Part shown: positions 1-64,000 of the stretch, piece by piece
How the letters are laid out: each line of letters opens with the position of its first letter
Numbering within the stretch: position 1 is the first letter of the stretch
From: a bacterium
GTDB taxonomy: Bacteria > Chloroflexota > Dormibacteria > Aeolococcales > Bog-877
Length of the DNA stretch: 64,000 nt
Assembly (NCBI GenBank): GCA_021827985.1
Contig: JAKATL010000001.1
Coordinates: forward strand, 182,376 to 246,375
Direction of reading: 5' to 3'
Program-made: the position numbers and the translations under genes
Notes under the pieces: model-generated
What the model saw: only the letters and a program-made list of their open reading frames with translations
Database searches by the model: none
Told to the model about the DNA's origin: nothing

Positions 1-22
1 GCCCCGCAATTGGAGGACTCTG

Positions 23-262
23 ATGGCCATTGAAACCGCCGACCTGACGCTGGACTGCCTGCACATGATGTGCCCGATGCCGATCGTCAGGGTCTCCAAG
101 GCGATCAAGGAGGTGGCCGTGGGGAAGACCCTGCTCCTGATCGCCGACGACCCCGGCGCCACCCCTGACATCGAGACCTGGGCACGCCGCACCGGCCATG
201 AACTGGTCGCAAGCGAGCGGGAGGGCAAGGTGCAACGCTTCCTGATCCGGCGGACTAGTTGA
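23..262 (+). CDS. tusA: TusA/SirA-like sulfurtransferase
   Basis: A 79-residue protein of the TusA/SirA/YedF fold, which carries sulfur as a persulfide on a conserved cysteine. The family motif CPMP is at residues 17-20, so Cys17 is the expected persulfide site. Length and the single-domain layout match the family. The ATG at 23 has a good ribosome site (GGAGG at 12-16). Its stop overlaps the start of the downstream HdrC-like gene (TGATG), so the two are probably translationally coupled. With hdrC and a lipoate ligase alongside, the likely job is sulfane-sulfur delivery to an sHdr-type complex rather than tRNA thiolation; this is inferred from context. Confidence 0.9.
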   Translation: MAIETADLTLDCLHMMCPMPIVRVSKAIKEVAVGKTLLLIADDPGATPDIETWARRTGHELVASEREGKVQRFLIRRTS

Positions 263-945
263 TGCGGCCCACGTCCGTGCCGGAGGCCACCCTGGAGGAG
301 AAGCAACGCCTGTTCGCCGAGGTCCAGGGGGACATTCGCTTCCCTGAATACCTCAAGGGTTGCTACGAATGTGGAATCTGCGTGGCGGCCTGCCCGTCGG
401 CGCGCTTCTACAACTTCAGTCCCCGCCGAATAACACAGGCGGTTGCCCGCCAGGACGTGGAGTTGGTCTGGGAGCAGATGAACGGAGAGGTCTGGGACTG
501 TTCGCAGTGCTTCTCCTGTCTGCGCTGCCCACGCGGCAACAATCCCGGGGGCGTCATCACCATCCTGCGTGAGGTCGCCGTGCGCAATGGACTGCGCTCC
601 GCCAAGGAGGCGCTGGAAGGGTACGGCCGGATCATCTACAAGATCATGGGCAGCGGCACCCAGGTCTCCCCGGACATGATCCAGCCCGAGGCTTTCCCGG
701 ACTGGGGCCCGGACACCAGGGAGGTCTCCGCCAATCTCGAACTCTGGCGCAAGGCGCTGCCCCCGGAAACGCTCCACACCACCAGCGTCTCCTGGGATGT
801 GGCCGAGAAGACGCTGACAGAGCTCTATTTGATCTGGCACATGACCGGCGTCCTGGACATGATCAAGGGCATCGACGTCAACCTGCACACGATTCTGGGA
901 GACGTCATGGAGGATCTGCTGGAAGAGCAGGGCTACTCGGTCTGA
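262..945 (+). CDS. hdrC: HdrC-like 4Fe-4S subunit (heterodisulfide reductase type)
   Basis: A soluble ferredoxin-like subunit of heterodisulfide reductase type, about 227 residues with no membrane segment. Two four-cysteine clusters are visible: C34, C37, C40, C44 followed by Pro, and C80, C83, C86, C89 followed by Pro. The second is compact (CxxCxxCxxCP instead of the usual CxxCxxCxxxCP). HdrC passes electrons between Fe-S subunits of Hdr complexes. The ATG at 262 overlaps the tusA stop; an in-frame TTG at 259 is possible. The last 41 bases overlap the end of the convergent J-domain gene. hdrA and hdrB are not in the window and would be expected upstream. A link to sHdr sulfur oxidation is inferred from tusA and the lipoate ligase. 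Confidence 0.85.
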   Translation: MRPTSVPEATLEEKQRLFAEVQGDIRFPEYLKGCYECGICVAACPSARFYNFSPRRITQAVARQDVELVWEQMNGEVWDCSQCFSCLRCPRGNNPGGVITILREVAVRNGLRSAKEALEGYGRIIYKIMGSGTQVSPDMIQPEAFPDWGPDTREVSANLELWRKALPPETLHTTSVSWDVAEKTLTELYLIWHMTGVLDMIKGIDVNLHTILGDVMEDLLEEQGYSV

Positions 946-2242
946 GGCGGCGGAAATCGCCTTCGGCGAAGAATAGGTAGAGGTCGGGCCCGACCCAGTC
1001 CCCTTGGGCCGGACGCAGGAGCCGGCTTTGCTGGACGCCGCCGCCCGGGCCAATCACCAGCACCCGGTCACGACCATAGGCCACCACCCCGGCCGCAGTG
1101 GCGCGCAGCCGGTAGGGCAAGCCGGCCGGTAGGCAGATCCGGCGACCGTCACCCAGCTCCACCAGCTGGCCGCCACCCACCGCCGCCAGCTGCCCTTGGT
1201 CATCGACCGCCAGCACCGCCGGACCACCGCCGCTCAGCCAGCCCCGATCGATCTCATGGCCCCGGTAATCGAGCCGATGCCAACTCCCGGAGCTGGTGGC
1301 GACCCAGACCCCATCCGAACCGGCCGCCGCCACGTCGCTGACCACAGTCAGCCCGGCACCTGGAGCATGCCTGCCCCCTGCGTCCTCCCGCAGCAGCCGG
1401 TAGGCGCTCGCCACCGAGCGGAATCGCTCCGCGGCGCGAGGATCGTCCGGATGGTGGTCGGGATGAGTCGCCCTGGCACGGCGGTGGAAGGCACGTCGGA
1501 GCTGCCGAGCGGGCGCATCCGGCGCCACCCCCAGAACGTCGGCCGCCTGGCATCGCTGGGCGCCCGAGATCGGGTCTGGGGCGAGTGGCGCTGGCAACTC
1601 CGCCCTCCAGCGCCGCGTCCCAGATCGGTCCAGCTCGCTGATCCCATCCCCGTCGGCAACCCATATTCTGGCCCCTTCCGGGTCGGCCCAGACGCGGCGT
1701 TCTGCGGGAGCGGACCAACCCGGAACCTGAAGGCGCCATCCGAGCCGCCCGTCCGCGTCGAAAGCGTGCAGTGACCCTCCCGCCGCAGCCAGCATCAGGG
1801 GGCCAGCTGCAAGCAATTGCGCCAGGGCTCGATCCAGGGTCAGCCGCCGCAGGACCTCCTCACCCGGTGCCAGGACCAGCAGTTCGCGCCCAAACGGACG
1901 GGTTAGAGCACGCTCGGCGATCCGAGCTGGCCAGCATCTCAGCCACAGGCGGCCCCCGGCGGCAGGCACGATCTGCTGAGCAGGCAAGGAGAGCTGGGCG
2001 AGGCGGTGGTAGTGTCGGCCCGGAGCTTCCATGACGCCGACCTCGGGATGCTCACCTGCCCGCCCCACCAATACGGAGTGGTCGGCCGCAACCGCAAACC
2101 CGGTTACGACGGGGCGCAGGGTGAGAGACTCCACCACGGCGCACCAGTTGGGGTCGGGCCGCAGCGGGGACGGGAGCTCCAGCCCCAAGGTGACCCGAGC
2201 GCTAACGGTCCGGTCGTCGATGTCCGAAGTGGAGGCGCACAT
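905..2242 (-). CDS. J-domain protein embedded in a beta-propeller-like repeat protein
   Basis: A 445-residue protein. Residues about 231-287 form a DnaJ-type J domain: a helix ending in a basic face, then THPDHHPDD with the HPD signature at 260-262, then an FRSVASAYRLL helix. On both sides lie short repeats rich in GG, W and D (about 40-225 and 295-430) that look like WD/PQQ-type propeller blades, so the J domain seems inserted within a propeller. No signal peptide or membrane segment is visible. The start codon overlaps that of lplA on the other strand (CATG at 2240-2243), and the 3' end overlaps hdrC by 41 bases. A TTG start about 54 bases in is an alternative. J domains recruit and stimulate Hsp70; the client here is unknown. 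Confidence 0.82.
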   Translation of the reverse strand: MCASTSDIDDRTVSARVTLGLELPSPLRPDPNWCAVVESLTLRPVVTGFAVAADHSVLVGRAGEHPEVGVMEAPGRHYHRLAQLSLPAQQIVPAAGGRLWLRCWPARIAERALTRPFGRELLVLAPGEEVLRRLTLDRALAQLLAAGPLMLAAAGGSLHAFDADGRLGWRLQVPGWSAPAERRVWADPEGARIWVADGDGISELDRSGTRRWRAELPAPLAPDPISGAQRCQAADVLGVAPDAPARQLRRAFHRRARATHPDHHPDDPRAAERFRSVASAYRLLREDAGGRHAPGAGLTVVSDVAAAGSDGVWVATSSGSWHRLDYRGHEIDRGWLSGGGPAVLAVDDQGQLAAVGGGQLVELGDGRRICLPAGLPYRLRATAAGVVAYGRDRVLVIGPGGGVQQSRLLRPAQGDWVGPDLYLFFAEGDFRRLRPSSPALPADPP

Positions 2243-3347
2243 GCAGGAGATACGACTCTTAGACCTAGGCCTCTGCTCTCACATCAAGAGCCAGACCCTC
2301 TACCACGCGGTGGCTTCGAGCCTGGGGCCGGACGACCCCAACACCATCATTCTCTGCCGGCCGCGACGGCCCTACGTCTGCATCGGCCGCCACCAGGAAC
2401 TCCACCACGAGGTCGACGCCGACGCCTGCCGGCGTCTGAGGCTGCCGATTCTGCGCCGCGAGGTCGGCGGTGGAGCTGTCTACCTGGACCGCGATCAATT
2501 GTTCTTCCAACTGGTCTGGCAACCCCGCGAGATGCCGGCGCGGATCACCGATGCCTTCGAGTACTTCGCCCGCGGTCCGGTGGCCTGCTACCAGGCTCTG
2601 GGAATCAGCGGAGCGCACTTCGCACCGGTCAACGACCTCCAGGTGGCCGGCCGCAAGATAGGCGGGCTGGGTGCCGCAAGCATCGGCAAGGCTTTCGTCT
2701 TCGTCGGTTCGATTATCACCGCCTTCGACGCCCGGGCGGCCGCCAGCGTCCTGCGCATTCCCGACGAGAAGCTGCGCGACAAGGTGGCCCAGACCATGGA
2801 GTCCTATGTATCCAGCTTGAACCGGGAACTCGGCCACCGGCCGTCGGTCCGGACGGTCCGCCAGGAACTGGTGGGAGCGTTCGAGCGCACTCTCGGCACC
2901 ACGATCGTTCACGGCGAGTTGCGCGACTCGGAACGGGTCGCGTACCGCCGCTGGGTCACCCAGATGCGGAGTCCGGCATGGATCGATCAAGTTCGGATGG
3001 CTCCTGACCACCTCAAGGCACTCCGCATCACTGGCAATGTGAGACTCGGTCACGCCATCCACAAGGCAGTCGGCGGCCTCCTGCGCGTGACCGTCGTGGT
3101 AGCGGATGGGCAAATCACCTCGGCTCTTATCAGTGGCGACTTCTACGCGGTGGGGGACGCCCTGGAGAGAGTCGGACAGGCCCTGCTGGGGCCCGCTGAC
3201 CTTAACCAGGTCAGCGCCCGTGTCCGGACGGAGTGGCCTGACGCTGCCATCCCCGGGGTGGCGCCTCAGGACCTGATCGAGACGGTGGGTTTGGCACTCG
3301 CACCTGTCTCCCAGTCCACGATTTCGGTGGACAACTGGTTGGGGTGA
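2241..3347 (+). CDS. lplA: Lipoate-protein ligase A family protein
   Basis: A 368-residue lipoate-protein ligase that attaches lipoate to acceptor proteins through lipoyl-AMP. The family motif RREVGGGAVY is at residues 72-81, and the conserved lysine region NDLQVAGRKIGG has K139. A C-terminal accessory domain (about residues 255-360) is present, so this is full-length LplA rather than a LipB-like short form. The ATG at 2241 is chosen for GGAGG at 2231-2235; an in-frame ATG at 2220 is less likely. In sHdr-type sulfur oxidation, dedicated ligases lipoylate the LbpA carrier. Next to tusA and hdrC that is the favoured role, although no lbpA is visible here. Confidence 0.88.
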   Translation: MQEIRLLDLGLCSHIKSQTLYHAVASSLGPDDPNTIILCRPRRPYVCIGRHQELHHEVDADACRRLRLPILRREVGGGAVYLDRDQLFFQLVWQPREMPARITDAFEYFARGPVACYQALGISGAHFAPVNDLQVAGRKIGGLGAASIGKAFVFVGSIITAFDARAAASVLRIPDEKLRDKVAQTMESYVSSLNRELGHRPSVRTVRQELVGAFERTLGTTIVHGELRDSERVAYRRWVTQMRSPAWIDQVRMAPDHLKALRITGNVRLGHAIHKAVGGLLRVTVVVADGQITSALISGDFYAVGDALERVGQALLGPADLNQVSARVRTEWPDAAIPGVAPQDLIETVGLALAPVSQSTISVDNWLG

Positions 3348-3483
3348 TGGGCGGGTCAACCAGGAGGAAGCCGGATGACCGAGAGACATGGGCGCGGACC
3401 TCCGCTCGGGACGCAAGCGTTCAGCCTCTGACCCCGGTGACCGTACCCCGCTTGCGGTACCAAGCTGACGTGTACCCGGGTCA

Positions 3484-3915
3484 GTGGTCTACGCCGGGCC
3501 TGGAGACGGAGCCGAAGTTACCGTGTCCCGGGGCACCTTCCTTACAGCCCTCAACTCCGGGAACGAGCCGACTCATGTGCGGGTGGACTCCCGCCCCACC
3601 CTGCGGGTGGAAGAGGTGCTGATCACAGGAGCGGAACCCGGAAGGCACCGGCCGGACGGACTGTCCAGATGGCGGTGGGCGGTCGAGGATCTCCTCTTCC
3701 TCGGCGACGTCCGCTCGGAGGTGGCAGCGCCCCTGGTTCCTCGGTCGGTCGTGGACCGAGGCGCAGGGGAGATCGCGGGCGGCGAGAGGGCCCCAGCCAC
3801 GGCACTCGGTACCGCACAGGCGTCCCCCGACCACCACGGGGCGGTCCTTCGTGCCTCCAGGCGGTCGGGTCCGACACCGGATTGTCCACACCCGAAGTGG
3901 GGAAAGAGAGGATAA
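3484..3915 (+). CDS. Possible hypothetical protein
   Basis: An open frame starting GTG that would encode 143 residues. The first half has ordinary codon use and reads like a small beta-rich domain (VTVSRGTFLTALNSG, RVEEVLITG). The second half becomes arginine- and proline-rich, like a frame read in high-GC noise. No family is recognised. There is no clear ribosome site, and frames on the opposite strand are of similar length, so it may be non-coding or the remains of a gene. Confidence 0.22.
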   Translation: MVYAGPGDGAEVTVSRGTFLTALNSGNEPTHVRVDSRPTLRVEEVLITGAEPGRHRPDGLSRWRWAVEDLLFLGDVRSEVAAPLVPRSVVDRGAGEIAGGERAPATALGTAQASPDHHGAVLRASRRSGPTPDCPHPKWGKRG

Positions 3916-3943
3916 GCGGATTGCTGACACGGCAACTAAAATC

Positions 3944-3963
3944 CCTAAGTTTCTGAGGTTTTT
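3944..3963 (+). terminator. Weak Rho-independent terminator candidate
   Basis: CCTAAG and CTGAGG form a six-pair stem with one mismatch around a TTT loop, followed by five T. It lies just before the promoter-like box of the next plus-strand gene. The stem is weak for so GC-rich a genome, so confidence is low. Confidence 0.28.
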
Positions 3964-3968
3964 CGCTA

Positions 3969-3998
3969 TTGACAGCGGGCCTTAAGCAGGGCTTAACA
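3969..3998 (+). promoter_or_regulatory. Promoter candidate for the zinc-finger miniprotein
   Basis: A perfect TTGACA (3969-3974) is followed, 17-18 bases on, by a poor -10 (CTTAAC/TTAACA, 3992-3998). The GTG at 4008 lies about 10 bases further, where a transcript would start, suggesting a leaderless or nearly leaderless message. Confidence 0.35.
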
Positions 3999-4007
3999 TG
4001 GGCCTCC

Positions 4008-4283
4008 GTGACTCCTCCCCGCAGCCCCCGCCCGCCCCGCCTCTGCGCCCGTGCCGGCTGCGGCGCCCCGGTCAAGAAGCCCACCGCCAGGTACTGCAGT
4101 GTGGCCTGCTCGGCTCAAGACCCGGAGCGTCGGGCGCGGCTCCGGGAGCGGGCCCGCTGCGGTCGGATACTCCCCCTGGCACGCCAACTCCCCCTGGACT
4201 TCGACGGCGAGGAGCAGAGGATTGCCGCCCTGGCCGGAGCCCGGGAGGAGGTCCCCCAGGGGCTCTCGCGCTGGGCGGTCTGA
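4008..4283 (+). CDS. Small zinc-finger-like protein
   Basis: A 91-residue protein with a compact four-cysteine site near the N-terminus, CARAGCGAP followed by RYCSVACS, that is C-x4-C...C-x3-C. This fits a treble-clef or zinc-ribbon knuckle. The rest is arginine-rich and then acidic. GTG at 4008 is chosen because it follows a TTGACA promoter; a TTG at 3969 would place the start inside that promoter box. It ends only 3 bases from the end of a second, convergent zinc-ribbon miniprotein. Function unknown; nucleic-acid binding is a guess. Confidence 0.55.
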   Translation: MTPPRSPRPPRLCARAGCGAPVKKPTARYCSVACSAQDPERRARLRERARCGRILPLARQLPLDFDGEEQRIAALAGAREEVPQGLSRWAV

Positions 4284-4286
4284 AAC

Positions 4287-4526
4287 TCAGGAGATCGGCG
4301 TCCGGGGGCGGACCATGGCCTCGGCGGTGCGGATGTCAGCGGCGGTGACGGTGACCCGCAGGCTCTGCTCGCAGTGGTGACAGACCAGATGGAAGGTGGT
4401 GGGCCGGGGGATGTCCCGCGCCACCTCCTGTCGGAAGCCACAGGCCTCGCAGCTCACCACCGCACGCATGCTGCCATTGAAGTCCGCGGAGCGGCGATGA
4501 GAGTCGCCGCCAACGGACTGCCACAC
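4287..4526 (-). CDS. Zinc-ribbon miniprotein
   Basis: A small protein with a CEACGF...CHHCE arrangement (two CxxC knuckles about 20 residues apart), typical of a zinc ribbon. The GTG at 4526 lies 4 bases after the MFS gene stop and suggests coupling to it. An internal ATG at 4469 begins MRAVVSCEACGF and would give 60 residues, which is the conserved-looking core. No enzymatic domain is present. Function unknown. Confidence 0.55.
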   Translation of the reverse strand: MWQSVGGDSHRRSADFNGSMRAVVSCEACGFRQEVARDIPRPTTFHLVCHHCEQSLRVTVTAADIRTAEAMVRPRTPIS

Positions 4527-4530
4527 GGCG

Positions 4531-5859
4531 CTACCGGGCCGTAACCGGGCGCTGACCCCAGGAACGCCCCAGCGCCAGCCCCCCAGCGGCCACCAGGCAG
4601 ACCCCGAGGAAGGCTATGACGTCGCTGGCCCCCACCACGTCCGCCACGGCCCCCGCGACCAGCAGGGGCAGGGCGATGGCGAGGTTGATGAGCAGGAAGG
4701 CGCCCCCAAAGATCCTCCCCCGGGTCGCCTCCTCGGTGCCCTCCTGGATCAGCACCAGGCAGGGGATGAGCACGGCGCCGAGCCCCGCCCCGAAGATCAC
4801 CGCCAGCCCGATGGCCAGGGGGACCAGGGCCCCGTCCACCCCCAGCTGGCGGAGGACAGGGGGGAGGACGCCGAGGACCAGCATGGCAGCCCCGGCCATC
4901 GTCAGCCCCAGCGAGGCCCTTCTCGCCCCGCCGGCGATTCCCGGCCGCCGGCTGATGAGGGTCCCGGCCAACACCATGCCCACCGTGGCGGGCACCAGAA
5001 GGATGTAGCTGTCCTGGGGTCGGCGCAGCAGCACATGCTGCATATAGCCGGCGGAGAGGGCGAAGATGGTGAAGACGATCACCAGGGCCAGGGTCAGCAT
5101 CCCGAAGGCGAAGGGCAGAATCGGGCTCTTCCGGATCACCACCAGCACCTCGCGCACCTCCTCCACGGTTCGGCCGATCCCGCGTGCCACGGAACGGGAC
5201 TCGGTGTGAGCGGCCGCCAGCCGGGCGCGGATCAGCCACACAGCACCCGATGCCAGGGCGAAGAGGCTGGCGCCGAAGTAGTAGGGACCCTCCTGCCCCA
5301 GCACCCGCTGGGCCAGGGATGCCAAGGGGACGGAGACGACGATGGTCATGACGATGGTCACCGTGAACAGTGACGTGGCCGCCGGCACATCCTCACGCCG
5401 CACCAGAGTGGGGATGCTGGCCGCCTCGGCGGGAGCGAAGAGCTGCCCGACACCGGCGAACACCAGGGTGATGGCATACAGTGGCGCCGCTTGGCGCTGT
5501 GCCACTCCCGTCAATTCCAGCAGGGGCACTCCCAGGACCAGGATCCCTCGGCTGAGGTTGGTCCACATCATGAGGATCTTCTTGTCGTAGCGGTCGGCGA
5601 AGATCCCGGCCGGCACCGATAGGAACACGGCGGGGATGGTGTAGGCCAGCAGGAGGGCGGCGTCGCTGAGGTACAGGTGGGTGAGGGAGTAAATGGACAG
5701 CAGAAGAGAGAAGGCGAAGAACTTGTCCCCCAGCTGAGCCGCCACCTGCGCGCCCCAGAGGAGACGGAAATCCCGGCTAGCCAGGGCCTGACGGAAGCCG
5801 GCGGGGCCCGGAGAGGAGGGCCGCTGGGTCCCCGGGACCCTCTGGCCCACAGCCGTCAT
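4531..5859 (-). CDS. MFS efflux transporter
   Basis: A 442-residue major facilitator with about 12 hydrophobic segments starting near residue 30 (DFRLLWGAQVAAQLGDKFF). It has the loop motif AGIFADRYDKK between TM2 and TM3, as in EntS/macrolide-efflux-type MFS proteins. The substrate cannot be told from sequence. It lies 13 bases after rsmA and may be read with the long upstream gene run. A TATATT box 7 bases before its ATG suggests a promoter of its own with a leaderless transcript. Confidence 0.85.
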   Translation of the reverse strand: MTAVGQRVPGTQRPSSPGPAGFRQALASRDFRLLWGAQVAAQLGDKFFAFSLLLSIYSLTHLYLSDAALLLAYTIPAVFLSVPAGIFADRYDKKILMMWTNLSRGILVLGVPLLELTGVAQRQAAPLYAITLVFAGVGQLFAPAEAASIPTLVRREDVPAATSLFTVTIVMTIVVSVPLASLAQRVLGQEGPYYFGASLFALASGAVWLIRARLAAAHTESRSVARGIGRTVEEVREVLVVIRKSPILPFAFGMLTLALVIVFTIFALSAGYMQHVLLRRPQDSYILLVPATVGMVLAGTLISRRPGIAGGARRASLGLTMAGAAMLVLGVLPPVLRQLGVDGALVPLAIGLAVIFGAGLGAVLIPCLVLIQEGTEEATRGRIFGGAFLLINLAIALPLLVAGAVADVVGASDVIAFLGVCLVAAGGLALGRSWGQRPVTAR

Positions 5860-5866
5860 GGGGCGG

Positions 5867-5872
5867 AATATA
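5867..5872 (-). promoter_or_regulatory. -10 box for the MFS gene (leaderless)
   Basis: TATATT on the minus strand lies 7 bases upstream of the ATG at 5859, in an otherwise G+C-only neighbourhood. No matching -35 is seen. Spacing of this kind places the transcript start at or next to the start codon. Confidence 0.4.
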
Positions 5873-6724
5873 TCACCGCTGGTCCCCTTCTCCCTCCCCC
5901 AGGACGCCGGCCAGCCTGACCCACTGCTCGAGGTCGATCGCCCCCGGGCGCTGGGCGGGGTCGATCTGCGCCATCGCCAACAGCCGACCGGCCCGCTGGG
6001 GACTCACCCCCATGGCCAGGGCTACCCCGTGCCGCAACTGCTTGCGCCGCTGCTGGAAGATGGGGCGCGCCAGCTGCAGCAGAGTCTCCCGCGCCCGGCG
6101 TTCGAGCGCCCGGCGGGGAACCAGCTCGACCAGGGCACTGCTCACCTTGGGGCGCGGCCAGAAGCTCTCCGGGCCCACCTGAAGCCGCACCTCGCAGCTG
6201 GCGGCGAGCTGGACCGCCAGCGTGGCCAGGGACCACCTCCCCACCGGCGCCGCAAGCCGCAGCGCCACCTCCCGTTGGAGCAGGACATGGCAGCTGAGCG
6301 GGGCGGGCTCCATGTCCAGCAGGTGGCCGAGGAGCGCACCGGTGATGCTGTAGGGCAGGTTCCCCACCACTATGTAGGGCGGGCTGAGCCCCAGCTCCGC
6401 CGGACCGACACGCAGGGCGCTCTCCTCCACCACCCGGAGCTCGGGGTGGCGGACCCGGAGCAGCCCGAGGGCCACCACCGCGCGGTGGTCCACCTCAACG
6501 CCGACCACCATACGGCCCGCTTCCAGCAGCCCCTGGGTCAGCGAACCAAGACCCGGCCCGATCTCCAGGACGAGCGGGGGGAAAACTGGCAGGGACGCCA
6601 CGATGGCGTCCCGCACCTGCCGGTCGACCAGGAAGCTCTGTCCCCGGCCCCGCTCCGGGGAGAGGCCGAAGCGCCGGGCCACGGCCCTGGTGGTGGACTC
6701 CCGGCATAGGTCGAGCCCCCTCAC
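5873..6724 (-). CDS. rsmA: 16S rRNA A1518/A1519 dimethyltransferase RsmA (KsgA)
   Basis: SAM-dependent methyltransferase that dimethylates two adjacent adenines at the 3' end of 16S rRNA during small-subunit maturation. Seen are QSFLVD, the SAM motif VLEIGPGLGSLT, and the catalytic VGNLPYSI motif. GTG at 6724 is preferred: it overlaps the tatD stop as GTGA and gives 283 residues, the normal family size. The open frame runs further upstream, but that part lies inside tatD. The tatD-rsmA order is common in bacteria. Confidence 0.93.
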   Translation of the reverse strand: MRGLDLCRESTTRAVARRFGLSPERGRGQSFLVDRQVRDAIVASLPVFPPLVLEIGPGLGSLTQGLLEAGRMVVGVEVDHRAVVALGLLRVRHPELRVVEESALRVGPAELGLSPPYIVVGNLPYSITGALLGHLLDMEPAPLSCHVLLQREVALRLAAPVGRWSLATLAVQLAASCEVRLQVGPESFWPRPKVSSALVELVPRRALERRARETLLQLARPIFQQRRKQLRHGVALAMGVSPQRAGRLLAMAQIDPAQRPGAIDLEQWVRLAGVLGEGEGDQR

Positions 6725-7515
6725 GGCGGGGGAAGCTGGAAGAAGGCCCGGGTCGCGGAGCAGCTCCGCTCCGCCACCAACTCCAGCTCCATTCCCAGAT
6801 GGCTGGCGAGCCAGGACGCCGTCAAACGCACCAGGGCTGGATGGCACAGGCGGCCGCGAAGCGGATGAGGCGCCAGGAACGGAGAGTCGGTCTCCAGGAG
6901 CAGCAGCTCAGGGGGCACCGCCAGGACCGCCTCCCGAAGCTCCGCGGCGGACCGAAAGGTGAGGTTGCCGGCGAACGAGCAGTGTAGCTCGCGGGATACG
7001 GCTGCCTGCGCGAAGTCGGCGCCCCCGCTGAAGCAGTGGAGCATGGTCGGGACCCGCGGGGAGGCGTCCAGCACCTCCAGCAGGTCCCAGGCCGCGTCTC
7101 GCTGGTGGATTACCACCGGCTTGCCGACCTCGGCGGCCAGCTCCAGCATCCCCCGCAGAAGGCTGCGCTGTTCTCCCCGGTCCCAGATGGCCCCCCCATC
7201 CCGCTGGTGATAGTCCAGGCCAACCTCACCCAGGGCCACGGCCCGCGGGTGGTCGAGGAGGTCCCGCAGTGCCCGCCTCTCCGCGCTGGAAGGGGCACGA
7301 CCGTTGTTGGGATGCCAGCCCGGGGTGAAGTAGACGCCTGCGTATGTCTCGGCCAGCACACGGGCCCGGTGGTTCTCGGCCGGGGAATCCCCACTTGTGA
7401 CTATTTGCAGGACCCCGGCGGCGGTGGCCGCGGAAACCGCCTCCGCGGCGGGCATCCCCCGCTGCTCCAGCTCATCCAGGTGGCAGTGGGCGTCCACCAG
7501 CTGGATCTCACCCAC
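6721..7515 (-). CDS. tatD: TatD-family metal-dependent deoxyribonuclease
   Basis: A 264-residue TIM-barrel hydrolase of the TatD/YcfH family. The metal-binding HCHLDELE follows the N-terminal VDA, GEVGLDYH provides the next ligand, and HQRDAAWDLL and HCFSGG supply further histidines; the final ETDSPFLAP motif is intact. Family members are 3'-5' deoxyribonucleases tied to DNA repair and D-aminoacyl-tRNA hydrolysis. The start overlaps rsmI by 8 bases. Confidence 0.9.
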   Translation of the reverse strand: MGEIQLVDAHCHLDELEQRGMPAAEAVSAATAAGVLQIVTSGDSPAENHRARVLAETYAGVYFTPGWHPNNGRAPSSAERRALRDLLDHPRAVALGEVGLDYHQRDGGAIWDRGEQRSLLRGMLELAAEVGKPVVIHQRDAAWDLLEVLDASPRVPTMLHCFSGGADFAQAAVSRELHCSFAGNLTFRSAAELREAVLAVPPELLLLETDSPFLAPHPLRGRLCHPALVRLTASWLASHLGMELELVAERSCSATRAFFQLPPP

Positions 7516-8188
7516 GGCGCGCGTCTCGGGGTGGGGCCTCCACCACTACCGTGCACTCCCCGCGCGCCGGTGCCGAGCGGAACTGCGCGGCCAGCTCGGC
7601 GGCGGTGCCGAGGTGCCAGCTCTCATGCAGCTTGGAGATCTCCCGAGCCACCGCCAGCTGCCGGTCTGGCAGCAGCTCAGCTAAGAGCGAGAGGGTCGCG
7701 GGTAAGCGCTGCGGGGCCTCGAAGAAGACCAGGGCCAGGTCGGGTGCCGCCCCCAGAACCCGCGCCATCCGACCGCGGGTTCGGGGAAGAAAGCCGAGGA
7801 AGGCGAAGCGGTCCGCGCGCAGCCCGGAGGCTGCCACGGCGGCCACCACCGCCGACGGGCCGGGGATTGCCAGCACCTGGTGGCCTGCGGCCCTCACCGC
7901 GGCCACCAGCCTTCGGCCGGGGTCGCTGATCCCCGGGGTACCGGCGTCCGAGATCAGGGCGACGTCAACGCGCTCCAGCGCCGCGAGAACCTTCTCGATG
8001 CGCTCCGCCTCCCGGGGCGCGGGCAGGGCGATCATCTGAGGCCTGATCCCCAGGTGGTCCAGCAGGCGGCGGCTGTGCCTGGGGTCCTCTGCGACCACCA
8101 CCTGGGCGGAGCGCAGGACCTGCTCGGCTCGATGGGAGACGTCGCCCAGGTTGCCGATCGGGGTGGCCACCACGTGGAGGGTTCCCAT
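7508..8188 (-). CDS. rsmI: 16S rRNA (cytidine1402-2'-O)-methyltransferase RsmI
   Basis: A 226-residue tetrapyrrole-methylase-fold enzyme that 2'-O-methylates C1402 in the decoding centre of 16S rRNA. The signature LHVVATPIGNLGD is at the N-terminus, followed by VVAEDPRHSRRLLDHLGI, SDAGTPGISDPG and IPGPSAVVAAVAASGL. Slightly short at the C-terminus, but all motifs are intact. Twelve bases separate it from dinG. Confidence 0.92.
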   Translation of the reverse strand: MGTLHVVATPIGNLGDVSHRAEQVLRSAQVVVAEDPRHSRRLLDHLGIRPQMIALPAPREAERIEKVLAALERVDVALISDAGTPGISDPGRRLVAAVRAAGHQVLAIPGPSAVVAAVAASGLRADRFAFLGFLPRTRGRMARVLGAAPDLALVFFEAPQRLPATLSLLAELLPDRQLAVAREISKLHESWHLGTAAELAAQFRSAPARGECTVVVEAPPRDARRG

Positions 8189-8200
8189 TTGGAGGCGGCT

Positions 8201-10951
8201 TCAGGGGGTCGGCCGCGGCCTCCGCCGCGCCCGCACGAACTCCCCCACCAGCGTGCCGACCGCCTCCACTGGTTGGTCGGAGATGGTCGCCCGGGGCAGG
8301 GCGTCCACGAAGCTCTGACCGTACCGGCGCTGGTGGATCCGGGGGTCACAGACCACCACCGCCCCCCGGTCCTCCCGGCCCCGCACCAGCCGGCCGAACC
8401 CTTGCTTGAGGCGAAGCACGGCCTCCGGGAGGGAAAGCTGGGTGAAGGAGTCGGGGCGGCCGCGGGCCCGGGCTTGGAAGATGGGGTCGGAGGGCACCGG
8501 GAAGGGCAGCTTGTCGATGACGACACACTGGAGCAGATCGCCGGGCAGGTCGATCCCCTCCCAAAAGCTGCTGGTGCCCATGAGCACGGTGCGCGGGTGG
8601 TCGCGAAAGCCGCGCAGGAGCTGGTTACGGGTCCCGTCGAGGCCCTGGGCCAGGAGGGCAATCCCCCGGCCCTGGAGGCGCGGGCGCAGGCGGGAGGCAA
8701 CCTCTCTAAGGGCGGCGTACCCGGTGAAGAGGACCAGGGTACGCCCGCCCAGGTCGGTGGCCACCTCGTCGACCAGCCGGGCCACCACCTCAGCGTGCCG
8801 GGGGTCGTCATGGGGCGGGATCCCCCGTGGGATACAGAGCAGAGCCTGACTCAGGAAGTCGAACGGCGAGTCCAGCACCAGCTCCTCCCCGCCGTCGAAT
8901 CCCAGCCGGTCGCGCACGTAGCGAAACGAGCCCGCCACCGCCAGGGTAGCCGAGGTCAGCACCACCGTGTCCATCCGGGAGAAGAGCTGCTCGGACAGGG
9001 TGGGGCCGATCTCATAGGGGGCGGAGCGCAGCACCGCGCGGCCCCTGGCCTCCAGCTCAGCCCAGACCACCCGCGGGCTTGCCGCCGGCTCACCGGCCGC
9101 GGCTGCCAGGGCGGATCCCAGGAAGTCGGCGCAGCTCTGGAGGGCGTCCGCCGCCAACAGGCATTCCCGAGCAGCGTTGTCCGGTTGCGGCCAAAGCATC
9201 TCCTGCAAGGGTGCGGCCACGGCCGCCTGTCGCAGCCCTACCGCGGCCCGTTGAGCGGCCGCCTGGGCACGGGCCAGAGCTCGAGCACACCTGGCCCAGG
9301 CCGGGTCGTCGCCCAGCCGCGGATCCAACAACAGGGCCGAGCGGTCGCCGCCCTCGGCCCTCTGTTCCAGCAGCTGCCGCAGCTCCGCGAAGGCGCCCTG
9401 GGCCCCCTCTCGGGCGGAGCGCAGCCAGCCTCCCACAGGAGCGTCGCCGAACCTGGGAAGCCTGTCGACGACCGCGGCGACTCTTCCTGGCCCCAGCCGG
9501 TCCGACTGGGCCTGGGTAGCAGCCTCCTCGAGGTGGTGGGCCTCATCCACCACGAGCCGTCGGGACTCGGGCAGGATGGATCCGCCGCTGTCGGCGTCGG
9601 CCAGGAGCAGCGCGTGGTTGACGATGACCAGGTCGGCCTCGCGAGCCTCCAACCGGGCTCGAGCCATGAAGCATCGCCGGTCCCGCCAGTTGTGGCAGGC
9701 CGGCCCCAGGCAGTCGTCCACCGTCGAGCCCACCTGCTCCCACAGCTCGGGGTCGCGGCCCGCCAGCCTAAGCTCCCCCCGGTCCCCGGTCTCGGTCTGC
9801 TCCGCCCAGACCACCAGGCGCAGTTGGAAGCGGAGCTCGTCGAGGTCCCGACGCCGCCTCCCAGGGGGACCCGAGCGGAGCCATCGCTCCAGCCGCCTCA
9901 GGCTCACGTAGTTGCCCCGGCCCTTGAGCACGACGGCCCTCACCGGCAGGGGCCGCGCCGCCTCCAGCGCGGGCAGGTCCTTCCCCACCAGCTGCTCCTG
10001 CAGGGTGATGGTGTAGGTGGAGATGAGAACGCGGTCCCCGGTGCGGCTGGCCCACTCGCGTGCCGGATGGAGGTAGGCAAGGGACTTGCCGACCCCGGTG
10101 CCGGCCTCAACCAGTAGCCGGAGCTCCCGGTTGAAGGCCTGGGTCACCGCCACCGCCATCTGCTGCTGCTCCTCGCGAAGCTCAAAGGAGGGATCGGCCG
10201 CCGCCAGCACCCCGCCCTCAGCGAAGTCCGCGGCCACCTCGGAAGGGTCGAGCCGGCCCCCGGAGTGTGGCCTGGGCGGCACGGGACGGGACGGCGGCCG
10301 GACCGTGAGCCGGTCTTCGACGCCCGGCTCGGTGGGCTGGAGCAGGCTTGCCATGAACTCGCCCGACGCCCATCCGCTACCACTGGCCATCGCTGCCAGA
10401 CGGGCCCTCAAGCCGGGTGTCAGCTTGCGCATCTCCTCCACCAGCCGCCAGAGGAGGAGCCTGGTGGTGTCCGCGTCCGACAGCGCTCGGTGGGGGCGGT
10501 CGTGAACCAGACCCAATGCTTGGCCGAGCTGCTCCAGGCTGTGGCTGGGCGCCCGGGGCAAGATGATCCGTGCCAACTCCGAGGTGTCCACAGCCGGGCG
10601 CTGGGCGAATTCAGAGGGCAGGACGGCGGAGCAGAAGGCGAGGTCGAAGGACACCCCGTGGCCGACCAGGACGGCTCCGCGGGCGAAATCCGCGAGCTGG
10701 GCGACCACCTCGGCAGGGCTCGGCTGGCCGGCCAGGTCGTGGTCGGATAGCCCACAGAGGCGCTGGATGGCCAGCGGGAGTGGCAGGCCGGGGTCGGCCA
10801 GAGACGTCAGCTGCCCCACAGGACCCTCAGCCGTGAACCGGACAGCCCCCACCTCGATGATCCGGTCGGACCGCGACGATAGTCCGGTCGTCTCCAGATC
10901 GAACGCCACGTACTCGGTCCCGGGACCGAACTCCAGCGCTGAGGCTCCCAC
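8201..10951 (-). CDS. dinG: DinG-type helicase with N-terminal DnaQ-like exonuclease domain
   Basis: A 916-residue fusion like the long DinG of Firmicutes. Residues 12-175 are a DEDD exonuclease (FDLETTGL with D18 and E20; D103; H154 and D159). The helicase part has Walker A GTGVGKS near 285-290, a DEAH box at 469-472 and late SF2 motifs. XPD-like iron-sulfur helicases use four cysteines. Three are seen (C414, C419, C427), but the usual cysteine of the GRxNYLC motif is Ser350 here. Whether a cluster forms is therefore doubtful. Likely role: DNA repair, with nuclease activity more secure than helicase activity. Confidence 0.88.
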   Translation of the reverse strand: MGASALEFGPGTEYVAFDLETTGLSSRSDRIIEVGAVRFTAEGPVGQLTSLADPGLPLPLAIQRLCGLSDHDLAGQPSPAEVVAQLADFARGAVLVGHGVSFDLAFCSAVLPSEFAQRPAVDTSELARIILPRAPSHSLEQLGQALGLVHDRPHRALSDADTTRLLLWRLVEEMRKLTPGLRARLAAMASGSGWASGEFMASLLQPTEPGVEDRLTVRPPSRPVPPRPHSGGRLDPSEVAADFAEGGVLAAADPSFELREEQQQMAVAVTQAFNRELRLLVEAGTGVGKSLAYLHPAREWASRTGDRVLISTYTITLQEQLVGKDLPALEAARPLPVRAVVLKGRGNYVSLRRLERWLRSGPPGRRRRDLDELRFQLRLVVWAEQTETGDRGELRLAGRDPELWEQVGSTVDDCLGPACHNWRDRRCFMARARLEAREADLVIVNHALLLADADSGGSILPESRRLVVDEAHHLEEAATQAQSDRLGPGRVAAVVDRLPRFGDAPVGGWLRSAREGAQGAFAELRQLLEQRAEGGDRSALLLDPRLGDDPAWARCARALARAQAAAQRAAVGLRQAAVAAPLQEMLWPQPDNAARECLLAADALQSCADFLGSALAAAAGEPAASPRVVWAELEARGRAVLRSAPYEIGPTLSEQLFSRMDTVVLTSATLAVAGSFRYVRDRLGFDGGEELVLDSPFDFLSQALLCIPRGIPPHDDPRHAEVVARLVDEVATDLGGRTLVLFTGYAALREVASRLRPRLQGRGIALLAQGLDGTRNQLLRGFRDHPRTVLMGTSSFWEGIDLPGDLLQCVVIDKLPFPVPSDPIFQARARGRPDSFTQLSLPEAVLRLKQGFGRLVRGREDRGAVVVCDPRIHQRRYGQSFVDALPRATISDQPVEAVGTLVGEFVRARRRPRPTP

Positions 10952-10952
10952 G

Positions 10953-11654
10953 TCAGGTGGGCCGGCTGGTGGAGGTTTCCACCCCGAGCTCGTGGCAGCG
11001 CCGAAGGATCAGGCGGGCCACCTCCTCGGCGTCAATCGGGGCCGTGTCGATCACCATCGCCCCCTCAGGGATGGCGAGCGGCGCTGCTTCCCGGGAGCGG
11101 TCGCGGTGGTCCCGCTCGGCCAGGTCCTCGCGCACTGCGACCTCCGCGCTGGCAAGTCCGAGCCTCTCCAGCTCCGATCGGCGGCGCTCCATCCTGACCT
11201 CGAACGGGGCGTCCAGATAGACCTTCACCTCCGCGTGAGGGAACACCGTCGAACCGGCGTCCCGGCCGACCGCCACCACGCCGGCGCCTCCCATCCGGCG
11301 CTGCAGAGGAAGGAGGGCGGCACGGACCGCCGGCTCGGCGGCGATTCGAGCCAGAAGGACCGCGTTTCCCGGGGCCCACAGTTCGGCGCCCAGGTCACGG
11401 CCGCCGATGCGCGCCCGCCATGCTCCTTCGGGAGCCCTCGGGTCCAGGTTGACCGCGAGATCGAGCCCCCTGACCAGCTCCGCAGCGCCCTCGGGCCCGA
11501 CCGCGCGCTCGGCCGCCACCAGCGCGAGGGCCCGGTACAGGAGCCCGGTGTCGAGGAACGGCAGCTGCAATTCGCGAGCCACCCTCCTCCCCACGGTGGA
11601 CTTCCCCACCCCGGCCGGCCCGTCGATGGTCACGGAGATGGGTGCGGACTTCAC
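10953..11654 (-). CDS. cmk: Cytidylate kinase
   Basis: A 233-residue CMP/dCMP kinase. It has the P-loop IDGPAGVGKST at the N-terminus, FLDTGLLYRA for substrate binding, a GRDAGSTVFP motif (family form GRDIGTVVFP) and a late RD..RDHRDRSR lid. It makes CDP/dCDP for nucleotide pools. It overlaps the pseudouridine synthase gene by ATGA and is one base from dinG, so it sits in the long minus-strand operon. Confidence 0.93.
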   Translation of the reverse strand: MKSAPISVTIDGPAGVGKSTVGRRVARELQLPFLDTGLLYRALALVAAERAVGPEGAAELVRGLDLAVNLDPRAPEGAWRARIGGRDLGAELWAPGNAVLLARIAAEPAVRAALLPLQRRMGGAGVVAVGRDAGSTVFPHAEVKVYLDAPFEVRMERRRSELERLGLASAEVAVREDLAERDHRDRSREAAPLAIPEGAMVIDTAPIDAEEVARLILRRCHELGVETSTSRPT

Positions 11655-12370
11655 GCCAGTCCCGCCTCACGGCGCAGCCGGGTCACTTCGGCCCGGCTCA
11701 GTTCGCGCACCGCCCCCGGCGGGAGGGTGCCCAGCCGGATGCCCGCGAACTCCACCCTCTCCAGGTCGAGGACGGTGGACCCCACCTGCTCCAGGATGCG
11801 TCGCAGCTCACGGTTCCGGCCCTCCCGCAGGGTGACGAAGAGAACCTCCCCTCGGGCCTCCGGCCGGACCGCTGTGGGGTGGGTGGGGCCGTCCTCAAGC
11901 ACCGGGCCCTCCCGCAGCTCCTGCAGCTGGCGGTGGGAGATCGGCTGTCCCAGCCGCACCCGGTAGGTCTTGGAGGCGCCGTACCTGGGGTGGGTCAGCC
12001 TCTGTGACAGCTCGCCATCGTCGGTGAGGAAGAGCAGGCCCCGGGAGTCCCGGTCCAGACGCCCCACGGGAAAGAGTCCGGCCCCGTCCGGGACCAGGTC
12101 GAGAACGGTCGGGCGGCCCTCGGGGTCCCGAACCGTGGAGACCACTCCCACGGGCTTGTTGAGGACCAGGTACCGCCGGGGCCTCTGTTCGGACGCGACT
12201 GGCCGGCCGTCCACCTCGATCAGGTCGCGGTCTGGCTCTATCAGCTGTCCGCTCGGCGAAGCCGTGACCCGGTTCACTCTGACCCGGCCCTGGCGCAACA
12301 GCTCGTCTGCGCCCCTTCGGGAGGCGATGCCCTGACGGGCCAGCCAGCGTCCAAGCCGCTCAGCCGGCAT
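11651..12370 (-). CDS. rluB: RsuA/RluB-family pseudouridine synthase
   Basis: A 239-residue enzyme with an N-terminal S4 RNA-binding domain (RLGRWLARQGIASRRGADEL) and a catalytic domain with the RLDRDSRGLLFLTDDGEL motif; the Asp in RLDRDS is the catalytic residue. RluB modifies U2605 of 23S rRNA. The scpA-scpB-rluB-cmk order is widespread and supports RluB over RsuA. It overlaps scpB by 11 bases. Confidence 0.9.
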   Translation of the reverse strand: MPAERLGRWLARQGIASRRGADELLRQGRVRVNRVTASPSGQLIEPDRDLIEVDGRPVASEQRPRRYLVLNKPVGVVSTVRDPEGRPTVLDLVPDGAGLFPVGRLDRDSRGLLFLTDDGELSQRLTHPRYGASKTYRVRLGQPISHRQLQELREGPVLEDGPTHPTAVRPEARGEVLFVTLREGRNRELRRILEQVGSTVLDLERVEFAGIRLGTLPPGAVRELSRAEVTRLRREAGLA

Positions 12371-12932
12371 CTGCTCTCCCCACGGCCCGGCGCAACCAAT
12401 CGTTGCCTCCGGCAGGCTCGAGCGGGGGAAGCTCGTCGATCGAGGACAGCCCCACGACCTGCAGGAACCTCAGGGTGGTGGCGAAGAGGCGCGGGCGACC
12501 CGGCCCCTCTCCCCTCCCGACCTCGGTTATTAGGTCGTGAGCCTGAAGCCGCTCCAGCACCGCATCGCAGTTGACCCCCCGGATGGCCTCCACGCTGGCC
12601 CTCGATACCGGCTGGCGGTAGGCGACGATGGCCAGCGTCTCCAGGGCGGGCCGGGAAAGACGTCCGGCCACCTCAGGTTGAAGCGCTTTCTGAACGGCCC
12701 AGGCCGTCTCGGGATGGGTCACCAGCTGGAGCTGATCGAGGTTGCGCTGCAGCAGAAGTCCCGTGCCCTCAAGGAGCACCGCGGCCAGCTCGGCAGCCCG
12801 CCTCACCGCCTGCCGGTCGGCCCCCAGGGCCGTCGCCAGCTCCGCCACCGTGAGCGGCTCGGCGCGGACGAAGAGGATCGCGACCAGCGCTCCGGCCAGC
12901 GCCTCCGGCTCCGACCTCGGCTCAGCCGCCAA
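12360..12932 (-). CDS. scpB: Segregation and condensation protein ScpB
   Basis: Kleisin-partner (winged-helix) subunit of the Smc-ScpAB condensin complex. Typical features are AVAILFVRAEPLTVAELA and the second winged helix LSRPALETLAIVAYRQP, then the C-terminal DLITEVGRGEGPGRP. The TTG at 12932 overlaps the scpA end, has an AGGGTGG ribosome site and gives 190 residues, the usual size. An ATG at 13004 would overlap scpA by 83 bases and is less likely. Confidence 0.9.
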   Translation of the reverse strand: MAAEPRSEPEALAGALVAILFVRAEPLTVAELATALGADRQAVRRAAELAAVLLEGTGLLLQRNLDQLQLVTHPETAWAVQKALQPEVAGRLSRPALETLAIVAYRQPVSRASVEAIRGVNCDAVLERLQAHDLITEVGRGEGPGRPRLFATTLRFLQVVGLSSIDELPPLEPAGGNDWLRRAVGRADAG

Positions 12933-13623
12933 CGGGGAGTTCCACCCTGATCGGCCCGCCGCCTCGCTGCTCGCAGATTGCCAGCCCGCGGTTGAGAAGG
13001 TCAAGCAGGGCCATGAAGAGAACCACCGCCTCCAGCCGGTCGGCGGCCGCAGCGAAGACCTGGTCGAAGATGAGCTCCCCGCGGGCTCGCAGTTCCTCCA
13101 GCAGGTGAGCCGATCGGACCTCGATCGAGTAGCGCGGTGAAGTGGCCTCCATGGTTACCTGGGGAGGCAGGCGGGAAAGCACCTCTCCAAAGGCCGCCGC
13201 CAGCGCCTCCGGCTTCAGACGGATGGTGGGACGCGGCTCCACGGGCACTCCCAGCACGCGCAGAAATGCCTTGGGGCCGGTGGAGGCGTCCGCCAGCAGC
13301 ACCTCGGCGGCGGCCTTGAACAGCCGGTACTCCTCCAAGCGAAGCGCGGGGTCAGGCTCAGGGTCGGCGAGGCTGGGCAGCGGAATCTCCGCCTCCTCGG
13401 GGTCGAACCGGCCCAGCTTCAGCTCCACTAGGCGGGTCAGCTCTCGGAGCGACTCCGCCGCCCACAGCAGGTCCAGGTTGCCTCCGTCCGCCTCCACCCT
13501 GGCCCGGAGTCGGGAGCTGAGCTCGGCCAGGGAGACCTCGGTCGGGTCGAGCTCCCGCCGCTGCAGGGCTGCGGCCAGAGTGGTGAGCTCCTCCAACTGG
13601 CTAGTCTGCCCAGGGTCAGCCAT
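12922..13623 (-). CDS. scpA: Segregation and condensation protein ScpA
   Basis: Kleisin subunit of bacterial condensin, 233 residues and acidic. The N-terminal part binds the Smc neck and the C-terminal part binds the cap; the pattern PTEVSLAELSSRLRARV...LLWAAESLRELTRLVELK is that of ScpA. It overlaps recN by 8 bases upstream and scpB downstream. Together with ScpB it should act in chromosome compaction; no smc gene is in the window. Confidence 0.88.
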   Translation of the reverse strand: MADPGQTSQLEELTTLAAALQRRELDPTEVSLAELSSRLRARVEADGGNLDLLWAAESLRELTRLVELKLGRFDPEEAEIPLPSLADPEPDPALRLEEYRLFKAAAEVLLADASTGPKAFLRVLGVPVEPRPTIRLKPEALAAAFGEVLSRLPPQVTMEATSPRYSIEVRSAHLLEELRARGELIFDQVFAAAADRLEAVVLFMALLDLLNRGLAICEQRGGGPIRVELPVGG

Positions 13624-15349
13624 CTTCTACCCCCGAGGCTGCCACCCCGGCCCCCACCGCCGCCAGCAGTTCGGCGGCATGGTGTCGCGCCGCTGCCGGG
13701 GTCGCCTTCCCGGCCAGCAGCCGCGCCAGCTCGTTGACGCGTTCCTCCCCCTCCACCGGCTCGAGATGGCTCATCGACCTCCCCTGCGACTCGGTCTTGC
13801 GCACCCTGAGGTGGCGCCTGCCCCGAGCGGCGATGGTGGCCAGATGAGTGACGCAGATCACCTGGCGCTGTCCGGCCACCTGGAGCAGCAGATCACCCAC
13901 CCGGTTCGCCGCCTCCCCTCCGAGCCCCTCATCAATCTCGTCAAAGACGACCGTCCCGGCCTCGGCCCGGATCGACAGTCGCGCCAGCACCGCCAGCACC
14001 ACCCGGGAGAGCTCGCCCCCGGAGGCGGCCTCGGTGAGCGGCCGGAGAGGATCACCACGGTTGGCCGCAAGCAGAAACTGAACTCGGTCCCAGCCGTCCG
14101 CGGACACCCTGTACCGGACCCCGCCGGGCCCAGTCACCCCCTCAGGATCCTCGTCCCGCCAGAGCCGGACCCGGAGCTCGGCGGCGGGCATGAGCATCTG
14201 GTGCAGGTCTCGGGTCACCTCTGCCGCTAGCTCCGTGGCAGCCCCGCTTCTGATCTCGGTCAACTCCTGGCAGGAGGCCGCGAGGCGTTCCCCCAGCTTC
14301 TCGAGCTGGGCCCCGAGCTCACGCAGGTCGAGGCCCGCCGTCCCCTCGACCGCCAGCAGCTGGCGGGCCGCCTCCCGGCGGCGGATGGCCTCTTCCAGAG
14401 TGCCCCCGTGGCGCCGGGCCACCCGCTCCAGCAGCTCCAGCCGCTCCTCCACCTCCTCCAGCCGGCCCTGGTCAGGGGGGAGTCGCTCGAGGTAGGACCC
14501 CAGCTGGAGCCCGAGATCGCGCAGGATGGCGAGGGCATCCTCCGCCTGGACCCGTGAGCGGTCCAGCTCGGGGTCGATGGCGAAGGCGGGCCGACCAGCC
14601 TGCAGCTCGGCGGCGATGGCGTCTGCAGCTCCGAGGTCGGCATCGGAGCCGACCACCGCCCGGCGAAGGCCCTCCGCCGCCTCTTGGAGCCGCACTAGGT
14701 GCAGGAGCCGCTCGCGCTCCTCGCGCAGCCTATGGTCCTCCCCGGGGATCAGCCGCACGGCCTCCAGCTCGGCCAGGTCGGAGCGGGCTCCGGCCAGGTG
14801 CGATGCCTCGGCGAGGGTGCGGTCCTGAGCGACGGCGAGTTTCTGGGCCAGCAGTCGGTGGTTGCGCTCGAGCTCCGCCACCGCGGCCCGGAGCTCCAGC
14901 GCCCTCGCGCCAGCGTATCCGTCCAGCCCGGCTCTCTGGTCTGACTCCCGGAGCCAGCGGCTGGCGGTCCCCTGGCCGTGCCGCTCCACCAGCCGCTCCC
15001 CCAACTCGCGCAGCTGTGACGCCGGCACCAGCCCACCATTGATGCGGGCGGGGCTTCTCGGCCCCAGCTCCCGGGTGAGCACCAGGACCTCGGCCGGGGC
15101 CACCCCCAGGCCGGCCAGCTGCTCGGTCTGGTCGTCGGGCCAGCTGAACGTCGCCGAGACCAGCGCGCGCTCCGCCCCCTGGCGCACCATCTGTGGGTCC
15201 CCGCGGTCCCCGAGGGCCAGCCCCAGCGCCGCCAGCAGGATCGACTTGCCGGAGCCGGTCTCGCCGGTCAGCACGTTGAGCCCATCACCGAAAGCGCACT
15301 GCGCGGATTCGATGACCGCCAGCCCCCGGACGCGCAGCTCCAGCAGCAC
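13616..15349 (-). CDS. recN: DNA repair protein RecN
   Basis: A 577-residue SMC-like ATPase that acts early in double-strand-break repair. It has Walker A LTGETGSGKSILLAAL near the N-terminus, a central coiled coil rich in Leu, Glu and Arg, the ABC signature ASGGELSRVVLAVLARL, and Walker B VFDEIDEGLGG. Length matches the family. The nadK-recN pairing is common. One base separates it from nadK. Confidence 0.94.
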   Translation of the reverse strand: MLLELRVRGLAVIESAQCAFGDGLNVLTGETGSGKSILLAALGLALGDRGDPQMVRQGAERALVSATFSWPDDQTEQLAGLGVAPAEVLVLTRELGPRSPARINGGLVPASQLRELGERLVERHGQGTASRWLRESDQRAGLDGYAGARALELRAAVAELERNHRLLAQKLAVAQDRTLAEASHLAGARSDLAELEAVRLIPGEDHRLREERERLLHLVRLQEAAEGLRRAVVGSDADLGAADAIAAELQAGRPAFAIDPELDRSRVQAEDALAILRDLGLQLGSYLERLPPDQGRLEEVEERLELLERVARRHGGTLEEAIRRREAARQLLAVEGTAGLDLRELGAQLEKLGERLAASCQELTEIRSGAATELAAEVTRDLHQMLMPAAELRVRLWRDEDPEGVTGPGGVRYRVSADGWDRVQFLLAANRGDPLRPLTEAASGGELSRVVLAVLARLSIRAEAGTVVFDEIDEGLGGEAANRVGDLLLQVAGQRQVICVTHLATIAARGRRHLRVRKTESQGRSMSHLEPVEGEERVNELARLLAGKATPAAARHHAAELLAAVGAGVAASGVEDG

Positions 15350-15350
15350 C

Positions 15351-16313
15351 TCAGCCGCCCGGGGTCGGGAGTGAGGCTGGCTCCGCCGCCCCGGCTGGGC
15401 TCGCCTCCTCAGGGTCGTCGACCTCCAACTTCAGCACGGTCCCGAAGCCGGTCTTGGAGCGGAGGCGTTCGAAGAAGCCCGGAGTCCCCGGCGGCTGTAC
15501 CAGCTGGAGATGGGGGCCGCGGCCGACCACGAACCGCCCTCCCGCCAGAAGTGGGTGCCACACCCTACCGTCCGCCGCCAGGGTGCCCACCCCGCGCACC
15601 AGCTCCACGCTCACATCCAAAGTGTCCGGGATGACCAGCGAGCGATGGCCCAGGGAGTGTGGATTGAGGGGCGTGACCACGAGGGCCGGGACTGCCGGGT
15701 CCAGGCTGGGGCCGCCGGCGGAGAGGGAGTAGGCGGTGGAGCCCAGGCTGGAGGCGACGATGATCCCATCCCCGTCGAACTCCCCGACAAGCTGGTGGTC
15801 GGTCCGCACCCGCATCCGGATCACGTTGAAGGCGTCCGCCCGAACCAGCACCTCGTTGACCGCCAGCGGCAGGGACGCCGTCAGCGTTCCGGCGGCGGTG
15901 AGCAGCGAGGCGGAGAGGGTGGGCCGGACAACGGTGGCGCACCTCCCCTCGAAGTAGGCCGAGAGGGCCGCGGGCAACCCCTCCATCTCCACGCTGGTGA
16001 GGAAGCCGAGCTGGCCCCGGTTGACTCCCAGCACGGGGATCCCAAGAGGACCGGCCATCCTGGCGGCGTAGAGCAGGGTGCCGTCTCCCCCCACGGAGAC
16101 CAGTAGCCGAGTCCGCCCGGCGAGAGCACTGAGCTCCTCCTCCGGAGCCGACTGCACCACCACCGGCTCCACGCCGGCCGCCCGGCAGCGGCGCTCGGCC
16201 TCCACCACCAGAGGCGTGCTGGCGGCCTCGCGCGGGTGGAGCAGGAAGGCGACCACCTGATCGGCCGGTGGCTCCGGGGTCAGCATGGCCATCGAGAATG
16301 AGATGTTAGGCAC
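15351..16313 (-). CDS. nadK: NAD kinase
   Basis: Phosphorylates NAD+ to NADP+ with ATP or polyphosphate. Motifs: VSVGGDGTLLYAAR (GGDGT), VNRGQLGFLT, and a GSTAYSLSAGGP glycine-rich motif. The first frame start is GTG 16313. ATG codons at 16292 and 16286 are nearer the conserved VVAFLLHP strand, and none of the three has a good ribosome site, so the true start may be 7-9 residues later. Confidence 0.92.
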   Translation of the reverse strand: MPNISFSMAMLTPEPPADQVVAFLLHPREAASTPLVVEAERRCRAAGVEPVVVQSAPEEELSALAGRTRLLVSVGGDGTLLYAARMAGPLGIPVLGVNRGQLGFLTSVEMEGLPAALSAYFEGRCATVVRPTLSASLLTAAGTLTASLPLAVNEVLVRADAFNVIRMRVRTDHQLVGEFDGDGIIVASSLGSTAYSLSAGGPSLDPAVPALVVTPLNPHSLGHRSLVIPDTLDVSVELVRGVGTLAADGRVWHPLLAGGRFVVGRGPHLQLVQPPGTPGFFERLRSKTGFGTVLKLEVDDPEEASPAGAAEPASLPTPGG

Positions 16314-16332
16314 TGGGCGTCTGAGGTGGGCG

Positions 16333-16764
16333 TCAGAGCATCATCCCCACCAGCACTCCCAGGGCCGCCCCCGCCAGGACCTCGTACGGGGTGTGGCCCA
16401 GAAGCTGGCGCACCCGCTCGTACCTGAGTCCCAGGTGCTGCCGCAGGTCGTCGATCATCTGGTTCAGGATGACGCTCTGCTGCCCGGCGGCGCGCCGGAC
16501 CCCGGTGGCGTCATAGACCACCACCATGGTGAGCACCGCGGCCGCGGCAAAGACCGGCGAAGTGGTCCCCAGCCGCCGCCCCAGAAGGGTGGTGAGGCAG
16601 ACGGTAAGAGCGGTGTGTGAGCTGGGCATCCCCCCAGAGGTACCCAGCCGCCGGAGGCTCAGCCGGCGCCGCTGCCAGGAGTCGGTGAGGATCTTGAGGA
16701 GCTGACCGAAAGCCCAGGCCAGCAGCGGAACCAGCAGATACTGGTTGGAGAGCAGCCCAGCCAT
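16333..16764 (-). CDS. DUF212 divergent PAP2-family membrane protein
   Basis: A 143-residue protein with four hydrophobic segments and the family signature GTSGGMPSSHTALT, then YDATGVRRAAGQQSVILN and LGHTPYEVLAGAALG. These resemble the catalytic motifs of type 2 phosphatidic acid phosphatases (as in B. subtilis YuiD). The natural substrate is not established. It lies between xseB and nadK in the operon run. Confidence 0.85.
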   Translation of the reverse strand: MAGLLSNQYLLVPLLAWAFGQLLKILTDSWQRRRLSLRRLGTSGGMPSSHTALTVCLTTLLGRRLGTTSPVFAAAAVLTMVVVYDATGVRRAAGQQSVILNQMIDDLRQHLGLRYERVRQLLGHTPYEVLAGAALGVLVGMML

Positions 16765-16770
16765 CCGCGG

Positions 16771-17052
16771 TCAGGCTCCGCCCGCGGGCCCCTCCTCCGC
16801 GGACAGCTGGAAGGGCTGCTCGACCAGCTCGCCCTCAGGGCTCTGGGAGAGCTGGGTGATCCGCCGCTCGGCCCCGGCCAGAAGCGTGGAGCAGCGCCGC
16901 ACCAGCTTCACCCCGCGCTCGTACAGGGCGATCGCCTCCTCCAGCGCGACCTTGCCGTCCTCCAGGCGCTGGAGGACCTCGTCCAGCCTTGCCAGGGCCG
17001 CCTCGTAGTCCAGCAGGTCCTCGTCGGACGCGGGATTCGGCTCATCGGTCAT
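16771..17052 (-). CDS. xseB: Exodeoxyribonuclease VII small subunit
   Basis: A 93-residue helical protein with the family core YEAALARLDEVLQRLEDG and EEAIALYERGVKLVRRC. It associates in several copies with XseA to form exonuclease VII, which degrades single-stranded DNA. It overlaps xseA by 11 bases. Confidence 0.92.
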   Translation of the reverse strand: MTDEPNPASDEDLLDYEAALARLDEVLQRLEDGKVALEEAIALYERGVKLVRRCSTLLAGAERRITQLSQSPEGELVEQPFQLSAEEGPAGGA

Positions 17053-18358
17053 CGGGCACCTCCTTGCTCGGCTCCACCCCTGTCACCTGACTGCGCACCC
17101 GTCCCAGGGCCAGCTGGGTCACCAGCCGGTCGCCGGGGTGCAGCTCCCGGGGGTCGCGGACCAGCCTCTCGCCCTCCTCCTGCCAGGTTATCGAGTAGCC
17201 ACGCTCTAGGACAGCGAGCGGGGAAAGCGCCAACAGCCGCCCACCCCTCCCCCGCAGCTCCTCCTGCAACTGGCCGAGCCGGGGTGCGGGACCGCGCGCG
17301 GCCAGAAGCTGGCGTCGTGAGGAGAGCTGGTCCGACAGGCGGCCGAGATGACGGGCGGCCGCGCTGGCCAGCCGCTGAGCGGCACGGTCCAGGTCCTGCT
17401 GGCCCTCCATGAGCAGCCGCCGCGGGGCCAGGCGCTCCAGCCGGGCGGACGTGCCGGTGAGCTGCTCGGTCCGCCCCACCAGGAAGGCGGTGCCTGCCCT
17501 CCCGAGTCGTAGGTGCCTCGCCCCCAACTCGTGGCGCAGGCCGTCCCGGTCGGGGACAGCCAGCTCGGCGGCGGCCGAGGGGGTGGGGGCGCGGCGGTCG
17601 GCCACGAAGTCGACCACCGTGGTGTCGGTCTCGTGCCCCACCCCGGTCATGACCGGGACCGGACAGCTGGCCACCGCCCGCGCCAGCTCCTCAGAGTTGA
17701 AGGCGGAGAGATCCTCAAGGCTCCCCCCGCCCCGGACCAGCAGGACCAGCTCCGCACCCGAACGACCGGCCACGGCCATCGCCGCCACCAGCTCGGCCAC
17801 ACTCCCCTCCCCCTGCACCAGGGAGGGGACGACCACCAGCTCGGTGATCGGGCAGCGGCGGCTGACCACGTGGATCACGTCCCGGACGGCGGCGCCTCGC
17901 GGGGATGTGACCACCGCGACCCGCCGGGGAAGGAATGGGAGCCGGCGCTTGCGCTCGGGGCTGAAGAGTCCCTCGGCCTCCAGACGGGCCACCAGCTGCT
18001 GATAGGCCAGCGCCAGGGCCCCGACTCCCGCCGGCTCCAGATGATCCAGATACAGCTGGACCTCCCCCTTGGCCGGATAGACCGATATGCGCCCGTGGGC
18101 GATGACTCTCTGGCCGGTTTCCGGCTCGAAGGCCAGGGAGGAGCCGGCGCCGCGGAAGAGCACCGCCCGGATCGAGGCCTGGTCGGTGCGCCCCTCCCGA
18201 CAGTCCTTCAGCGTGAGGTAGCGATGACCGGCCGCGGACCTGGTGCAGGTGCCGATCTCGGCCTCAACGTACACGTCCTGGAGCGCTGGGTCTTCCTCCA
18301 GGTCCGCCCGGATCAGGCTGTTGAGCTCCGCCACCTGCAGGACGCGGCGCACCAGCAT
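17042..18358 (-). CDS. xseA: Exodeoxyribonuclease VII large subunit
   Basis: A 438-residue catalytic subunit of exonuclease VII. It has an N-terminal OB fold (LQVAELNSLIRADLEEDP, VYVEAEIG), then the catalytic region with VVTSPRGAAVRDVIHV, a GGGSLEDLSAFN motif and GVGHETDTTVVDFVADRRAPTP. The ATG at 18358 overlaps the nusB stop (TGATG); the frame stays open further upstream but that part falls inside nusB. Confidence 0.93.
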   Translation of the reverse strand: MLVRRVLQVAELNSLIRADLEEDPALQDVYVEAEIGTCTRSAAGHRYLTLKDCREGRTDQASIRAVLFRGAGSSLAFEPETGQRVIAHGRISVYPAKGEVQLYLDHLEPAGVGALALAYQQLVARLEAEGLFSPERKRRLPFLPRRVAVVTSPRGAAVRDVIHVVSRRCPITELVVVPSLVQGEGSVAELVAAMAVAGRSGAELVLLVRGGGSLEDLSAFNSEELARAVASCPVPVMTGVGHETDTTVVDFVADRRAPTPSAAAELAVPDRDGLRHELGARHLRLGRAGTAFLVGRTEQLTGTSARLERLAPRRLLMEGQQDLDRAAQRLASAAARHLGRLSDQLSSRRQLLAARGPAPRLGQLQEELRGRGGRLLALSPLAVLERGYSITWQEEGERLVRDPRELHPGDRLVTQLALGRVRSQVTGVEPSKEVPDDR

Positions 18359-18762
18359 CAGACCGCCTCCCTCGCCAGCTGGCCCAGAACCCCGTTGACG
18401 AAGCGGGCGGCATCCTCCCCACCGAGCTCCTTGGCCAGCCCGACCGCCTCGTCCAGGGTCACCGCCTGGGGATCCCGGCGGCGCCAGATCAGCTCGGCGG
18501 CCCCCAGGCGGAGGACTCCTCGCTCCACCCGCCCCATCTGTTCCAACTTCCAATGGGTGGCCGCCGCCTGCAGCGCCGCATCGATCTCGACGCGGTGCTC
18601 CTGGACCAGCGCCACCAGCTCCTCCGCGAAGGCCGCCGACTCCGGCGGCAGGTCATCCTCGGCGAGCTGGTAGGCGAATGCCGGACGCCAGTCCCCCGGG
18701 TCCTGATCGAGCTGGAAGACCACCCGGAGGGCGAGCTGGCGGGCGCGGTGGCGAGGCCTCAA
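18358..18762 (-). CDS. nusB: Transcription antitermination factor NusB
   Basis: An all-helical RNA-binding protein that joins NusE/S10 on boxA RNA during rRNA antitermination. The sequence from RHRARQLALRVVFQLDQ through RVERGVLRLGAAELIW to VTLDEAVGLAKELGGEDAARFVNGVLG is typical. The TTG at 18762 overlaps the stop of the Asp23 gene as TTGA and yields 134 residues, the usual length. Longer in-frame starts lie wholly inside the neighbour. Confidence 0.9.
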   Translation of the reverse strand: MRPRHRARQLALRVVFQLDQDPGDWRPAFAYQLAEDDLPPESAAFAEELVALVQEHRVEIDAALQAAATHWKLEQMGRVERGVLRLGAAELIWRRRDPQAVTLDEAVGLAKELGGEDAARFVNGVLGQLAREAV

Positions 18763-19121
18763 CCGCCGGCCAGCTCGCGGACCAAGACGTTGACCTCGAC
18801 GACCTCGAGCCCAAGCATCCTTTCGATGTCCCGAGACACCCGCCGCTGCAGCTCCTGCACCAGCTCCGGAAGGGTGGCCCCGGCCTCGATCGCGATGCCC
18901 AGCTCGAGCCGGATGGCCGCGCTCCCGATCATCTCCAGACGGACACCGCGGTGCCCCGCCTGGCGGCGCAGCGGGCGGGGCACGGGCACTCCCTGGAGCT
19001 CGCACATGTGAGCCACCCCTGGGGTTTCCAGCGCCGCCAGGGAGGCGATCGCGCCTACCACCTCGCTGGCCACTCGGACGCGCCCTGGAGGCTGCTCCCG
19101 CAGGGTGGGGGCGGTGGTCAC
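18759..19121 (-). CDS. Asp23/Gls24 family envelope stress protein
   Basis: A 120-residue protein of the Asp23/Gls24 (YqhY) family: VRVASEVVGAIASLAALETPGV, then EMIGSAAIRLELGIAIEAG, and ERMLGLEVVEVNVLVREL. Members are cytoplasmic and sit near the membrane or accompany fatty-acid synthesis genes. The position between efp and nusB is the same as for yqhY in Firmicutes. Overlaps efp by 4 bases. Confidence 0.9.
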   Translation of the reverse strand: MTTAPTLREQPPGRVRVASEVVGAIASLAALETPGVAHMCELQGVPVPRPLRRQAGHRGVRLEMIGSAAIRLELGIAIEAGATLPELVQELQRRVSRDIERMLGLEVVEVNVLVRELAGG

Positions 19122-19678
19122 GAGGCGCGCTCCAGATAGCGGGCGCTTCGGGTGTCCACCTTGACCCGGTCTCCGACGTTCACGAAGAGCGGCACGTCGA
19201 TCACCAGCCCGGTCTCCAGGGTGGCGGGTTTGAAGGTGCCCGTGGCCGTGTCCCCCTTGAAGCCGGGGTCGGTGGCGGTGACCTCCAGCACTACGGTGAT
19301 CGGGACCTCGACTCCGAGGATCCGGTCTTCGTGCCGGAGTAGGAAGAGGGTGTCGGACTCCCGCACATAGCGCGCGGCGGCCTCGAACAACTCCTGGCTG
19401 ATGGGGAACTGCTCGTAGGTGCTGGTGTCCATGAGCACATGCTGGTCCCCGTCCCGATACAGGTATTGCACCTCCACCTTCTCGATCCGGACCCTCGGGA
19501 AGCGCTCTTCGGGGCGGAACGTCTCCTCGGTCACGGCTCCAGTGTCGACATTGCGCAGTCGGGTGCGCACCACCGCGGTGCCCCGTCCCAGCTTGATGTG
19601 CTCGAAGGAGAGGACCTCCAGCAGCTGGCCGTTGCGCTCCACGGTGGTGCCGGCCCGAAGCTCTCCGGCGTTGATCAT
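19118..19678 (-). CDS. efp: Elongation factor P
   Basis: Three-domain translation factor that rescues ribosomes stalled on polyproline. It is 186 residues from ATG 19678, with GGAG 8 bases upstream. The KOW-like N-domain begins INAGELRAGTTVERNGQ and the C-terminal part shows DPGFKGDTATGTFKPATLETG, as in the family. The tip loop of domain I reads KLGRGTAV: residue 32 is arginine, where E. coli has the modified lysine 34 and Pseudomonas the rhamnosylated Arg32. No modification gene is visible in the window. The longer upstream frame is not supported. Confidence 0.94.
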   Translation of the reverse strand: MINAGELRAGTTVERNGQLLEVLSFEHIKLGRGTAVVRTRLRNVDTGAVTEETFRPEERFPRVRIEKVEVQYLYRDGDQHVLMDTSTYEQFPISQELFEAAARYVRESDTLFLLRHEDRILGVEVPITVVLEVTATDPGFKGDTATGTFKPATLETGLVIDVPLFVNVGDRVKVDTRSARYLERAS

Positions 19679-19856
19679 CAGCACGGCTCCAAGAATTGCG
19701 GTGGCCAGGGTGGCGCCGGGGCGGACCATCCCGCTCCCCACAGCCCCTGATGATCGCAGCTTAGGGGCCTTCCGTCGACAGCCCCGCCCCACCGCTCGCT
19801 ACACGGTCTTCAAACACCGCAGCAGATCCTTCACCGGCGCGGCAGAGGCCCCGCCC

Positions 19857-19862
19857 TAGCCT
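19857..19862 (+). promoter_or_regulatory. -10 box for the tandem HD-GYP gene (leaderless)
   Basis: TAGCCT fits the TANNNT pattern and lies 6 bases before the ATG at 19869. There is no Shine-Dalgarno-like sequence, which suggests a leaderless transcript. The gene is divergent from efp with 190 bases between. Confidence 0.33.
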
Positions 19863-19868
19863 TCAGTC

Positions 19869-21275
19869 ATGAGCGCCACCACCCTGAGGGCCAACGTCGC
19901 CACTGAGGCCGGCGGGTCGATGCCTTCCTCGCTCGTGATCGCCTCGCTGTCCCGGGCCCTGGATCTGGCCGAGGGTGAGCCGATGGGCCACGCCCTGCGG
20001 ACCTGCTGGCTGGGAATGCGGCTGGCCGACTGGGTGGGCCTCAGCCCGGATGAGCGCCAGGACCTCTTCTACGCTCTGCTCCTCAAAGATGCCGGCTGTT
20101 CGGCCAATGCCTACAGCGTGACCCGCTGGTTCGGCGCTGACGACCTCAGCACCAAGGCCCAGTTCAAGGTTTCCGACTGGAGCAGCCAGTGGCGCTCGCT
20201 CCTGTTCGCCATCCGCCAGACGGCGCCCACCGCCCCCATCACCCGGCGAATGGCCCAGCTGGTGGCCCTGGGGGCCAAGGGGCCGGGCCTGGCCAGCGAG
20301 CTGGTGGAGGCCCGCTGCACACGGGGAGCCGAGCTGGTGCGCCAGCTGGGCTGGGCCGAGCCTTCGGCAGAGGCCGTCTACTGCCTCGACGAGCACTGGA
20401 ACGGCTCGGGTAGCCCCCGAGGCCTCAAGGGCGACGAGATCCCGGTGCTCTCCCGGATCGCCCTGCTCTGCCAGACCGCCGAGATCTTCTGGCGCCACGG
20501 CGGACGCCGCAGTGTGGAGACCGTCCTCCGCCGGCGGCGGGGAACCTGGTTCGACCCTCAGCTGGTGGATGCGGTCCTGGCGCACGCCCGCAGCGACCGC
20601 CTCTGGGAGCGTTTCGGCACCATCAACCACCCCGAGCAGGTGGCTCCCCTGGACCCCCGCCCGCGGCGGATCTCCGGCACCTCAGTGGACGACATGTTGC
20701 GCATCGGCCAGGTGTTCGCCGGGGTGGTGGACGCCAAGTCACCCTGGACGGCCACCCACTCCACCCGGACCGCTGCCCTGGCCCGACGGATGGCCGAGGT
20801 CATGGGGATGAGCCCCGAGGAGAACGACCGCATCGGGCTGGCGGCACTGGTCCACGATCTGGGCAAGCTGGCGGTCAGCAACGCCATCCTGGACAAGGCG
20901 GGGCCGCTGGACGCCGGCGAGATGGCCCAGATGCAGAGCCACACCGCCATCACCCACCAGATCCTCTCGCCGCTCTGGCTGCTCAGCGATGTGGCCGAGA
21001 TGGCCGCCGCCCACCACGAGCGGCTCGACGGCTCTGGCTACCACCGCCACCTGAGGGGTCCCGACCTCCCCTTCGGCGCCCACGTGGTGGCAGCGGCGGA
21101 CGTCTTCGAAGCCCTCACCGCCGACCGGCCTTACCGGCGCGGGCTCGACAACGACGAGGCGGTCCGGCGGATGCGTCGGGAGGAGGGCCGGACCCTGGCC
21201 GCCGAGCCGGTCGCCGCCCTGGCGGAGATGGTGGAGTCGACCAGGAGCCTCCCGCCCGCCGACCCCATCACATAA
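19869..21275 (+). CDS. Tandem HD-GYP-like phosphohydrolase, first copy degenerate
   Basis: A 468-residue cytoplasmic protein with two HD-type halves. The C-terminal half is close to an active HD-GYP domain: THSTRTAALA, HDLGK (H329, D330), HTAITHQIL, then HHERLDGSGY (382-391), although the P after GY is replaced by H. The N-terminal half keeps the fold pattern, but its HD pair is KD (residues 73-74, LLKDAGCSANA) and its GYP-like motif is DEHWNGSGSPRG (175-186). HD-GYP domains hydrolyse cyclic-di-GMP or related dinucleotides. No receiver or DNA-binding domain is attached. Its end overlaps the convergent prepilin peptidase by 8 bases. Confidence 0.85.
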   Translation: MSATTLRANVATEAGGSMPSSLVIASLSRALDLAEGEPMGHALRTCWLGMRLADWVGLSPDERQDLFYALLLKDAGCSANAYSVTRWFGADDLSTKAQFKVSDWSSQWRSLLFAIRQTAPTAPITRRMAQLVALGAKGPGLASELVEARCTRGAELVRQLGWAEPSAEAVYCLDEHWNGSGSPRGLKGDEIPVLSRIALLCQTAEIFWRHGGRRSVETVLRRRRGTWFDPQLVDAVLAHARSDRLWERFGTINHPEQVAPLDPRPRRISGTSVDDMLRIGQVFAGVVDAKSPWTATHSTRTAALARRMAEVMGMSPEENDRIGLAALVHDLGKLAVSNAILDKAGPLDAGEMAQMQSHTAITHQILSPLWLLSDVAEMAAAHHERLDGSGYHRHLRGPDLPFGAHVVAAADVFEALTADRPYRRGLDNDEAVRRMRREEGRTLAAEPVAALAEMVESTRSLPPADPIT

Positions 21276-21933
21276 AGAAGAGCACCAGCCCGCAGCCGAT
21301 CACCAAAAACGGCCCGTACGGCAGGGTGTCCCTCAGTCCCAGGCGGCGGGTGGCCAGCAGGACGATGGTCACCACCCCGCCGACGAGCGCGCCGGCGATG
21401 AGTGCCCAGAGGGTGTAGAGCGCCGTGGCGCTGAGATTCATCCCGGTGACCGCACCGATCAGCATCCCCAGCTTGACATCCCCCCAGCCGAAACCCGCCC
21501 CGCCTTGGAAGAGCGAGCTGATGAGGGCGAAGGGGAGCAGGACCCCTCCACCGATCAGGATCCCGAAGAGCGCGGCGAAGATGCTGAGATGGGGGCTGAA
21601 GCTGGCCAGGGCCACCGCGAGGACGATCGCCGGGAGGCTGACCACGTCCAGGATGAGGCGGTGTTTCAGGTCAAAGCCCAGGATCTGCACCAGAACCACG
21701 ATCCAGAGGCTGTGGATCAGCAGCCCGGGCCCCATGGCCTCGCTCTTGGCGAAGAAGAAAAATCCGATGAGCCCCAGGAGGGGTAGCAGGATCCGCTCGA
21801 TCCGGTGGTCCTGGGCACCTGAGGTGCGGTCAACGAGACCCGCAGACCGCTCCAGGCGGAGGGACGCCTCCCCGGTGATCAGGCCGCAGGCCAGACCGGC
21901 GGCAGCCCAGCCCAGGGCCAGGGCGGTAGTCAC
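21268..21933 (-). CDS. Prepilin peptidase (A24 family), without the methylase domain
   Basis: A 221-residue polytopic membrane aspartic protease. Both catalytic regions are seen: FDLKHRLILD and GWGDVKLGMLIG (the GxGD motif). The N-terminal cysteine-rich methyltransferase region of PilD-type enzymes is absent. It would cleave type IV-pilin-like leaders, but no pilin gene is in the window. It lies 15 bases after mltG. Confidence 0.85.
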   Translation of the reverse strand: MTTALALGWAAAGLACGLITGEASLRLERSAGLVDRTSGAQDHRIERILLPLLGLIGFFFFAKSEAMGPGLLIHSLWIVVLVQILGFDLKHRLILDVVSLPAIVLAVALASFSPHLSIFAALFGILIGGGVLLPFALISSLFQGGAGFGWGDVKLGMLIGAVTGMNLSATALYTLWALIAGALVGGVVTIVLLATRRLGLRDTLPYGPFLVIGCGLVLFFM

Positions 21934-21948
21934 GAATGGAGCCGGGGA

Positions 21949-22974
21949 TCAGCCAAGCCCGGCCTCCTGAACCTGCTGCTGGTGCTGCGTCGCGGTGACG
22001 GCGAAGAGCATCTTGCCGTTGGGCAGTGAGACGAAGTACAGGTAGTCACTCTGGGTTGGGTGGAGCACGGCGTCCACGGCCCCCACCCCGGGGCTGTCGA
22101 TGGGCCCCGGGGGCAGGCCCTGGTGGAGGTAGGTGTTGTAGGGCGAGGGGAACTGGGTGGTGAACTTCGCACCGGACTGGCCGGCGCGCGCCATCGCGTA
22201 CAGGATCGTCACGTCACTCTGGAGCGGCATGCCCAGGCGCAGCCGGTTCAGGAACACTCCAGCGACCAGCGCCCGGTCCTGGCTGGTGGTGGCCTCTGCC
22301 GAGACGATCGAGGCCAGGGTGAGGGCTTGATAGGGCGTGAGGCCGATCCGCCTCGCCCCGGCGGACAGGGCGGGCGCCACCCGGCGCTGGAAGTCCTGGA
22401 GCTGGAGGAGCAGGAATTGGTGGGGCGTGATGCGAGGGCTCACCTGATAGGTGTCCCCGAAGGCCATCCCCTCCCATCCGGAACCCGCAGGCGCCCCTGC
22501 TGGAGGCGAGATCCCAGAGAAGGTCCCCGAGCTCACCTGTCCCAGATAGCCGGCGGCGGAGAAGAGGCCATCTGAGGCCAGCAGGGCCGACTCCTGAAGC
22601 GCCGAGAGTCCATCCTGGACCCGCACCTCGATGGGTAGCTGGGAAGGTGGGCCCTCAAGGACCGCCACCAGCTCTGAGGGGCCCATGCCCCGGTCCAATA
22701 TGAACTTGCCGGGGTGGAGCTTGAAGCCCAGCCCCCGGAGGTCCGCGTAGAGCCCGAAGAAGAATTGCGAGCGGACCACGTGGTGGCTGCCGAGGTCCTC
22801 CACCAACCGCTGCAGGGACTCGCCACGGCTCACGGTTATCAACACCTGCTGGCGGTGGTTGCTCTGGAGCGGCTCTAGTTCGCGCCGCCCCACCAGCGCA
22901 AGCGCTGCCAGGCCCCCCACCAGCACCAGAAGCACAAGGATCCCCACCAGCCTCCAGGGGTGCCGCGCCATCAC
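21949..22974 (-). CDS. mltG: Endolytic transglycosylase MltG
   Basis: A 341-residue protein with an N-terminal transmembrane helix (about 8-29), then a LysM-like region (VLITVSRGESLQRLVEDLG) and the YceG catalytic domain. The catalytic glutamate is E227 in TLASIVSAEATT, followed by FLNRLRLGMPLQSDVT and the proline-rich LPPGPIDSPG. MltG cuts nascent peptidoglycan and may terminate glycan strands. It overlaps ruvX by 4 bases (ATGA), a common pairing. Confidence 0.92.
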   Translation of the reverse strand: MMARHPWRLVGILVLLVLVGGLAALALVGRRELEPLQSNHRQQVLITVSRGESLQRLVEDLGSHHVVRSQFFFGLYADLRGLGFKLHPGKFILDRGMGPSELVAVLEGPPSQLPIEVRVQDGLSALQESALLASDGLFSAAGYLGQVSSGTFSGISPPAGAPAGSGWEGMAFGDTYQVSPRITPHQFLLLQLQDFQRRVAPALSAGARRIGLTPYQALTLASIVSAEATTSQDRALVAGVFLNRLRLGMPLQSDVTILYAMARAGQSGAKFTTQFPSPYNTYLHQGLPPGPIDSPGVGAVDAVLHPTQSDYLYFVSLPNGKMLFAVTATQHQQQVQEAGLG

Positions 22975-23381
22975 GGCATGGTTCTGGCTCCAGCCAGAAC
23001 CCCCTGTAACAGCAGCGCCGCCGCGACCCGGTCCCCCAGCTGCCGACGGCGCTGGCGCGAGTCGCCCTGGCGGATCATCTCGCGCTCCGCCTGGCGGGAG
23101 GTGAGCCGCTCGTCCGCGAACCGGAGGGGGAGCCTGGTGGCCGCCGCCAGAAGGGCTCCCAACCGGCGGGCCTCGGCCGCCTCCGGACCTTCGGACCCGT
23201 CCATCCTGAGCGGCAACCCCATCACCAGCTCTCCGACCTGGTTCTCGCGGGCCACCTCCACCAACCGGCGCACCAGGTCCTGGTCGCTCCTCCTGTTGAT
23301 GGTCACGTGAGGCAGGGCGATGGTCCTGGTCTCGTCACTCAGGGCCACCCCGAAACGGGCCGTACCAGGGTCGAGCGCCAT
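22971..23381 (-). CDS. ruvX: RuvX/YqgF Holliday-junction-resolvase-like protein
   Basis: A 136-residue RNase H-fold protein. LDPGTARFGVALSD carries the first catalytic Asp, LVMGLPLRMDGSEG the middle motif and FADERLTSRQAE the next acidic residues. Family members act in pre-16S rRNA processing and can resolve junctions in vitro. It is coupled to mltG downstream. Confidence 0.92.
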   Translation of the reverse strand: MALDPGTARFGVALSDETRTIALPHVTINRRSDQDLVRRLVEVARENQVGELVMGLPLRMDGSEGPEAAEARRLGALLAAATRLPLRFADERLTSRQAEREMIRQGDSRQRRRQLGDRVAAALLLQGVLAGARTMP

Positions 23382-23420
23382 CAGCCGCCCGGAGGTCGCA
23401 GGCCTGGTCCGAGCCAGCTC

Positions 23421-25160
23421 CTAGGCCCTCAGGGAGACCCGTTCGATCTGGATCCGTCCGGAGAGGAGCGGGAGCCAGGGAAGCGAGAACGGGGATTGAT
23501 GGATGGTCACCGAACTGGCTCCGGGCAGCTGGGCGAGAAGGTAGGTTCTGGCGCTGCCCGGGTTCATGAAGGTGACCCGGGTGCGGTAGGGCGCCAGATC
23601 CACCCTGGGCGCCCAGTACCCGACGGCGTTGGAGCTCAGGGTCAGCGTCCCGCCCGGACCTGCGGCCACGACCACGATGGTGCCGAGGTTGGGGTGGGCG
23701 AGGAGCTCACCATCCGTGGGAACCTTGGACTTCAGGTCCTGGAGGACGGCTGCACGGGCGGTCGAGGGGCTGTAGGCAGAGGCCGCGGCGGTCACCGAGA
23801 CCGTGAGGGTCTGGGTCTGACCGGCCTGTCCCACCGTGGGCAGGGTGGGGTTGGTGACCGTGAGCTGGATCCCATTGCCGCTGGAGTCCTGGGCGATCAC
23901 GTTGTGGCCCGCCATGGTCTTGAGGGTCTTCTCCACCTGTGAGGTGAGGTTGGAGTCGATCGTTTGCTGCTGTTGCTGAGCTGAGGAGATGTCGGAGGAG
24001 GTGAAGACCTGCTGGGTCTTGGAATCCTGGCCCCCGGCCATGGGAGAGGGGTTGGCCAGGGATATCGTCACGCTGCCAGCAAAGCCCGGGCACGACGGTG
24101 TCTGCGGGGTCAAGCTAAGACAGGCGCTGGCCACCTGATTGCCGGGCGCCCAGAACCACTGCTGACCGGAGCCCACGTTCCCCTGGGTGCCAAGACTGTT
24201 GGTGTCCGCCTGCACGGGGAGGGCGGGGGTGGATGTCTGTGGCGATGGCCCCTGCCCGCCCTGGCACGGCTGGACGGTATAGGTCCCGCCCTGCCCAGCG
24301 GAGGTGGTCGTGAAACCAAGAGTCGTACTGGCACTCTGGTCCTGGAACTCAGGCGCGGTGTTGCCCGAGAACGTCAGGTAGAGAGGCGGGCCATTCTTGC
24401 CGCCGCCTGAGTAGCAGAGGTAGAGGCTCCCGGTCGCCGGGGTGGGCGGCAGGACCTGGGTCCCGCTGGGGCTGACGCTGAAGGTCTGGGTGGCCGCCGG
24501 GGTCAGCAGGGCCTCGGTGGGGATCACGTCCAGGACCCCGGAGGACTGGCCGCTCAGGGTGCCCTGGATGGTCACGCTGTCGTTGATCCGGTGGGAGCGC
24601 ACGCCGACCAGGATCGTCGCCGAGGGGAGCAGGAAAAGGACCGCCAGCACCCCGATCGCGAAAACCGCGGCCCCGGACCCGATCATCCAGTTCCGGCCCC
24701 GGGGGGAGTGCCACCAGGAGCTCCAGCGGCCCTGCCCCGATGGCTCTGCGGGCCTGGCCACCAGCTGGGAAGGGGTGCGCCTTGCCAGCCCCGTGTTCGG
24801 GGATGGGGCCGGGGGAGCCTCCGGGGGAGCGGCCACCAGCGCCGTCCCGGCGGCCACCGCGGCCGCCGTCGGCGCCGACCGGAGGGATACCCCCTGCTCC
24901 AGCTGGGAGAGGGTGGTGAAGGTCGGGAATCCGGCCCGGATAGCCAGGGCCTGGACCTGGGCATCCCCGCTCACGATCGAGACGCGCTTCTGGAATCCCC
25001 GGGTGTACTGGAGAAGGAGCTGCAGGTCCAAGGAAGACCGCAATGCCCGTCCGTCCGCGGGGACCACGAAGACCAGGTCCCGGTCGCCCTCGGAGCGGCG
25101 GATCCGGTCCACGAGATCGGTGATCTCGTCGGTGGGCTCAACGTAGAGCAGCTTCGACAT
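23421..25160 (-). CDS. Single-pass membrane protein with baseplate-J/gp47-like external domain
   Basis: A 579-residue protein with a cytoplasmic N-terminal domain (about 1-90, KLLYVEPTDEITDLVDRI...LVFVVPADGRALRSS) that resembles an alpha/beta Rossmann-like fold. A Pro/Ala-rich linker, one transmembrane segment (about 158-180) and a long Thr/Ser/Gly-rich extracellular part (181-579) follow. Similar architectures are annotated as baseplate J-like in Firmicutes and Chloroflexota, but no phage tail genes are nearby. The neighbours (actin-like protein, ruvX, mltG, prepilin peptidase) suggest an envelope structure. Function not established. Confidence 0.7.
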   Translation of the reverse strand: MSKLLYVEPTDEITDLVDRIRRSEGDRDLVFVVPADGRALRSSLDLQLLLQYTRGFQKRVSIVSGDAQVQALAIRAGFPTFTTLSQLEQGVSLRSAPTAAAVAAGTALVAAPPEAPPAPSPNTGLARRTPSQLVARPAEPSGQGRWSSWWHSPRGRNWMIGSGAAVFAIGVLAVLFLLPSATILVGVRSHRINDSVTIQGTLSGQSSGVLDVIPTEALLTPAATQTFSVSPSGTQVLPPTPATGSLYLCYSGGGKNGPPLYLTFSGNTAPEFQDQSASTTLGFTTTSAGQGGTYTVQPCQGGQGPSPQTSTPALPVQADTNSLGTQGNVGSGQQWFWAPGNQVASACLSLTPQTPSCPGFAGSVTISLANPSPMAGGQDSKTQQVFTSSDISSAQQQQQTIDSNLTSQVEKTLKTMAGHNVIAQDSSGNGIQLTVTNPTLPTVGQAGQTQTLTVSVTAAASAYSPSTARAAVLQDLKSKVPTDGELLAHPNLGTIVVVAAGPGGTLTLSSNAVGYWAPRVDLAPYRTRVTFMNPGSARTYLLAQLPGASSVTIHQSPFSLPWLPLLSGRIQIERVSLRA

Positions 25161-25221
25161 CTGGTTCAGTGCCTCTCCGGCAGCAGCGTGCGGAGCCTGG
25201 CGGCCGCCCGGATGCGCCGGC

Positions 25222-26490
25222 TCATCGGCGGATCAACCCCGTCACCCGCTGGACCATCTCCTCCCACGTCGGCCCGGGAGGCGGAGGCGCCTCGATCTCC
25301 GCCGCCGCCTGATAGGCAAGCCCCATGGGGGTGACGTCGGCCGGCCCCTGCAGCAGCCCGGTGGTGTCGTGCACCGCGGGGAGCTCCTCCGCGGAGAGAC
25401 GGGAGAAGCGCGGCGGTTGCAGGAAGGGGAGGTAATCGGTCCACCGCAGCACAGAGAGCTGCTCCAGGATCTCGGGAAGGTAGGAACCACCCCCGAATAG
25501 GCGTACCTGACCGGGAAGTGGTTGGCCCTTGGCAAGGTCGTGGAGCACCAGCGCCACCCCCTGGGCCAGCACCTCCGCGGACTCCCCCATCGCCCGCCGC
25601 ACCCTGGCCTGCTCGTCCCCTCCGAGAAGGCCCGCGGTGTGGCGCAGCTTCAAGCTCTCGGCCAGCGGCAGGGTGAGATCCAGGTCGTGGGCGAGCTTGC
25701 GGGTGAAGGCCCGCCCGCCGAGCTCGAACATCCGGGCGGACTCCAGGACCCCTCCCCGCACCAGGGTCACCGTGGTGGTCCGGGCACCGATGTCGACCAG
25801 GACGGCACCCTGCTCGACCACCTGCGGAGTCGAGGCCAGCCGGGCGGCGGCGTAGGGTTCGGCGACCGTCTCCAGAAGCTCCAGGTCCAGCGCCTGCGCG
25901 ATCTCCTCCACGGCCGCCATGTGCTGTTCGGTGGTGAAGGTGTTGAAGACGGTCAGCTCCAGCTTCTGCCCCTGGAAGCGCAGCGGGTCGACCACCGCCT
26001 GGCCATCGACCTTGGCGGCGGTGATCGATGAGTGCACCAGGCGGAGCTGCTCGCCGCTGTACGTGGCCTCCTCCTGGAGTCGGCCCTGGGCCTCCCGCAG
26101 GGCCCGGCGCTGGGTGGATTCCACCAGCTCCTCCAGCTCCCGCTTGGAGACCCGCTCCTGGGCCCGGCCTCGGACCTTGGACCCCTGAGTAGTCACCACT
26201 CGCACCTGGGATCCTCCGATGCCCATCACCAGCCTCGTGGGGATGACCTCGGCCATGTCCTCGGCCGCCTCCAGGGCGGCATGACAGCCCTCCACCACCG
26301 ACTCCAAATCCGGTGGTGCCGCCGGGTCCAGCTCCCCCGGGCCCTGCTCGGCCCGGCCGACCCCCAGGACAATCGCCTCCCCGGCCTCCTTCTTCACCAC
26401 CAGCGCCTTGATCACCTGGGTGCCCACGTCCAGGGCGGTGACGTGATAGCGCTGCTGGCGGCGGGCGGTGGGGGCGGACGACGGCGGCAT
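25222..26490 (-). CDS. FtsA/PilM-like actin-family ATPase
   Basis: A 422-residue actin-fold protein. The phosphate-1 loop is VTALDVGTQVIKALVV near the N-terminus, phosphate-2 is VLVDIGARTTTVTLV, and the adenosine motif is RLFGGGSYLPEIL. An insertion at the FtsA 1C (SHS2) position is present (VIPTRLVMGIGGSQVRVV onward). No amphipathic C-terminal membrane helix is obvious. ATG 26490 follows the alaS stop by one base; frames further upstream lie inside alaS. FtsA tethers FtsZ and PilM organises pilus assembly; which role applies is not clear. It sits directly before the membrane-anchored gpJ-like gene. Confidence 0.75.
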   Translation of the reverse strand: MPPSSAPTARRQQRYHVTALDVGTQVIKALVVKKEAGEAIVLGVGRAEQGPGELDPAAPPDLESVVEGCHAALEAAEDMAEVIPTRLVMGIGGSQVRVVTTQGSKVRGRAQERVSKRELEELVESTQRRALREAQGRLQEEATYSGEQLRLVHSSITAAKVDGQAVVDPLRFQGQKLELTVFNTFTTEQHMAAVEEIAQALDLELLETVAEPYAAARLASTPQVVEQGAVLVDIGARTTTVTLVRGGVLESARMFELGGRAFTRKLAHDLDLTLPLAESLKLRHTAGLLGGDEQARVRRAMGESAEVLAQGVALVLHDLAKGQPLPGQVRLFGGGSYLPEILEQLSVLRWTDYLPFLQPPRFSRLSAEELPAVHDTTGLLQGPADVTPMGLAYQAAAEIEAPPPPGPTWEEMVQRVTGLIRR

Positions 26491-26491
26491 C

Positions 26492-29038
26492 TCAGGCTTC
26501 CTCCGGGAGCTTTTCCAGGATGTTACGCAACTCCCGAAGGGCGGCGGTGTGCTCACCCTCTGGCAAGGTGCCCTGACCGAGCTCGGGCCTCCCACCGCCG
26601 GCACCTCCGAGCGCCGAGCAAACCCTCTTGGCCAGCTCACCGGCGGCCAGCCCCCGGCCGGTCAGCTGGGGCCCCAGCAGAATCAGCAGAGTCCCGCCGG
26701 CCAGGACCACCGCGCTACGACTGGTAGCCCGCTCCGCCAGCCGCTCGCCCAGCCGACGCATCTCGGCGCGCTCCATCGGCAGCGGTGAGTCGTGCGCCGG
26801 CAACTCCCCCCCGGGGAAGGGCAGGGAGACATACTCGCCCCCGCGGCCCTGGGAGGCATCCCGCAGCGCCCGCTCCAGCCCCCTCGCGCGGTCCCTCAGG
26901 GTCGCCACCCGGCCGGGAACCTCGGCGGGCGGGCTGCCCAGGGCGAGGGCGGTCTGCTGTAGCAGCTCCCGCTGGGCCTCCCACCACCGCTCGGCCGCGG
27001 GTCCAGCCCGGAGTTCGAGGCGACGCAGGCCCTGCCCCACGCTTCTCTCCCCGGTGAGCACCACCGCGCCCAGCTGACCGCTGGCCGCGACGTGGGTGCC
27101 GCCGCACAGCTCCCGGGAGAATCCCAGGAAGCTGACCACCCGGACCGGCTCCCGGTAGGTCTCGCCCTCGAGAGCGATGGCCCCGCTGCTCCTGGCATCC
27201 TCCAGGCTGAGCAGCTCCACCCGCCGGGGCAGGTCCCGCCGGACAGCGTCGTTGACCCGCCGCTCCACCCCCAACACCTCCTCCGGGGTGAGTGGCCGGG
27301 ACCAGCTGAAGTCGAAGGTTGCGTGGTCGGGGGTCACCAGCGACCCCCGCTGGGCCACCTCGGGACCGAGCACCGACCTCAAGGCGGCGTTGACCAGGTG
27401 GGTGGCGGAGTGGTGCGCGGCACAGCCCAGGCGGTGGTCCGGGTCAACCTCAGCCCGGACCGACAGCCCGGGCTGCAGCCGCCCGGAGGTGACCAGGCAG
27501 CCGACCAGCTGAGACCCCTGCCCTCCGGGTTGGGTGTCCTCAACCTCCGCGGCACCCCCCGGCCAGGTCAGCCGGCCGCGGTCGCCTACCTGACCTCCGC
27601 CCTCAGGGTAGAAGGGGCTACGATCCAGGACCACCGCTCCCCTCTCCCCCTTGTCCAGCCCCTCCACTGGGCGTCCCCCGGAGAGCACCAGCTCCACCCG
27701 AGCCTCGACCTCCAACTGCTCGTAGCCCACGAACTCGCTGGCTGGAAGAGCCGGCAGGTCGGTTCCCACCGGCCCCCGCCCCCGCCGGCGCTGCTCCTCC
27801 AGGAGCCGCTCGAAGCCGACGGTGTCGACCTCCAGCCCGCGCGAAGCCGCCAGGTCTCGGGTCAACTCGATGGGGAAGCCGAAAGTGTCGTGGAGGCGGA
27901 AGGCATCGGCCGCCGTGATCCCCGACCCCTCGGCCGCCAAGCGCAGGAACAGCCCCAGACCCCGATCGAGCACCTCGGCGAACCTGGCCTCCTCCTCACG
28001 GAGCACCGACTCGATCTCCCTCACCTGCCCCAGGAGCTGAGGCATGGGGCCCGCCAGGATCTGGGCCACCACCCGAGCGGCCGGTGCCAGCCCGCCGGTC
28101 AACTCCAGGGCTTGGGCGCTCACCAGGGCCCGGCGGACCAGGCGGCGGAGGACGTACCCTCGGCCCTCGTTCGAGGGCCGCACTCCGTCTGAGATCAGGG
28201 CGCAGGCTCCCCTGGCGTGGTCGGCGAGGATCCAAAGGTGGCGGCGCCCCGTGCGCTCCCCCAGCTGGGCCAGGGCCGCGGATCGGCTACGGAAGTCCTG
28301 CACCAGGGGTGAGAAGAGGTCGGTGTCGAAGATCGACGACTTCCCCTGCACCACCCGGGTGATGCGCTCAAGCCCCATCCCGGTGTCCACCCCGGGTCGG
28401 GGCAGGGGAACGGCGGAGCCGTCGGGCAGGCGCTCGGAGTCCATGAACACGAGGTTCCAGATCTCCAGGTAGCGATCACCCCGTCCCGGGGTTTCCGACG
28501 CAGCGCTGGCGGATTCCGGCCCGAGGTCGTAGTAGATCTCGCTGTCAACCCCGAAGGGGCCGGTCGGCCCCGCCTGCCAGTAATTGTCCTCCAGGGCGAC
28601 GATCCGTTCCCGGCCCACCCCGGCCACCTCCCGCCACAGGCGCTCCGACAGCTCGTCCGAGGGGTGGATGCTGAAGTGCAGCCGATCCGGGTCGAGTCCC
28701 ATCTCCGCGGTCAGGAACTGGTAGGCGTAGCGGATCGCCTCCTCCTTGAAGTAGGACCCGAAGCTGAAGTTACCGAGCATCTCGAAGAAGGTGTCGTGCC
28801 GGGTGCTGTTGCCCACCTCCTCGATGTCCACCGCCCGGAAGGCTCGTTGACAGGAGGTGAGCCGGGGCGCCGGCGGTTGCTTTCGCCCCAGGAAGTAAGG
28901 CTTGAAGGGCACCATGCCGGCACCCACCAGGAGCAGGCTGGGATCATCCTCCGGCACCAGCGAGGCGCTGGGCACCAGGAGGTGGTCCCGAGCCTGGAAG
29001 TACTCTAAAAAATGTGTGCGGATCTGCGAACTGAGCAA
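26492..29038 (-). CDS. alaS: Alanyl-tRNA synthetase
   Basis: A class II synthetase of about 848 residues. Motifs: RTHFLEYFQARDHLLVPS (core start), TSCQRAFRAVDIEEVGNSTRH, MLGNFSFGSYFK (motif 2), an editing domain with HHSATHLVNAAL, and ELCGGTHVAASGQLG (Zn-binding, C plus H). A short C-Ala domain ends with GGGRPELGQG. The start TTG 29038 has a GGGG-containing ribosome site and a TAGAAT box 30 bases upstream; an earlier TTG at 29092 overlaps the sigma-factor stop but would precede that promoter. Confidence 0.93.
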   Translation of the reverse strand: MLSSQIRTHFLEYFQARDHLLVPSASLVPEDDPSLLLVGAGMVPFKPYFLGRKQPPAPRLTSCQRAFRAVDIEEVGNSTRHDTFFEMLGNFSFGSYFKEEAIRYAYQFLTAEMGLDPDRLHFSIHPSDELSERLWREVAGVGRERIVALEDNYWQAGPTGPFGVDSEIYYDLGPESASAASETPGRGDRYLEIWNLVFMDSERLPDGSAVPLPRPGVDTGMGLERITRVVQGKSSIFDTDLFSPLVQDFRSRSAALAQLGERTGRRHLWILADHARGACALISDGVRPSNEGRGYVLRRLVRRALVSAQALELTGGLAPAARVVAQILAGPMPQLLGQVREIESVLREEEARFAEVLDRGLGLFLRLAAEGSGITAADAFRLHDTFGFPIELTRDLAASRGLEVDTVGFERLLEEQRRRGRGPVGTDLPALPASEFVGYEQLEVEARVELVLSGGRPVEGLDKGERGAVVLDRSPFYPEGGGQVGDRGRLTWPGGAAEVEDTQPGGQGSQLVGCLVTSGRLQPGLSVRAEVDPDHRLGCAAHHSATHLVNAALRSVLGPEVAQRGSLVTPDHATFDFSWSRPLTPEEVLGVERRVNDAVRRDLPRRVELLSLEDARSSGAIALEGETYREPVRVVSFLGFSRELCGGTHVAASGQLGAVVLTGERSVGQGLRRLELRAGPAAERWWEAQRELLQQTALALGSPPAEVPGRVATLRDRARGLERALRDASQGRGGEYVSLPFPGGELPAHDSPLPMERAEMRRLGERLAERATSRSAVVLAGGTLLILLGPQLTGRGLAAGELAKRVCSALGGAGGGRPELGQGTLPEGEHTAALRELRNILEKLPEEA

Positions 29039-29067
29039 GTGGTCCCCATCCCTGGCAGGTCGGCTGG

Positions 29068-29073
29068 ATTCTA
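29068..29073 (-). promoter_or_regulatory. -10 box for alaS
   Basis: TAGAAT on the minus strand (5 of 6 consensus bases) lies 29 bases upstream of the alaS TTG at 29038, leaving room for a short leader that holds the ribosome site. No clear -35. Confidence 0.33.
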
Positions 29074-29088
29074 ACAGCCGCCCGGGGC

Positions 29089-29865
29089 TCAACCCTCGAG
29101 GGGCATCTCCCGCCGCAGGCGGTCGAGGGCCGCCCGCTGCAGCCGGCTGACGTGCATCTGGCTGATCCCCAGGCGGCGGGCCACCTCGGTCTGCGGCAGC
29201 TGGTCGACGAAGCGGAGGATCATGATCTCCTGCTCGCGAGGGGTCAGGTGGCGCAGTGCGGTCCCCAGAACGTTCTGGAGCTCTATCCGGTCCAGGTTCT
29301 GGTCCTCGACGCCCACCCTGTCTCCGACCTCCTGGTCCTCGTCCGCCCCCTGGGCGGGCGCGTCCAGGGAGACGGCACGGTGGGCCGGTCCCGCCTCCAG
29401 CGCCTGGAGCACCTCGTCCGGCTCCAGCTCCAGCTCCTTGGCGATCTCCGCCACCGTGGGGCTGCGGCCCAGCCGCTGGGCCATCTCCTGCTGCACCCGG
29501 ACCACCTTGGCGTAGGTCTCCTGAAGACGACGAGGAACCCTGACCGCCCAGCTCTTGTCGCGGAAGTAGCGCTTGATCTCCCCCAAGATGGTGGGGGTGG
29601 CGAAGGTGGTGAACTCCAACCCGAGACTGGGGTCGAACCGCTCAATCGCCGAGATCAGCCCCAGGAAGCCCACCTGTTCCAGGTCCTCCAGCGGCTCACC
29701 GCGGCCGGCGAAGCGGCGGGCCAGGGAGCGCACCAGCGCCTGGTACTGGTCCACCAGCCGCTCCCGGACCTCAGGAGTGTGGTGGAGTCGGTAATCCTCG
29801 AAGAGGCGGTGCTGCAGGTCGCGGTCGTAGCGGGTGGGGCTGCTGCGGAACCCCGCCTCGGTCAC
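29089..29865 (-). CDS. SigB/SigF-type RNA polymerase sigma factor
   Basis: A 258-residue group 3 sigma-70 factor. Region 2 has EDLEQVGFLGLISAIERFDP and FTTFATPTILGEIKRYFRD; region 3 has RRLQETYAKV; region 4 has LTPREQEIMILRF with the helix-turn-helix QTEVARRLGISQMHVSRLQR. It overlaps an RsbW-like gene by ATGA, the arrangement seen in rsbW-sigB and spoIIAB-sigF. Probably a stress or development sigma factor under partner-switch control, but see the altered partner. Confidence 0.9.
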   Translation of the reverse strand: MTEAGFRSSPTRYDRDLQHRLFEDYRLHHTPEVRERLVDQYQALVRSLARRFAGRGEPLEDLEQVGFLGLISAIERFDPSLGLEFTTFATPTILGEIKRYFRDKSWAVRVPRRLQETYAKVVRVQQEMAQRLGRSPTVAEIAKELELEPDEVLQALEAGPAHRAVSLDAPAQGADEDQEVGDRVGVEDQNLDRIELQNVLGTALRHLTPREQEIMILRFVDQLPQTEVARRLGISQMHVSRLQRAALDRLRREMPLEG

Positions 29866-30290
29866 CGCAGTCGATACTTGGCCAGACGGACGTGCAGAAG
29901 CCCGCTCCCCACCGCCTGGAAGTCGACATCGTCGGCAAAGCAGCGGAGCATGTGGATGGCGAGATCCAAGGCCTCCCGCTGGTCCCGGGTCCCGGAGGCG
30001 GCCGGGACCGGCTCACCGCGGCTGTGCAGGAGGCGCACATCCACGCGCAGGGCATCCTCCTGGACGTCGAAGGCGATGCGCACCCGGGCGTCCCTGAGGC
30101 CCGTGGCCAGCGCCACACCGATGGTGCGCTCGCAGGCCTCGGCGATGGCGATGTTGAGTTCCTCCAGCGCCTCCACCCCCAGGCCGGCCACGCTGGCCAT
30201 GCCTGCCGCCGCCCGCTTGGCCACCACGATGTACTGGGGGTCGGCGGGAATCCGCAGCTCGCTCTGAGAGGCTGGCGCTGTACTCATCAC
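29862..30290 (-). CDS. RsbW-like anti-sigma protein lacking ATP-binding motifs
   Basis: A 142-residue protein with the size, fold pattern and sigma-factor linkage of RsbW/SpoIIAB. Its N-box helix reads EELNIAIAEACERTIG: the Asn expected after SEACT is Arg55. The DxGxG (G1) and GxG (G2) loops are replaced by RLLHSRGEPVP and REALDLAIHML. It therefore probably cannot bind ATP or phosphorylate an anti-anti-sigma, although it may still hold the sigma factor. Start GTG 30290 or ATG 30287. TGTACT lies 6 bases before the latter. Confidence 0.72.
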   Translation of the reverse strand: MMSTAPASQSELRIPADPQYIVVAKRAAAGMASVAGLGVEALEELNIAIAEACERTIGVALATGLRDARVRIAFDVQEDALRVDVRLLHSRGEPVPAASGTRDQREALDLAIHMLRCFADDVDFQAVGSGLLHVRLAKYRLR

Positions 30291-30527
30291 CTCAGTACAT
30301 CCCCCAACGAGGAGCTCCCCAAACCCAAGGGCCCAGGGTAACCCGCCGGCCTGGTTCCGATCCCTACACCACCAGGTGGGTGCGCCGCACGCGGCTTTCC
30401 ACTTCCCCTCAAGGAGGCTTGTGGGCCACCAGCTCTGTTGGCGCTCCCGGGAACTTCATCACTAGGGTCGGGCGCTGGCGTTCGGCGGGGCCCCGGGCCG
30501 CCTCCAAGGTAGCAGATGACCGGAGGC

Positions 30528-32303
30528 TCAGCTGTGGGCCGGAGGCGCCGCCAGCCTCAGCCCCACCTCGGCAAGCTGCGCCTCCGCCACCCGGGTGGGG
30601 GCGCCCGTCATGGGGTCCGCGCCCGTCTGGGTCTTGGGGAAGGCGATCACCTCGCGGATGGAGCTCTCCCCCAGCCCCACCATCACCATCCGGTCGATGC
30701 CCGCGGCGAATCCCCCATGAGGCGGAGGCCCGTAGCGAAACGCGTCGATGAGAAATCCGAACTTGGTCGCCACCTCGGCCTCGGTAAGGCCCAGCACCGA
30801 GAAGATCTCCGCCTGCTGGCGAGGATCGGTGATGCGCAGGGATCCCGATCCCAGCTCCACCCCATTGCAGACGATGTCATAGGCCCGCGAGCGCACCTTC
30901 TCGGGCTCGGTGCGCAGCATCCCCCAGTCATCCGGGTGCGGCTGGGTGAAGGGGTGGTGCATGGGGGAAACCTCACCGGTCCTGGGATCGCGCTCAAAGA
31001 GGGGAAACTCGGTCACCCACAGGAAGTCGAACCGCCCTTCGGGGATCCATCCCAGCCGCCGGGCCGCGTGCAGCCGCACCTGCCCCAGGGACACCAGCGC
31101 CGTCTGCTGCGGGCCGGCCGTGAACAGCAGCAGATCCCCGGTGGTCAACCCCAACTCCCGCCGGAGGCGCTCCGCTTCCGCCTCGGTGAGGAACTTGGAG
31201 ATACCGCCCTCCAGACCGGAGTCGCGCTGCCAGCAGTAGGCCAGCCCCTGAGCGCCGTAGGTACGCGCCACCTCCAGGAAGGCGCCCTCCAGCTCCCCCC
31301 GGGTCAGTTGCGTGCCGCCGGGGACTCGCAGGGCCACCACCGCTCCACCATGGTCCAGAGCCCTGCGGAACACTTGGAACTCGCTGGCGGTGAACACCTG
31401 GGAGACGTCGAGGAGCTCCTGGCCGAAGCGGGTGTCTGGCTTGTCAGAGCCGTACCTGCGCATCGCCTCGGCGAAGGGGAGGCGGGGCCAGGGGGTGGGG
31501 GGCGTCACCTCGAAGGCCGCCTCCCAAGCCGCCGACACCATCTCCTCCAGCACTGAGTAGACCTCCTCCTCCTCCACGAAGGACATCTCCAGGTCGAGCT
31601 GGGTGAACTCGAACTGGCGGTCAGCCCGCAGATCCTCGTCCCGCCAGCACCGGGCGATCTGCAGGTAGCGGTCGAAGCCGCCCACCATGGAGAGCTGCTT
31701 GTAGAGTTGGGGCGACTGCGGCAGCGCCCAGACATGGCCCGGCCACAGCCGGCTGGGTATGAGGAAGTCGCGAGCCCCCTCGGGGGTGCTGGGGACCATG
31801 GTGGGGGTCTCGATCTCCACGAACCCGAGGCGGTCCCCGGCGTCGCGCAGCGCCTTGATGAAGCGGTGGCGGGCACGCAGGTTGCGCTGCATCCTCGGCC
31901 GGCGGAGGTCCAGGTAGCGGTACTGGAGGCGAACGCGCTCGTCCGCCTCCGCCTCGTCGCCAACCCCAAGGGGCATCGCCTGGGCCTGGGCCAGAACCTC
32001 GCAGAGATCCACCCTCACCTCGACCGCACCGGTGGGGAGGTTGGGGTTCTCGCTCCCCTCGGGCCGCCGAGTCACCACCCCCTCGACCCGGATCACCCAC
32101 TCCAGGCGGCAGCGCTCGGCAACTTGCTTGGCCTCGGGGGCGATCTCGGGGTTGAAGGTGAGCTGGACCACCCCGGTGTGGTCCCGCAGGTCGATGAAGG
32201 TCAGCCCGCCATGGTCGCGGCGGTGGTTCACCCAACCCGCCAGAATCACCCGGCGGCCCTCGTCGGCGGCCGAGGGGACTCCGCACATCGTTCGACCCTT
32301 CAA
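30528..32303 (-). CDS. aspS: Aspartyl-tRNA synthetase
   Basis: A 591-residue bacterial-type class IIb synthetase with an N-terminal OB anticodon-binding domain (VILAGWVNHRRDHGGLTFID), motif 2 (YLQIARCWRDEDLRADRQ), the GAD insertion and motif 3 (GFAAGIDRMVMVGLG). It charges tRNA-Asp. It overlaps hisS by 4 bases; the hisS-aspS order is common. There is a gap of 237 bases before the anti-sigma-like gene with no recognisable feature. Confidence 0.95.
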   Translation of the reverse strand: MKGRTMCGVPSAADEGRRVILAGWVNHRRDHGGLTFIDLRDHTGVVQLTFNPEIAPEAKQVAERCRLEWVIRVEGVVTRRPEGSENPNLPTGAVEVRVDLCEVLAQAQAMPLGVGDEAEADERVRLQYRYLDLRRPRMQRNLRARHRFIKALRDAGDRLGFVEIETPTMVPSTPEGARDFLIPSRLWPGHVWALPQSPQLYKQLSMVGGFDRYLQIARCWRDEDLRADRQFEFTQLDLEMSFVEEEEVYSVLEEMVSAAWEAAFEVTPPTPWPRLPFAEAMRRYGSDKPDTRFGQELLDVSQVFTASEFQVFRRALDHGGAVVALRVPGGTQLTRGELEGAFLEVARTYGAQGLAYCWQRDSGLEGGISKFLTEAEAERLRRELGLTTGDLLLFTAGPQQTALVSLGQVRLHAARRLGWIPEGRFDFLWVTEFPLFERDPRTGEVSPMHHPFTQPHPDDWGMLRTEPEKVRSRAYDIVCNGVELGSGSLRITDPRQQAEIFSVLGLTEAEVATKFGFLIDAFRYGPPPHGGFAAGIDRMVMVGLGESSIREVIAFPKTQTGADPMTGAPTRVAEAQLAEVGLRLAAPPAHS

Positions 32304-33586
32304 CTCGCCCCCTCCTCGGCCGACTCACCACTGATCAGCAGGTCCCGGATGCGCCCCTCAACCCCTTCCAGTGGAAGGCGCTCCTGGGTGTGACCGGCCA
32401 TCCTCCGGACGGTCACCGTCCGCTCCCGAAGCTCAGATTCTCCCAGGATCAGTGCCATCCGCACCCCCGAGCGCTCGGCGAAGGAGAGCTTGGCCCGCAG
32501 CCCGCGGGCCCCGGCGTCCATCAACACCGACAGCCCGGCCCCGCGAAGGCGGTCAGCGAGGGCCACGGCCGCCCTGCGGTCCGCAGGAGGCGCGCTGAGC
32601 ACCGCCACCTCGGGCCCACCCGGCTCCGGTGCCGGAGCCGAGATCATGGCCACCCTCTCCAGCCCGGCGGCGAAGCCCACCCCCGGGAGCGGTGGATACC
32701 CAAGCAGCTCTGACAGCCCGTCGTAGCGGCCCCCGCCGAAGAGCGCGTTCTGGGCCCCGGCCAGCTCCTGGTGCCAGACCTCGAAGGCGGTCCGCGCGTA
32801 GTAGTCGAGGCCACGGACCAGGCGGTGGTTCACCGTGAAGGGGATTCCCAACGCCGAGAGGGCCGCCTGGACCTGCTCGAACGCCGCCCGGCACTCGGAG
32901 CAAAGGTAGTCGATGGTCCTCGGGGCCCGGTCCAGGAGACCCTCTCCCGCCAGCTCCTTGCTGTCCAGGACCCGCAGCGGGTTGCGGCGGAGGCGCTCCC
33001 GGTCCAGCTCCGGGAGAGCCGCCATCTGCGGCTCGAAGAACGCCAGCAGCGCCGCCCGGTAGGCGGGGCGGCACTCGCGGTCTCCCAGCGAATTCAGCTG
33101 CAGGGTGGTTCCGCTGATCCCCAGCCGCTCCAGCCACCTCCAGGCCAGCCCGATGACCTCGGCGTCTACCTCCGGCTCGGAGTCCCCAAGGGCCTCGACG
33201 CCGAACTGATGGAACTGCCGATAGCGTCCCTTGCCGGGCCGGTCGTAGCGGAACATCGGGCCGGAGTAGGAGATCCGTACCGGAAGCGGCTCCTGGCGCA
33301 GCGGGGACTCCCAAAAGGCCCGGACCACGGGAGCCGTGCCCTCCGGGCGGAGGGTCAGGGATCGCCCCCCCCGGTCGGGGAAGGTGTACATCTCGCGGGT
33401 GACGACATCAGTGGCCTCCCCGACACCCCGGACGAACAGGTCGGTGGACTCAAAGATGGGCGTCTCGATCTGTCGGTAACCGTGGGCCGCGGCCACCTGC
33501 AGCCCCTCCGCCAGCACCCGATTCAGGCGCGCCAAGGACTCGGGCAGCAGGTCCTCCGTGCCCCGTGGTCGTGAGATTCCAGCCAC
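32300..33586 (-). CDS. hisS: Histidyl-tRNA synthetase
   Basis: A 428-residue class II synthetase: IETPIFESTDLFVRGVGE, RPEGTAPVVRAF (motif 2 area), FRYDRPGKGRYRQFHQFGVE, the histidine A box RGLDYYARTAFEVW, and GVGFAAGLERVAM (motif 3), then a C-terminal anticodon-binding domain. GTG start. It lies 35 bases after rel. Confidence 0.95.
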   Translation of the reverse strand: MAGISRPRGTEDLLPESLARLNRVLAEGLQVAAAHGYRQIETPIFESTDLFVRGVGEATDVVTREMYTFPDRGGRSLTLRPEGTAPVVRAFWESPLRQEPLPVRISYSGPMFRYDRPGKGRYRQFHQFGVEALGDSEPEVDAEVIGLAWRWLERLGISGTTLQLNSLGDRECRPAYRAALLAFFEPQMAALPELDRERLRRNPLRVLDSKELAGEGLLDRAPRTIDYLCSECRAAFEQVQAALSALGIPFTVNHRLVRGLDYYARTAFEVWHQELAGAQNALFGGGRYDGLSELLGYPPLPGVGFAAGLERVAMISAPAPEPGGPEVAVLSAPPADRRAAVALADRLRGAGLSVLMDAGARGLRAKLSFAERSGVRMALILGESELRERTVTVRRMAGHTQERLPLEGVEGRIRDLLISGESAEEGAS

Positions 33587-33621
33587 TGCCTAGGTCAGTC
33601 TACCGAGCTTGCAGGTGGCGA

Positions 33622-35778
33622 TCACCCGGCCTCCCGGACCACCTGGACCACGTCGCGCACCCCCTCCAGCCTCTCCAGGAGCCGACTCAGCTCGGTGAGA
33701 CTGGTGACCTCGACCACGGTGGAGATCACCGCCTGGTTTCGTCCCTCCACCTCCACCGCCGCCCCGCTGAGGTTTACCTTGCTCTCGGCGATCGCGGTGG
33801 CCACGTCCCGGAGCAGCCCGGTCCGGTCCCGCCCCTCGATCCGCAGCCGGACGGGATACACCTGGCGGCTGTCCCGGTCCCACTCCACCTCCACCAGACG
33901 CCGAGGGTCGGCGGCGTTAACCACGTTCACGCAGTCGGCCCGGTGCACCGAGACTCCCCGGCCCCGGGTGACGTAGCCGCGGATCGGCTCTCCGGGTACC
34001 GGCTTGCAGCAGCGGGCGACGGTGGTCAGGAGGTCGGTGAGGCCCGCCACCCGGACCCCCCCGCTGGGGCTGGGGCGCGACACCAGGGGGATGGCGGGGC
34101 CGGCGACGGGCTGGGTCCCAGCCTCCTCCCCGGCGGCCCAGCGCAGCACCACCTGCCGGGCCGACAGCTCACCGTACCCCAGGGCGGCGAAGAAGTCGGG
34201 AAGCTCCGGGATCCGGAATTCGCGAGCCAGCTCCTGCAGGCGGGCAGAGGGGATAGACTGCAGCTGGGCACCGCGCATCCGCCGCAGCTCCCGATCCAGG
34301 AGCTCCCGCCCCCGGGCGACGTTCTCCTCCCGCCGCTCCCGCTTGAACCACTGGCGGATCTTTTCCCGGGCGCTGCTGGTGCGGGCGAAGTTGAGCCAGT
34401 CTCGGCTGGGGCCGTGGCGCTCCGACCTGGTGGTCAGGACCTCCACGATGTCCCCGTTCTGGAGCCGGTAATCCAGCGGCACCATGCGCGAGTTGGCCTT
34501 GGCTCCCAGGCAGCGGTGGCCCACGTCGGTGTGGATCCGGTAGGCGAAGTCGATGGCTGTGGAGCCGGCGGGCAGCGAGAGGACGTCGCCCTTGGGGGTG
34601 AAGACGAAGACCTCGTCCTGGAAGACGTCGAGCCGGACGTGCTCCACGAAGCGCTCGGCGTCCAGCACCTCCTTCTGCCACTCCAGCAGCGAGCGCAGCC
34701 AGCCGAACCCGGCGTCGAGGCGCTGGTCGGCCCGGGTTCCCTCCTTGTAGTGCCAGTGGGCGGCGATCCCCTCCTCGGCGGTGCGGTGCATCTCGCGGGT
34801 GCGGATCTGGATCTCCACCGGCTCGCCGGCCTCCCCCACCACCGTGGTGTGCAGCGACTGGTAGCCATTGCCCTTGGGCATGGCGATGTAGTCCTTGAAA
34901 CGCCCGGGAATCGGCTTCCAGAGCGAGTGCACCACCCCGAGGGCACCGTAGCAGGAGCGGACGTCCTCGCAGATGACCCGGAGGGCCACCAGGTCGTAGA
35001 TCTCCCCGATGGAGCGGCCTCCCTGCTGCATCTTGCGGTAGACGCTGGTGATGTTCTTGGGCCGCCCGGCCACCTCAGCGACCAGCCCGTTGGCCTCCAG
35101 CTCCTGGAGCAGGCGCTCGCGAGCCAGCTCCAAAGCGGTCTCCCGCTGGCGGCGCTGGGAGAGGATCTCCTGGCGCACCCGCTCATAGTTGTCATGGTCG
35201 AGAACCGAGAAGGCGAGGTCTTCCAGCTCCGCCTTCACCTGTCCCATCCCCAGGCGGTGGGCCAGGGGGGCGTAGATGTCCATCGTCTCCTGGGCGATCC
35301 GGCGCCGGCGCTCCTCGGGCAGGGGGGCGATGGTGCGCATGTTGTGCAGCCGGTCGGCCAGTTTGATCAGGACCACCCGCAGGTCCTCGGCCATGGCGAT
35401 CAGCATCTTGCGGATGTTCTCGGCCTGGACCTGGGCCTGCGAGTGCAGCTTGATCCGCCCCAGCTTGGTGACCCCCTGCACCAGCCGCTCCACCGACTCA
35501 CCGAACTCCTCGCGGATCTGCTCCGAACTCACGGCGGTGTCCTCCACGACATCGTGGAGGAGGGCGGCGGCCAGGGCATCCGGGTCCAGGTGCATCTCGG
35601 CGAGCTGCACTGCCACGGAGAGCGGATGGGTGATGTAGGGCTCCCCGGAGAGCCTAAGCTGCCCCTCGTGGGCGCGCTCCGCCAGGAGGTAGGCGCGCTC
35701 CACCGTGGCCACCTCGGCGTCCCCCAGGTAGTCCAGCCGGGCGGCGAGATCAGCGAACTGGGTGCTCAATTCAGCCAT
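33622..35778 (-). CDS. rel: Bifunctional (p)ppGpp synthetase/hydrolase Rel
   Basis: A 718-residue stringent-response enzyme. The HD hydrolase motif LLHDVVEDTA has H75 and D76. The synthetase has GRFKDYIAMPKGNGYQSLHT; the RFKD form marks bifunctional enzymes rather than synthetase-only RelA. Then TGS (VFTPKGDVLSLPAGSTAIDF), a helical/zinc-finger-like region and a C-terminal ACT domain (DRTGLLRDVATAIAESKVNL). All parts are intact. Confidence 0.95.
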   Translation of the reverse strand: MAELSTQFADLAARLDYLGDAEVATVERAYLLAERAHEGQLRLSGEPYITHPLSVAVQLAEMHLDPDALAAALLHDVVEDTAVSSEQIREEFGESVERLVQGVTKLGRIKLHSQAQVQAENIRKMLIAMAEDLRVVLIKLADRLHNMRTIAPLPEERRRRIAQETMDIYAPLAHRLGMGQVKAELEDLAFSVLDHDNYERVRQEILSQRRQRETALELARERLLQELEANGLVAEVAGRPKNITSVYRKMQQGGRSIGEIYDLVALRVICEDVRSCYGALGVVHSLWKPIPGRFKDYIAMPKGNGYQSLHTTVVGEAGEPVEIQIRTREMHRTAEEGIAAHWHYKEGTRADQRLDAGFGWLRSLLEWQKEVLDAERFVEHVRLDVFQDEVFVFTPKGDVLSLPAGSTAIDFAYRIHTDVGHRCLGAKANSRMVPLDYRLQNGDIVEVLTTRSERHGPSRDWLNFARTSSAREKIRQWFKRERREENVARGRELLDRELRRMRGAQLQSIPSARLQELAREFRIPELPDFFAALGYGELSARQVVLRWAAGEEAGTQPVAGPAIPLVSRPSPSGGVRVAGLTDLLTTVARCCKPVPGEPIRGYVTRGRGVSVHRADCVNVVNAADPRRLVEVEWDRDSRQVYPVRLRIEGRDRTGLLRDVATAIAESKVNLSGAAVEVEGRNQAVISTVVEVTSLTELSRLLERLEGVRDVVQVVREAG

Positions 35779-35829
35779 TTTAGGGTGGACCTGACCGCCG
35801 AGCCGCGATCGGCGCCGCCAGGGACTAGG

Positions 35830-37254
35830 TCAGGCGGGCGGCGGCGGTTCCACCGCTCGGAGGCGGAGAACCTGGACCCGGAGCGGGCGGGGTGGAGCCA
35901 GCCAGCATTCAACCTCAAGCTCGCCCCCCTCGCACCGAAGCGTCCAGCTGGCGCGCAGCCGACCGCTGAGAACCGGCGGTGCCACCTGGAGAACGGGGCC
36001 GAGACGCTGGCGCAGTTGGCGCAGCTCCTCAGCACGGCGCTCCGCCGGTTGGTCCAGCAGCAGGTTGTCCGCCGCCAGCTCGGCCCAGGCCGCTGCGTCT
36101 TCGCCCTCATACAGAGAGACGACCTTGTCCTGCACCCAGGACCATTCCGGTGGGGCCTCGGGAGTGGCGGGCGGGACCGCGCCCGCCACCCGCTCGAGCG
36201 CCTCGAAGACCGGGCGGGAGAGGGAGGCATAGGTCAGATTGCTGAAGGCGAAAACCCCGACCCCGTGCCGGGGAAGCCACTGGACATGGGAGCCGAACCC
36301 GGGCAGGCCCCCTCCGTGGTAGACCACCCTCCCCAGGTGAGCCGACTCCGCCACAAACAGCCCCAGGCCGTATCCCGAGGGACCGCCGCCCGGCGCCGGG
36401 TGGTCCCGCGGCGGAACCACGATGTGGCCCCTCTGCATCTCCCGCCGCGAGGACGCCCGCAGCAGCGGGGATGGCACCTCCTCGCCCACCCACGCCGAGA
36501 GCTGGAAGCAAACGTACTTGCCGAAGTCCGCCACAGTGGTCCACAGCCCGCCCATGGCCCCGAAGGCACCGTCCCGCAACGGCGGCTCCTCCACGTACCG
36601 GGCGCCGTCCCGTCGGTATCCCCGCGCCCTCCTGGCCCCCGGCAGGTTGGCGAAGTCGAACACCGACTCCTCCATCCCCAGCGGCCGCAGCAGCACCTCT
36701 CGAGCCAGGTCGGCCAGCGGCATTCCCGAGACACGCTGGGCGATCTGCCCCAGCAGGGCATACCCCAGGTTGGAGTACTCGAATGCCTCGCCAGGCCGCC
36801 GGCTGAGCGCCACCCCGGCCCGCAGGAGGCGGAGGAAACCCTCGTCCGGGAGCGCCAGCTGGCGGTCCGCCCACGGGTCGTCCTCCACGAGGCCCGCGGT
36901 CATCGTGAGGAGGTGCCTGAGAGTGATAGGTGGGTCGTCCGCTGCCTCGGAGCCCAGACCGGAGGCCTCTGGGAGGTGCCGCGCCAGCGGGTCGTCCAGC
37001 TGGAGTAGGCCGCGGTCACGGAGGGTCAGGACGCACGCCGCGGTGAGGCTCTTGGTCATGGAGGCGATCCGGAAGGCGGTGTCCTCCTGAACCGCTTGCC
37101 CGCCCGCCCGGTCCGCCATTCCGAGATGACCGTGGTGGACCAGCCGGCCTCCGGCGACCACCCCGAAGGCCAGGCCCGGGACCCCAGCCTCCTCGGCGAA
37201 CCGCCGGAAGATGTCCTCCAGGCCGACGGAGGCGAGACCCATGTCCTTGGTCAT
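35830..37254 (-). CDS. Class C beta-lactamase-like serine hydrolase
   Basis: A 474-residue hydrolase of the beta-lactamase/transpeptidase-like fold. The SxxK nucleophile motif is SMTK (65-68), YSN is at 160-162, and YHGGGLPGF stands in for the third motif. No signal peptide is seen, so it may be cytoplasmic. The C-terminal 150 residues form a beta-rich extra domain. Such proteins include esterases and D-aminopeptidases; the substrate is unknown. ATG 37254 is chosen because longer frames run into the VOC gene. Confidence 0.83.
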   Translation of the reverse strand: MTKDMGLASVGLEDIFRRFAEEAGVPGLAFGVVAGGRLVHHGHLGMADRAGGQAVQEDTAFRIASMTKSLTAACVLTLRDRGLLQLDDPLARHLPEASGLGSEAADDPPITLRHLLTMTAGLVEDDPWADRQLALPDEGFLRLLRAGVALSRRPGEAFEYSNLGYALLGQIAQRVSGMPLADLAREVLLRPLGMEESVFDFANLPGARRARGYRRDGARYVEEPPLRDGAFGAMGGLWTTVADFGKYVCFQLSAWVGEEVPSPLLRASSRREMQRGHIVVPPRDHPAPGGGPSGYGLGLFVAESAHLGRVVYHGGGLPGFGSHVQWLPRHGVGVFAFSNLTYASLSRPVFEALERVAGAVPPATPEAPPEWSWVQDKVVSLYEGEDAAAWAELAADNLLLDQPAERRAEELRQLRQRLGPVLQVAPPVLSGRLRASWTLRCEGGELEVECWLAPPRPLRVQVLRLRAVEPPPPA

Positions 37255-37288
37255 CCTGGACCGCTGCAAGAGGGCCTCATCGGCCAGC

Positions 37289-37717
37289 TCAGGCCCCCGG
37301 CTGGTCGGGGGCATCGGGCTGGAGGAACTCCAGCCGGTTGCCGAATGGATCGTGAGCATAGAAGCGCCTAAACCCGGGGAAGTCGCCGTCCCACAAGACC
37401 TCCACGCCCCCGTCGGTCAGCCTTCCCGCCAGCTCGTCCAGATTGCTCGTGACTATTCCCGGATGGGCCTTGCGGGCGGCCCGGAACTCCGGCTCGACCC
37501 CCAGGTGGACCTCCAGCGAGGGTCCGCGGAACCAGGCGCCTCCCCGAGTCCTCAGAACCGGAGGCTTCTCCACCCCAGTCAACCCGAGCAGGCCCTGGTA
37601 GAAGCGCCGGGCATCCTCCTCACCGGCGGCTGGCATCGCCAGCTGCACGTGGTGGATGCGGAAGCCGAAGTCCTGGGCAACCGCCGGCACCTTCTGGGCG
37701 ATCTCGAGATCCGGCAC
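37289..37717 (-). CDS. VOC-family (glyoxalase/bleomycin resistance-like) protein
   Basis: A 142-residue protein with two beta-alpha-beta-beta-beta units: FRIHHVQLAMPAAGEEDARRFY, LEVHLGVEPEF, RRFYAHDPFGNRLEFLQ. His and Glu at the family's metal positions are present. A specific reaction cannot be assigned. GTG start with GATACT 6 bases upstream. The gene is divergent from the ABC ATPase gene. Confidence 0.8.
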   Translation of the reverse strand: MPDLEIAQKVPAVAQDFGFRIHHVQLAMPAAGEEDARRFYQGLLGLTGVEKPPVLRTRGGAWFRGPSLEVHLGVEPEFRAARKAHPGIVTSNLDELAGRLTDGGVEVLWDGDFPGFRRFYAHDPFGNRLEFLQPDAPDQPGA

Positions 37718-37896
37718 CCGAAGAGTATCTCAGACCTCGCTTTCACCGCAGCCCGTCACCGGTGGCTGGGGGCACCACACAGCAGATCGCGACCACGAGG
37801 CGTGCCTGCGGGCCGCTGGGGCCGTCCCCGATCGGCTGTCAGAGCGCAGACAGGGGCGCCCGAAGTGACGGGTTCGCGTGGCAGAATGGCGTGAGC

Positions 37897-38571
37897 ATGA
37901 GAGCCGACCCGTTCGACTCCCGTGCGCCCTCCCAGTTGGGGTCCCCGCGCACTCGGGAGTCGGCTGCCCTCCAGGTGGAGGGAGTGGACAAACGGTTCGG
38001 CCGAAAGGAGGTCCTCCGCGGGATCGATCTCAACGTGTGGCCCGAGGAGGTGGTCGGGCTGGTGGGCGAGAACGGGTGCGGCAAGACCACGCTCCTGCGC
38101 ATCTGCGCCGGCCTGGTGGCCCCGGACCAGGGCACCGTGCGGGTCAGCGGTCGACTGGGCTACTGCCCTCAGCAGCCCGGACTCTTCGACCGGCTGACGG
38201 CCGACGAGCACCTGGCCTACTTCGGGGCGGGCCGCGGCCTGACCCGGGCGGAGGCGGTGGCCGAGGGGCGGCGGGTCCTTGGCTCATTCGGCTTTCCCGC
38301 CTGGGAGCGGTCCGTCGCCGGCCAGCTCTCGGGGGGCACCCGCCAGAAGCTGAACCTGGCGCTCGCTCTCCTCGGGCACCCGACCGTCCTCCTCCTCGAT
38401 GAGCCGTACCAGGGATTCGACCATGGCGTCTACGTCAACTTCTGGGACCACGTGGACAGCTGGCGCCGCACCGGTCAGGCCATCCTCGTGGTCACCCACA
38501 TGCTGGCGGAGCAGGACCGCGTCGACAGGGTGGTCGACCTGAGCATGGCCCGGGGGGACGGCGCGGGATGA
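37897..38571 (+). CDS. ABC transporter ATP-binding protein
   Basis: A 224-residue ATPase: Walker A GENGCGKTT, Q-loop region YCPQQPGLFDRLTA, signature LSGGTRQKLNLALALLG, Walker B VLLLDEPYQGFD, and H-loop VVTHML. The ATG at 37897 is preferred; frames extend upstream without support. It overlaps the following permease gene by ATGA. That permease is broken, so this exporter is probably not functional as a pair. Confidence 0.83.
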   Translation: MRADPFDSRAPSQLGSPRTRESAALQVEGVDKRFGRKEVLRGIDLNVWPEEVVGLVGENGCGKTTLLRICAGLVAPDQGTVRVSGRLGYCPQQPGLFDRLTADEHLAYFGAGRGLTRAEAVAEGRRVLGSFGFPAWERSVAGQLSGGTRQKLNLALALLGHPTVLLLDEPYQGFDHGVYVNFWDHVDSWRRTGQAILVVTHMLAEQDRVDRVVDLSMARGDGAG

Positions 38572-39067
38572 GCTTCTGGCGTCACGTCCTCACAGCGGCG
38601 GAGATGCAGGGACGGCAGCTGGGCCGGCGTCGCGTCTCCCTCCTCATCGTGGTAGCCCTGCCAGTGGCGCTGTATCTGAGTCAGGATGCCAGCAGCCCGG
38701 AGAACCCCATCGGCTTCGGAGCCCTGGGGGTGGCCTGGGCCCTGGCCACCACCGCCCTCTTCGCTGCCCTCTCGGCCTGGCGGTGGGGGCGGTCCTCCCC
38801 ACGGATCTCGAGGGGACCCTGGTGATCATCGGAGCCGTGGGGGTCCAGCTCTCCCTACCCCAGAACTCCGCCGCCAACCTGGCGTTGCCGCTGGACGCCC
38901 CCATCCAGTTCGCCTCACGCGCCGGAGGGTTCACGGGAAGCGCGCCCGGGCTGATGCTGCTGCAGGCCGGCCTCTACACGGCGGCGCTGATTCTCATCTC
39001 CATGGTGGCCTGGTCCCGAAGGGTGGGCCGGCGCCGTGAGGTGGTGATCCAGGCGGAGGGCGGGTGA
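38568..39067 (+). pseudogene. ABC permease remnant with frameshift and probable internal deletion
   Basis: The first frame (38568-38825) encodes a start like MSFWRHVLTAAEMQGRQLG and two or three hydrophobic segments, ending FAALSAWRW. The reading then continues in another frame (from about 38783) as GAVLPTDLEGTLVIIGAVGVQLSLP and a last membrane segment. Together they cover about 165 residues, whereas ABC permeases of this sort need about 230-250. The middle membrane segments seem to be missing at the junction, next to a G-run. This is either a real decayed gene or an assembly error. Confidence 0.65.
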
Positions 39068-39103
39068 GCCAACCGCGCCCCCTGTGGGCTCAGGCCCTCT
39101 ACC

Positions 39104-40021
39104 TCAGTCCCGCTTGCGGAGCTGGGCTATGGCCAGGCCGAGCACGGTGACACCGATCACCGCCACGATGCCCACGTCCAAGAGCAGGGGCAGGGTGTAG
39201 CTCCCGATCGTCACCTGGGCGGCGTTGATGAAGGGGGCCGGGTAGCCCGAGTTGCTGAAGAGCGACACCCGGACGGGGGCGATGGCGTAGGTTACGGGGT
39301 CGAAGCGGGTGAGCACCGCCATCCAGGTGGGCAGGCCCTTCAGGGGAAAGAGCGCCCCGCTCAGGAAGAGCATGGGCATCATGAGGAAGTTCATCACCAC
39401 CTGGAAGCCCTGCATGGACCTCATCCGCGAGGCGATGGCGATCCCGAAGGCGCTGAGGGAGACAGCCAGGAGGAGAAGCAGCGCCAGCATCTCGAAGACC
39501 CCTAGGACCGAGAGCCGCACCCCGACGATGGGGGCGAAGATCAGCATGATGATCCCCCCGATCATCGCCTGACTGGCGCCGCTAAGCGCCTTGCCCACGG
39601 CGACCGCCGAGCGGTCGATGGGGGCCACCAGGATCTCCCGCAGGAAGCCGAACTCTCGGTCCCAGACGATCTGCATGGCGCTGAAGATGGACGTCATGAG
39701 GACCGTCATCCCAATCACTCCGGGGAACATGAACTCGAGGTAGGTGGTGTGGGGAGGCAGGACCCCGGAACCGGCTCCGAAGGCGGAGCTGAGCCCCACC
39801 CCGAAGACCACCAGGAAGAGGATCGGCTGCGCCAGGGATCCGATCAGCCGGGCGCGGTCCCGGGTGAAGCGCAGGATGTCGCGGTACCAGATGATGAAGA
39901 CCGACTGCCAGAAGGGTACCCGGACGCGGATGCTGGCGGAGCTCAGGGCGGCCGGTGACGCTCCCTGCTCCACCACCGGAGAGCTGGCGGTCGCGTTGCT
40001 CATCTCCGTCCTCCCTGCCAT
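39104..40021 (-). CDS. ABC-2 type permease (drug exporter, DrrB-like)
   Basis: A 305-residue membrane protein with six hydrophobic segments, WYRDILRFTRDRARLIGSLAQPILFLVV near the start and FDPVTYAIAPVR near the end, typical of ABC-2 permeases of the daunorubicin exporter type. It overlaps its ATPase gene by 22 bases. Together they form a two-component exporter controlled by the adjacent MarR gene. Substrate unknown. Confidence 0.87.
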   Translation of the reverse strand: MAGRTEMSNATASSPVVEQGASPAALSSASIRVRVPFWQSVFIIWYRDILRFTRDRARLIGSLAQPILFLVVFGVGLSSAFGAGSGVLPPHTTYLEFMFPGVIGMTVLMTSIFSAMQIVWDREFGFLREILVAPIDRSAVAVGKALSGASQAMIGGIIMLIFAPIVGVRLSVLGVFEMLALLLLLAVSLSAFGIAIASRMRSMQGFQVVMNFLMMPMLFLSGALFPLKGLPTWMAVLTRFDPVTYAIAPVRVSLFSNSGYPAPFINAAQVTIGSYTLPLLLDVGIVAVIGVTVLGLAIAQLRKRD

Positions 40022-40995
40022 CTCTGGGCCATCGCGCGGTGCAGCGCGCCGGCCGAGTCAACCTCCTCATCCCGGATCGCCCGACCGGTCAACTTGAGGA
40101 AGACGTCGTCCAGGCTGGGCCGCCGGACGGTCACGGTTTTCACCTCCACGTCCAGCTCCCGCACCAGCTGGGGAACGAACTCGGGGCCATTGGCGACTTC
40201 GACCCGCAAGGTGCCGTCGTCTGAGGTCACGGCCGCACCCATGCGGGAGGTGATCTGCTCAGCGGCGCGATCATTGTCCGACGTGGTTACCACCACCACA
40301 TCACCGCCCATCTGGTCCTTCAGCTCGTCCGGGGTCCCGAGGGCCACGATCCGACCGTGGTCGATGACCGCGATCCGGTCGCACCACTCGGCCTCCTCCA
40401 TGTAGTGCGTGGTCATGAAAATAGTGGTGCCGGTCTGAGCCCTGATCTCCCGGAGGTGATCCCATACCGTGGCCCGGGTCTGGGGATCGAGCCCGATGGT
40501 GGGCTCGTCGAGGAAGAGGACCTCGGGGTGGTGGAGCACTCCCCGGGCGATCTCCAGCCGGCGCTTCATACCGCCGGAATAGGTGATCACCTGGACGTCC
40601 GCGCGATCCTCAAGTCCGACCATCGCCAGCGCCGCCCGGATCCGCTCCGAGCGCTGGCGCCGGGGCACTCCATATGCCAGCGCGTGGAAGTACAGGTTCT
40701 GCCGCGCGGTGAGCTGGTTGTCCAGCGAGGGGTCCTGGAACACCAGGCCGATGCGGGAGCGCACCTCCTGCGGATGGCGGGCTACATCCCATCCGGCCAC
40801 GGTGGCCGACCCCGCGGTCTTCTCCACCAGGGTGCAGAGGATGGAGATGGTGGTGGACTTGCCCGCCCCGTTGGGACCCAGGAAGCCGAAGATCTCACCA
40901 CGATGGACGTCCAGGTCGATCCCCCGCACCGCCTCCACCGGCCCGTAGCGCTTCACCAGCCCCCGGACGGTGATCACGTCCCCCTGGTCAGCCAT
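40000..40995 (-). CDS. ABC ATPase, daunorubicin-resistance (DrrA) family
   Basis: A 331-residue ATPase: Walker [11 protein letters not shown], signature [14 protein letters not shown], Walker [15 protein letters not shown]-loop [10 protein letters not shown], and the C-terminal extension with [14 protein letters not shown], typical of DrrA-type proteins. Partner of the overlapping permease. It follows the MarR gene on the same strand with a gap of 63 bases. Confidence 0.92.
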
Positions 40996-41058
40996 GCCGC
41001 ACCACCGCTTCGGCTTCGGCCCTCCCCTGCCGCCGCCTCCGGCGGGGCACGACCGGGC

Positions 41059-41586
41059 TCACGACGCAACCTCCGCCAGCGGGTCGGGAAGGGCCGGTGT
41101 TGAGGGGGGATCGGCCGTCACCTCGCTGGAATGAGGGTCACGGAGCACCACCGCCTCCAGGGCGTCAAGGGCCCGGCTCACCGTCGAGCGCTGCTCCCGC
41201 GTCAGGCGGCCGAGACGATCCGCTAGCCAGATGTTGTCGATTCGCCTACGCTCCGCCAACCGCTGCCGTCCCTCCGCGGTGGCTTCGAGCAGGACCCCCC
41301 TCCGGTCCCGGGAGTTGGGCCGGCGTACAACCAGCCCAGCCTCCTCCAGGCGATCCACCAGGCGGGTGGCTGCGGACGGAGGGAGGTGCTCTGCCAGGGC
41401 CAAGTCCCCCATCGAGAGTCCCTTCCGGAAGACCACGGTCGCCAGCGCCGAGTAGAGCTCGATGCTGAGCCCCAGGGTGTCCCGGCGATGAAGCTGGCGA
41501 CGAAGCCGGATCATCACCAGCCGGAGCCGCTCCGCCTCTCCGGTGAGCCCAGAGTCAGCCCCGGTGGCTCTTCCCTCCGTCACCAC
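41059..41586 (-). CDS. MarR-family transcriptional regulator
   Basis: A 175-residue winged-helix repressor: MGDLALAEHLPPSAATRLVDRLEEAGLVVRRPNSRDRRG covers the recognition helix and wing. The first of a three-gene cluster with a two-gene ABC exporter, so it probably represses them and itself and responds to an exported compound. It begins with two GTG codons. A TTGC-N5-GCAA inverted repeat lies just upstream. Confidence 0.88.
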   Translation of the reverse strand: MVTEGRATGADSGLTGEAERLRLVMIRLRRQLHRRDTLGLSIELYSALATVVFRKGLSMGDLALAEHLPPSAATRLVDRLEEAGLVVRRPNSRDRRGVLLEATAEGRQRLAERRRIDNIWLADRLGRLTREQRSTVSRALDALEAVVLRDPHSSEVTADPPSTPALPDPLAEVAS

Positions 41587-41595
41587 CGGTGCACC

Positions 41596-41631
41596 ATGTT
41601 ACTTGCCACGCGCAAAGGTTATCACAGTCAA
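41596..41631 (-). promoter_or_regulatory. Putative MarR operator and promoter region
   Basis: The sequence TTGCCACGCGCAA (41603-41615) is an inverted repeat (TTGC-N5-GCAA) of MarR-site style. It lies between a TTGACT (41626-41631) and a TAACAT (41596-41601), read on the minus strand; the 24-base spacing of these two boxes is too long for a standard promoter. Autoregulation is inferred. Confidence 0.3.
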
Positions 41632-41817
41632 GCATCTGGGAATGGCCGCCGCCTTCCCCGAGCCCAATCTCGGCCCGAACCTGCGGTTACACTCCTACGG
41701 CTGGGAGTGCAACCAAAGGCCGTGCCGCCGCGCCAACCCGCAAACGCTTGAACGACTGGAATGGTCAGCCGGTTCGGGACGCCTGGATCCGCACCACCTC
41801 TGAGTGCCACGCCAGGC

Positions 41818-42249
41818 TCACCGCTCCTTCCGGCCCGCGGCGTTCAGCATCACCGCCTCCCGGACCAGGGCGGCAAGGGCGGCCTCATTGATTTCGTCGT
41901 TCTCCCGGAAGTCCACGGCTCGGACGCTGCGGCTGTCCAAACGCGTGTTGAAAATGTGGCTGGGATCATCCAACCCCGCACCCTTGGGGAATGTCAGCCT
42001 GACCGCACTTTTGAGGATGTCGGCGACGCAGACGATCCCGCCGCGCGACCAGACCGGGACCCCCATGGGGCGGGAGGGCTTTCTCCACTTCACCTCTTCC
42101 TGAATCCCTGGATCCGCCAGGCGAATACAGCCCCGCAAGCGGGCCAGAGTCTCACCCTTCCAGCCTTCGGCCCGTGCCACCATGGCGTCTATCTGCTCTG
42201 CCTCTGTCAGGACTCCCTGCAAGTCGCCAGCCTCCCGATTCATCTCCAC
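41818..42249 (-). CDS. DUF1801 domain protein
   Basis: A 143-residue protein similar to DUF1801/YdhG-type proteins: EEVKWRKPSRPMGVPVWSRGGIVCVADILKSAVRLTFPKGAGL, followed by VRAVDFRENDEINEAALAALVREAV. The family has a small alpha/beta fold of unknown biochemical role. Start GTG 42249 or ATG 42243. Confidence 0.75.
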   Translation of the reverse strand: MEMNREAGDLQGVLTEAEQIDAMVARAEGWKGETLARLRGCIRLADPGIQEEVKWRKPSRPMGVPVWSRGGIVCVADILKSAVRLTFPKGAGLDDPSHIFNTRLDSRSVRAVDFRENDEINEAALAALVREAVMLNAAGRKER

Positions 42250-42645
42250 AACCGGTCAAGGAGCCGAAGTCCGTACACGACCTGAATGGCACGGATGCGT
42301 CTCCGCAAGATGCTCCGCAGCGCTAAGTGAACTGATGCCTCGGGCGACGGCGCAGTGCTCAAGACCACGGTGGTTCCCAGCGTCGGCTGATCGCCTAGGC
42401 GGGTCTCGACGGCCGGCCGGGGAACGGCGCACCGTTTAGGTACAGACACCGAAACGCAGAACCCGACGAGTATTGGATTATCGCCATATGGACTGGTGGA
42501 GCAGGGCTACCTACTTGGCCAGATGCATTCTCGCTGGGCCGCCTCCACCGGGACGGTGGTACAACACCCCCAGCAACGTGAGAGCTCGGCTTCTCCGAGA
42601 AGTTCGGATCGGCCGAAGCCAGCCAAGGGTGTCGCGGGTGACAGA
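42250..42645. other. 396-bp region with no recognised gene
   Basis: Composition is less GC-rich and codon-like periodicity is poor. No tRNA, insertion-sequence end or protein domain was seen on either strand. It may be decayed sequence between the DUF1801 gene and the two-TM miniprotein. Confidence 0.5.
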
Positions 42646-42813
42646 GTGGTCAGACGGGTGTCTATCGTCGCCTACGTGGGCTTGCTCGTAGTCTGTGTCG
42701 TCGCGGTCGACATTTTGTTCTTCCGGAACCGTTTCTGGGAACGGCTGCTGGCGAACGTCGGCATCGTCTTAGTCTTTGCGGCCTTCGCCCTCCGGTTCCT
42801 GCGGAAGCCGTGA
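42646..42813 (+). CDS. Two-TM membrane miniprotein
   Basis: A short frame from GTG 42646 (or 42658) encoding about 55 residues. Two hydrophobic helices, VSIVAYVGLLVVCVVAVDIL and LLANVGIVLVFAAFALRF, flank a basic turn (FFRNRFWERL), and the end is basic (LRKP). The hydrophobic periodicity is too good for chance, but the frame is open further upstream without support. Function unknown. Confidence 0.5.
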   Translation: MVRRVSIVAYVGLLVVCVVAVDILFFRNRFWERLLANVGIVLVFAAFALRFLRKP

Positions 42814-42915
42814 AGCCAGACCGGTGCACCGCGTTCTCGCGCCCTGGCCCCTACTTGTGATGTCCCTGGGTAGCGGTCGGCCGGTCGGCTCAGCCCCCAA
42901 CCCCAGCTGGGCCCC

Positions 42916-44329
42916 ATGGAACCCGCGATCCACTGGTTCCGGCGCGACCTGCGCCTGGCCGATCACCAGGCCCTCGCCAAGGCGGGCAAAGGGGCCCGGC
43001 CAGTGATAGGGCTCTTCGTGCTCGACCCCGGGATACTTCACGGCCCCGATGTGGGGAGGAGCCGGCTGGCGTACCTGCTTGAGGCTCTCACCTCGCTGGA
43101 CGAGGGGCTCCGGCACGGCGGATCTGCGCTGGTGATCCGGCGCGGAGACCCTCACGAAGTGGTGCCCAACGTGGCAGCCGAAACCGGTTCTCGACTGGTC
43201 ACCGCGGTCCGGGACTTCGGACCCTACGCCAGAACCCGAGACGGGGCGGTGGCAACGTTGCTCGCCCGGGCCGGGCGGTCGGTCGCTTCGGCTGTCGGCG
43301 GAGCAGCTGGTGCTGGATCCAACGCGGCTTCCCCGGCTGCGAACGTTCAGTGCCTGCCGGAGGCGCTTCCATTCCGCGCTTCTGGAAGGCCTGGCCCCGG
43401 CCCTATCCTCCGCCCACTTCCTCAGCGTCAAGGCGCTGCCTTGGAGCGACGCCATGCCGGCGCCTGCCGAGTTCGGGCTACGTACGACGGATAGGGTTAT
43501 GGAGGCGGGAGAGGGGGCGGCGGCCAACCGTCTGGGCGCTTTCGTGCAGCGACGACTGGGCGAGTATGCAACCTACCGGGAGGATCCCGGAGCCGACGCC
43601 ACCTCCCGACTCTCTGCCGACCTGCACTTCGGCACCATTTCGGTGCGGACCGCGATCCTGGCTGCCCTTGAGGCGGCCTGTGACTCACCGCAAGTCGGTA
43701 GCGGAGTGAGCAGATGGCTCGACCAGCTGGCCTGGCGCGACTTCTTAGCTGCCGCCCTCTGGCACTTTCCGCACGTCGCCACGCAGGAATACAAGGCGGG
43801 GTTTCGCAGCCTGCCTTGGCCGGGCACCTCGGGTGACCTCCAGACTTGGAAGCAGGGCATGACGGGATACCCACTGGTGGACGCCGCAATGCGCCAGCTC
43901 CAGGCCGAGCACTTCATGCACAATCGCTGCCGCATGATCGCCGCCTCCTTCCTGGTCAAGGACCTGCACCTCGATTGGCGCCACGGCGAGCGTCACTTCA
44001 TGCGCGAGCTGGTGGATGGCGACCTGGCGAATAACAACGGAGGTTGGCAGTGGGTGGCCGGGACCGGGCTGGATGCCCAGCCCTATTTCCGCATCCTCAA
44101 CCCTGTCCTACAGGGAGAGACACACGACCCCACGGGCGCCTATGTGCGTCGCTGGGTGCCTGAGCTCCGTCAAGTACCGGATCGCTACATCCACCGACCG
44201 TGGGAGGCTCCGACGCCGCCTGCTGCCTACCCCAAGAGGATCGTGGATCACGCCCGCGAGCGCCTTGTCGCCTTGGAGCTTTACCGCACCTGTGCACGAG
44301 CGCCCCTGGGCCGTTCAACCCAGAGCTGA
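42916..44329 (+). pseudogene. phr: Deoxyribodipyrimidine photolyase, frameshifted
   Basis: A cryptochrome/photolyase-family DNA repair enzyme split by one frameshift. Frame 1 (42916 to about 43282) has HWFRRDLRLADHQALAKAG and the antenna-domain Rossmann part. The frame then changes near 43280 so that RLSAEQLVLDPTRLPRLRTF continues in frame 2 to 44329. That frame carries the FAD and DNA-binding core: SADLHFGTISVR, LDQLAWRDFLAAALWHF, MRQLQAEHFMHNRCRMI and DGDLANNNGGWQWVAGTGLD. All motifs are intact apart from the shift, so a sequencing error or a recent mutation are both possible. It abuts the tRNA-Thr element. Confidence 0.85.
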
Positions 44330-44400
44330 GCGCCCGCTCTGATCGCGCGTGCCCGTGACCACAGCGAGTCGCGCCAGAAGAATGCCGAGCGGGCGGCCAT

Positions 44401-44444
44401 GGAGCCGACGGGGAGATTCGAACTCCCGGCCAGCTGTTTACAAA
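44401..44444. repeat. Left attachment-site copy (tRNA-Thr 3' half)
   Basis: 44 bp identical to 47492-47535. It corresponds to the anticodon loop, anticodon-stem 3' strand, variable loop, T arm and acceptor 3' strand of tRNA-Thr, without the 5' half. It is not a functional tRNA; it marks the far end of the integrated element. Confidence 0.85.
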
Positions 44445-44548
44445 TGCGGAAACAACTGTTCGTAGACATGCGCTGAATACCATTTCCAACTCGAATCGGG
44501 AGGACGAGGTACCTGGAGTCCGCCCCTGATCGCCGATGATCGCCACAG

Positions 44549-44577
44549 ATGGGGTCAAATTGGGGTCAACCTGGGTC
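44549..44577. repeat. Short direct repeats near the left element end
   Basis: TGGGGTCAA occurs at 44550 and 44561, followed by TGGGTC at 44572, with a period of 11 bases. Related copies lie near the right end (47413-47432). Period and placement suit integrase or Xis arm-type binding sites; this is inference. Confidence 0.4.
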
Positions 44578-44604
44578 GCTGCCAAGGGGAAGCCGGGGCT
44601 CCTT

Positions 44605-46614
44605 TCAGGCCCCTGGTAAGTGGAGCAGGCTCCCGCGCCAAGTCCGGCCATCATCGCGGCTGACCCAGAGGGCGTTGGCACCGTTGTCTTCGCCGACCGC
44701 GTACAGGTCGCTATTCGCGGACACCACGAAGGTCGCCCCGTTTGCCAAGCCCCGGAGAGTGTGCCTGACCCGAAGCGGTGCCGAGGCGCTGCCACTGGCC
44801 AGGTAGGCGAGTCCGTTAGGTCCCTCAGCGGAACAAGTGAGCCAGACTGCTCCCGTAGCGGTGACGCTGCCATCCTGACAGCTGGTGGGGATCGGCACGA
44901 GATGCCAGCTCAGGCCCGCGTCTGTCGAGATGGCGAGCTCCTCGTGGCAGCCCGTCTCTCCCACTGCCACTGCAAATGAGCCGCTATAGGCCGCGTCAGT
45001 GACCGACATGTCGAGAGTGGCGGTGCGCCGCCACGTCAGGCCCCCGTCGCCGGTGGCGAAGACCGCCGCCGGAATGGGCGTGATCTGGGGTTTCAGGCAC
45101 TGTGACCCGGCCCCGAAAGCGAGTCCCTTGCTGGGGGTGGCGAACACGGCCGTGCTGAGTCCAACTTGGGCGGCCGCGGCGAGGTGAACCACCTTCGTCG
45201 GCCCAGTCTCCCTGGCGGGTTCGATCGACAGGGCATCACCCTTCAGGCTGACGGTGTTCGGCGGAGCGAATCCAGCGACCTCCGCTGAGCCGACGTAGGC
45301 CCAACGCTGCCCTCCGTCGGAGGAGGTGTATGTCCCGGCCGCCGTGGTCAGGACCAGGGAACCAGACTGGAAGGAGAGCGACCCGATCCCGGCCGCCCCA
45401 AGACCTGGAAGCACGCTCCACGTCCCGCCGGAATCGTCACTGACGCTGACCTGCGGAGCCGGGTAATTCAGTACCCACAGGTCCTGGGTGCCGATAGTGG
45501 TGAGGGCGGTGCCCATCTGCGCCGTGCGGTGAAGGACACGGCCCCCGTCAGCAGTCGTGTAGACGTGGCCTGCGCAGGGGCCGTTGGCGCCCGGGCCGCA
45601 CCCTCCCGTGAGCAGCGTTCCGGCCTGGCTCGTGATGAAGTCGAGCTGAACGATCGGCGAGGCGAGCTGGCTCGATGTAGTCTGCTGTGAGGCTATCGAC
45701 CAGGCAGCGCCTCCATCGGTGGTCTCCAGCAGTACCCGCCCGGGAGGTTGGGAGTACATGGGCAGCTGCCCTCCTCCAGCGAAGCCGATCCGGGAGCTCA
45801 GGAACTGCACCGAATACAGTGGCGCAGGGCTGCAGGATCCAGGCAGCATGCTCCAGTCGACACCGGCGTCCGCGCTCTCCCAGACCGCGCCGACACAGGT
45901 ACTCGTCGGACTCGCGACCGTGCCGGTGGCGAAGATCGTGGAAGCGGACGGAGCGCTGACTCCGCCGGTGGAAGTGCCTCCCGGGAGGTGGACTGAGGTC
46001 CAACTGGCCCCCCCGTCCCTACTGATCACCAGTGGCTGCGGGATGGACCCGGCGTAGGAGGGCGAGGTGCTGGCGAGTGCCAGGGTTGAGGTTACCCAGT
46101 TGACGGCAGCCGTACCCCAGGCGCCGTCTGGGCTCAGTCCGGCTGGGTGGACAACTCTCCAGCTGTCGCCATCCTCGTTGCCCATGAGCAGCACGGGGGA
46201 GCCGTATTCACTCCCAAGACCGCTGGTCGGGTACTGGGTGCCCGTGGCCACCACCTGTGAGCCGGTGATCCCCATCCATCCCAGGTACACCCCCCGCCTA
46301 CTCCACACAGTCTTCCACGAGCGGCCCGAGTTCGTGGTGAGGGAGATCAGGCCCGACCCGGTCATCACCACTCCGTCGGACGCCGAGGAGGGATGCGCCG
46401 TGTCCGATGCCACCAATCCACGTTGGGCGGTGACCACGGCAACGCCCACGGGCGTGCCCCGGTCGGTTGGGGTCCGGACAGCTGGCAAGGCGATCTGGTA
46501 TGAAGCTCTGCTCGTCCGCCTCGGCTGCGACGCCGGGCCAGAACAAGCGGTCATGGCAACGGCTGCGAAACATCCCAGGGCAGTGCCTACCACGGCCGCA
46601 GGGAGAGGTCTCAC
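44605..46614 (-). CDS. Secreted BNR/Asp-box repeat lipoprotein
   Basis: A 669-residue exported lipoprotein. From GTG 46614 it has a short signal peptide ending in the lipobox MTAC, with the cysteine about residue 24. The mature part is a multi-bladed propeller of BNR/Asp-box repeats (S-x-D-x-G-x-T/S-W): VISRDGGASWTSV, WESADAGVDWSML, TTDGGAAWS, VSDDSGGTWSVL, TSSDGGQRWAYV, FATGDGGLTWRR, STDAGLSWHL and VSRDDGRTWRG. Sialidases and sortilin-like proteins share such repeats, but no sialidase catalytic motif is seen. It is the only intact gene within the tRNA-Thr element. Ligand unknown. Confidence 0.82.
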   Translation of the reverse strand: MRPLPAAVVGTALGCFAAVAMTACSGPASQPRRTSRASYQIALPAVRTPTDRGTPVGVAVVTAQRGLVASDTAHPSSASDGVVMTGSGLISLTTNSGRSWKTVWSRRGVYLGWMGITGSQVVATGTQYPTSGLGSEYGSPVLLMGNEDGDSWRVVHPAGLSPDGAWGTAAVNWVTSTLALASTSPSYAGSIPQPLVISRDGGASWTSVHLPGGTSTGGVSAPSASTIFATGTVASPTSTCVGAVWESADAGVDWSMLPGSCSPAPLYSVQFLSSRIGFAGGGQLPMYSQPPGRVLLETTDGGAAWSIASQQTTSSQLASPIVQLDFITSQAGTLLTGGCGPGANGPCAGHVYTTADGGRVLHRTAQMGTALTTIGTQDLWVLNYPAPQVSVSDDSGGTWSVLPGLGAAGIGSLSFQSGSLVLTTAAGTYTSSDGGQRWAYVGSAEVAGFAPPNTVSLKGDALSIEPARETGPTKVVHLAAAAQVGLSTAVFATPSKGLAFGAGSQCLKPQITPIPAAVFATGDGGLTWRRTATLDMSVTDAAYSGSFAVAVGETGCHEELAISTDAGLSWHLVPIPTSCQDGSVTATGAVWLTCSAEGPNGLAYLASGSASAPLRVRHTLRGLANGATFVVSANSDLYAVGEDNGANALWVSRDDGRTWRGSLLHLPGA

Positions 46615-46977
46615 GCCCGTTGCCAACGGTGGCAATCTGGGTGCGGTTATGCGAATGGGCCGTGGCCGCAGCGGCAGCGGCGACCTCTGCAGCTTCGGAT
46701 GGATCTGCACCTGCCATACAGCGAAAGGGCAGTGGTACCTGCCGCGGCGCGCGGCGCGAGGCAACGGTACTCCTGCCGCGTGTAGGGGTCCTCCCAGGGG
46801 GCTCGAGACGCCAGTTAGGCGCTCTGGAAACGCCTGGGGGGAAGCCTCATCTGGCGCACGACAAGGTCGACCATGAGCGCTGCGGCAGGGCGGCCCCGGG
46901 CGAGCGCCAACCGGCCGAGCTGGTATAACCCAAGGGGCAGGCAGACCGGTAGGTGCGCGCCTCATGGATGGGTGGAC
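46615..46977. other. 363-bp region between lipoprotein gene and integrase remnant
   Basis: No gene or RNA is recognised. The reading frame of the lipoprotein stays open upstream of its GTG on the minus strand, but the peptide is low-complexity Arg/Pro/Ala and has no signal sequence. The missing N-terminal part of the integrase is not found here. Confidence 0.5.
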
Positions 46978-47480
46978 CCCAAGACCTCCAGGGGCCAGCG
47001 CACCATGCCGATGCCGTCGTTGGTCCACTCGGCGCTGCTGCGGCAGCGCTCGAGCCAGGATGAGGCCCGGGAGTTAGCCGGACCGCACTGGGAGGACGAG
47101 ATCCCCGGTCTCGTCTTCACCACCGCGCTGGGGCGACCACGCTGCGGGACGGCCCTGACCCACACCTTTCACCGCCTGCTGGCGGGGGCGGGGGTGCGCC
47201 AGCGCACCTCCATACCCTGCGCCACTCGGCGGCCACCCTCATGCTGGCGAGCGGCGTCGACCTGAAGACCGTGAGCACCATGCTCGGGCACAGCCAGATC
47301 GGGCTCACCGCGGACACCTATGCGAACGTGCTGCCCAGCCTACAGCGTGAGGCAGCCGGCAAGATGGACGCCATCCTTGCCGCGCCGACAACTCCAGCCG
47401 ACTCCTCAAAAACTGGGGTCAAAACTGGGGTCGACGGCACCTCGAGTCCATCTGCGGCTCAGAAGTGGGGGCGCCTCTGA
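46978..47480 (+). pseudogene. int: Tyrosine recombinase (integrase) remnant
   Basis: Catalytic-domain fragment in two frames. The first part, PKTSRGQRTMPMPSLV...GLVFTTALGRPRCGTALTHTFHRLLAGAGV, is followed after a frameshift near 47200-47215 by HTLRHSAATLMLASGV (the HxxR box), MLGHSQIGLTADTYANVLP (GH and the nucleophile tyrosine) and a C-terminal tail to 47480. The N-terminal DNA-binding domain and the first catalytic Arg are missing. It ends 14 bases from the tRNA-Thr gene it would have used as its target. Confidence 0.8.
47411..47432. repeat. Short direct repeats near the right element end
   Basis: AACTGGGGTC occurs twice (47411-47420 and 47423-47432), with a 12-base period, inside the integrase 3' end. 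It matches the TGGGGTC repeats at 44550-44577 in the left end. Candidate arm sites. Confidence 0.4.
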
Positions 47481-47493
47481 TCTCGAGAGCCGG

Positions 47494-47565
47494 AGCCGAC
47501 GGGGAGATTCGAACTCCCGGCCAGCTGTTTACAAAACAGCCGCTCTACCACTGAGCTACGTCGGC
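47494..47565 (-). tRNA. tRNA-Thr(TGU)
   Basis: A 72-nt cloverleaf: acceptor GCCGACG pairs with CGTCGGC; D arm TAGCTCAGTGGTAGAGC; anticodon arm GCTGT-TTTGTAA-ACAGC with anticodon TGT; T arm CCGGG-AGTTCGAATC-TCCCG with the usual TTC. CCA is not encoded. The target gene of the integrated element to its left. Confidence 0.93.
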
Positions 47566-47683
47566 GCGCCCCCAGCGCTCCAGCGTAACCGGTCCAAGAG
47601 CCAGGTGCGCACGCACCACCGTCAAGCCACCGCCCCGGCCCCCGCGGTCGCTCATCTCCGGTGAGTAGTGCAGAGGTGGCGCG

Positions 47684-47712
47684 AGTCAAGTCCCTTCGAG
47701 TGGTGGAAATTA
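47684..47712. repeat. Remnant end of an IS256-type element, left part (split by an IS)
   Basis: 28 bp from AGTCAAGTCCCTTCGAGTGG onwards match 49848-49875. After interruption by the ISAzo13-type IS the same sequence resumes at 49057-49096 (GGGAGAGGGAC..GGGGCAGTTCATCAGG). Rejoined, it equals the end of the IS256-type remnant at 49848. Confidence 0.7.
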
Positions 47713-49056
47713 GTAGCCGGAACGGAATAACGTGAGCGAGGAGGCATACCACTGCATGTAGGGGGTAGGCAGGGAATGCTCCACTACGGAGGGGCCTGGG
47801 CCGTCGGCGAGATCGTGTAGTTCCACTCTCCGTGGAAGGGGTGGGGCGAGACGGGAAGGCCGGCGAAGTCTGCGTCGCTGATACGCACCCCATACGGGTA
47901 GTTCCCCGTGTCGAGCGCCGCCTTCACTTGCAGGCCGCTGCGAGTAGTGGTGGCACCGATCAGTTCAACGATGACTTCGTGACTGACCAGGGGCTGTCCT
48001 CGCCAGTTGCTGCTGATGTGGGAGAAGAGCCGATGCTCAATCTTGTTCCACTTGCTGGTTCCTGGTGGGAAGTGTCCGACCGTGATGGTGAGTCCGGACT
48101 CCCGTGCGAACTTCGCCAGTTCCCATTTCCAAAGCCGCAGCCGATAGCCGTTGCTGCCGCCGCCATCCGCACAGATCTGCAACTCTTGGGCTGCGGGATA
48201 CGCAGCCTGTCCCACCTGTTGCCACCACCGGCGAATGCTCTCCACGGCAAATGTACCGGTGTCATGGTCCGTACCCACATTGACCCAGCCGCTGTCCGCA
48301 GCCAGGTCATAGACCCCGTACGGAATTGCCTTTCCCAGTCCTGGATCCATGAAGTCATGGACGTTTACCCGCTCCGGCTCCCCGTGGCGGCGCCACTGGC
48401 GACCAGCGTTCTTGAAGGGACCGACCAACTCCTTCTTCTTGGTGTCCACAGAGATTACCGGCGCACCTGCCGCCAAACTCTCGCGGACTCGCTCATTGAG
48501 ATAACGGAACTGCGCGTCGCGATCGGCGTGCTGGCGGCCCTCCAAGGCCTTGGCATTGCCTTGCAGGCTGTAACCCGAGCTGCGCAGCAGTTCCCCCACC
48601 ACTCGGTGACTGACCGGATGGCCTTGGGCTGTGAGCACGTCGGCCAGCTGGCGGGTGCTCTTGCACGTCCAACGCAGAGGGCTTTCTGGGTCGCCTCTGG
48701 TGTCCGGGTCCACCAGGGCATCGAGAGCTGCGATCAGCCCGGGATCTTTCACCTGTGCCGGCTTACGGCCACCGCCTGGTCGGCGGGACCGGGTCAGCTG
48801 CTCGGACTGGGGCGGGTGCTCCAACTCCTCCATGCCCTTCATCACGGTGGTCCGCGACACCCCCGCCGCTTCGGCTACCTGGGATACGCCGCCCCAGCCC
48901 TGACTCCGCGCGTGAGCCCCGTACAGCAGCCGCCGCTGCCGCTCCGCCAGGTGGGGCGCCACAGCTTTGAAGATCTCCGCCAGGCGCGAGTCCGCGACCA
49001 CCTCCCTATTGTGGCAGCCCTGAGCCTATTGGTCTAGCTTATTACGTGGCGGCGCC
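47713..49056. mobile_element. ISAzo13-family insertion sequence
   Basis: A 1344-bp intact-looking IS with a single transposase gene. Its ends are imperfect inverted repeats (left GTAGCCGGAACGGAATAA; right, inward, GGCGCCGCCACGTAATAA; 13 of 18 match). A 3-bp duplication TTA (47710-47712 and 49057-49059) flanks it. The borders are deduced from the uninterrupted copy of the target at 49848-49900. Confidence 0.8.
47784..49001 (-). CDS. ISAzo13-family transposase
   Basis: A 405-residue transposase. It has an N-terminal helix-turn-helix region (VSQVAEAAGVSRTTVMKG), then an RRPGGGRKPA linker, WTCKSTRQLADVL and the catalytic core, with ISVDTKKKELVGPFKNAGR typical of the family and later ADGGGSNG (second Asp) and KWNKIEHRLFSHIS (last acidic residue). 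No frameshift, so it may be active. Confidence 0.92.
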   Translation of the reverse strand: MVADSRLAEIFKAVAPHLAERQRRLLYGAHARSQGWGGVSQVAEAAGVSRTTVMKGMEELEHPPQSEQLTRSRRPGGGRKPAQVKDPGLIAALDALVDPDTRGDPESPLRWTCKSTRQLADVLTAQGHPVSHRVVGELLRSSGYSLQGNAKALEGRQHADRDAQFRYLNERVRESLAAGAPVISVDTKKKELVGPFKNAGRQWRRHGEPERVNVHDFMDPGLGKAIPYGVYDLAADSGWVNVGTDHDTGTFAVESIRRWWQQVGQAAYPAAQELQICADGGGSNGYRLRLWKWELAKFARESGLTITVGHFPPGTSKWNKIEHRLFSHISSNWRGQPLVSHEVIVELIGATTTRSGLQVKAALDTGNYPYGVRISDADFAGLPVSPHPFHGEWNYTISPTAQAPP

Positions 49057-49096
49057 TTAGGGAGAGGGACTAGGGGCAGTTCATCAGGCTGCGAGA
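49057..49096. repeat. Remnant end of an IS256-type element, right part
   Basis: Continuation of 47684-47712 after the inserted IS. It matches 49873-49912 with a few differences and then diverges at about 49097. Hence only about 65 bp of this IS256-type copy survive. Confidence 0.65.
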
Positions 49097-49144
49097 ACGC
49101 AGCGCCGGATGGCACACCCACTTTCCGAGCCGCGGCTACGGCGC

Positions 49145-49693
49145 CTACGGAGGGGCTGCGGGTGAGGACTCAGGAGGAGCCACTGGGACCGGGGGCGGAG
49201 CCGCTATTGGGTTGGTCGCCGTGATGGTGACGACGAACCCCCGACTCGGCATCCCACACGGGGGGGTCGCGGTGCGGCACCTTGGAGTTTGGACCGCGGT
49301 GATTGTGGCTCGCCCGGCCGCCACCACCAGGAAGTCGGAGCGGACCCAGCCCAGCGGGATTGGAGTCATGAGCAGGTCGGGAACTGGTCGAAGAACCCGA
49401 GTGTCCGAGCTGACCGCCTGTCCCCACGGCAGCGCGGCAGAACCGGCCAGCAGCAGCCGGATCCGCACTCCCACGGACAGCTCAAGGGTCTCCCCGCTGC
49501 TGGCCATGGTGAGGGTCACGAGGTTGCCCCGCAGCGAGGGCGTGGAGCTGGAAGACGCCGAGGGGGACATCGTCGCGACAGCGGAGGAGTGTCCGGCCAC
49601 GGTTCCCTCCGCCACGCCGCACCCTGAGACCGCGAGTGCCCCAGCGAGGAGCAGAAGCGTTCCCAGCGGTCGACCCGGCGATCCATCACCCAC
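49145..49693 (-). CDS. Putative lipoprotein
   Basis: A 182-residue protein from GTG 49693. The signal peptide PLGTLLLLAGALAVSGC ends in a lipobox (VSGC), followed by a Ser/Thr-rich linker. A small beta-rich domain follows (LRGNLVTLTMASSGETLELS...ITAVQTPRCRTATPPCGMPSRGFVVTITA) with two cysteines that could form a disulfide, and a Pro-rich tail. No family recognised. It lies between the two IS256-type end copies and may have come with them. TATAAA lies 6 bases before the GTG. Confidence 0.65.
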   Translation of the reverse strand: MGDGSPGRPLGTLLLLAGALAVSGCGVAEGTVAGHSSAVATMSPSASSSSTPSLRGNLVTLTMASSGETLELSVGVRIRLLLAGSAALPWGQAVSSDTRVLRPVPDLLMTPIPLGWVRSDFLVVAAGRATITAVQTPRCRTATPPCGMPSRGFVVTITATNPIAAPPPVPVAPPESSPAAPP

Positions 49694-49699
49694 GGCCGC

Positions 49700-49705
49700 T
49701 TTATA
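49700..49705 (-). promoter_or_regulatory. -10 box for the putative lipoprotein (leaderless)
   Basis: TATAAA on the minus strand is 6 bases before GTG 49693. No good -35 at 16-18 bases. The short distance suggests that transcription starts at the start codon. Confidence 0.38.
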
Positions 49706-49847
49706 CCTCTTCTCGCCCCGATTCGCTCCGTCAGCGGTGGCCGAACATGAGTGGTGGCTCAGAGCTGACATCTGGCGCATCGCAGCGGCCCCGACAAGTT
49801 GGAGCGCTGCAGGGCGTGGTACTCAGGCGGCCCGTCCGGGCCATCGA

Positions 49848-50170
49848 AGTCAAGTCCCTTCGAGTGGTGGAAATTTGGGAGAGGGACTGGGGGCAGTTCA
49901 TCAGGCAGCGAGCCCGGCGGTGAGGGGGTTGGTGAGGAGTTGCTGACCGTCGCCTCGGAGCTTAGACAAGGAGGTTTGGGAGAAGTGCCGCTTGCCATCC
50001 TGCCACTCGTCGTGCTGTTCTTGGAGAACCGCGGTGGCCAGGCGGAGCAGGGAGGCTGAGTTGGGGAAGATCCCCACCACCTCGGCCCGGCGGTCCACTT
50101 CAGCATTGACGCGCTCGATGGCGTTGGTGGAACTGATAGAGCTGTCGCGCTCCCGGGGGAAGCCTGGCAA
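49848..50170. mobile_element. IS256-type (mutator) element fragment
   Basis: Holds the 3' end of an IS256-family element: terminal sequence at 49848-49900, then the C-terminal part of the transposase gene (49901-50170, minus strand). The 5' three quarters are missing; the break is near 50165, close to the end of rlmB. Confidence 0.75.
49901..50170 (-). pseudogene. IS256-family transposase, C-terminal fragment
   Basis: The frame encodes STNAIERVNAEVDRRAEVVG, then IFPNSASLLRLATAVLQEQ and HDEWQDGKRHFS, the conserved C-terminal end of mutator-type transposases. The DDE catalytic region is absent. About 85 of an expected 400 residues remain. Confidence 0.82.
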
Positions 50171-50226
50171 GGGGTCCGGATCTGCCCGGGCAGGTGCGCC
50201 TCGAGCGGCTGCGCACCCCTGGCCGG

Positions 50227-50988
50227 CTACCTTGCCTCAGGGAAGGCGAACTGCCGCTGCCTGGCGACCTCGTACAGCAGCATGGCCCCGGCCACGGCGG
50301 CGTTGAGTGAGGCGACGCGTCCCCCCATCGGGATGCGAACCAGGACGTCGCAGCGTCGCCGGACCAGCTGATGGAGGCCTGACCCCTCCGAGCCCACCAC
50401 CAGGGCCACCGGCCCACGCAGGTCCACCTCGTCACAGCGCAAGTGGGCATCTTGGTCCAGGCCGATGGTGGTCACCCCGAGTTCGCTGAGCGCCGGCAGC
50501 GCCGTTGTCAGATTGACCACCCGGACCACCCGCAGGTGCTCCAGCGCCCCGGCGCTGGCGCTCACCGCCGCCGCCGACAAGGGAGCGCTGCGATGCCGCG
50601 GCACCACCAGTGCGTGGGCTCCCAGGGCCTCGGCGCTGCGGGCCAGTGCCCCCAGGTTCTGGGGATCCTGGACACCGTCCAGGCAAGCAGCCACCAGGGG
50701 CCAGGGCGGTCCCTCCTCCCCCACCAGGCGGCGGAGATGCTCCAGGCCGCCGTGCTGCCGCCCGTCGAAGTAGGCAACCAGCCCCTGGTGATGATCCGTG
50801 TGGGCGATGTCGGCCAGCCGCGGCCGGGCCACCTCCTCGGGCTCCACCCCGCAGGAGCGCGCCCGAAGCACCGCCTCCTCGATCCTGGCGTCCGGGGAGA
50901 TCCCTGTGGCAAGCAGCATGCGCCGCACCCTGCGCCCGGCTCGGAGAGCCTCCAGGACCGGATTCCGGCCGTACAGGACCTCCGGCAT
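50227..50988 (-). CDS. rlmB: TrmH-family 23S rRNA 2'-O-methyltransferase (RlmB-like)
   Basis: A 253-residue SpoU methyltransferase. It has an N-terminal L30-like substrate-binding domain (VLYGRNPVLEALRAGRRVRRML), then the trefoil-knot SAM domain: LDGVQDPQNLGALARSAEALG (motif 1), ALVVGSEGSGL (motif 2) and IPMGGRVASLNAAVAGAMLLYE (motif 3). RlmB methylates G2251 of 23S rRNA. Starts at the cysS stop; the cysS-rlmB order is conserved in Gram-positive bacteria. Confidence 0.92.
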   Translation of the reverse strand: MPEVLYGRNPVLEALRAGRRVRRMLLATGISPDARIEEAVLRARSCGVEPEEVARPRLADIAHTDHHQGLVAYFDGRQHGGLEHLRRLVGEEGPPWPLVAACLDGVQDPQNLGALARSAEALGAHALVVPRHRSAPLSAAAVSASAGALEHLRVVRVVNLTTALPALSELGVTTIGLDQDAHLRCDEVDLRGPVALVVGSEGSGLHQLVRRRCDVLVRIPMGGRVASLNAAVAGAMLLYEVARQRQFAFPEAR

Positions 50989-52403
50989 CAGGCGCGCCGC
51001 CAGCGAGTCCCCGCCTTGGTGTCCTCCACCTGGATACCCATTCCCAGTAGCTGGTCGCGGAGTTGATCAGAGAGGGTGAAGTCCCGAGCCCCGCGCGCTG
51101 CCTCACGGCGCTCTAGCAGCGCCTTCTCCTCGGGGCTGAGGAAGTCGGCACGGAGGGCCCGCCTCTCGATCACGCCCAGCCTCCTATCCGCGGCAGCCAG
51201 TGTGGCCAGGGCGGCACGGGCGCCTGCCGCGCCTCCTCGGCCGGCGTCCATCAGGCGGTTACCCTCCCGGACCAGCTCAAAGAGGGCGGCCACGGCATCG
51301 GGAAGGCGGAGGTCATCCTCCATGGCCCTGTCGAACCGCTGGAGCCCGGTCGCAGCCAGCCCCACGAGTTCCTCGGGCTCTCCGGGCGCGTCCTCGACCT
51401 CAAGGCAGCGCCTCCAGAAGGTCGCCAGCCGGCCGACGTCTCGCTCGGCCGCCTTGAGCAATTCCTCCTGGAACTGCAGCTTGTGACGGTAGTGGGCGCC
51501 GGTGAGGAGCAGGAAGCGGACGGCCATGGGGTCGTGGCCGTGCTCCATCAGGGTTTCCAGGGTGATGAAGTTGCCGAGCGACTTGGCCATCTTCACACCA
51601 TCCACCAGGAGGTGCTCGGCGTGAACCCAGTAGCGCACGAATTGTTTGCCCGTGGCGGCCTCCGACTGGGCGATCTCATTCTCGTGGTGGGGGAACTTGT
51701 TGTCGACCCCGCCGCAGTGGATGTCGAAGGTCTCCCCGAGCCGGTCCATGGACATGGCGGAGCACTCCAGGTGCCATCCGGGGCGCCCCCACCCATACGG
51801 GGATGGCCAGCTGGCCAGGTCCCCGGGCTCGCCCGCCTTCCACAGCGCAAAGTCCCGGACCTGCTCCTTGGCCTCGTACTCGTCGGCGTCCACCCGCCCG
51901 CTGGCGCCGGACCGCAGCCCGGCGGTATCCAGGTGGGTCAGCTTCCCGTAGGCGGGAAAGGAGCTGATGCGGAAGTAGACCGAGCCGTCACTGACGTAGG
52001 CACTGCCGTTGTCCAGCAGCCGCTGCACCAGCTCAAGCATCTGGGGGATGTACTGCGTCGCCCGGGGGTAGACCGCCGCCGGCTCCACCCCCAGAAGCTC
52101 GAGGTCCCGGAAGAAGGCGGCCACGTAGGGAGCGGTGAACTCCTCCAGGGTCTGCCCGGCAGTTCGGGCCTTGGTAATGATCTTGTCGTCGACGTCGGTG
52201 ATGTTCATCACCTGGGTCACTTCCAACCCCTGGTACTCAAGCTGCCGACGCAGCAGATCCTCGGCCAGAAAGGTCCTCAGGTTGCCGATCTGGGCCCGGT
52301 CATGGACGGTCGGCCCACAGGTGTACATCCCGACCCGCCCGGGCCGAAGCGGCGTGAACTCCTCCACCCGCTCCGACATCGAGTTGTAAATTCCCTGCGT
52401 CAC
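50988..52403 (-). CDS. cysS: Cysteinyl-tRNA synthetase
   Basis: A 471-residue class I synthetase. CGPTVHDRAQIGNLRTF holds the HIGH-like motif (as QIGN, a variant seen in several phyla). Zn ligands include CGGVDNKFPHHENEIAQSEA, and the KMSKS motif is KMAKS (GVKMAKSLGNF). DALR and C-terminal anticodon domains follow. GTG start. It sits between ispF and rlmB. Confidence 0.95.
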   Translation of the reverse strand: MTQGIYNSMSERVEEFTPLRPGRVGMYTCGPTVHDRAQIGNLRTFLAEDLLRRQLEYQGLEVTQVMNITDVDDKIITKARTAGQTLEEFTAPYVAAFFRDLELLGVEPAAVYPRATQYIPQMLELVQRLLDNGSAYVSDGSVYFRISSFPAYGKLTHLDTAGLRSGASGRVDADEYEAKEQVRDFALWKAGEPGDLASWPSPYGWGRPGWHLECSAMSMDRLGETFDIHCGGVDNKFPHHENEIAQSEAATGKQFVRYWVHAEHLLVDGVKMAKSLGNFITLETLMEHGHDPMAVRFLLLTGAHYRHKLQFQEELLKAAERDVGRLATFWRRCLEVEDAPGEPEELVGLAATGLQRFDRAMEDDLRLPDAVAALFELVREGNRLMDAGRGGAAGARAALATLAAADRRLGVIERRALRADFLSPEEKALLERREAARGARDFTLSDQLRDQLLGMGIQVEDTKAGTRWRRA

Positions 52404-52414
52404 CTCATCCCATC

Positions 52415-52918
52415 CTACGGAGCGTTGGTGGGGCCCAGCGGTCCCACCGATGCCACCGCGAGCGCGGCGACTCCCTCTCCCCGCCCGGTGAGGCCCAGGC
52501 CATCGCTGGTCTTGAGCTTCACCGAGACGATCTCCGGGGGGCAGCCCAGAGCACCGGCCACGGCAGCGACCATCCCCAACCGGTAGGGCTGGAGACGGGG
52601 CTCCTGAGCGACCACCGTGGCGTCCACGCCCTGGACCCGGAGGCCGGCCCGCGTGACCATCTCCACAATCCGTCCCAGAAGCTCCACGGAAGACGCACCC
52701 CGCCAGCGTTCCTCGGTGGGGGGGAAATGGTCACCGAGGTCGCCGAGCCCGGCTGCCCCCAGCACGGCGTCGCCAATGGCATGCAGCAGGACGTCGGCGT
52801 CTGAATGCCCGATGAGCCCGGTGTGATGGTCCACATCCACCCCGCCAAGTCGCAGCGGACCGGGACCCCCGAAGCGATGCACGTCCAGGCCCAGCCCGAT
52901 CCCGGGGAACGATCTCAA
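52415..52918 (-). CDS. ispF: 2-C-methyl-D-erythritol 2,4-cyclodiphosphate synthase
   Basis: A 167-residue enzyme of the non-mevalonate (MEP) isoprenoid pathway. It has the metal ligands GLDVHRF (D and H) and the signature HSDADVLLHAIGDAVLGAAG, LGDLGDHFPP and, at the end, TSDGLGLTGRGEGVAALAV. TTG start overlapping the ispD stop (TTGA). It acts two steps after IspD, with the IspE kinase between; ispE is not in the window. Confidence 0.94.
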   Translation of the reverse strand: MRSFPGIGLGLDVHRFGGPGPLRLGGVDVDHHTGLIGHSDADVLLHAIGDAVLGAAGLGDLGDHFPPTEERWRGASSVELLGRIVEMVTRAGLRVQGVDATVVAQEPRLQPYRLGMVAAVAGALGCPPEIVSVKLKTSDGLGLTGRGEGVAALAVASVGPLGPTNAP

Positions 52919-53586
52919 CGGATGACTCCATCGGAGGCGGCGAGCCAGGTCCGGAGCGCCATGAGGTCCTCGGTTCTCGTCACCTTGAGGTTGCGCGGAT
53001 CACCTGGAACCGCCGCCACGGAGTGGCCCAGGGCTAGGACCAGGGCGGCGTCGTCATCCGCAGTGAGGTCCGTCTCCTCAGCGCGGTTGTGGGCCCGGAG
53101 CAGGAGTTCCCGGCGAAAGGCCTGGGGTGTCTGGATGGCGCCCAGGCTCGAGCGCTCCAGCACCTCCTCCACCAACCCTTGAGCCACGCGGGCGATGGAA
53201 TCGGCCACCGGCACGCAGGCGGTGGCCGCACCGTGCCGACGAGCCACCCCCAGGACCCGGGCCACCAGCTCGGGGGTCACGCCGGGGCGGGCGCCGTCAT
53301 GCACCAGAACCAGCTCCCGGGTGGCGGCCTCGACACCATTGCGCACCGAATCCTGGCGGCGCCCGCCGCCCGCGACGCAGACGCATCCCAGACGAGGGGC
53401 GACCGCAGCTCCCACCTCCACCACTCGACGGTGGTCTGCGGGATCGGCTACCACCACCAGCTCCGTGATCCCGCTGGCGGGGTCGCCGAGCGCCCGGAGC
53501 ACCCAGGCGAGGACGGGGCTACCCGCCAGATCGGCCCAGAGCTTGGCTCCACCGAAGCGGGTCCCACTTCCCGCGGCGGCCACCAC
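52915..53586 (-). CDS. ispD: 2-C-methyl-D-erythritol 4-phosphate cytidylyltransferase
   Basis: A 223-residue nucleotidyltransferase of the MEP pathway. The CTP-binding loop VAAAGSGTRFGGAKLWADL is at the very start, later GGGRRQDSVRNGVEA, VHDGARPGVTPEL and IQTPQAFRRELL. The first available start is GTG 53586, which leaves only a few residues before the loop; a typical IspD has about six more, so the N-terminus is unusually short. Confidence 0.93.
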   Translation of the reverse strand: MVAAAGSGTRFGGAKLWADLAGSPVLAWVLRALGDPASGITELVVVADPADHRRVVEVGAAVAPRLGCVCVAGGGRRQDSVRNGVEAATRELVLVHDGARPGVTPELVARVLGVARRHGAATACVPVADSIARVAQGLVEEVLERSSLGAIQTPQAFRRELLLRAHNRAEETDLTADDDAALVLALGHSVAAVPGDPRNLKVTRTEDLMALRTWLAASDGVIR

Positions 53587-53615
53587 CGCGGTGGCACCGG
53601 CGGACTGTGCGGCGC

Positions 53616-54815
53616 TCAGGGAGTGGGGGTCCCTTCGGCGCGGCCCCGCCTCCGGGAGCGACGCTGCCCCACGGTGTCCGCACCATCGTCGTCCACCTGG
53701 GCGAACACCATCCTCCCCGAGGCGGTCTGGATCACGCTACGGACCGTGACCAAGACCCGTTGGCCTACGCGCTGACGCCCGCCTTCCACGACCAGCATGG
53801 TGCCATCCTCAAGGTATCCCACACCCTGGTCCTGCTCCCGGCCCTCCTTGACCACGTCAACCTCCACCCGCTCCCCCGCCACCATCGCCGGCCTCAGTGC
53901 CGTTGCCAGTTGGTTTAGGTTGAGAACCGGGATGCCAGCGATCTGGGCTACCCGGTCCAGATTGAAATCCACTGTCAGGATGGAGGCGCCTTGCTCCCGG
54001 GCCAGACGCACCAGGCGGGAGTCCACCTCCGGCATGGAGGGATAGTCGACCTCCGGAAAGGAGAGCTGGAGCCCGGGTAACGACCGCAGCTCCTCCAGCA
54101 TGGCGATCCCCCGCCGGCCCCTGGCCCTCCGGATGGGATCTCCCGAGTCGGCGACCGCCTGGAGCTCGCGGAGGACGAACTGGGGAATAGCCAACTCGTA
54201 GAGGCAGAACCCCGCGCGCGCCAGGTCCAGCAGGCGCCCGTCAATCACCGCGCTGGTGTCAACCACCACGCGGGCCAGAGGTGGCCCCCCGCCGGTCATC
54301 GGAAGGCCCAGCCGAGACAGGTCGCGGCGCCGCCTGCGTCCCACAGAGAGACCCAGGGGCACCAGCACGACCGCCACCAGAACCGCCACCACCCAGCCTA
54401 GCCCGTACGGGAGACCGGCCGCGATCAGGGCGACCAGGGCAGCGATGCCCAGAGCCACGATCACCCCAACCAGCAGTCCGACCAGCTCAGAGAGGGGAAG
54501 GGTGGTCAGCTGATCCTCGGCCCAGAAGTAGGGGCGGACGGTCAGATTCGGGCCGAGAACGTACCCGAGCACGCATCCCAGTCCGAGTCCTGCCGCCACA
54601 GCGATCAGGTCGCCGGGCCAAGCATGGAGGGGTCCCTGGATCTTCTGAATCAGGACCGTGGAGTAGAGGGTGCCCCCGATCGCCCCCAGGCACATCCCGA
54701 CCAGACTGGCGATCCGGTCAGGACGGCCCCTGGGGTCTGCGGCCAGCCTGGCCACCGGCGCGTGGTCCGGGCCGGAGGGCGTCCCCTCCGGGTGGTCAGT
54801 CGGTGCTGCCGCCAT
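53616..54815 (-). CDS. YacL-type PIN/TRAM membrane protein
   Basis: A 399-residue protein. Four hydrophobic segments occupy about residues 35-165, then a PIN nuclease-like domain (VVVDTSAVIDGRLLDLA, ELAIPQFVLRELQ, SILTVDFNLDRVA), then a TRAM domain (DVVKEGREQDQGVGYLEDGTMLVVEGG). B. subtilis YacL has the same design and sits between disA and ispD; here radA and disA are absent from the neighbourhood. It overlaps clpC by 20 bases. Confidence 0.88.
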   Translation of the reverse strand: MAAAPTDHPEGTPSGPDHAPVARLAADPRGRPDRIASLVGMCLGAIGGTLYSTVLIQKIQGPLHAWPGDLIAVAAGLGLGCVLGYVLGPNLTVRPYFWAEDQLTTLPLSELVGLLVGVIVALGIAALVALIAAGLPYGLGWVVAVLVAVVLVPLGLSVGRRRRRDLSRLGLPMTGGGPPLARVVVDTSAVIDGRLLDLARAGFCLYELAIPQFVLRELQAVADSGDPIRRARGRRGIAMLEELRSLPGLQLSFPEVDYPSMPEVDSRLVRLAREQGASILTVDFNLDRVAQIAGIPVLNLNQLATALRPAMVAGERVEVDVVKEGREQDQGVGYLEDGTMLVVEGGRQRVGQRVLVTVRSVIQTASGRMVFAQVDDDGADTVGQRRSRRRGRAEGTPTP

Positions 54816-57348
54816 CAGCGGAGGAGCCGCCTGCCGCTCCGGCACCGGCGGGCTCCGCCTCGGCGGTGACGATCGGGCTGGGCTCATCAGGGGGAGGCGG
54901 CCCCGGGACCACGTGGGTCCTCAGCTTGCCATCCTCCACGTCAATGGTCACCAGGTCCCCGATGGAGAATTCGGTGCGGAGAAGCTCCTCGCTCAAGGGG
55001 TCTTCGATCTCGGTCTGGATCACACGACGCAAGGGGCGGGCCCCGTAGACCTTGTCGAACCCCTGCTCCACCATCGCCGCCTTGGCCTCCTCGGTCACGA
55101 GCAGACTCAGCCCCTGGCGCTGAAGGTGTTCCCGGACCCTGACCAGCATGAGGTCGACGATGCGCCGGCACTCCTCGGTGGTGAGCCGGTGGAAGACCAC
55201 CACCGAGTCGACCCGGTTGAGGAACTCCGGCCGGAACGCACGCTTGAGTTCGTCGGTGATCCGTTCCCGCATCTTCACATGGGCGGGGTCCTCACCCGCT
55301 GGCCCTGGCGTCGAGGGCTGGAAGCCCATCGAGACGTTGGCGCCCACCCCCTGGATCCCCAGGTTGCTGGTCATGATGATGATGGTGTTGGCGAAGTTGA
55401 CGACCTTCCCCTTGGCATCGGTGAGCCGGCCGTCCTCGAGAATCTGCAGCAGCATGTTGAAGAAGTCGGGGTGGGCCTTCTCGATCTCGTCGAACAGCAC
55501 GACGCTGTAGGGACGGCGGCGCACCGCCTCGGTAAGCTGCCCACCCTCGTCGTAGCCCACGTACCCGGGTGGAGAGCCCACCAGCCGGGCGGTGCTGTGC
55601 CGCTCGGCGAATTCCGACATGTCCAAGCGGATGAGGGCATCCTCGCTGTCAAACAGGAAGTTGGCCAGGCTGCGGGCCAGCTCCGTCTTGCCGACCCCGG
55701 TGGGGCCGAGGAAGATGAAGGAGCCGATGGGGCGGCGGGGGTCCTTCAGACCCGCCCGCGCCCGGCGTACGGCCTGGCAGACCACCTTGACCGCCTCCTC
55801 CTGACCGATGAGGCGCTTGTGGATCTCCGCCTCCATCGCCAGCAGCCGCTTGGTCTCCGCCTCCACCAGCCGGCTCACCGGCACCCCGGTCCAGGACGAG
55901 ACTATGTCGGCAATGTTCTCGTCGGTGACCGTGGCCACCGTCTGCCCCAGGTCGTCGCGCCAGGCCGCCTCGTCCCGGGCGTAGTCAGCACGCAGCTGCT
56001 TCAGCTCCTGATCGATGCGGCCAGCGTCGTCCAGGTCGTGCTTCTCGATGGACTGGTCCCTGCGGGCCTGGAGCGAGCGGATGTGGCGTTGCCGGGCCCG
56101 CAGCTCGGGTGGCGTCGTGGTGAGCTTCATCCGCACCCGGGCGCTGGCCTCGTCGATGAGGTCGATCGCCTTGTCCGGCCACGAGCGGTCGCTCACGTAC
56201 CGACCGGAGAGCTCGGCCGCCGCCTGCAGGGCGTCGTTGGTGATCGTGACCCGGTGGTGCTTCTCGTAAAGCGGCCGCACTCCGGTGAGGATCTCCACCG
56301 TCTCCTCCAGCTTGGGCTCATCCACGTAGACCGGCTGGAAGCGCCTCTCGAGGGCGGCGTCCTTCTCGATGTACTTGCGGTACTCGTTGAGCGTGGTGGC
56401 CCCGATGCACTGGATCTCGCCCCGAGCCAGCGCCGGCTTGAGGATGTTGGCCGCATCGATGGCACCCTCGGCAGCCCCGGCCCCGACCAGGGTGTGGAGC
56501 TCATCTATGAAGAGGACCACCTCCTTGGAGGAGCGGATCTCGTCGAGGATCTTCTTGAGCCGCTCCTCAAACTCACCACGGTACTTGGTGCCGGCCACTA
56601 AGGCACCCATGTCCAGGGTGAGCACCCGCTTGTGGGCGAGGGATTCAGGGATCTCCTGGTGGATGATGGCCTGGGCCAGGCCCTCGGCGATCGCGGTCTT
56701 GCCCACCCCCGGCTCCCCGATCAGAGCCGGATTGTTCTTGGTCCGCCGGGAGAGGATCTGGACCACCCGCTCGATCTCCACCTCTCGCCCGATGACCGGG
56801 TCCAGCTGGTCTTTCTCGGCCAGCTCGGTGAGGTCGCGGCAGAACTGGTCGAGAAGCGGGGTCTTGGTGGTCCGCTTGTGCTCGGTTCGGGGGTCATCCT
56901 CGAGCCCCTGCTCGCGGAGGATTCCCTCCATCTCCTGCCGCACCTTCTCCAGGCTGGCCCCAAGGTCCTCCAGGACGTGGGCGGCGATCCCCTCTCCCTC
57001 GATCAGGAGTCCGAGCAGGAGGTGCTCCGTGCCCACGTAGGTGTTGTTCATCCGCTTGGCCTCTTCGAAGGCGATCTCGATCACCTTCTTGACCCGCGAG
57101 GTGGGGATGATCTGCTGCACGATCACCCGCTCATTGCGACCCAGCACCGATTCGATGGTGCTCCGGACCTTGTCGATCTCGACCCCGAGGTTGGCCAGGA
57201 CCTTGGCCGCCAGGCCGTCCCCCTCCCGCAGCAGACCCAGGAGCAGGTGCTCGGTCCCTATGTAGGAGTGATGGGACTTCTCGGCCTCGTCCTGGGCCAA
57301 AGTCAGGACCTTCTTCGCCTTCTCGGTGAATCGCTCAAACGGGTACAC
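54796..57348 (-). CDS. clpC: ATP-dependent Clp protease ATP-binding subunit ClpC
   Basis: An 850-residue Hsp100 unfoldase that feeds substrates to ClpP. N-domain with two Clp repeats (1-145), first AAA+ module with GEPGVGKTA and the linker coiled coil, second AAA+ module with [10 protein letters not shown], and a Gly/Ala/Asp-rich tail. GTG start with AGGAG 7 bases upstream. No ctsR, mcsA or mcsB precede it, so control differs from B. subtilis. A 170-base leader separates it from an upstream ClpN paralogue. Confidence 0.95.
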
Positions 57349-57443
57349 GGAAAATCTCCTCGACCCCGACAGGGGCAGGGTCCGCCAGCCGACGCTGGGC
57401 GACCTGGGTGGGTATGGGGCGGGTCACCGTGCCGAACACAAGC

Positions 57444-57454
57444 GCATTATGCCC
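57444..57454 (-). promoter_or_regulatory. Shared promoter core of clpC
   Basis: GGGCATAATGC on the minus strand contains a CATAAT -10-like box about 98 bases before the clpC GTG. The same 11 bases occur upstream of the ClpN paralogue (58592-58602). No clear -35 in either. Confidence 0.38.
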
Positions 57455-57517
57455 AATCCGGGCCAGCCGGACCCGGGGGGACCTCGGTCGACCGATCTCA
57501 TCTCTGCTTCGATGCGG

Positions 57518-58507
57518 TTACGCCGGTGGCGGAGTCCCCTCGTGACCGCCGCCCGCGAGCAAGGCCCGCACCTCCCCAGGCTCAGCCCCGAGACGACGAA
57601 GCACCGCCGCGGCTCCATCCTCGTCGCCCAGGCAGGCGGCGAGGATCGGCCCAGTGCCGACCGGAAGTCCCCGGGCGGTGGCGGCCGCCTCTTCAAGGGC
57701 CCTCCGGGCCGCCGGATCCCAGCCCAGCTCGAGCGAGTGCTCCTCTCCCGCGCTCGCCGTTCCCACCTCGGTGCGAACGCGCTCCAGCACCAGCCCAGCC
57801 TGCGCCAGCGCCGAGGCCCCCTGGCAGGACCCCTGCCTGAGGATTCCCAGCAGCAGGTGCTCGGTCCCGACCGCCACCGCCCCCAGGCGTAGGCACTCCT
57901 CCTCGGCGAGGGTGATCACACTTCTGGCCTCCGCGGTGAGGCGGGGACCAGCGTCGGGACGGAGCAGGGTGGCCGGCGCCCCGCCGGGGGACGGGGCACC
58001 CGGTCCGCCAGCTGGCTGGTAGCCGGACCAATATGGGCGAGGGCCGGGCTCCTCCCCTTCCCGCCTCCCCTCCGGCCTGAGCTCCTCGATCTTCAGGCGC
58101 ACCGTTTCCAGGTTGGCCCCAAGGTCCTCCAGGACGTGGGCGGCGAGCCCCTCTCCCTCGATGAGGAGTCCGAGCAGGAGGTGCTCGGTGCCGACGTGAC
58201 GGCTGTTCATCCGCTTGGCCTCTTCGAAGGCGATCTCGATCACCTTCTTGACCCGCGAGGTGGGAATGGTCTGCTGGACGATCAACCGCTCATTGCGGCC
58301 CAGCGCCGACTCGATGCTGCTCCGGACCTTGTCGACCTCGACCCCCAGGCTGGCCAGCACCCTGGCCGCCAGTCCGTCTCCCTCGCGCAGCATCCCGAGC
58401 AGGATGTGCTCGGTCCCGATGTAGGAGTGGTGGGACCTCTGGGCCTCGTCCTGAGCCAGGGTCAGGACCTCCTTCGCCCTCTCGGAGAATCGCTCAAACG
58501 GGTACGT
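57518..58507 (-). CDS. ClpC N-domain-only paralogue (two ClpN domains), apparent ACG start
   Basis: A 329-residue protein aligned to the ClpC start: TYPFERFSERAKEVLTLAQD opposite [20 protein letters not shown]. Residues 1-145 are a full Clp_N domain, then a Pro/Gly-rich linker, then a second, more divergent Clp_N domain ([33 protein letters not shown]). No AAA+ module is present. The codon where ClpC has GTG is ACG (58505-58507), with GGGGAG at the equivalent spacing. The first normal start is ATG 58393, which would remove 38 residues and break the fold. Possible adaptor or decoy for ClpC substrates; inferred. Confidence 0.78.
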   Translation of the reverse strand, partial: TYPFERFSERAKEVLTLAQDEAQRSHHSYIGTEHILLGMLREGDGLAARVLASLGVEVDKVRSSIESALGRNERLIVQQTIPTSRVKKVIEIAFEEAKRMNSRHVGTEHLLLGLLIEGEGLAAHVLEDLGANLETVRLKIEELRPEGRREGEEPGPRPYWSGYQPAGGPGAPSPGGAPATLLRPDAGPRLTAEARSVITLAEEECLRLGAVAVGTEHLLLGILRQGSCQGASALAQAGLVLERVRTEVGTASAGEEHSLELGWDPAARRALEEAAATARGLPVGTGPILAACLGDEDGAAAVLRRLGAEPGEVRALLAGGGHEGTPPPA

Positions 58508-58591
58508 GGGGCATCTCCCCGAAGCCGGACACGGCCCCTCGCGACGCCCGGCCGAGGCAGCGCCCGCCCGCGGATCGACGAGGACTTGAGG

Positions 58592-58602
58592 GCATTATGC
58601 CC
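58592..58602 (-). promoter_or_regulatory. Shared promoter core of the ClpN paralogue
   Basis: GGGCATAATGC, identical to the box before clpC, about 87 bases upstream of the ACG codon. It suggests both genes came from one duplication that included the promoter and may be co-regulated. Confidence 0.38.
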
Positions 58603-58700
58603 CGCCTTGGCGATTCCCACAGGGCGGTGGCCCGGTGTGCTTCAGCGAGCAGCCGAAAGCAGTGGAGTCGGCAGCCACGGCGCAGACCGTGGCCGATGAC

Positions 58701-59993
58701 CTACTCGGCCTCGAGCTCCTCCGCGCCCTGGTCGCCGCCGTCGGCTGACTCAGGCTCCTGCTCCTCCACGGCTCGGGTCTCCTCCACTCTCTCCTCCTCG
58801 GCGGACTCCTCGTCGTCCTCGCCGGGTACGTAGTCGGCGGCGGCGGAGTAGCGCCCCTCGGCAACCTCGGGCTCATCGGCCAGGTGGTCTGGTCGAGGAA
58901 GCAGCTGCCGGTAGGAGAGGGAGATGCGCCGGCGGCTTCGGTCCGCCTGGAGGACCACGACCTTGATGCTGTCGCCCACCCGGAGGACGTCCTCGGTGCG
59001 CTCCACGTGCTCCCAGGAGAGCTCACTTATGTGCAGAAGCCCCTCCACCCCGTCCGCGATCTGCAGGAACGCGCCGTACTTCTTGGTCTTGGTCACGACC
59101 CCCTCGATCTCGGTGCCAGGTGGGAAGCGCGCCTCGATGCTGTCCCAGGGGTCCTCCCCCATCTGCCGCAGCGAGAGGGAGATGCGCGACAGCTCGGGGT
59201 CCAGCTTGATCACCCGTACCGTGACCTCGTCCCCGACCGCCAGCATGTCCGAGACGTTGCTGACCCGATCCCAGGAGAGCTCGCTGATGTGAATCAGGCC
59301 GTCCGCGCCACCGAGGTTGACGAAGGCCCCGTAGGAGGTGAGACCACTCACCTTGCCGGTGACCACATCGCCCACCGCCAGCCGCTCGAACAGCTCTTCG
59401 CGCTGCCGAGCCCGGTCCTCGTCCTGGGCGGCTCGCTGGCTGACGATGAGCCGGTTGCGCTTGCGGTTGACCTCCAGGATCTTGACCATGATCCTCTCGC
59501 CGACCAGGTCGACCAGATTGCCGGAGTGGGTGCGCGCCACCTGGGAGCTGGGAAGGAAGCCCCTCAGCCCCATGATGTTGACGATCAGCCCGCCCTTGTT
59601 CTGCTCCTTGACCTCGGCCTCGACCCCCTCCCCGGTGCTCTCCTTCTCGGCCGCCTTGGCCCAGATGCCCTCGGCGCGGGCCCTCCTCAGGCTTAGCACC
59701 ACGTTCCCGTCCTCGTTCTCGGACTGCAGAACGTAGACCTTGACGTGGTCCCCCGGCTCCAGTATCACCGGCTCCTCGGCGCGGCCGGTGAGCTCCCGGT
59801 TGGAGATCACCCCCTCGGACTTGGCCCCGATGTCCACCAGCACCTCGTCAGGGTCGACCCTCACCACGGTGCCATCCACGATGTCGCCGTAGGTCAGAGT
59901 GCGGATGGAGTCGGCGCTGACCCGCAGGTACTCCTCCATGGAGCTGAACGAGGTCATCTCCTCAGTGGGCGCGGGAGTGGCGAGCTGGGTCAA
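58701..59993 (-). CDS. rpsA: 30S ribosomal protein S1
   Basis: A 430-residue protein with four S1 RNA-binding domains (about 33-100, 117-185, 202-272, 288-358), for example YGAFVNLGGADGLIHISELS and YGAFLQIADGVEGLLHISEL, and a long acidic tail (Glu/Asp-rich from about 385). Gram-positive S1 often has four domains; E. coli has six. Start TTG 59993; a later ATG at 59957 is an alternative. Helps mRNA loading on ribosomes. Confidence 0.92.
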   Translation of the reverse strand: MTQLATPAPTEEMTSFSSMEEYLRVSADSIRTLTYGDIVDGTVVRVDPDEVLVDIGAKSEGVISNRELTGRAEEPVILEPGDHVKVYVLQSENEDGNVVLSLRRARAEGIWAKAAEKESTGEGVEAEVKEQNKGGLIVNIMGLRGFLPSSQVARTHSGNLVDLVGERIMVKILEVNRKRNRLIVSQRAAQDEDRARQREELFERLAVGDVVTGKVSGLTSYGAFVNLGGADGLIHISELSWDRVSNVSDMLAVGDEVTVRVIKLDPELSRISLSLRQMGEDPWDSIEARFPPGTEIEGVVTKTKKYGAFLQIADGVEGLLHISELSWEHVERTEDVLRVGDSIKVVVLQADRSRRRISLSYRQLLPRPDHLADEPEVAEGRYSAAADYVPGEDDEESAEEERVEETRAVEEQEPESADGGDQGAEELEAE

Positions 59994-60057
59994 GGGACTG
60001 CGTTGTCCTCCGAAGGTATGAAAGGCCGGCCGAAGCCACGGCCCCGGTGCGGCCGAG

Positions 60058-60066
60058 AGTATATCA
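60058..60066 (-). promoter_or_regulatory. Extended -10 promoter of rpsA
   Basis: TGATATACT on the minus strand combines an extended -10 (TGN) and TATACT. No -35 is needed for such promoters and none is seen. The leader to the TTG at 59993 would be about 55 bases, with GGAGGA 12 bases before the start. Confidence 0.45.
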
Positions 60067-60161
60067 GCAGGGGGTCACCGCGCCGCCCGGACAAGGTCGG
60101 GCCTCCGCCGTGGCAAACTGGAGGGGCGGAACCCACCACCCAGGACAACAGGAGCGCTGCT

Positions 60162-60359
60162 TTGCCCACCTCCACGACCCGCACGGTCTACGAATACCGC
60201 GAACTGGAGTCCCTGGAAGAGGTCAACAGTCTGGGCGCCGAGGGCTATGACCTCTTCCAGGCCGTGGCCGTGGGAACCCGGCTCCGCTACCTGGTGCGCC
60301 GGGTGCGGGAGTCGGACGAGGTGCGTCGCGCGGGGTTCAGCGCCCCCGCCCCGGGGTAG
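60162..60359 (+). CDS. DUF4177-like small protein
   Basis: A 65-residue protein from TTG 60162, well supported by AGGAG at 60150-60154 (7-base spacing). The core is YEYRELESLEEVNSLGAEGY, then DLFQAVAVGTRLRYLVRR, which matches the strand-helix-strand pattern of DUF4177-like proteins (EYK..LN.LGAEGWEL...). Function unknown. Divergent from rpsA, convergent with ftsH. Confidence 0.62.
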   Translation: MPTSTTRTVYEYRELESLEEVNSLGAEGYDLFQAVAVGTRLRYLVRRVRESDEVRRAGFSAPAPG

Positions 60360-60392
60360 TCCCCGCCGGAACCGCGCCCCAGCGGAGCCGCC

Positions 60393-62285
60393 TCACATCC
60401 CGGCCGCGGCCGGCGCCTCCTCCTCGACCTGGCGGATGAGTTCGTCCATCTCCGAACGGTCCATTGACTCCACCTGGATGAGGTGGTCGGCCAGCGACTG
60501 CAGGGTGCCCCGACGCAGCGTCAGGACCTTCTTGGCGGTGAGGTAGGCGTTGTCCACCAGGGAGTGGACCTCCTGGTCGATCTCGCCCGCCACCTCCTCG
60601 GAGTAGTTGCGCTGCTCGCCGAGATCCCGCCCCAGGAAGACCAGCTCCTCCTTGGTGCCGAAGGCCAGCGGTCCAAGCTTCTCGCTCATCCCCCACTCGG
60701 TCACCATCCGCCGGGCCAGCTTGGTGGCCTTGCCGATGTCGTCGGAGGCCCCGGTGGTGATGTTGGCGTCGCCCAGGAGCAGCTCCTCGGCGACCCGGCC
60801 GCCCAGGATCCCGGCCAGCTGGTCGGTGAGCTCCGCCTTGCTGACCAGCACCTTGTCGTGCTCCGGCAGCTGCATGGTCCACCCCAGGGCCATGCCCCGG
60901 CTCACGATGCTGATCTTGTAAGGGGGGTCGCAGTGGGGAAGGCTGCGCATCACCAGGGCATGCCCCATCTCGTGATAGGCGATGACCAGCTTCTCCTCAT
61001 CCGAGATCCGCCGCGACTTGCGCTCGGGCCCGGCGATCACCCGGGCGATGGCCTCCTCGAGCTCCTGCATGGCGATCACCTTGTGGTTCTGCCGGGCCGC
61101 CAGGATGGCCGCCTCGTTGATCAGATTGGCAAGGTCGGCGCCGCTGAAGCCCACCGTCTGGCGGGCCAGAACGGTGAGGTCCACCGTGGTGTCCAAAGGC
61201 TTGTTGCGAGCGTGCACCTTGAGGATCGCCTCCCGGCCGCGGATGTCCGGGCGGTCCAGCGTCACGTGCCGGTCGAACCGGCCGGGCCGCAGGAGAGCCG
61301 GGTCGAGGACATCGGGGCGGTTGGTGGCCGCGATCACGATCACGTGGGTGTTGGTCTCGAACCCGTCCATCTCCACCAGCAGCTGGTTGAGGGTCTGTTC
61401 GCGCTCGTCGTGGCCACCGCCCAATCCGGCACCCCTCTGCCGCCCCACAGCGTCAATCTCGTCCACGAAGACGATGCAAGGGCTGTTCTTCTTGGCCTGG
61501 TCGAACAGATCCCGGACCCGGGATGCCCCCACTCCCACGAACATCTCGACAAACTCCGACCCCGAGATGCTGAAGAACGGCACGCCGGCCTCCCCGGCCA
61601 CCGCCTTGCTGAGGAGAGTCTTGCCGGCTCCCGGCGGCCCCACCATCAGCACTCCCTTGGGGATGCGCGCCCCCAGCGAGGTGAAGCGGTCGGGATACTT
61701 GAGGAACTCCACGATCTCCGTGAGCTCCTGCTTGGCCTCGTCCACCCCGGCGACATCCGCGAAGGTGACCTGGGGTTTGTCCCCCGCCACCATCCGGGCC
61801 CGGCTGCGGCCGAAGGAGAGCGCCTGATTGTTGCCCGACTGGCTCTGGCGCATGATGAACCAGATGAACAGAAGGACCACCAGGACGATCAGCACGTTGG
61901 GGAGGATTACCGAGAGCAACAAGCTGTTCCCGCTCGAGTTCTGGTAGCTGTAATTGGTGAATCCATAGCGTTCAAAGAGGGAGCCGGGGTCGGTGCCGTC
62001 GGTCACCGACTGGTACTCCTTGCCGGTGGTGGTCCACCACTGGACCTGGGCGCCGGAGTTCTGCACCTGGACCCGGTGACTCGGGCTGTTGCTGATTATG
62101 GGGGCCCCGGCAGGAACCGTCTTGCCCTCGGTCTGGAGCTGGTAGTCGGAGAGCGCCTTCTGGAGGGTCCCGGCCGGAGCCGAGGGGATGCTGGGACCGG
62201 GGGCCATGTGGAAGGCCAAAAGGGCTATCGCCAAGATGGCGGCGAAGATCACCACATAGGCGACGGCACGGCGCTGTGCGGGCAT
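60393..62285 (-). CDS. ftsH: ATP-dependent zinc metalloprotease FtsH
   Basis: A 630-residue membrane-anchored AAA+ protease for membrane and regulatory protein turnover. Two N-terminal transmembrane segments (about 8-28 and 122-147) flank an external domain. The AAA+ module has [18 protein letters not shown] and an SRH region with [17 protein letters not shown]. The protease has HEMGH (zinc) and a later Asp ligand region. TACAAT lies 7 bases before the ATG, so the transcript is probably leaderless. Confidence 0.95.
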
Positions 62286-62292
62286 GGCCCAG

Positions 62293-62298
62293 ATTGTA
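62293..62298 (-). promoter_or_regulatory. -10 box for ftsH (leaderless)
   Basis: TACAAT on the minus strand, 7 bases from ATG 62285, with no Shine-Dalgarno-like motif between. The clearest case of a pattern also seen at the MFS, HD-GYP and lipoprotein genes. Confidence 0.42.
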
Positions 62299-62461
62299 TC
62301 CGCAACTCACCCTGGGGGCGCCCTGCTGGATCTCACCCGGGGCCAGCACCAACGAGGGACCGATCTAGGCAGTCGACTTCTGCTTACACGCCGCGCCCAC
62401 CTGGCGAGTGTCCCCAAGCGAGCCCCGCCAGCCGACGGCCGAGATGGGTCGCGGAGGCCGG

Positions 62462-62534
62462 TGGCGGTACCTGGATTCGAACCAGGGACACCTCGGTTAT
62501 GAGCCGAGCGCTCTAACCCCTGAGCTATACCGCC
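62462..62534 (-). tRNA. tRNA-Met(CAU), elongator type, or tRNA-Ile2
   Basis: A 73-nt cloverleaf: acceptor GGCGGTA/TACCGCC, D arm AGCTCAGGGGTTAGAGC, anticodon arm CTCGG-CTCATAA-CCGAG with CAT, T arm CCTGG-TTCGAAT-CCAGG. Not an initiator: 1-72 is a normal G-C pair. A CAU tRNA may also be Ile2 if C34 is lysidinylated; this cannot be told apart with confidence. CCA is not encoded. Confidence 0.9.
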
Positions 62535-62566
62535 GGGCGAGGGACAGTTCCAGCCGGGGGGAGCGT

Positions 62567-62637
62567 TGCGGCGCCAAGACTCGAACTTGGGACCTTCGGG
62601 TTATGAGCCCGACGAGCTGCCACTGCTCCACGCCGCG
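62567..62637 (-). tRNA. Initiator tRNA-fMet(CAU)
   Basis: A 71-nt cloverleaf with initiator marks: unpaired C1 and A72 (CGCGGCG against CGCCGCA) and three G-C pairs at the anticodon stem (GTCGGG-CTCATAA-CCCGA). Anticodon CAT. T arm CCAAG-TTCGAGT-CTTGG. CCA is not encoded. Confidence 0.92.
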
Positions 62638-62699
62638 GGCTGATTCTAACACGGACATCCGAGGAGGTCAAAGCCAACGCGCGTCCGCCCGGCGATGGA

Positions 62700-63860
62700 T
62701 CAGAAGCGGTGCGGATGCCAGCTGCTCCCTCCGTCCGCGGTGCTCCAGAGCAGGGCATCTGAGGCAACCCACCTTCCCACCGTGGGACTCTCGAAGCCCA
62801 GGAAGACTGGAACCACGCCGGCTGCTGAGGCCCCACTTCGAGCCAGGACCCGCCAGGTGCGGCCCCCGTTGAGAGTCCCGACCAGTTGGCGGCCCGCTTC
62901 GGCGGCGAACACCGCCGCCGGACTGACGATGGCCAGCTCTGTGTAGCTCCCGGCCGCGGTCGGGAGAGGAAGTAGGGCACCGAAATTGGTTCCGGCGTCG
63001 GTGGAGATGGTCACGAACTGGGTGCCGGACCCCGAGCGCGGGACGCAAAGTGCGGCGAGCACCCCTCCAGGTGCCGAGGTGAGCATGGTGGCAACCAGAC
63101 CGGGGCGAAGTTGGCCACAGGGGTCGGGCAGCTCAGTCCAGCTGGCTCCGGCGTCGCTGGACATAAAGAGCTGGGCAGGCTCGTTGGCCGCCCCCGCCTG
63201 CGGGCCGCCAAGAAACGCCGCGTAGAGGTACTCCGGACCCTGGTGGAGCAGCACCACCCGGTCATGGTTCACGTCCACCGGGGGAGTGAGGAGCGTCCGC
63301 CACTGGGAGCCGCCTATCGCAGCTTCGTCGATCGACCAGTCGCAGGGACCCGGGCAGCCGCCCTTGGAGAAGCTCGCCCGTATCGCCGTTCCTGACGAAA
63401 CCTTGATGGCGCTCACATCCCGGCCGGGCAGCGGGGACCAGGTCAGGCCGCCATTGGCCGTGGCGAGGGCCGGGCCTCCTTCGGCGCTGAAGGCGTAGCC
63501 CACGTCCGGGTTGGCGAACCGGATGGAGCTGACCTGGGTGGTCCCCGCCGGGCAACCCACGGGAGCCGCCTCGAGCAGGCAAGCATGCAGATCTGCCACC
63601 GTCACCCACTGAGTTCCACCGTCAGTGGTCTCGAGCACGGTGGAGCAGCGTTGTCCGTTGCACCCAGGCTCAACACCCAGAGCCCACCCCTGCACGTCAC
63701 TTATCCAGCTCAGGTCCACCGCCTGGAATCCACGTGGGGCGCTCCCGGTCGCGGGCATGGCCGGCGCCGCACGCAACGCCCCCCGGGAGTCCGCACCGGA
63801 CCCGCAACTGGAGATGACAAGGCCAGCTGCCAGCAGGGCCAGGAGGCGAGCACTCAGCAC
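62700..63860 (-). CDS. BNR-repeat lipoprotein (second copy type)
   Basis: A 386-residue exported lipoprotein from GTG 63860: signal ARLLALLAAGLVISSC ending in a lipobox, then BNR/Asp-box repeats such as ETTDGGTQWVTV, TANGGLTWSPL, SSDAGASWTELP, ISTDAGTNFGAL, LNGGRTWRVL and TADGGSSWHPH. Two Cys pairs are likely disulfides. Related in design to the lipoprotein in the tRNA-Thr element, and also next to a tRNA cluster. Earlier in-frame starts lack a signal. Function unknown. Confidence 0.8.
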   Translation of the reverse strand: MLSARLLALLAAGLVISSCGSGADSRGALRAAPAMPATGSAPRGFQAVDLSWISDVQGWALGVEPGCNGQRCSTVLETTDGGTQWVTVADLHACLLEAAPVGCPAGTTQVSSIRFANPDVGYAFSAEGGPALATANGGLTWSPLPGRDVSAIKVSSGTAIRASFSKGGCPGPCDWSIDEAAIGGSQWRTLLTPPVDVNHDRVVLLHQGPEYLYAAFLGGPQAGAANEPAQLFMSSDAGASWTELPDPCGQLRPGLVATMLTSAPGGVLAALCVPRSGSGTQFVTISTDAGTNFGALLPLPTAAGSYTELAIVSPAAVFAAEAGRQLVGTLNGGRTWRVLARSGASAAGVVPVFLGFESPTVGRWVASDALLWSTADGGSSWHPHRF

Positions 63861-63915
63861 TGAGGTTGGAACGGTAGCGCATCCCGGTAGGGCACGCCCG
63901 GAGAGGAGCCCGGGG

Positions 63916-63999
63916 TCAGGGGGAGCCCTGCACCGCCGTGGCAAACTCACTCACGACTTGGGCGGCCCGCTCCACCCCCGCCTGGGCCGGGCCCGGACC
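63916..63999 (-). CDS. C-terminal end of an unidentified protein (partial)
   Basis: The last 27 codons before a TGA at 63916-63918 read GPGPAQAGVERAAQVVSEFA then TAVQGSP, a helix-like end with good codon use. The gene begins beyond the window edge. Too short to name. Confidence 0.4.
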   Translation of the reverse strand, partial: GPGPAQAGVERAAQVVSEFATAVQGSP

Positions 64000-64000
64000 G

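Follow-up and report, generated by a model that had tools for sequence, protein, structure and literature searches.

We observed that the window, meaning the whole stretch of 64,000 nucleotides analysed, starts with the last genes of a type II sHdr cluster, at its 3' end. Our preferred reading, to which we give a probability of about 0.6, is that this is the end of a complete sulfur-oxidation island and encodes an LplA dedicated to LbpA, together with a DnaK co-chaperone that would serve the locus. The source genome is a 2.83-Mb draft, 93% complete, and the window is located on a 311-kb contig (bases 182376-246375). It belongs to an uncultured lineage of Chloroflexota; within the family, the public MAG LSA5.bin69 is identical in sequence to the G015 contig. 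An earlier note on this DNA had named the TusA, HdrC, LplA and J-domain families here, and all four were confirmed by Pfam/NCBIfam (Table 1). The note had also placed the J gene between its neighbours; the position stands, but the gene runs on the minus strand and is not in line with them. Upstream DNA was examined in the preceding 16 kb of the same contig (L002) and in a further 20 kb (L029). Comparisons covered four sHdr genomes of the window's family (G000, G009, G015 and G017, all draft assemblies), 110 genomes of the class, 400 genomes drawn across Chloroflexota, and 80 named sHdr loci.

Table 1. Features at the start of the window (positions of the window; residues are those of the encoded protein)
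Feature	Position	Strand	Evidence
tusA, sulfur carrier	23..262	+	Pfam TusA 1.3e-22; CPxP motif, residue 17
shdrC1	262..945	+	Pfam HdrC-like 4Fe-4S dicluster 2.6e-8; NCBIfam HdrC 4.5e-22
hdrC1/J gene tail-to-tail overlap, 41 bp	905..945	.	same length in 4/4 genomes
J-domain/beta-propeller protein, 445 aa	905..2242	-	DnaJ domain PF00226 8.9e-12; AlphaFold2 models; PDB propeller matches
C-terminal propeller half (predicted), about residues 301-435	938..1342	-	AlphaFold2 model; PDB matches
J domain, residues 235-287; predicted insertion between strands of the propeller	1382..1540	-	Pfam; AlphaFold2 model
HPD motif, residues 260-262	1457..1465	-	intact in all four family genomes
N-terminal propeller half (predicted), about residues 34-215	1598..2143	-	sequence profile; AlphaFold2 model
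lplA(+)/J gene(-) start-codon overlap, 2 bp	2241..2242	.	kept in 3/4 genomes; in G009 separated by 35 bp
lplA, sHdr type II-associated lipoate ligase (clade B)	2241..3347	+	PF21948 LplA/B catalytic domain 7.2e-32; tree; motif alignment

The proposal that this is a locus of sHdr-type sulfur oxidation is borne out by the upstream DNA, in which hdrA, hdrB, two lbpA and dsrE were all detected. Read on the window strand, L002 harbors aprA (incomplete in L002), QmoA-like and QmoB-like flavoproteins and an HdrCB-like protein, followed by sHdrB1 (CCG), sHdrA, a 247-aa hypothetical protein (H), a fused HdrC-HdrB (B3, with two ferredoxin motifs and CCG), EtfB and EtfA. After EtfA come a 664-aa membrane Fe-S/CCG protein, a 133-aa hypothetical protein and a small zinc-finger-like protein, and lastly LbpA1, LbpA2 and a 73-aa CxxC protein, which lead into tusA and hdrC1. 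L029, further upstream, displays Sat, a regulator of the ArsR type, DsrE2 and a second DsrE, along with a protein that we read as a fusion of metallo-beta-lactamase and rhodanese (the rhodanese part by Pfam). The sHdrC1, B1, A, H and fused B3 genes are syntenic (L002 6247-10515 and window 262-945), with C1 about 9 kb downstream of B1; etfAB is found in the same cluster (L002 10526-12264; Pfam ETF 2.7e-28, ETF_alpha 4.4e-35), and both LbpA copies carry the lipoyl lysine (GCV_H 9.6e-33 and 4.1e-27; ESSKW and ESAKW). sHdrC1 itself exhibits two [4Fe-4S] motifs, CYECGICVAAC and CFSCLRCP, and its start codon ATG (262) shares one base with the tusA stop codon TGA (260-262). Because these genes correspond to the published definition of type II, shdrC1B1AHB3 and etfAB in one cluster (PMC11582611), the locus is assigned to that type, and as judged from gene content its sHdr nature is near certain. 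An incomplete sHdr-like trio was considered and rejected, the remaining subunits being present upstream. Type II sHdr has already been described in this phylum, and the locus is therefore a variant of a known system; the suggestion that it extends the range of the pathway is weak, with relatives in Thermomicrobium, Oscillochloris, Anaerolineae, Ktedonobacterales/Chloroflexi MAGs and other Chloroflexota.

With reference to gene order, most other type II loci display tusA-dsrE-hdrC1-B1-A-H-B3-etfB-etfA-membrane protein-(zinc finger)-lbpA1-lbpA2-lplA, so that lplA directly follows lbpA2. In the window's family, as well as in G087 of the same class, tusA-hdrC1 is placed after lbpA2. The resulting slot between hdrC1 and lplA harbors the minus-strand J gene in the family and, in G087, a same-strand gene whose product is an Mrp/NUBPL Fe-S carrier containing an FeS_assembly_P domain.

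The J gene and hdrC1 are convergent, the J gene and lplA divergent. The J reading frame is coding, as third codon positions change most among the four genomes, and every pair has a lower dN than dS (0.15 against 0.35 in the closest). An antisense artefact was considered for this reading frame and rejected on the codon-position pattern, the HPD motif and the conservation in four genomes. Profile searches matched residues 149-219 to designed Cake propellers and the middle of the protein to J domains. Two AlphaFold2 runs with different lead sequences, each given only four sequences as input, reached pLDDT 77.9 and 74.8 with pTM 0.72 and placed strands on both sides of a three-helix J domain; the best PDB matches of the first model by Foldseek were eight-bladed designed propellers and BamB, with TM-scores by target of about 0.6-0.7. 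The protein is thus predicted to be a propeller interrupted by a J domain, its exact blade number being unsure. No HscB model was among its NCBIfam matches. Full-length DnaK above the cut-off was found in G000, G015 and G017, and none above the cut-off in G009 (86% complete).

Within the class, the J-propeller was detected in four of the 110 genomes (G000, G009, G015 and G017), all sHdr-bearing and all with the gene in the identical place beside hdrC1 and lplA, a conservation that the earlier note had proposed to check. sHdrB1 occurs in seven of the 110; the three other sHdr genomes and the 103 without sHdrB1 were all devoid of the J-propeller (Fisher p 6e-6, shared ancestry ignored). Inside the family it was present in 4/4 sHdr genomes and 0/14 others (p 3e-4, shared ancestry likewise ignored). 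Among the 80 named sHdr loci it was noticed only in two contigs of the window's family (L074 and L075), and among the 400 Chloroflexota genomes only in G000 and G009 of that same family. These counts are not independent, because all of the sequences (n=4) come from one family and from draft assemblies. Among the relatives the J protein is 44-54% identical to the window copy, far below sHdrC1 (86-89% in the three relatives) and sHdrB1 (87-93%); being far less conserved than its neighbours and on the opposite strand, the J gene cannot be taken for an ordinary operon gene. The support for the proposal that the J protein takes part consists of strict positional conservation and co-occurrence with sHdr, from which we judge a functional link to be slightly favoured. 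Most type II loci are without the J gene, an observation that counts against a dedicated co-chaperone.

The J-propeller gene may instead have come with the island, or inserted into it, in the family ancestor, and been kept by linkage while doing general chaperone work that has nothing to do with sulfur oxidation. This would suit a gene that is confined to one family, evolves fast, lies on the opposite strand and is missing from most type II loci; moreover, the sHdr island itself is patchy in the class (7/110 genomes), so that the J gene may only be moving along with it. Against this, the gene is intact under purifying selection across three genera with a constant 41-bp overlap, and it was never detected without sHdr in the 110 class genomes. 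We consider such carriage by linkage unlikely, though it deserves serious attention.

It is quite unlikely, in our judgement, that position is mainly what matters, with read-through of the sHdr operon into lplA running antisense to the J mRNA and reciprocal expression coupling the chaperone need to the expression of sHdr. By gene order in four genomes, an opposite-strand gene sits inside the putative operon, flanked by co-directional operon genes with overlaps at both ends, a layout that fits the published noncontiguous operon architecture (PMC7154746) and makes a regulatory effect plausible by analogy. A promoter scan of 1-3700 with the sigma-70 consensus found no promoter-like site, and the terminator scan of the same interval found no plus-strand site and a single minus-strand candidate, which lies within hdrC1 (1.3 expected). 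On the other side, the promoter scan covered the sigma-70 consensus only and lplA may have its own promoter; furthermore, the J protein sequence is under selection, and therefore the gene does not act as antisense RNA only.

Turning to the ligase, the most likely start of lplA is the ATG at 2241, as in the relatives, and not 2031; the longer reading frame from 2241 overlaps the J gene. The catalytic lysine in NDLQVAGRKIGG is conserved in the motif alignment. In a maximum likelihood tree of 62 rows, the window LplA and three family relatives group together (100/99) inside clade B (100/100), whose 45 rows are ligases from type II sHdr loci. A 100/98 branch sets E. coli, Enterococcus and Streptococcus LplA apart from clades A and B, and T. 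acidophilum LplA falls to the sHdr side of it. Ligases beside lipS1/lipS2 form the separate 12-row clade A (99/94), taken as the sLpl(AB) type with LipS linkage standing in, as a proxy, for the characterised sLpl(AB) sequences of Hyphomicrobium or Thioalkalivibrio. Clade B displays RRxxGGGAVYLD...Q with the catalytic lysine kept, and clade A RRxTGGGAIxMG...Q. By this sequence comparison the window LplA is separate from the lipS-linked sLpl(AB) of the classic model. Both clades occur together in some Actinomycetota, Myxococcota and Calditrichota loci; in 45 of the 80 named type II loci a ligase was seen, and for 33 of those 45 the fetched DNA contains no LipS gene. The grouping asked about in the earlier note, with type II sHdr ligases or with ordinary E2/GcvH ligases of the E. 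coli type, is accordingly settled by the tree for the former, and the ordinary type was rejected. That LplA is an ordinary E2/GcvH ligase here by chance, with the TusA and HdrC genes unrelated, is very improbable: although the genome also encodes other proteins in need of lipoyl groups, a true GcvH and a 2-oxoacid dehydrogenase E2, these have their own LipA-LipB next to E2, the tree joins the window LplA to type II sHdr ligases apart from those of E. coli, Streptococcus and Enterococcus, and lbpA2-lplA adjacency is the rule elsewhere.

For lipoate synthesis, the genome-wide search recommended earlier found LipA-LipB and no LipS1/LipS2 in the window's family. In G000 and G009, LipA and LipB adjoin the 2-oxoacid dehydrogenase E2; in G015 the contig ends within LipA, and the draft assembly of G017 yielded no LipA. 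In these four genomes LipS2 was not found and LipS1 gave only matches near E 1e-3, that of G000 being LipA, while both LipS1 and LipS2 were found in G025 and G087. Besides the LbpAs, a true GcvH is present in 4/4 family genomes. From the clade, the position and the characterised sHdr ligases (PMC6067878, PMC10332631), the window LplA is very probably specific for LbpA. About one quarter of sHdr bacteria are without LipS1/LipS2, and how LbpA is lipoylated there is an open question (PMC10332631); our observation that the ligases of many type II sHdr loci belong to another clade than LipS-linked sLpl(AB) bears on it.

In our preferred reading, for which we infer the direction of flux, TusA and DsrE-type carriers would supply the sHdr complex (C1, B1, A, H and B3) with sulfane sulfur, which the complex, together with lipoylated LbpA1 and LbpA2, would oxidise to sulfite; electrons would exit via EtfBA and the membrane Fe-S protein, and Apr/Qmo/Sat would take sulfite to sulfate. 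LplA, as the dedicated ligase, would load lipoate or octanoate onto LbpA1 and LbpA2; because the family is without LipS1/LipS2, sulfur insertion would most likely be by LipA, or else free lipoate would be salvaged. The J protein would be a cytoplasmic DnaK co-chaperone, the propeller holding a client of the locus and the J domain recruiting DnaK for its assembly or repair. Fe-S subunits such as sHdrC1 are favoured as clients, with LbpA or LplA as the alternative, because the corresponding slot of G087 carries the Mrp gene; this lends circumstantial support to a role in maturation, and naming any one client would be guesswork. More tentatively, and with the odds against it, the sHdr complex would have its own co-chaperone with the J domain in a propeller, antiparallel in the operon and with expression reciprocally tied, next to a ligase of a second, unrecognised sHdr clade that would use LipA instead of LipS1/LipS2. 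The assembly of the sHdr complex, which holds multiple [4Fe-4S] clusters, and of its lipoylated carrier is poorly known, and a chaperone gene confined to sHdr loci provides a named candidate.

Compared with class C J-domain proteins, the window protein shares a J domain with HPD and a basic helix II; it differs in that this domain is predicted to sit inside a BamB/PQQ-like propeller, with no G/F, zinc-finger or HscB region matched, and our literature search for J domains in propellers found no published example. As in the menE-menC-MW1733-ytkD-MW1731 noncontiguous operon (PMC7154746), an opposite-strand gene lies between co-directional functional partners with overlaps, although the layout here is known from gene order alone and co-transcription is putative. 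With the sLpl(AB)+LipS1/LipS2 system (PMC6067878, PMC10332631), the window shares an sHdr-linked ligase on the archaeal-type (T. acidophilum) side of the tree and the catalytic lysine, whereas its ligase is in clade B and not A and the four family genomes, taken together, have LipA and no LipS1/LipS2. Finally, type II sHdr (PMC11582611) and Sulfobacillus hdr cluster II (PMC4378227) share with the window region all defining subunits, etfBA, the long membrane Fe-S/CCG protein, TusA, DsrE, LbpA and the lipoate ligase; unlike them, the window has its dsrE genes apart and upstream, tusA-hdrC1 between lbpA2 and lplA and not at the cluster front, and a minus-strand J-propeller gene between hdrC1 and lplA.

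Observed in the four genomes without exception (4/4), the hdrC1/J gene overlap had an identical length even where protein identity fell to 44%. The slot between hdrC1 and lplA is filled by this J-domain/beta-propeller gene in the window's family, whereas in G087, another genome of the same class, it is occupied by an Mrp/NUBPL-type Fe-S carrier gene. In Thermomicrobiaceae loci, hdrC1 is immediately preceded by two further genes: an additional LbpA and a short ORF of thioredoxin/glutaredoxin-like type with a CxxC motif. On either side of the lbpA pair is a gene for a small Cys-rich protein resembling a zinc ribbon; the CxxC...CxxC one was seen in the four family genomes only, and the other is common across type II loci.

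Coordinates of the features (L002, 16 kb directly upstream of the window; L029, a further 20 kb)
Feature	Location
hdrC1/J gene coding overlap, tail-to-tail, exactly 41 bp	window 905-945
Extra LbpA and CxxC ORF (Thermomicrobium type)	L061:6742-7493
Cys-rich protein, CxxC...CxxC	L002:15812-16033
Cys-rich, zinc-ribbon-like protein	L002:14648-14941
Mrp/NUBPL-type gene, FeS_assembly_P domain (G087)	L072:5967-7052
Upstream sulfur genes	L029:1734-3104, 13512-14957, 17805-19040; L002:1-6008
Loci with two lipoate ligases	L088, L111, L117, L122, L125, L126, L132, L145

Sat, AprA, Qmo-like, DsrE, ArsR-type regulator and rhodanese-domain (persulfide-dioxygenase-like) genes all lie within about 35 kb upstream of the window, and therefore a single island may encode every step that takes sulfane sulfur to sulfate.

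Some type II sHdr loci, from Myxococcota, Actinomycetota and Calditrichota, each encode a pair of lipoate ligases. Wherever both members could be placed in the tree, the pair comprised clade A (beside lipS1/lipS2) and clade B, the clade of the window LplA; this difference in clade suggests that the two perform separate jobs.

Follow-up and report, generated by a model that had tools for sequence, protein, structure and literature searches.

A kinase-less RsbW-type protein encoded with its sigma factor across Dormibacteria is a probable phosphorylation-independent anti-sigma factor

RsbW, SpoIIAB and UsfX are encoded directly before their sigma factors and inhibit them, the Bacillus gene order being anti-sigma, then sigma. 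In most accounts, partner switching operates by phosphorylation. In the part of a study on Mycobacterium smegmatis that we draw upon (PMC7693655), phosphorylation of RsfB by partially purified RsbW1 was not seen in vitro, although RsbW1 is described as a bona fide anti-SigF factor; a different protein, RsbW2, serves as the kinase. The same part of that study presents RsbW3, encoded beside rsfA and not beside sigF, as kinase-negative and as an antagonist of an anti-sigma factor, not as an anti-sigma factor, so that the absence of a kinase alone does not imply an anti-sigma function. Our literature search found no paper joining RsbW, anti-sigma, kinase activity and pseudokinase, and none on the present group among the best matches (subscription papers were outside its scope). 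Dormibacteria and sigma factors were joined by nothing save a list of Candidatus names (PMC12451612, title only).

We analysed an RsbW-type gene and its neighbours in a stretch of 64,000 nucleotides (the window) from an uncultured lineage of Dormibacteria, whose genome assembly (G000) is 2.83 Mb in size and 93.1% complete. The features are listed below.

29862..30290, minus strand: HATPase_c_2 (RsbW-type, kinase-less) gene, 142 aa, GTG start, probable anti-sigma factor
29089..29865, minus strand: SigB/SigF/SigG-family sigma factor gene, 258 aa, TIGR02980 match
30126..30128, minus strand: codon of Arg55 (CGC), at the N-box Asn position
30138..30140, minus strand: codon of Glu51, at the catalytic Glu position, kept in the window protein; Gln in 69 of 81 aligned rows
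30299..30324, minus strand: predicted SigB/SigF-type promoter GTTT-N16-GGGGAT, 8 bases ahead of the GTG start
26492..29092, minus strand: alaS, directly downstream of the sigma gene (named from sequence; start as called by the ORF lister)
30528..32303, minus strand: aspS, directly upstream of the anti-sigma-like gene (named from sequence)
32300..33586, minus strand: hisS, upstream of aspS (named from sequence)
G000:C47:255257-255760: hsp20 gene, about 9 kb beyond the end of the window (L189, L190)

The anti-sigma-like gene (29862-30290) and the sigma gene (29089-29865), both on the minus strand, overlap by 4 bases. The sigma product matches TIGR02980 (SigBFG) at 280.5 bits against a cut-off of 234.35, with Pfam regions 2, 3 and 4 all over cut-off, which bears out the original prediction that the RsbW-like gene overlaps a SigB/SigF-type sigma gene in the usual order. 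Along the minus strand, hisS and aspS are followed by the anti-sigma-like gene, the sigma gene and alaS. This arrangement is common to many loci, with same-strand matches to alaS in 67, aspS in 63 and hisS in 65 of the 80 examined. The alaS frame, as called by the ORF lister, overlaps the sigma stop codon at 29089-29092, and the stress operon may be read through into alaS.

We examined what kind of protein the anti-sigma-like gene encodes. Pfam assigned it to HATPase_c_2 (PF13581) at 41.2 bits against a cut-off of 27.4, and the RsbW/SpoIIAB equivalog profiles stayed under their cut-offs (NF003144, 46.5 of 145 bits; TIGR01924, 42.4 of 155.05; TIGR01925, 14.7 of 135, a weak match with an E value of 0.022). 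The closest PDB sequence was B. subtilis RsbW, at an E value of 2.4e-8, with UsfX at 0.16. A structure predicted from 21 sequences had a pLDDT of 81.7, falling to about 56 at residues 91-100, the expected place of the ATP lid, which in the alignment is a variable linker. Among solved structures the model was most similar to RsbW (6m37, Z 18.3), UsfX (8ih8, Z 16.0) and SpoIIAB (1l0o, Z 15.8; Foldseek was also run), and it superposed on chain 6m37_C with an rmsd of 1.4 over 113 residues. The next different kind of protein, LvrC of Leptospira, followed at Z 11.9 in a ranking limited to the families in that list. The window protein is therefore predicted to have the RsbW/SpoIIAB fold.

The original prediction held that the N-box Asn is replaced by Arg55 and that the G1 and G2 glycine loops are lost. 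A search of 301 genomes of the phylum gave matches in 61, of which 23 lie outside the class (E 1.5e-6 to 7.6e-4); six outside-class matches were translated and five served as controls, L181 being excluded for its near identity with L178. In a MAFFT alignment with these five RsbW-type proteins, the window protein has Arg55 (codon CGC at 30126-30128) at the N-box Asn while keeping Glu51, Leu at the G1 Asp, His and Arg at the G1 glycines, and Asp and Ala at the G2 glycines. Both statements are thus confirmed, and realignment by MAFFT or by profile against PDB sequences did not recover the N-box or the glycine loops.

The same comparison was extended to 81 rows, made up of the window protein and 80 loci from a pattern search that accepted either Glu or Gln at the catalytic position and placed no constraint on the Asn and G1 columns. 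The first alignment omits L024-L026, L034 and L047, and set A1 omits L034 (stop codons in frame). The rows are related by descent, so that counts over loci are not independent. N-box Glu and Asn never occur together (0 of 81), the G1 Asp, which in this fold reads adenine, is likewise found in none of the 81, and the first and second glycines are retained in 1 and 16 rows at G1 and again in 1 and 16 at G2. All five controls have the Glu, the Asn, the G1 Asp and both G2 glycines, but the G1 glycines are present in just four and three of them (L180 has a poor G1 after its Asp), which makes these glycines the weakest marker of loss. The Glu/Asn columns read Gln/Asn in 34 rows, Gln/Ser in 31, Glu/His in 11, Gln/Arg in 3, Gln/His in 1 and Glu/Arg in 1, the window row, so that Glu is retained singly in 12 and Asn in 34. 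Since the Glu/Arg pair is private to the window row and Arg55 is not typical, what marks the group is not the Arg but the absence of both the Glu/Asn pair and the G1 Asp. A regular expression did find a DxGxG string in L106 and L107; by eye, it lies ahead of a beta strand and off the G1 column. These results demonstrate that the N-box pair is broken in several ways across Dormibacteria.

Whether the gene is maintained was judged from its distribution and substitution pattern. A group profile found it in 106 of 110 class genomes, including all 37 of high quality (completeness of 90% or more, contamination of 5% or less), and the four genomes without a match are 63 to 85% complete. All 18 family genomes have it, some matches being cut by contig ends. 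The match comes in two pieces in G080 (on separate contigs) and in G357 (on one contig with a gap), perhaps through assembly breaks or a longer linker. Against eight relatives, the dN/dS ratio was 0.06-0.26 for this gene and 0.009 to 0.21 for the sigma gene (Nei-Gojobori, own script; three of the 11 relatives, L103-L105, were dropped since the anchor peptide was not located). The anti-sigma-like gene is under purifying selection. In the tree, the 81 Dormibacteria rows form one side of a long branch with support of 93/88, and the canonical rows fall outside it (the root is not fixed); two STAS-linked HATPases stood on very long branches, and their position was not used. A single loss of the kinase site before the spread of the class is the simplest reading of this tree, with moderate support. 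One genome holds a second kinase-less copy (G053:C22, 21453-21881 and 18601-19038), about 2.4 kb from an hsp20 gene with promoter (L210).

We then considered the sigma partner and the surface that would meet it. The neighbouring sigma factor is the sole SigBFG match over cut-off in the window's genome. In 17 of the 18 family genomes exactly one SigBFG protein scores over cut-off, each time this neighbour; in the eighteenth, the match begins at a contig end and scores below cut-off. In 78 of 80 loci, at most 200 bases separate the anti-sigma-like gene from the sigma gene downstream; the two exceptions, L106 and L107, have it about 1 kb away and not adjoining. By assumed numbering, we place Asp148 of SigmaF in the SPEDVV stretch of the aligned SigmaF chain, and we take it to pair with SpoIIAB Arg20, the sigma-contacting residue to which Lys25 of the window protein presumably corresponds. 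Sigma residues 150 and 151 align with this SPEDVV stretch and are Asp or Glu in 78 and 72, respectively, of 79 loci, one of the 80 not covering these columns. Asp148 is named at the anti-sigma meeting point in the part of PMC7340262 used here, which also has RsbW Arg23, the position matching Lys25, in contact with RsbV. Lys25-Arg26 is invariant in the 21 sequences of set A1, found by whole-protein comparison, and in all 81 of the larger set, where it was partly selected, one search pattern containing VAKR; three of the five controls have Arg-Ala at these columns. The alignments are consistent with a retained sigma-binding face in the window protein.

The search for RsbV-like genes that had been proposed with the original prediction gave none: no STAS protein was found in the window's genome (93.1% complete) with PF13466, PF01740 or TIGR00377, and no STAS gene lies in the anti-sigma/sigma locus. 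In the family, TIGR00377 matched in 4 of 18 genomes, in one of them over cut-off, and 14 had no match; in a class sample, STAS_2 matched in 57 of 81 genomes, 46 of them over cut-off. In the genus mates G012 (L173, G012:C102) and G016 (L172, G016:C40), PP2C and STAS genes share a contig, and in G016 a canonical HATPase gene separates them; the STAS profile matches of these genomes have no equivalent in the window's genome. The single PP2C (SpoIIE) match there scores 25.8 bits against a cut-off of 25 and sits on another contig (L183). HATPase_c_2 gave 12 matches in that genome, and the 11 besides the window protein lie in frames of 409 to 850 aa, which from length only are taken as histidine kinases; no second stand-alone HATPase_c_2 protein was seen. 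The group profile found only the window copy in L001-L008 and none in L052-L091, a result of little weight, as it also missed the canonical HATPases of G016 (within L073, and later recognised by eye in L172) and of L176. The kinase-less protein is thus present throughout this family (18 of 18), whereas a STAS protein can be detected in only some of its genomes.

To see how the operon might be transcribed, we scrutinized its upstream sequence. A GTTT-N16-GGGGAT site at 30299-30324 on the minus strand lies directly before the anti-sigma-like gene, its −10 element being GGGGAT and not GGGTAT; the message is predicted to be nearly leaderless. According to the parts of two studies consulted, SigB-type promoters read GTTTAA-N12-14-GGGA/TAA/T, the GGG and the fifth-place A being nearly constant (the −10 boxes of the Streptomyces promoters listed include GGGCAT, GGGCAA and GGGGAC; PMC8346170), and mycobacterial SigF promoters read GGWWT-N16-17-GGGTAY (PMC7693655). 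Loci were labelled f1 to f4 by a C-terminal motif, which is not a taxonomy. Within 110 nt upstream, a relaxed form (GTTT-N15..18-GGGNA) was present in 15 of 15 f1-type and 22 of 24 f2-type loci against 44 of 14510 control windows; for the strict GGGTA(T/C) form the counts were 1 of 15, 22 of 24 and 15 of 14510, respectively. Since 14 of these 15 strict control hits are real f4-type sites 650-900 nt upstream, the true strict background is below the figure quoted. L133 was left out of the count for want of an anchor; L115 was mis-anchored, its upstream sequence holding the motif, and L122 missed by one mismatch.

The f4-type loci have a strict site within 1500 nt in 18 of 26, about 720 nt upstream. 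In the seven of them that were inspected (L128, L131, L136, L141, L147, L157 and L171) the site ends 7 nt before a small membrane-type gene, a gap that suggests leaderless messages. By eye, this small gene resembles DUF948, and what looks like a YtxH gene comes next in some relatives. By Pfam, DUF948 between aspS and the anti-sigma-like gene in other families gave one match, below cut-off (22.3 of 37.2 bits, L120), and none in the two L140 proteins. In f3-type loci the relaxed promoter was found in 0 of 15 within 110 nt and in 1 of 15 within 1500. The boxes are conserved and the bases that separate them are not; in three of the four types, the sigma factor probably transcribes its own operon.

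Five sites in the window's genome match the relaxed form GTTT-N16-GGGNAT, one of them that of the anti-sigma/sigma operon. The only one with GGGTAT stands 71 nt before the hsp20 gene (Pfam HSP20, 83.2 bits). Upstream of hsp20 in 29 loci (the best 30 fetched of 47 matching genomes among 61 searched, the window's own included, less L218, which has no upstream sequence), the strict form was seen in 22 loci and the relaxed one in 25, the corresponding figures for 1368 control windows being 1 and 5; four loci had neither. Several genomes whose sigma operon is without the strict site have it at hsp20 (e.g. L209, L211-L217). Genome-wide, no excess of the motif was found in the window's genome (strict, 2 versus 9 in the reversed control; relaxed, 5 versus 2), so that the case for the operon and hsp20 sites rests on their conservation, and these counts do not support a large regulon. 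With promoters before its own operon and before hsp20, the sigma factor is probably active, autoregulated and stress-related.

On the basis of these results, we think that the window protein is rather probably a dedicated phosphorylation-independent anti-sigma factor, which would have kept the RsbW/SpoIIAB fold and the sigma-binding face of its ancestor, lost ATP binding and kinase activity, and be co-transcribed with its sigma factor. It is taken as an anti-sigma factor because it is encoded directly before its sigma gene, by analogy with RsbW1. We infer that it binds and inhibits the sigma factor, that it does not bind ATP, and that the predicted promoter is in use. That promoter being of the sigma factor's own type, inhibitor and sigma would be made together as the sigma factor switches on; the sigma factor would be held by stoichiometric binding without ATP and released by something other than phosphorylation and dephosphorylation of an RsbV. 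A classic phosphorylation switch is unlikely as the trigger of this response. The original prediction had reasoned that partner switching needs ATP binding and phosphorylation, which is too strict for sigma control as such, RsbW1 being an anti-SigF factor without phosphorylating RsfB (PMC7693655, in part). Its suggestion of a different sigma control fares better, at least for a pure binding antagonist, which fits best; the activator that it also offered is left as a minor rival.

Against a dedicated anti-sigma factor of this kind stand several other readings. Kinase-less partner switching as in mycobacteria, with an unphosphorylated or redox-controlled STAS antagonist (divergent, or missing from the assembly) removing the protein from sigma, has in our judgement a smallish but real chance. 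The STAS_2 matches in 57 of 81 class genomes are a counterpoint to the anti-sigma reading and favour this one, as does TIGR00377, which matched 4 genomes of the family's 18, one of them over cut-off. Many relatives may use a STAS antagonist, and RsbV could be missing from the 93.1%-complete assembly of the window's genome. Also in its favour, M. smegmatis RsbW1 works with RsfA and RsfB (PMC7693655, in part), and Lys25 together with an acid at position 44 keeps part of the RsbV-facing surface, judged by RsbW contacts in the part of PMC7340262 used. However, three profiles found no STAS protein in the window's genome, the locus has none, and TIGR00377 matched nothing in 14 family genomes, although all 18 have the anti-sigma-like gene. 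That the protein is instead a sigma chaperone, an activator or an antagonist of another regulator, its sigma factor no longer being inhibited, appears improbable. Sharing an operon and a sigma-type promoter and being kept together with the sigma gene would suit such roles, but the homologues named above as encoded directly before sigma genes inhibit their products. RsbW1 does so, and RsbW3 adjoins rsfA, not sigF (PMC7693655, in part). Nor was another stand-alone HATPase_c_2 protein seen in the window's genome that could be the target.

Two further readings concern the altered site itself. A non-canonical site might still bind a nucleotide or another ligand and make the protein a sensor, in line with the kept fold and with the single retention of Glu51 (12 of 81) or Asn (34 of 81); we consider this quite improbable, as the adenine-reading G1 Asp is gone in 81 of 81 and the lid region is a variable linker of low confidence in the model. 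The original prediction had also allowed that the protein is on its way to loss. For such decay speak the lost catalytic motifs and the split matches in two draft genomes (G080 and G357); it is nonetheless hardly credible in view of the dN/dS of 0.06-0.26, retention in 106 of 110 class genomes and a conserved promoter shared with the sigma gene, and we reject it. Beyond the dedicated anti-sigma factor that we prefer, we propose only tentatively a two-gene stress response at the level of the family, in which an autoregulated SigB-type sigma factor and a kinase-derived inhibitor might do without ATP, anti-anti-sigma factor or phosphatase, the signal possibly being read by the inhibitor itself (through a reused pocket, heat or redox) or by the ratio of inhibitor to sigma.

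That a class keeps inhibitor and sigma factor and drops the kinase site suggests that the binding role outlives the enzyme role. The system is small, with two genes, one promoter and one likely target, hsp20, and is suited to testing release without phosphorylation in a laboratory host. It also provides a predicted stress-sigma promoter for uncultured Dormibacteria, on which we found no earlier paper.

Among known systems, mycobacterial UsfX/RsbW1 is alike in that an RsbW-type gene is co-transcribed with a SigB/SigF-type sigma gene. The PDB chains 8ih8 and 8jzt, which we take to be M. tuberculosis UsfX, have Arg at the N-box Asn (stretch EVCTR), as has the window protein. This shared Arg looks convergent, because in most of the class the Glu was lost, with or without the Asn. 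By sequence the window protein is closer to Bacillus RsbW (E 2.4e-8) than to UsfX (0.16). The mycobacterial SigF promoter, GGWWT-N16-17-GGGTAY, resembles the Dormibacteria site, whereas M. smegmatis differs in having RsbW2 as a separate kinase (PMC7693655, in part). Mycobacteria also keep the STAS antagonists RsfA and RsfB, unlike the window's genome, in which no STAS protein was found; with the kinase-less anti-SigF kind, the window protein thus shares the gene placed before sigma and the lost N-box, but not a STAS antagonist. B. subtilis RsbW/SigB is alike in fold (Z 18.3) and in promoter type (consensus GTTT..GGGTAT; PMC8346170, in part), but RsbW is a serine kinase that phosphorylates RsbV, whereas the window protein lacks the motifs and neither its locus nor its genome yielded an rsbV gene. 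SpoIIAB/SigmaF is alike in fold (Z 15.8 to 1l0o) and in the acidic, putatively anti-sigma-facing stretch of the sigma factor; SpoIIAB works, however, through ATP/ADP states, and the window protein is only a weak TIGR01925 match. A kinase-less RsbW relative that inhibits its sigma factor is therefore known, and what sets the present case apart from mycobacteria is that no counterpart of RsfA or RsfB was found in the window's genome.
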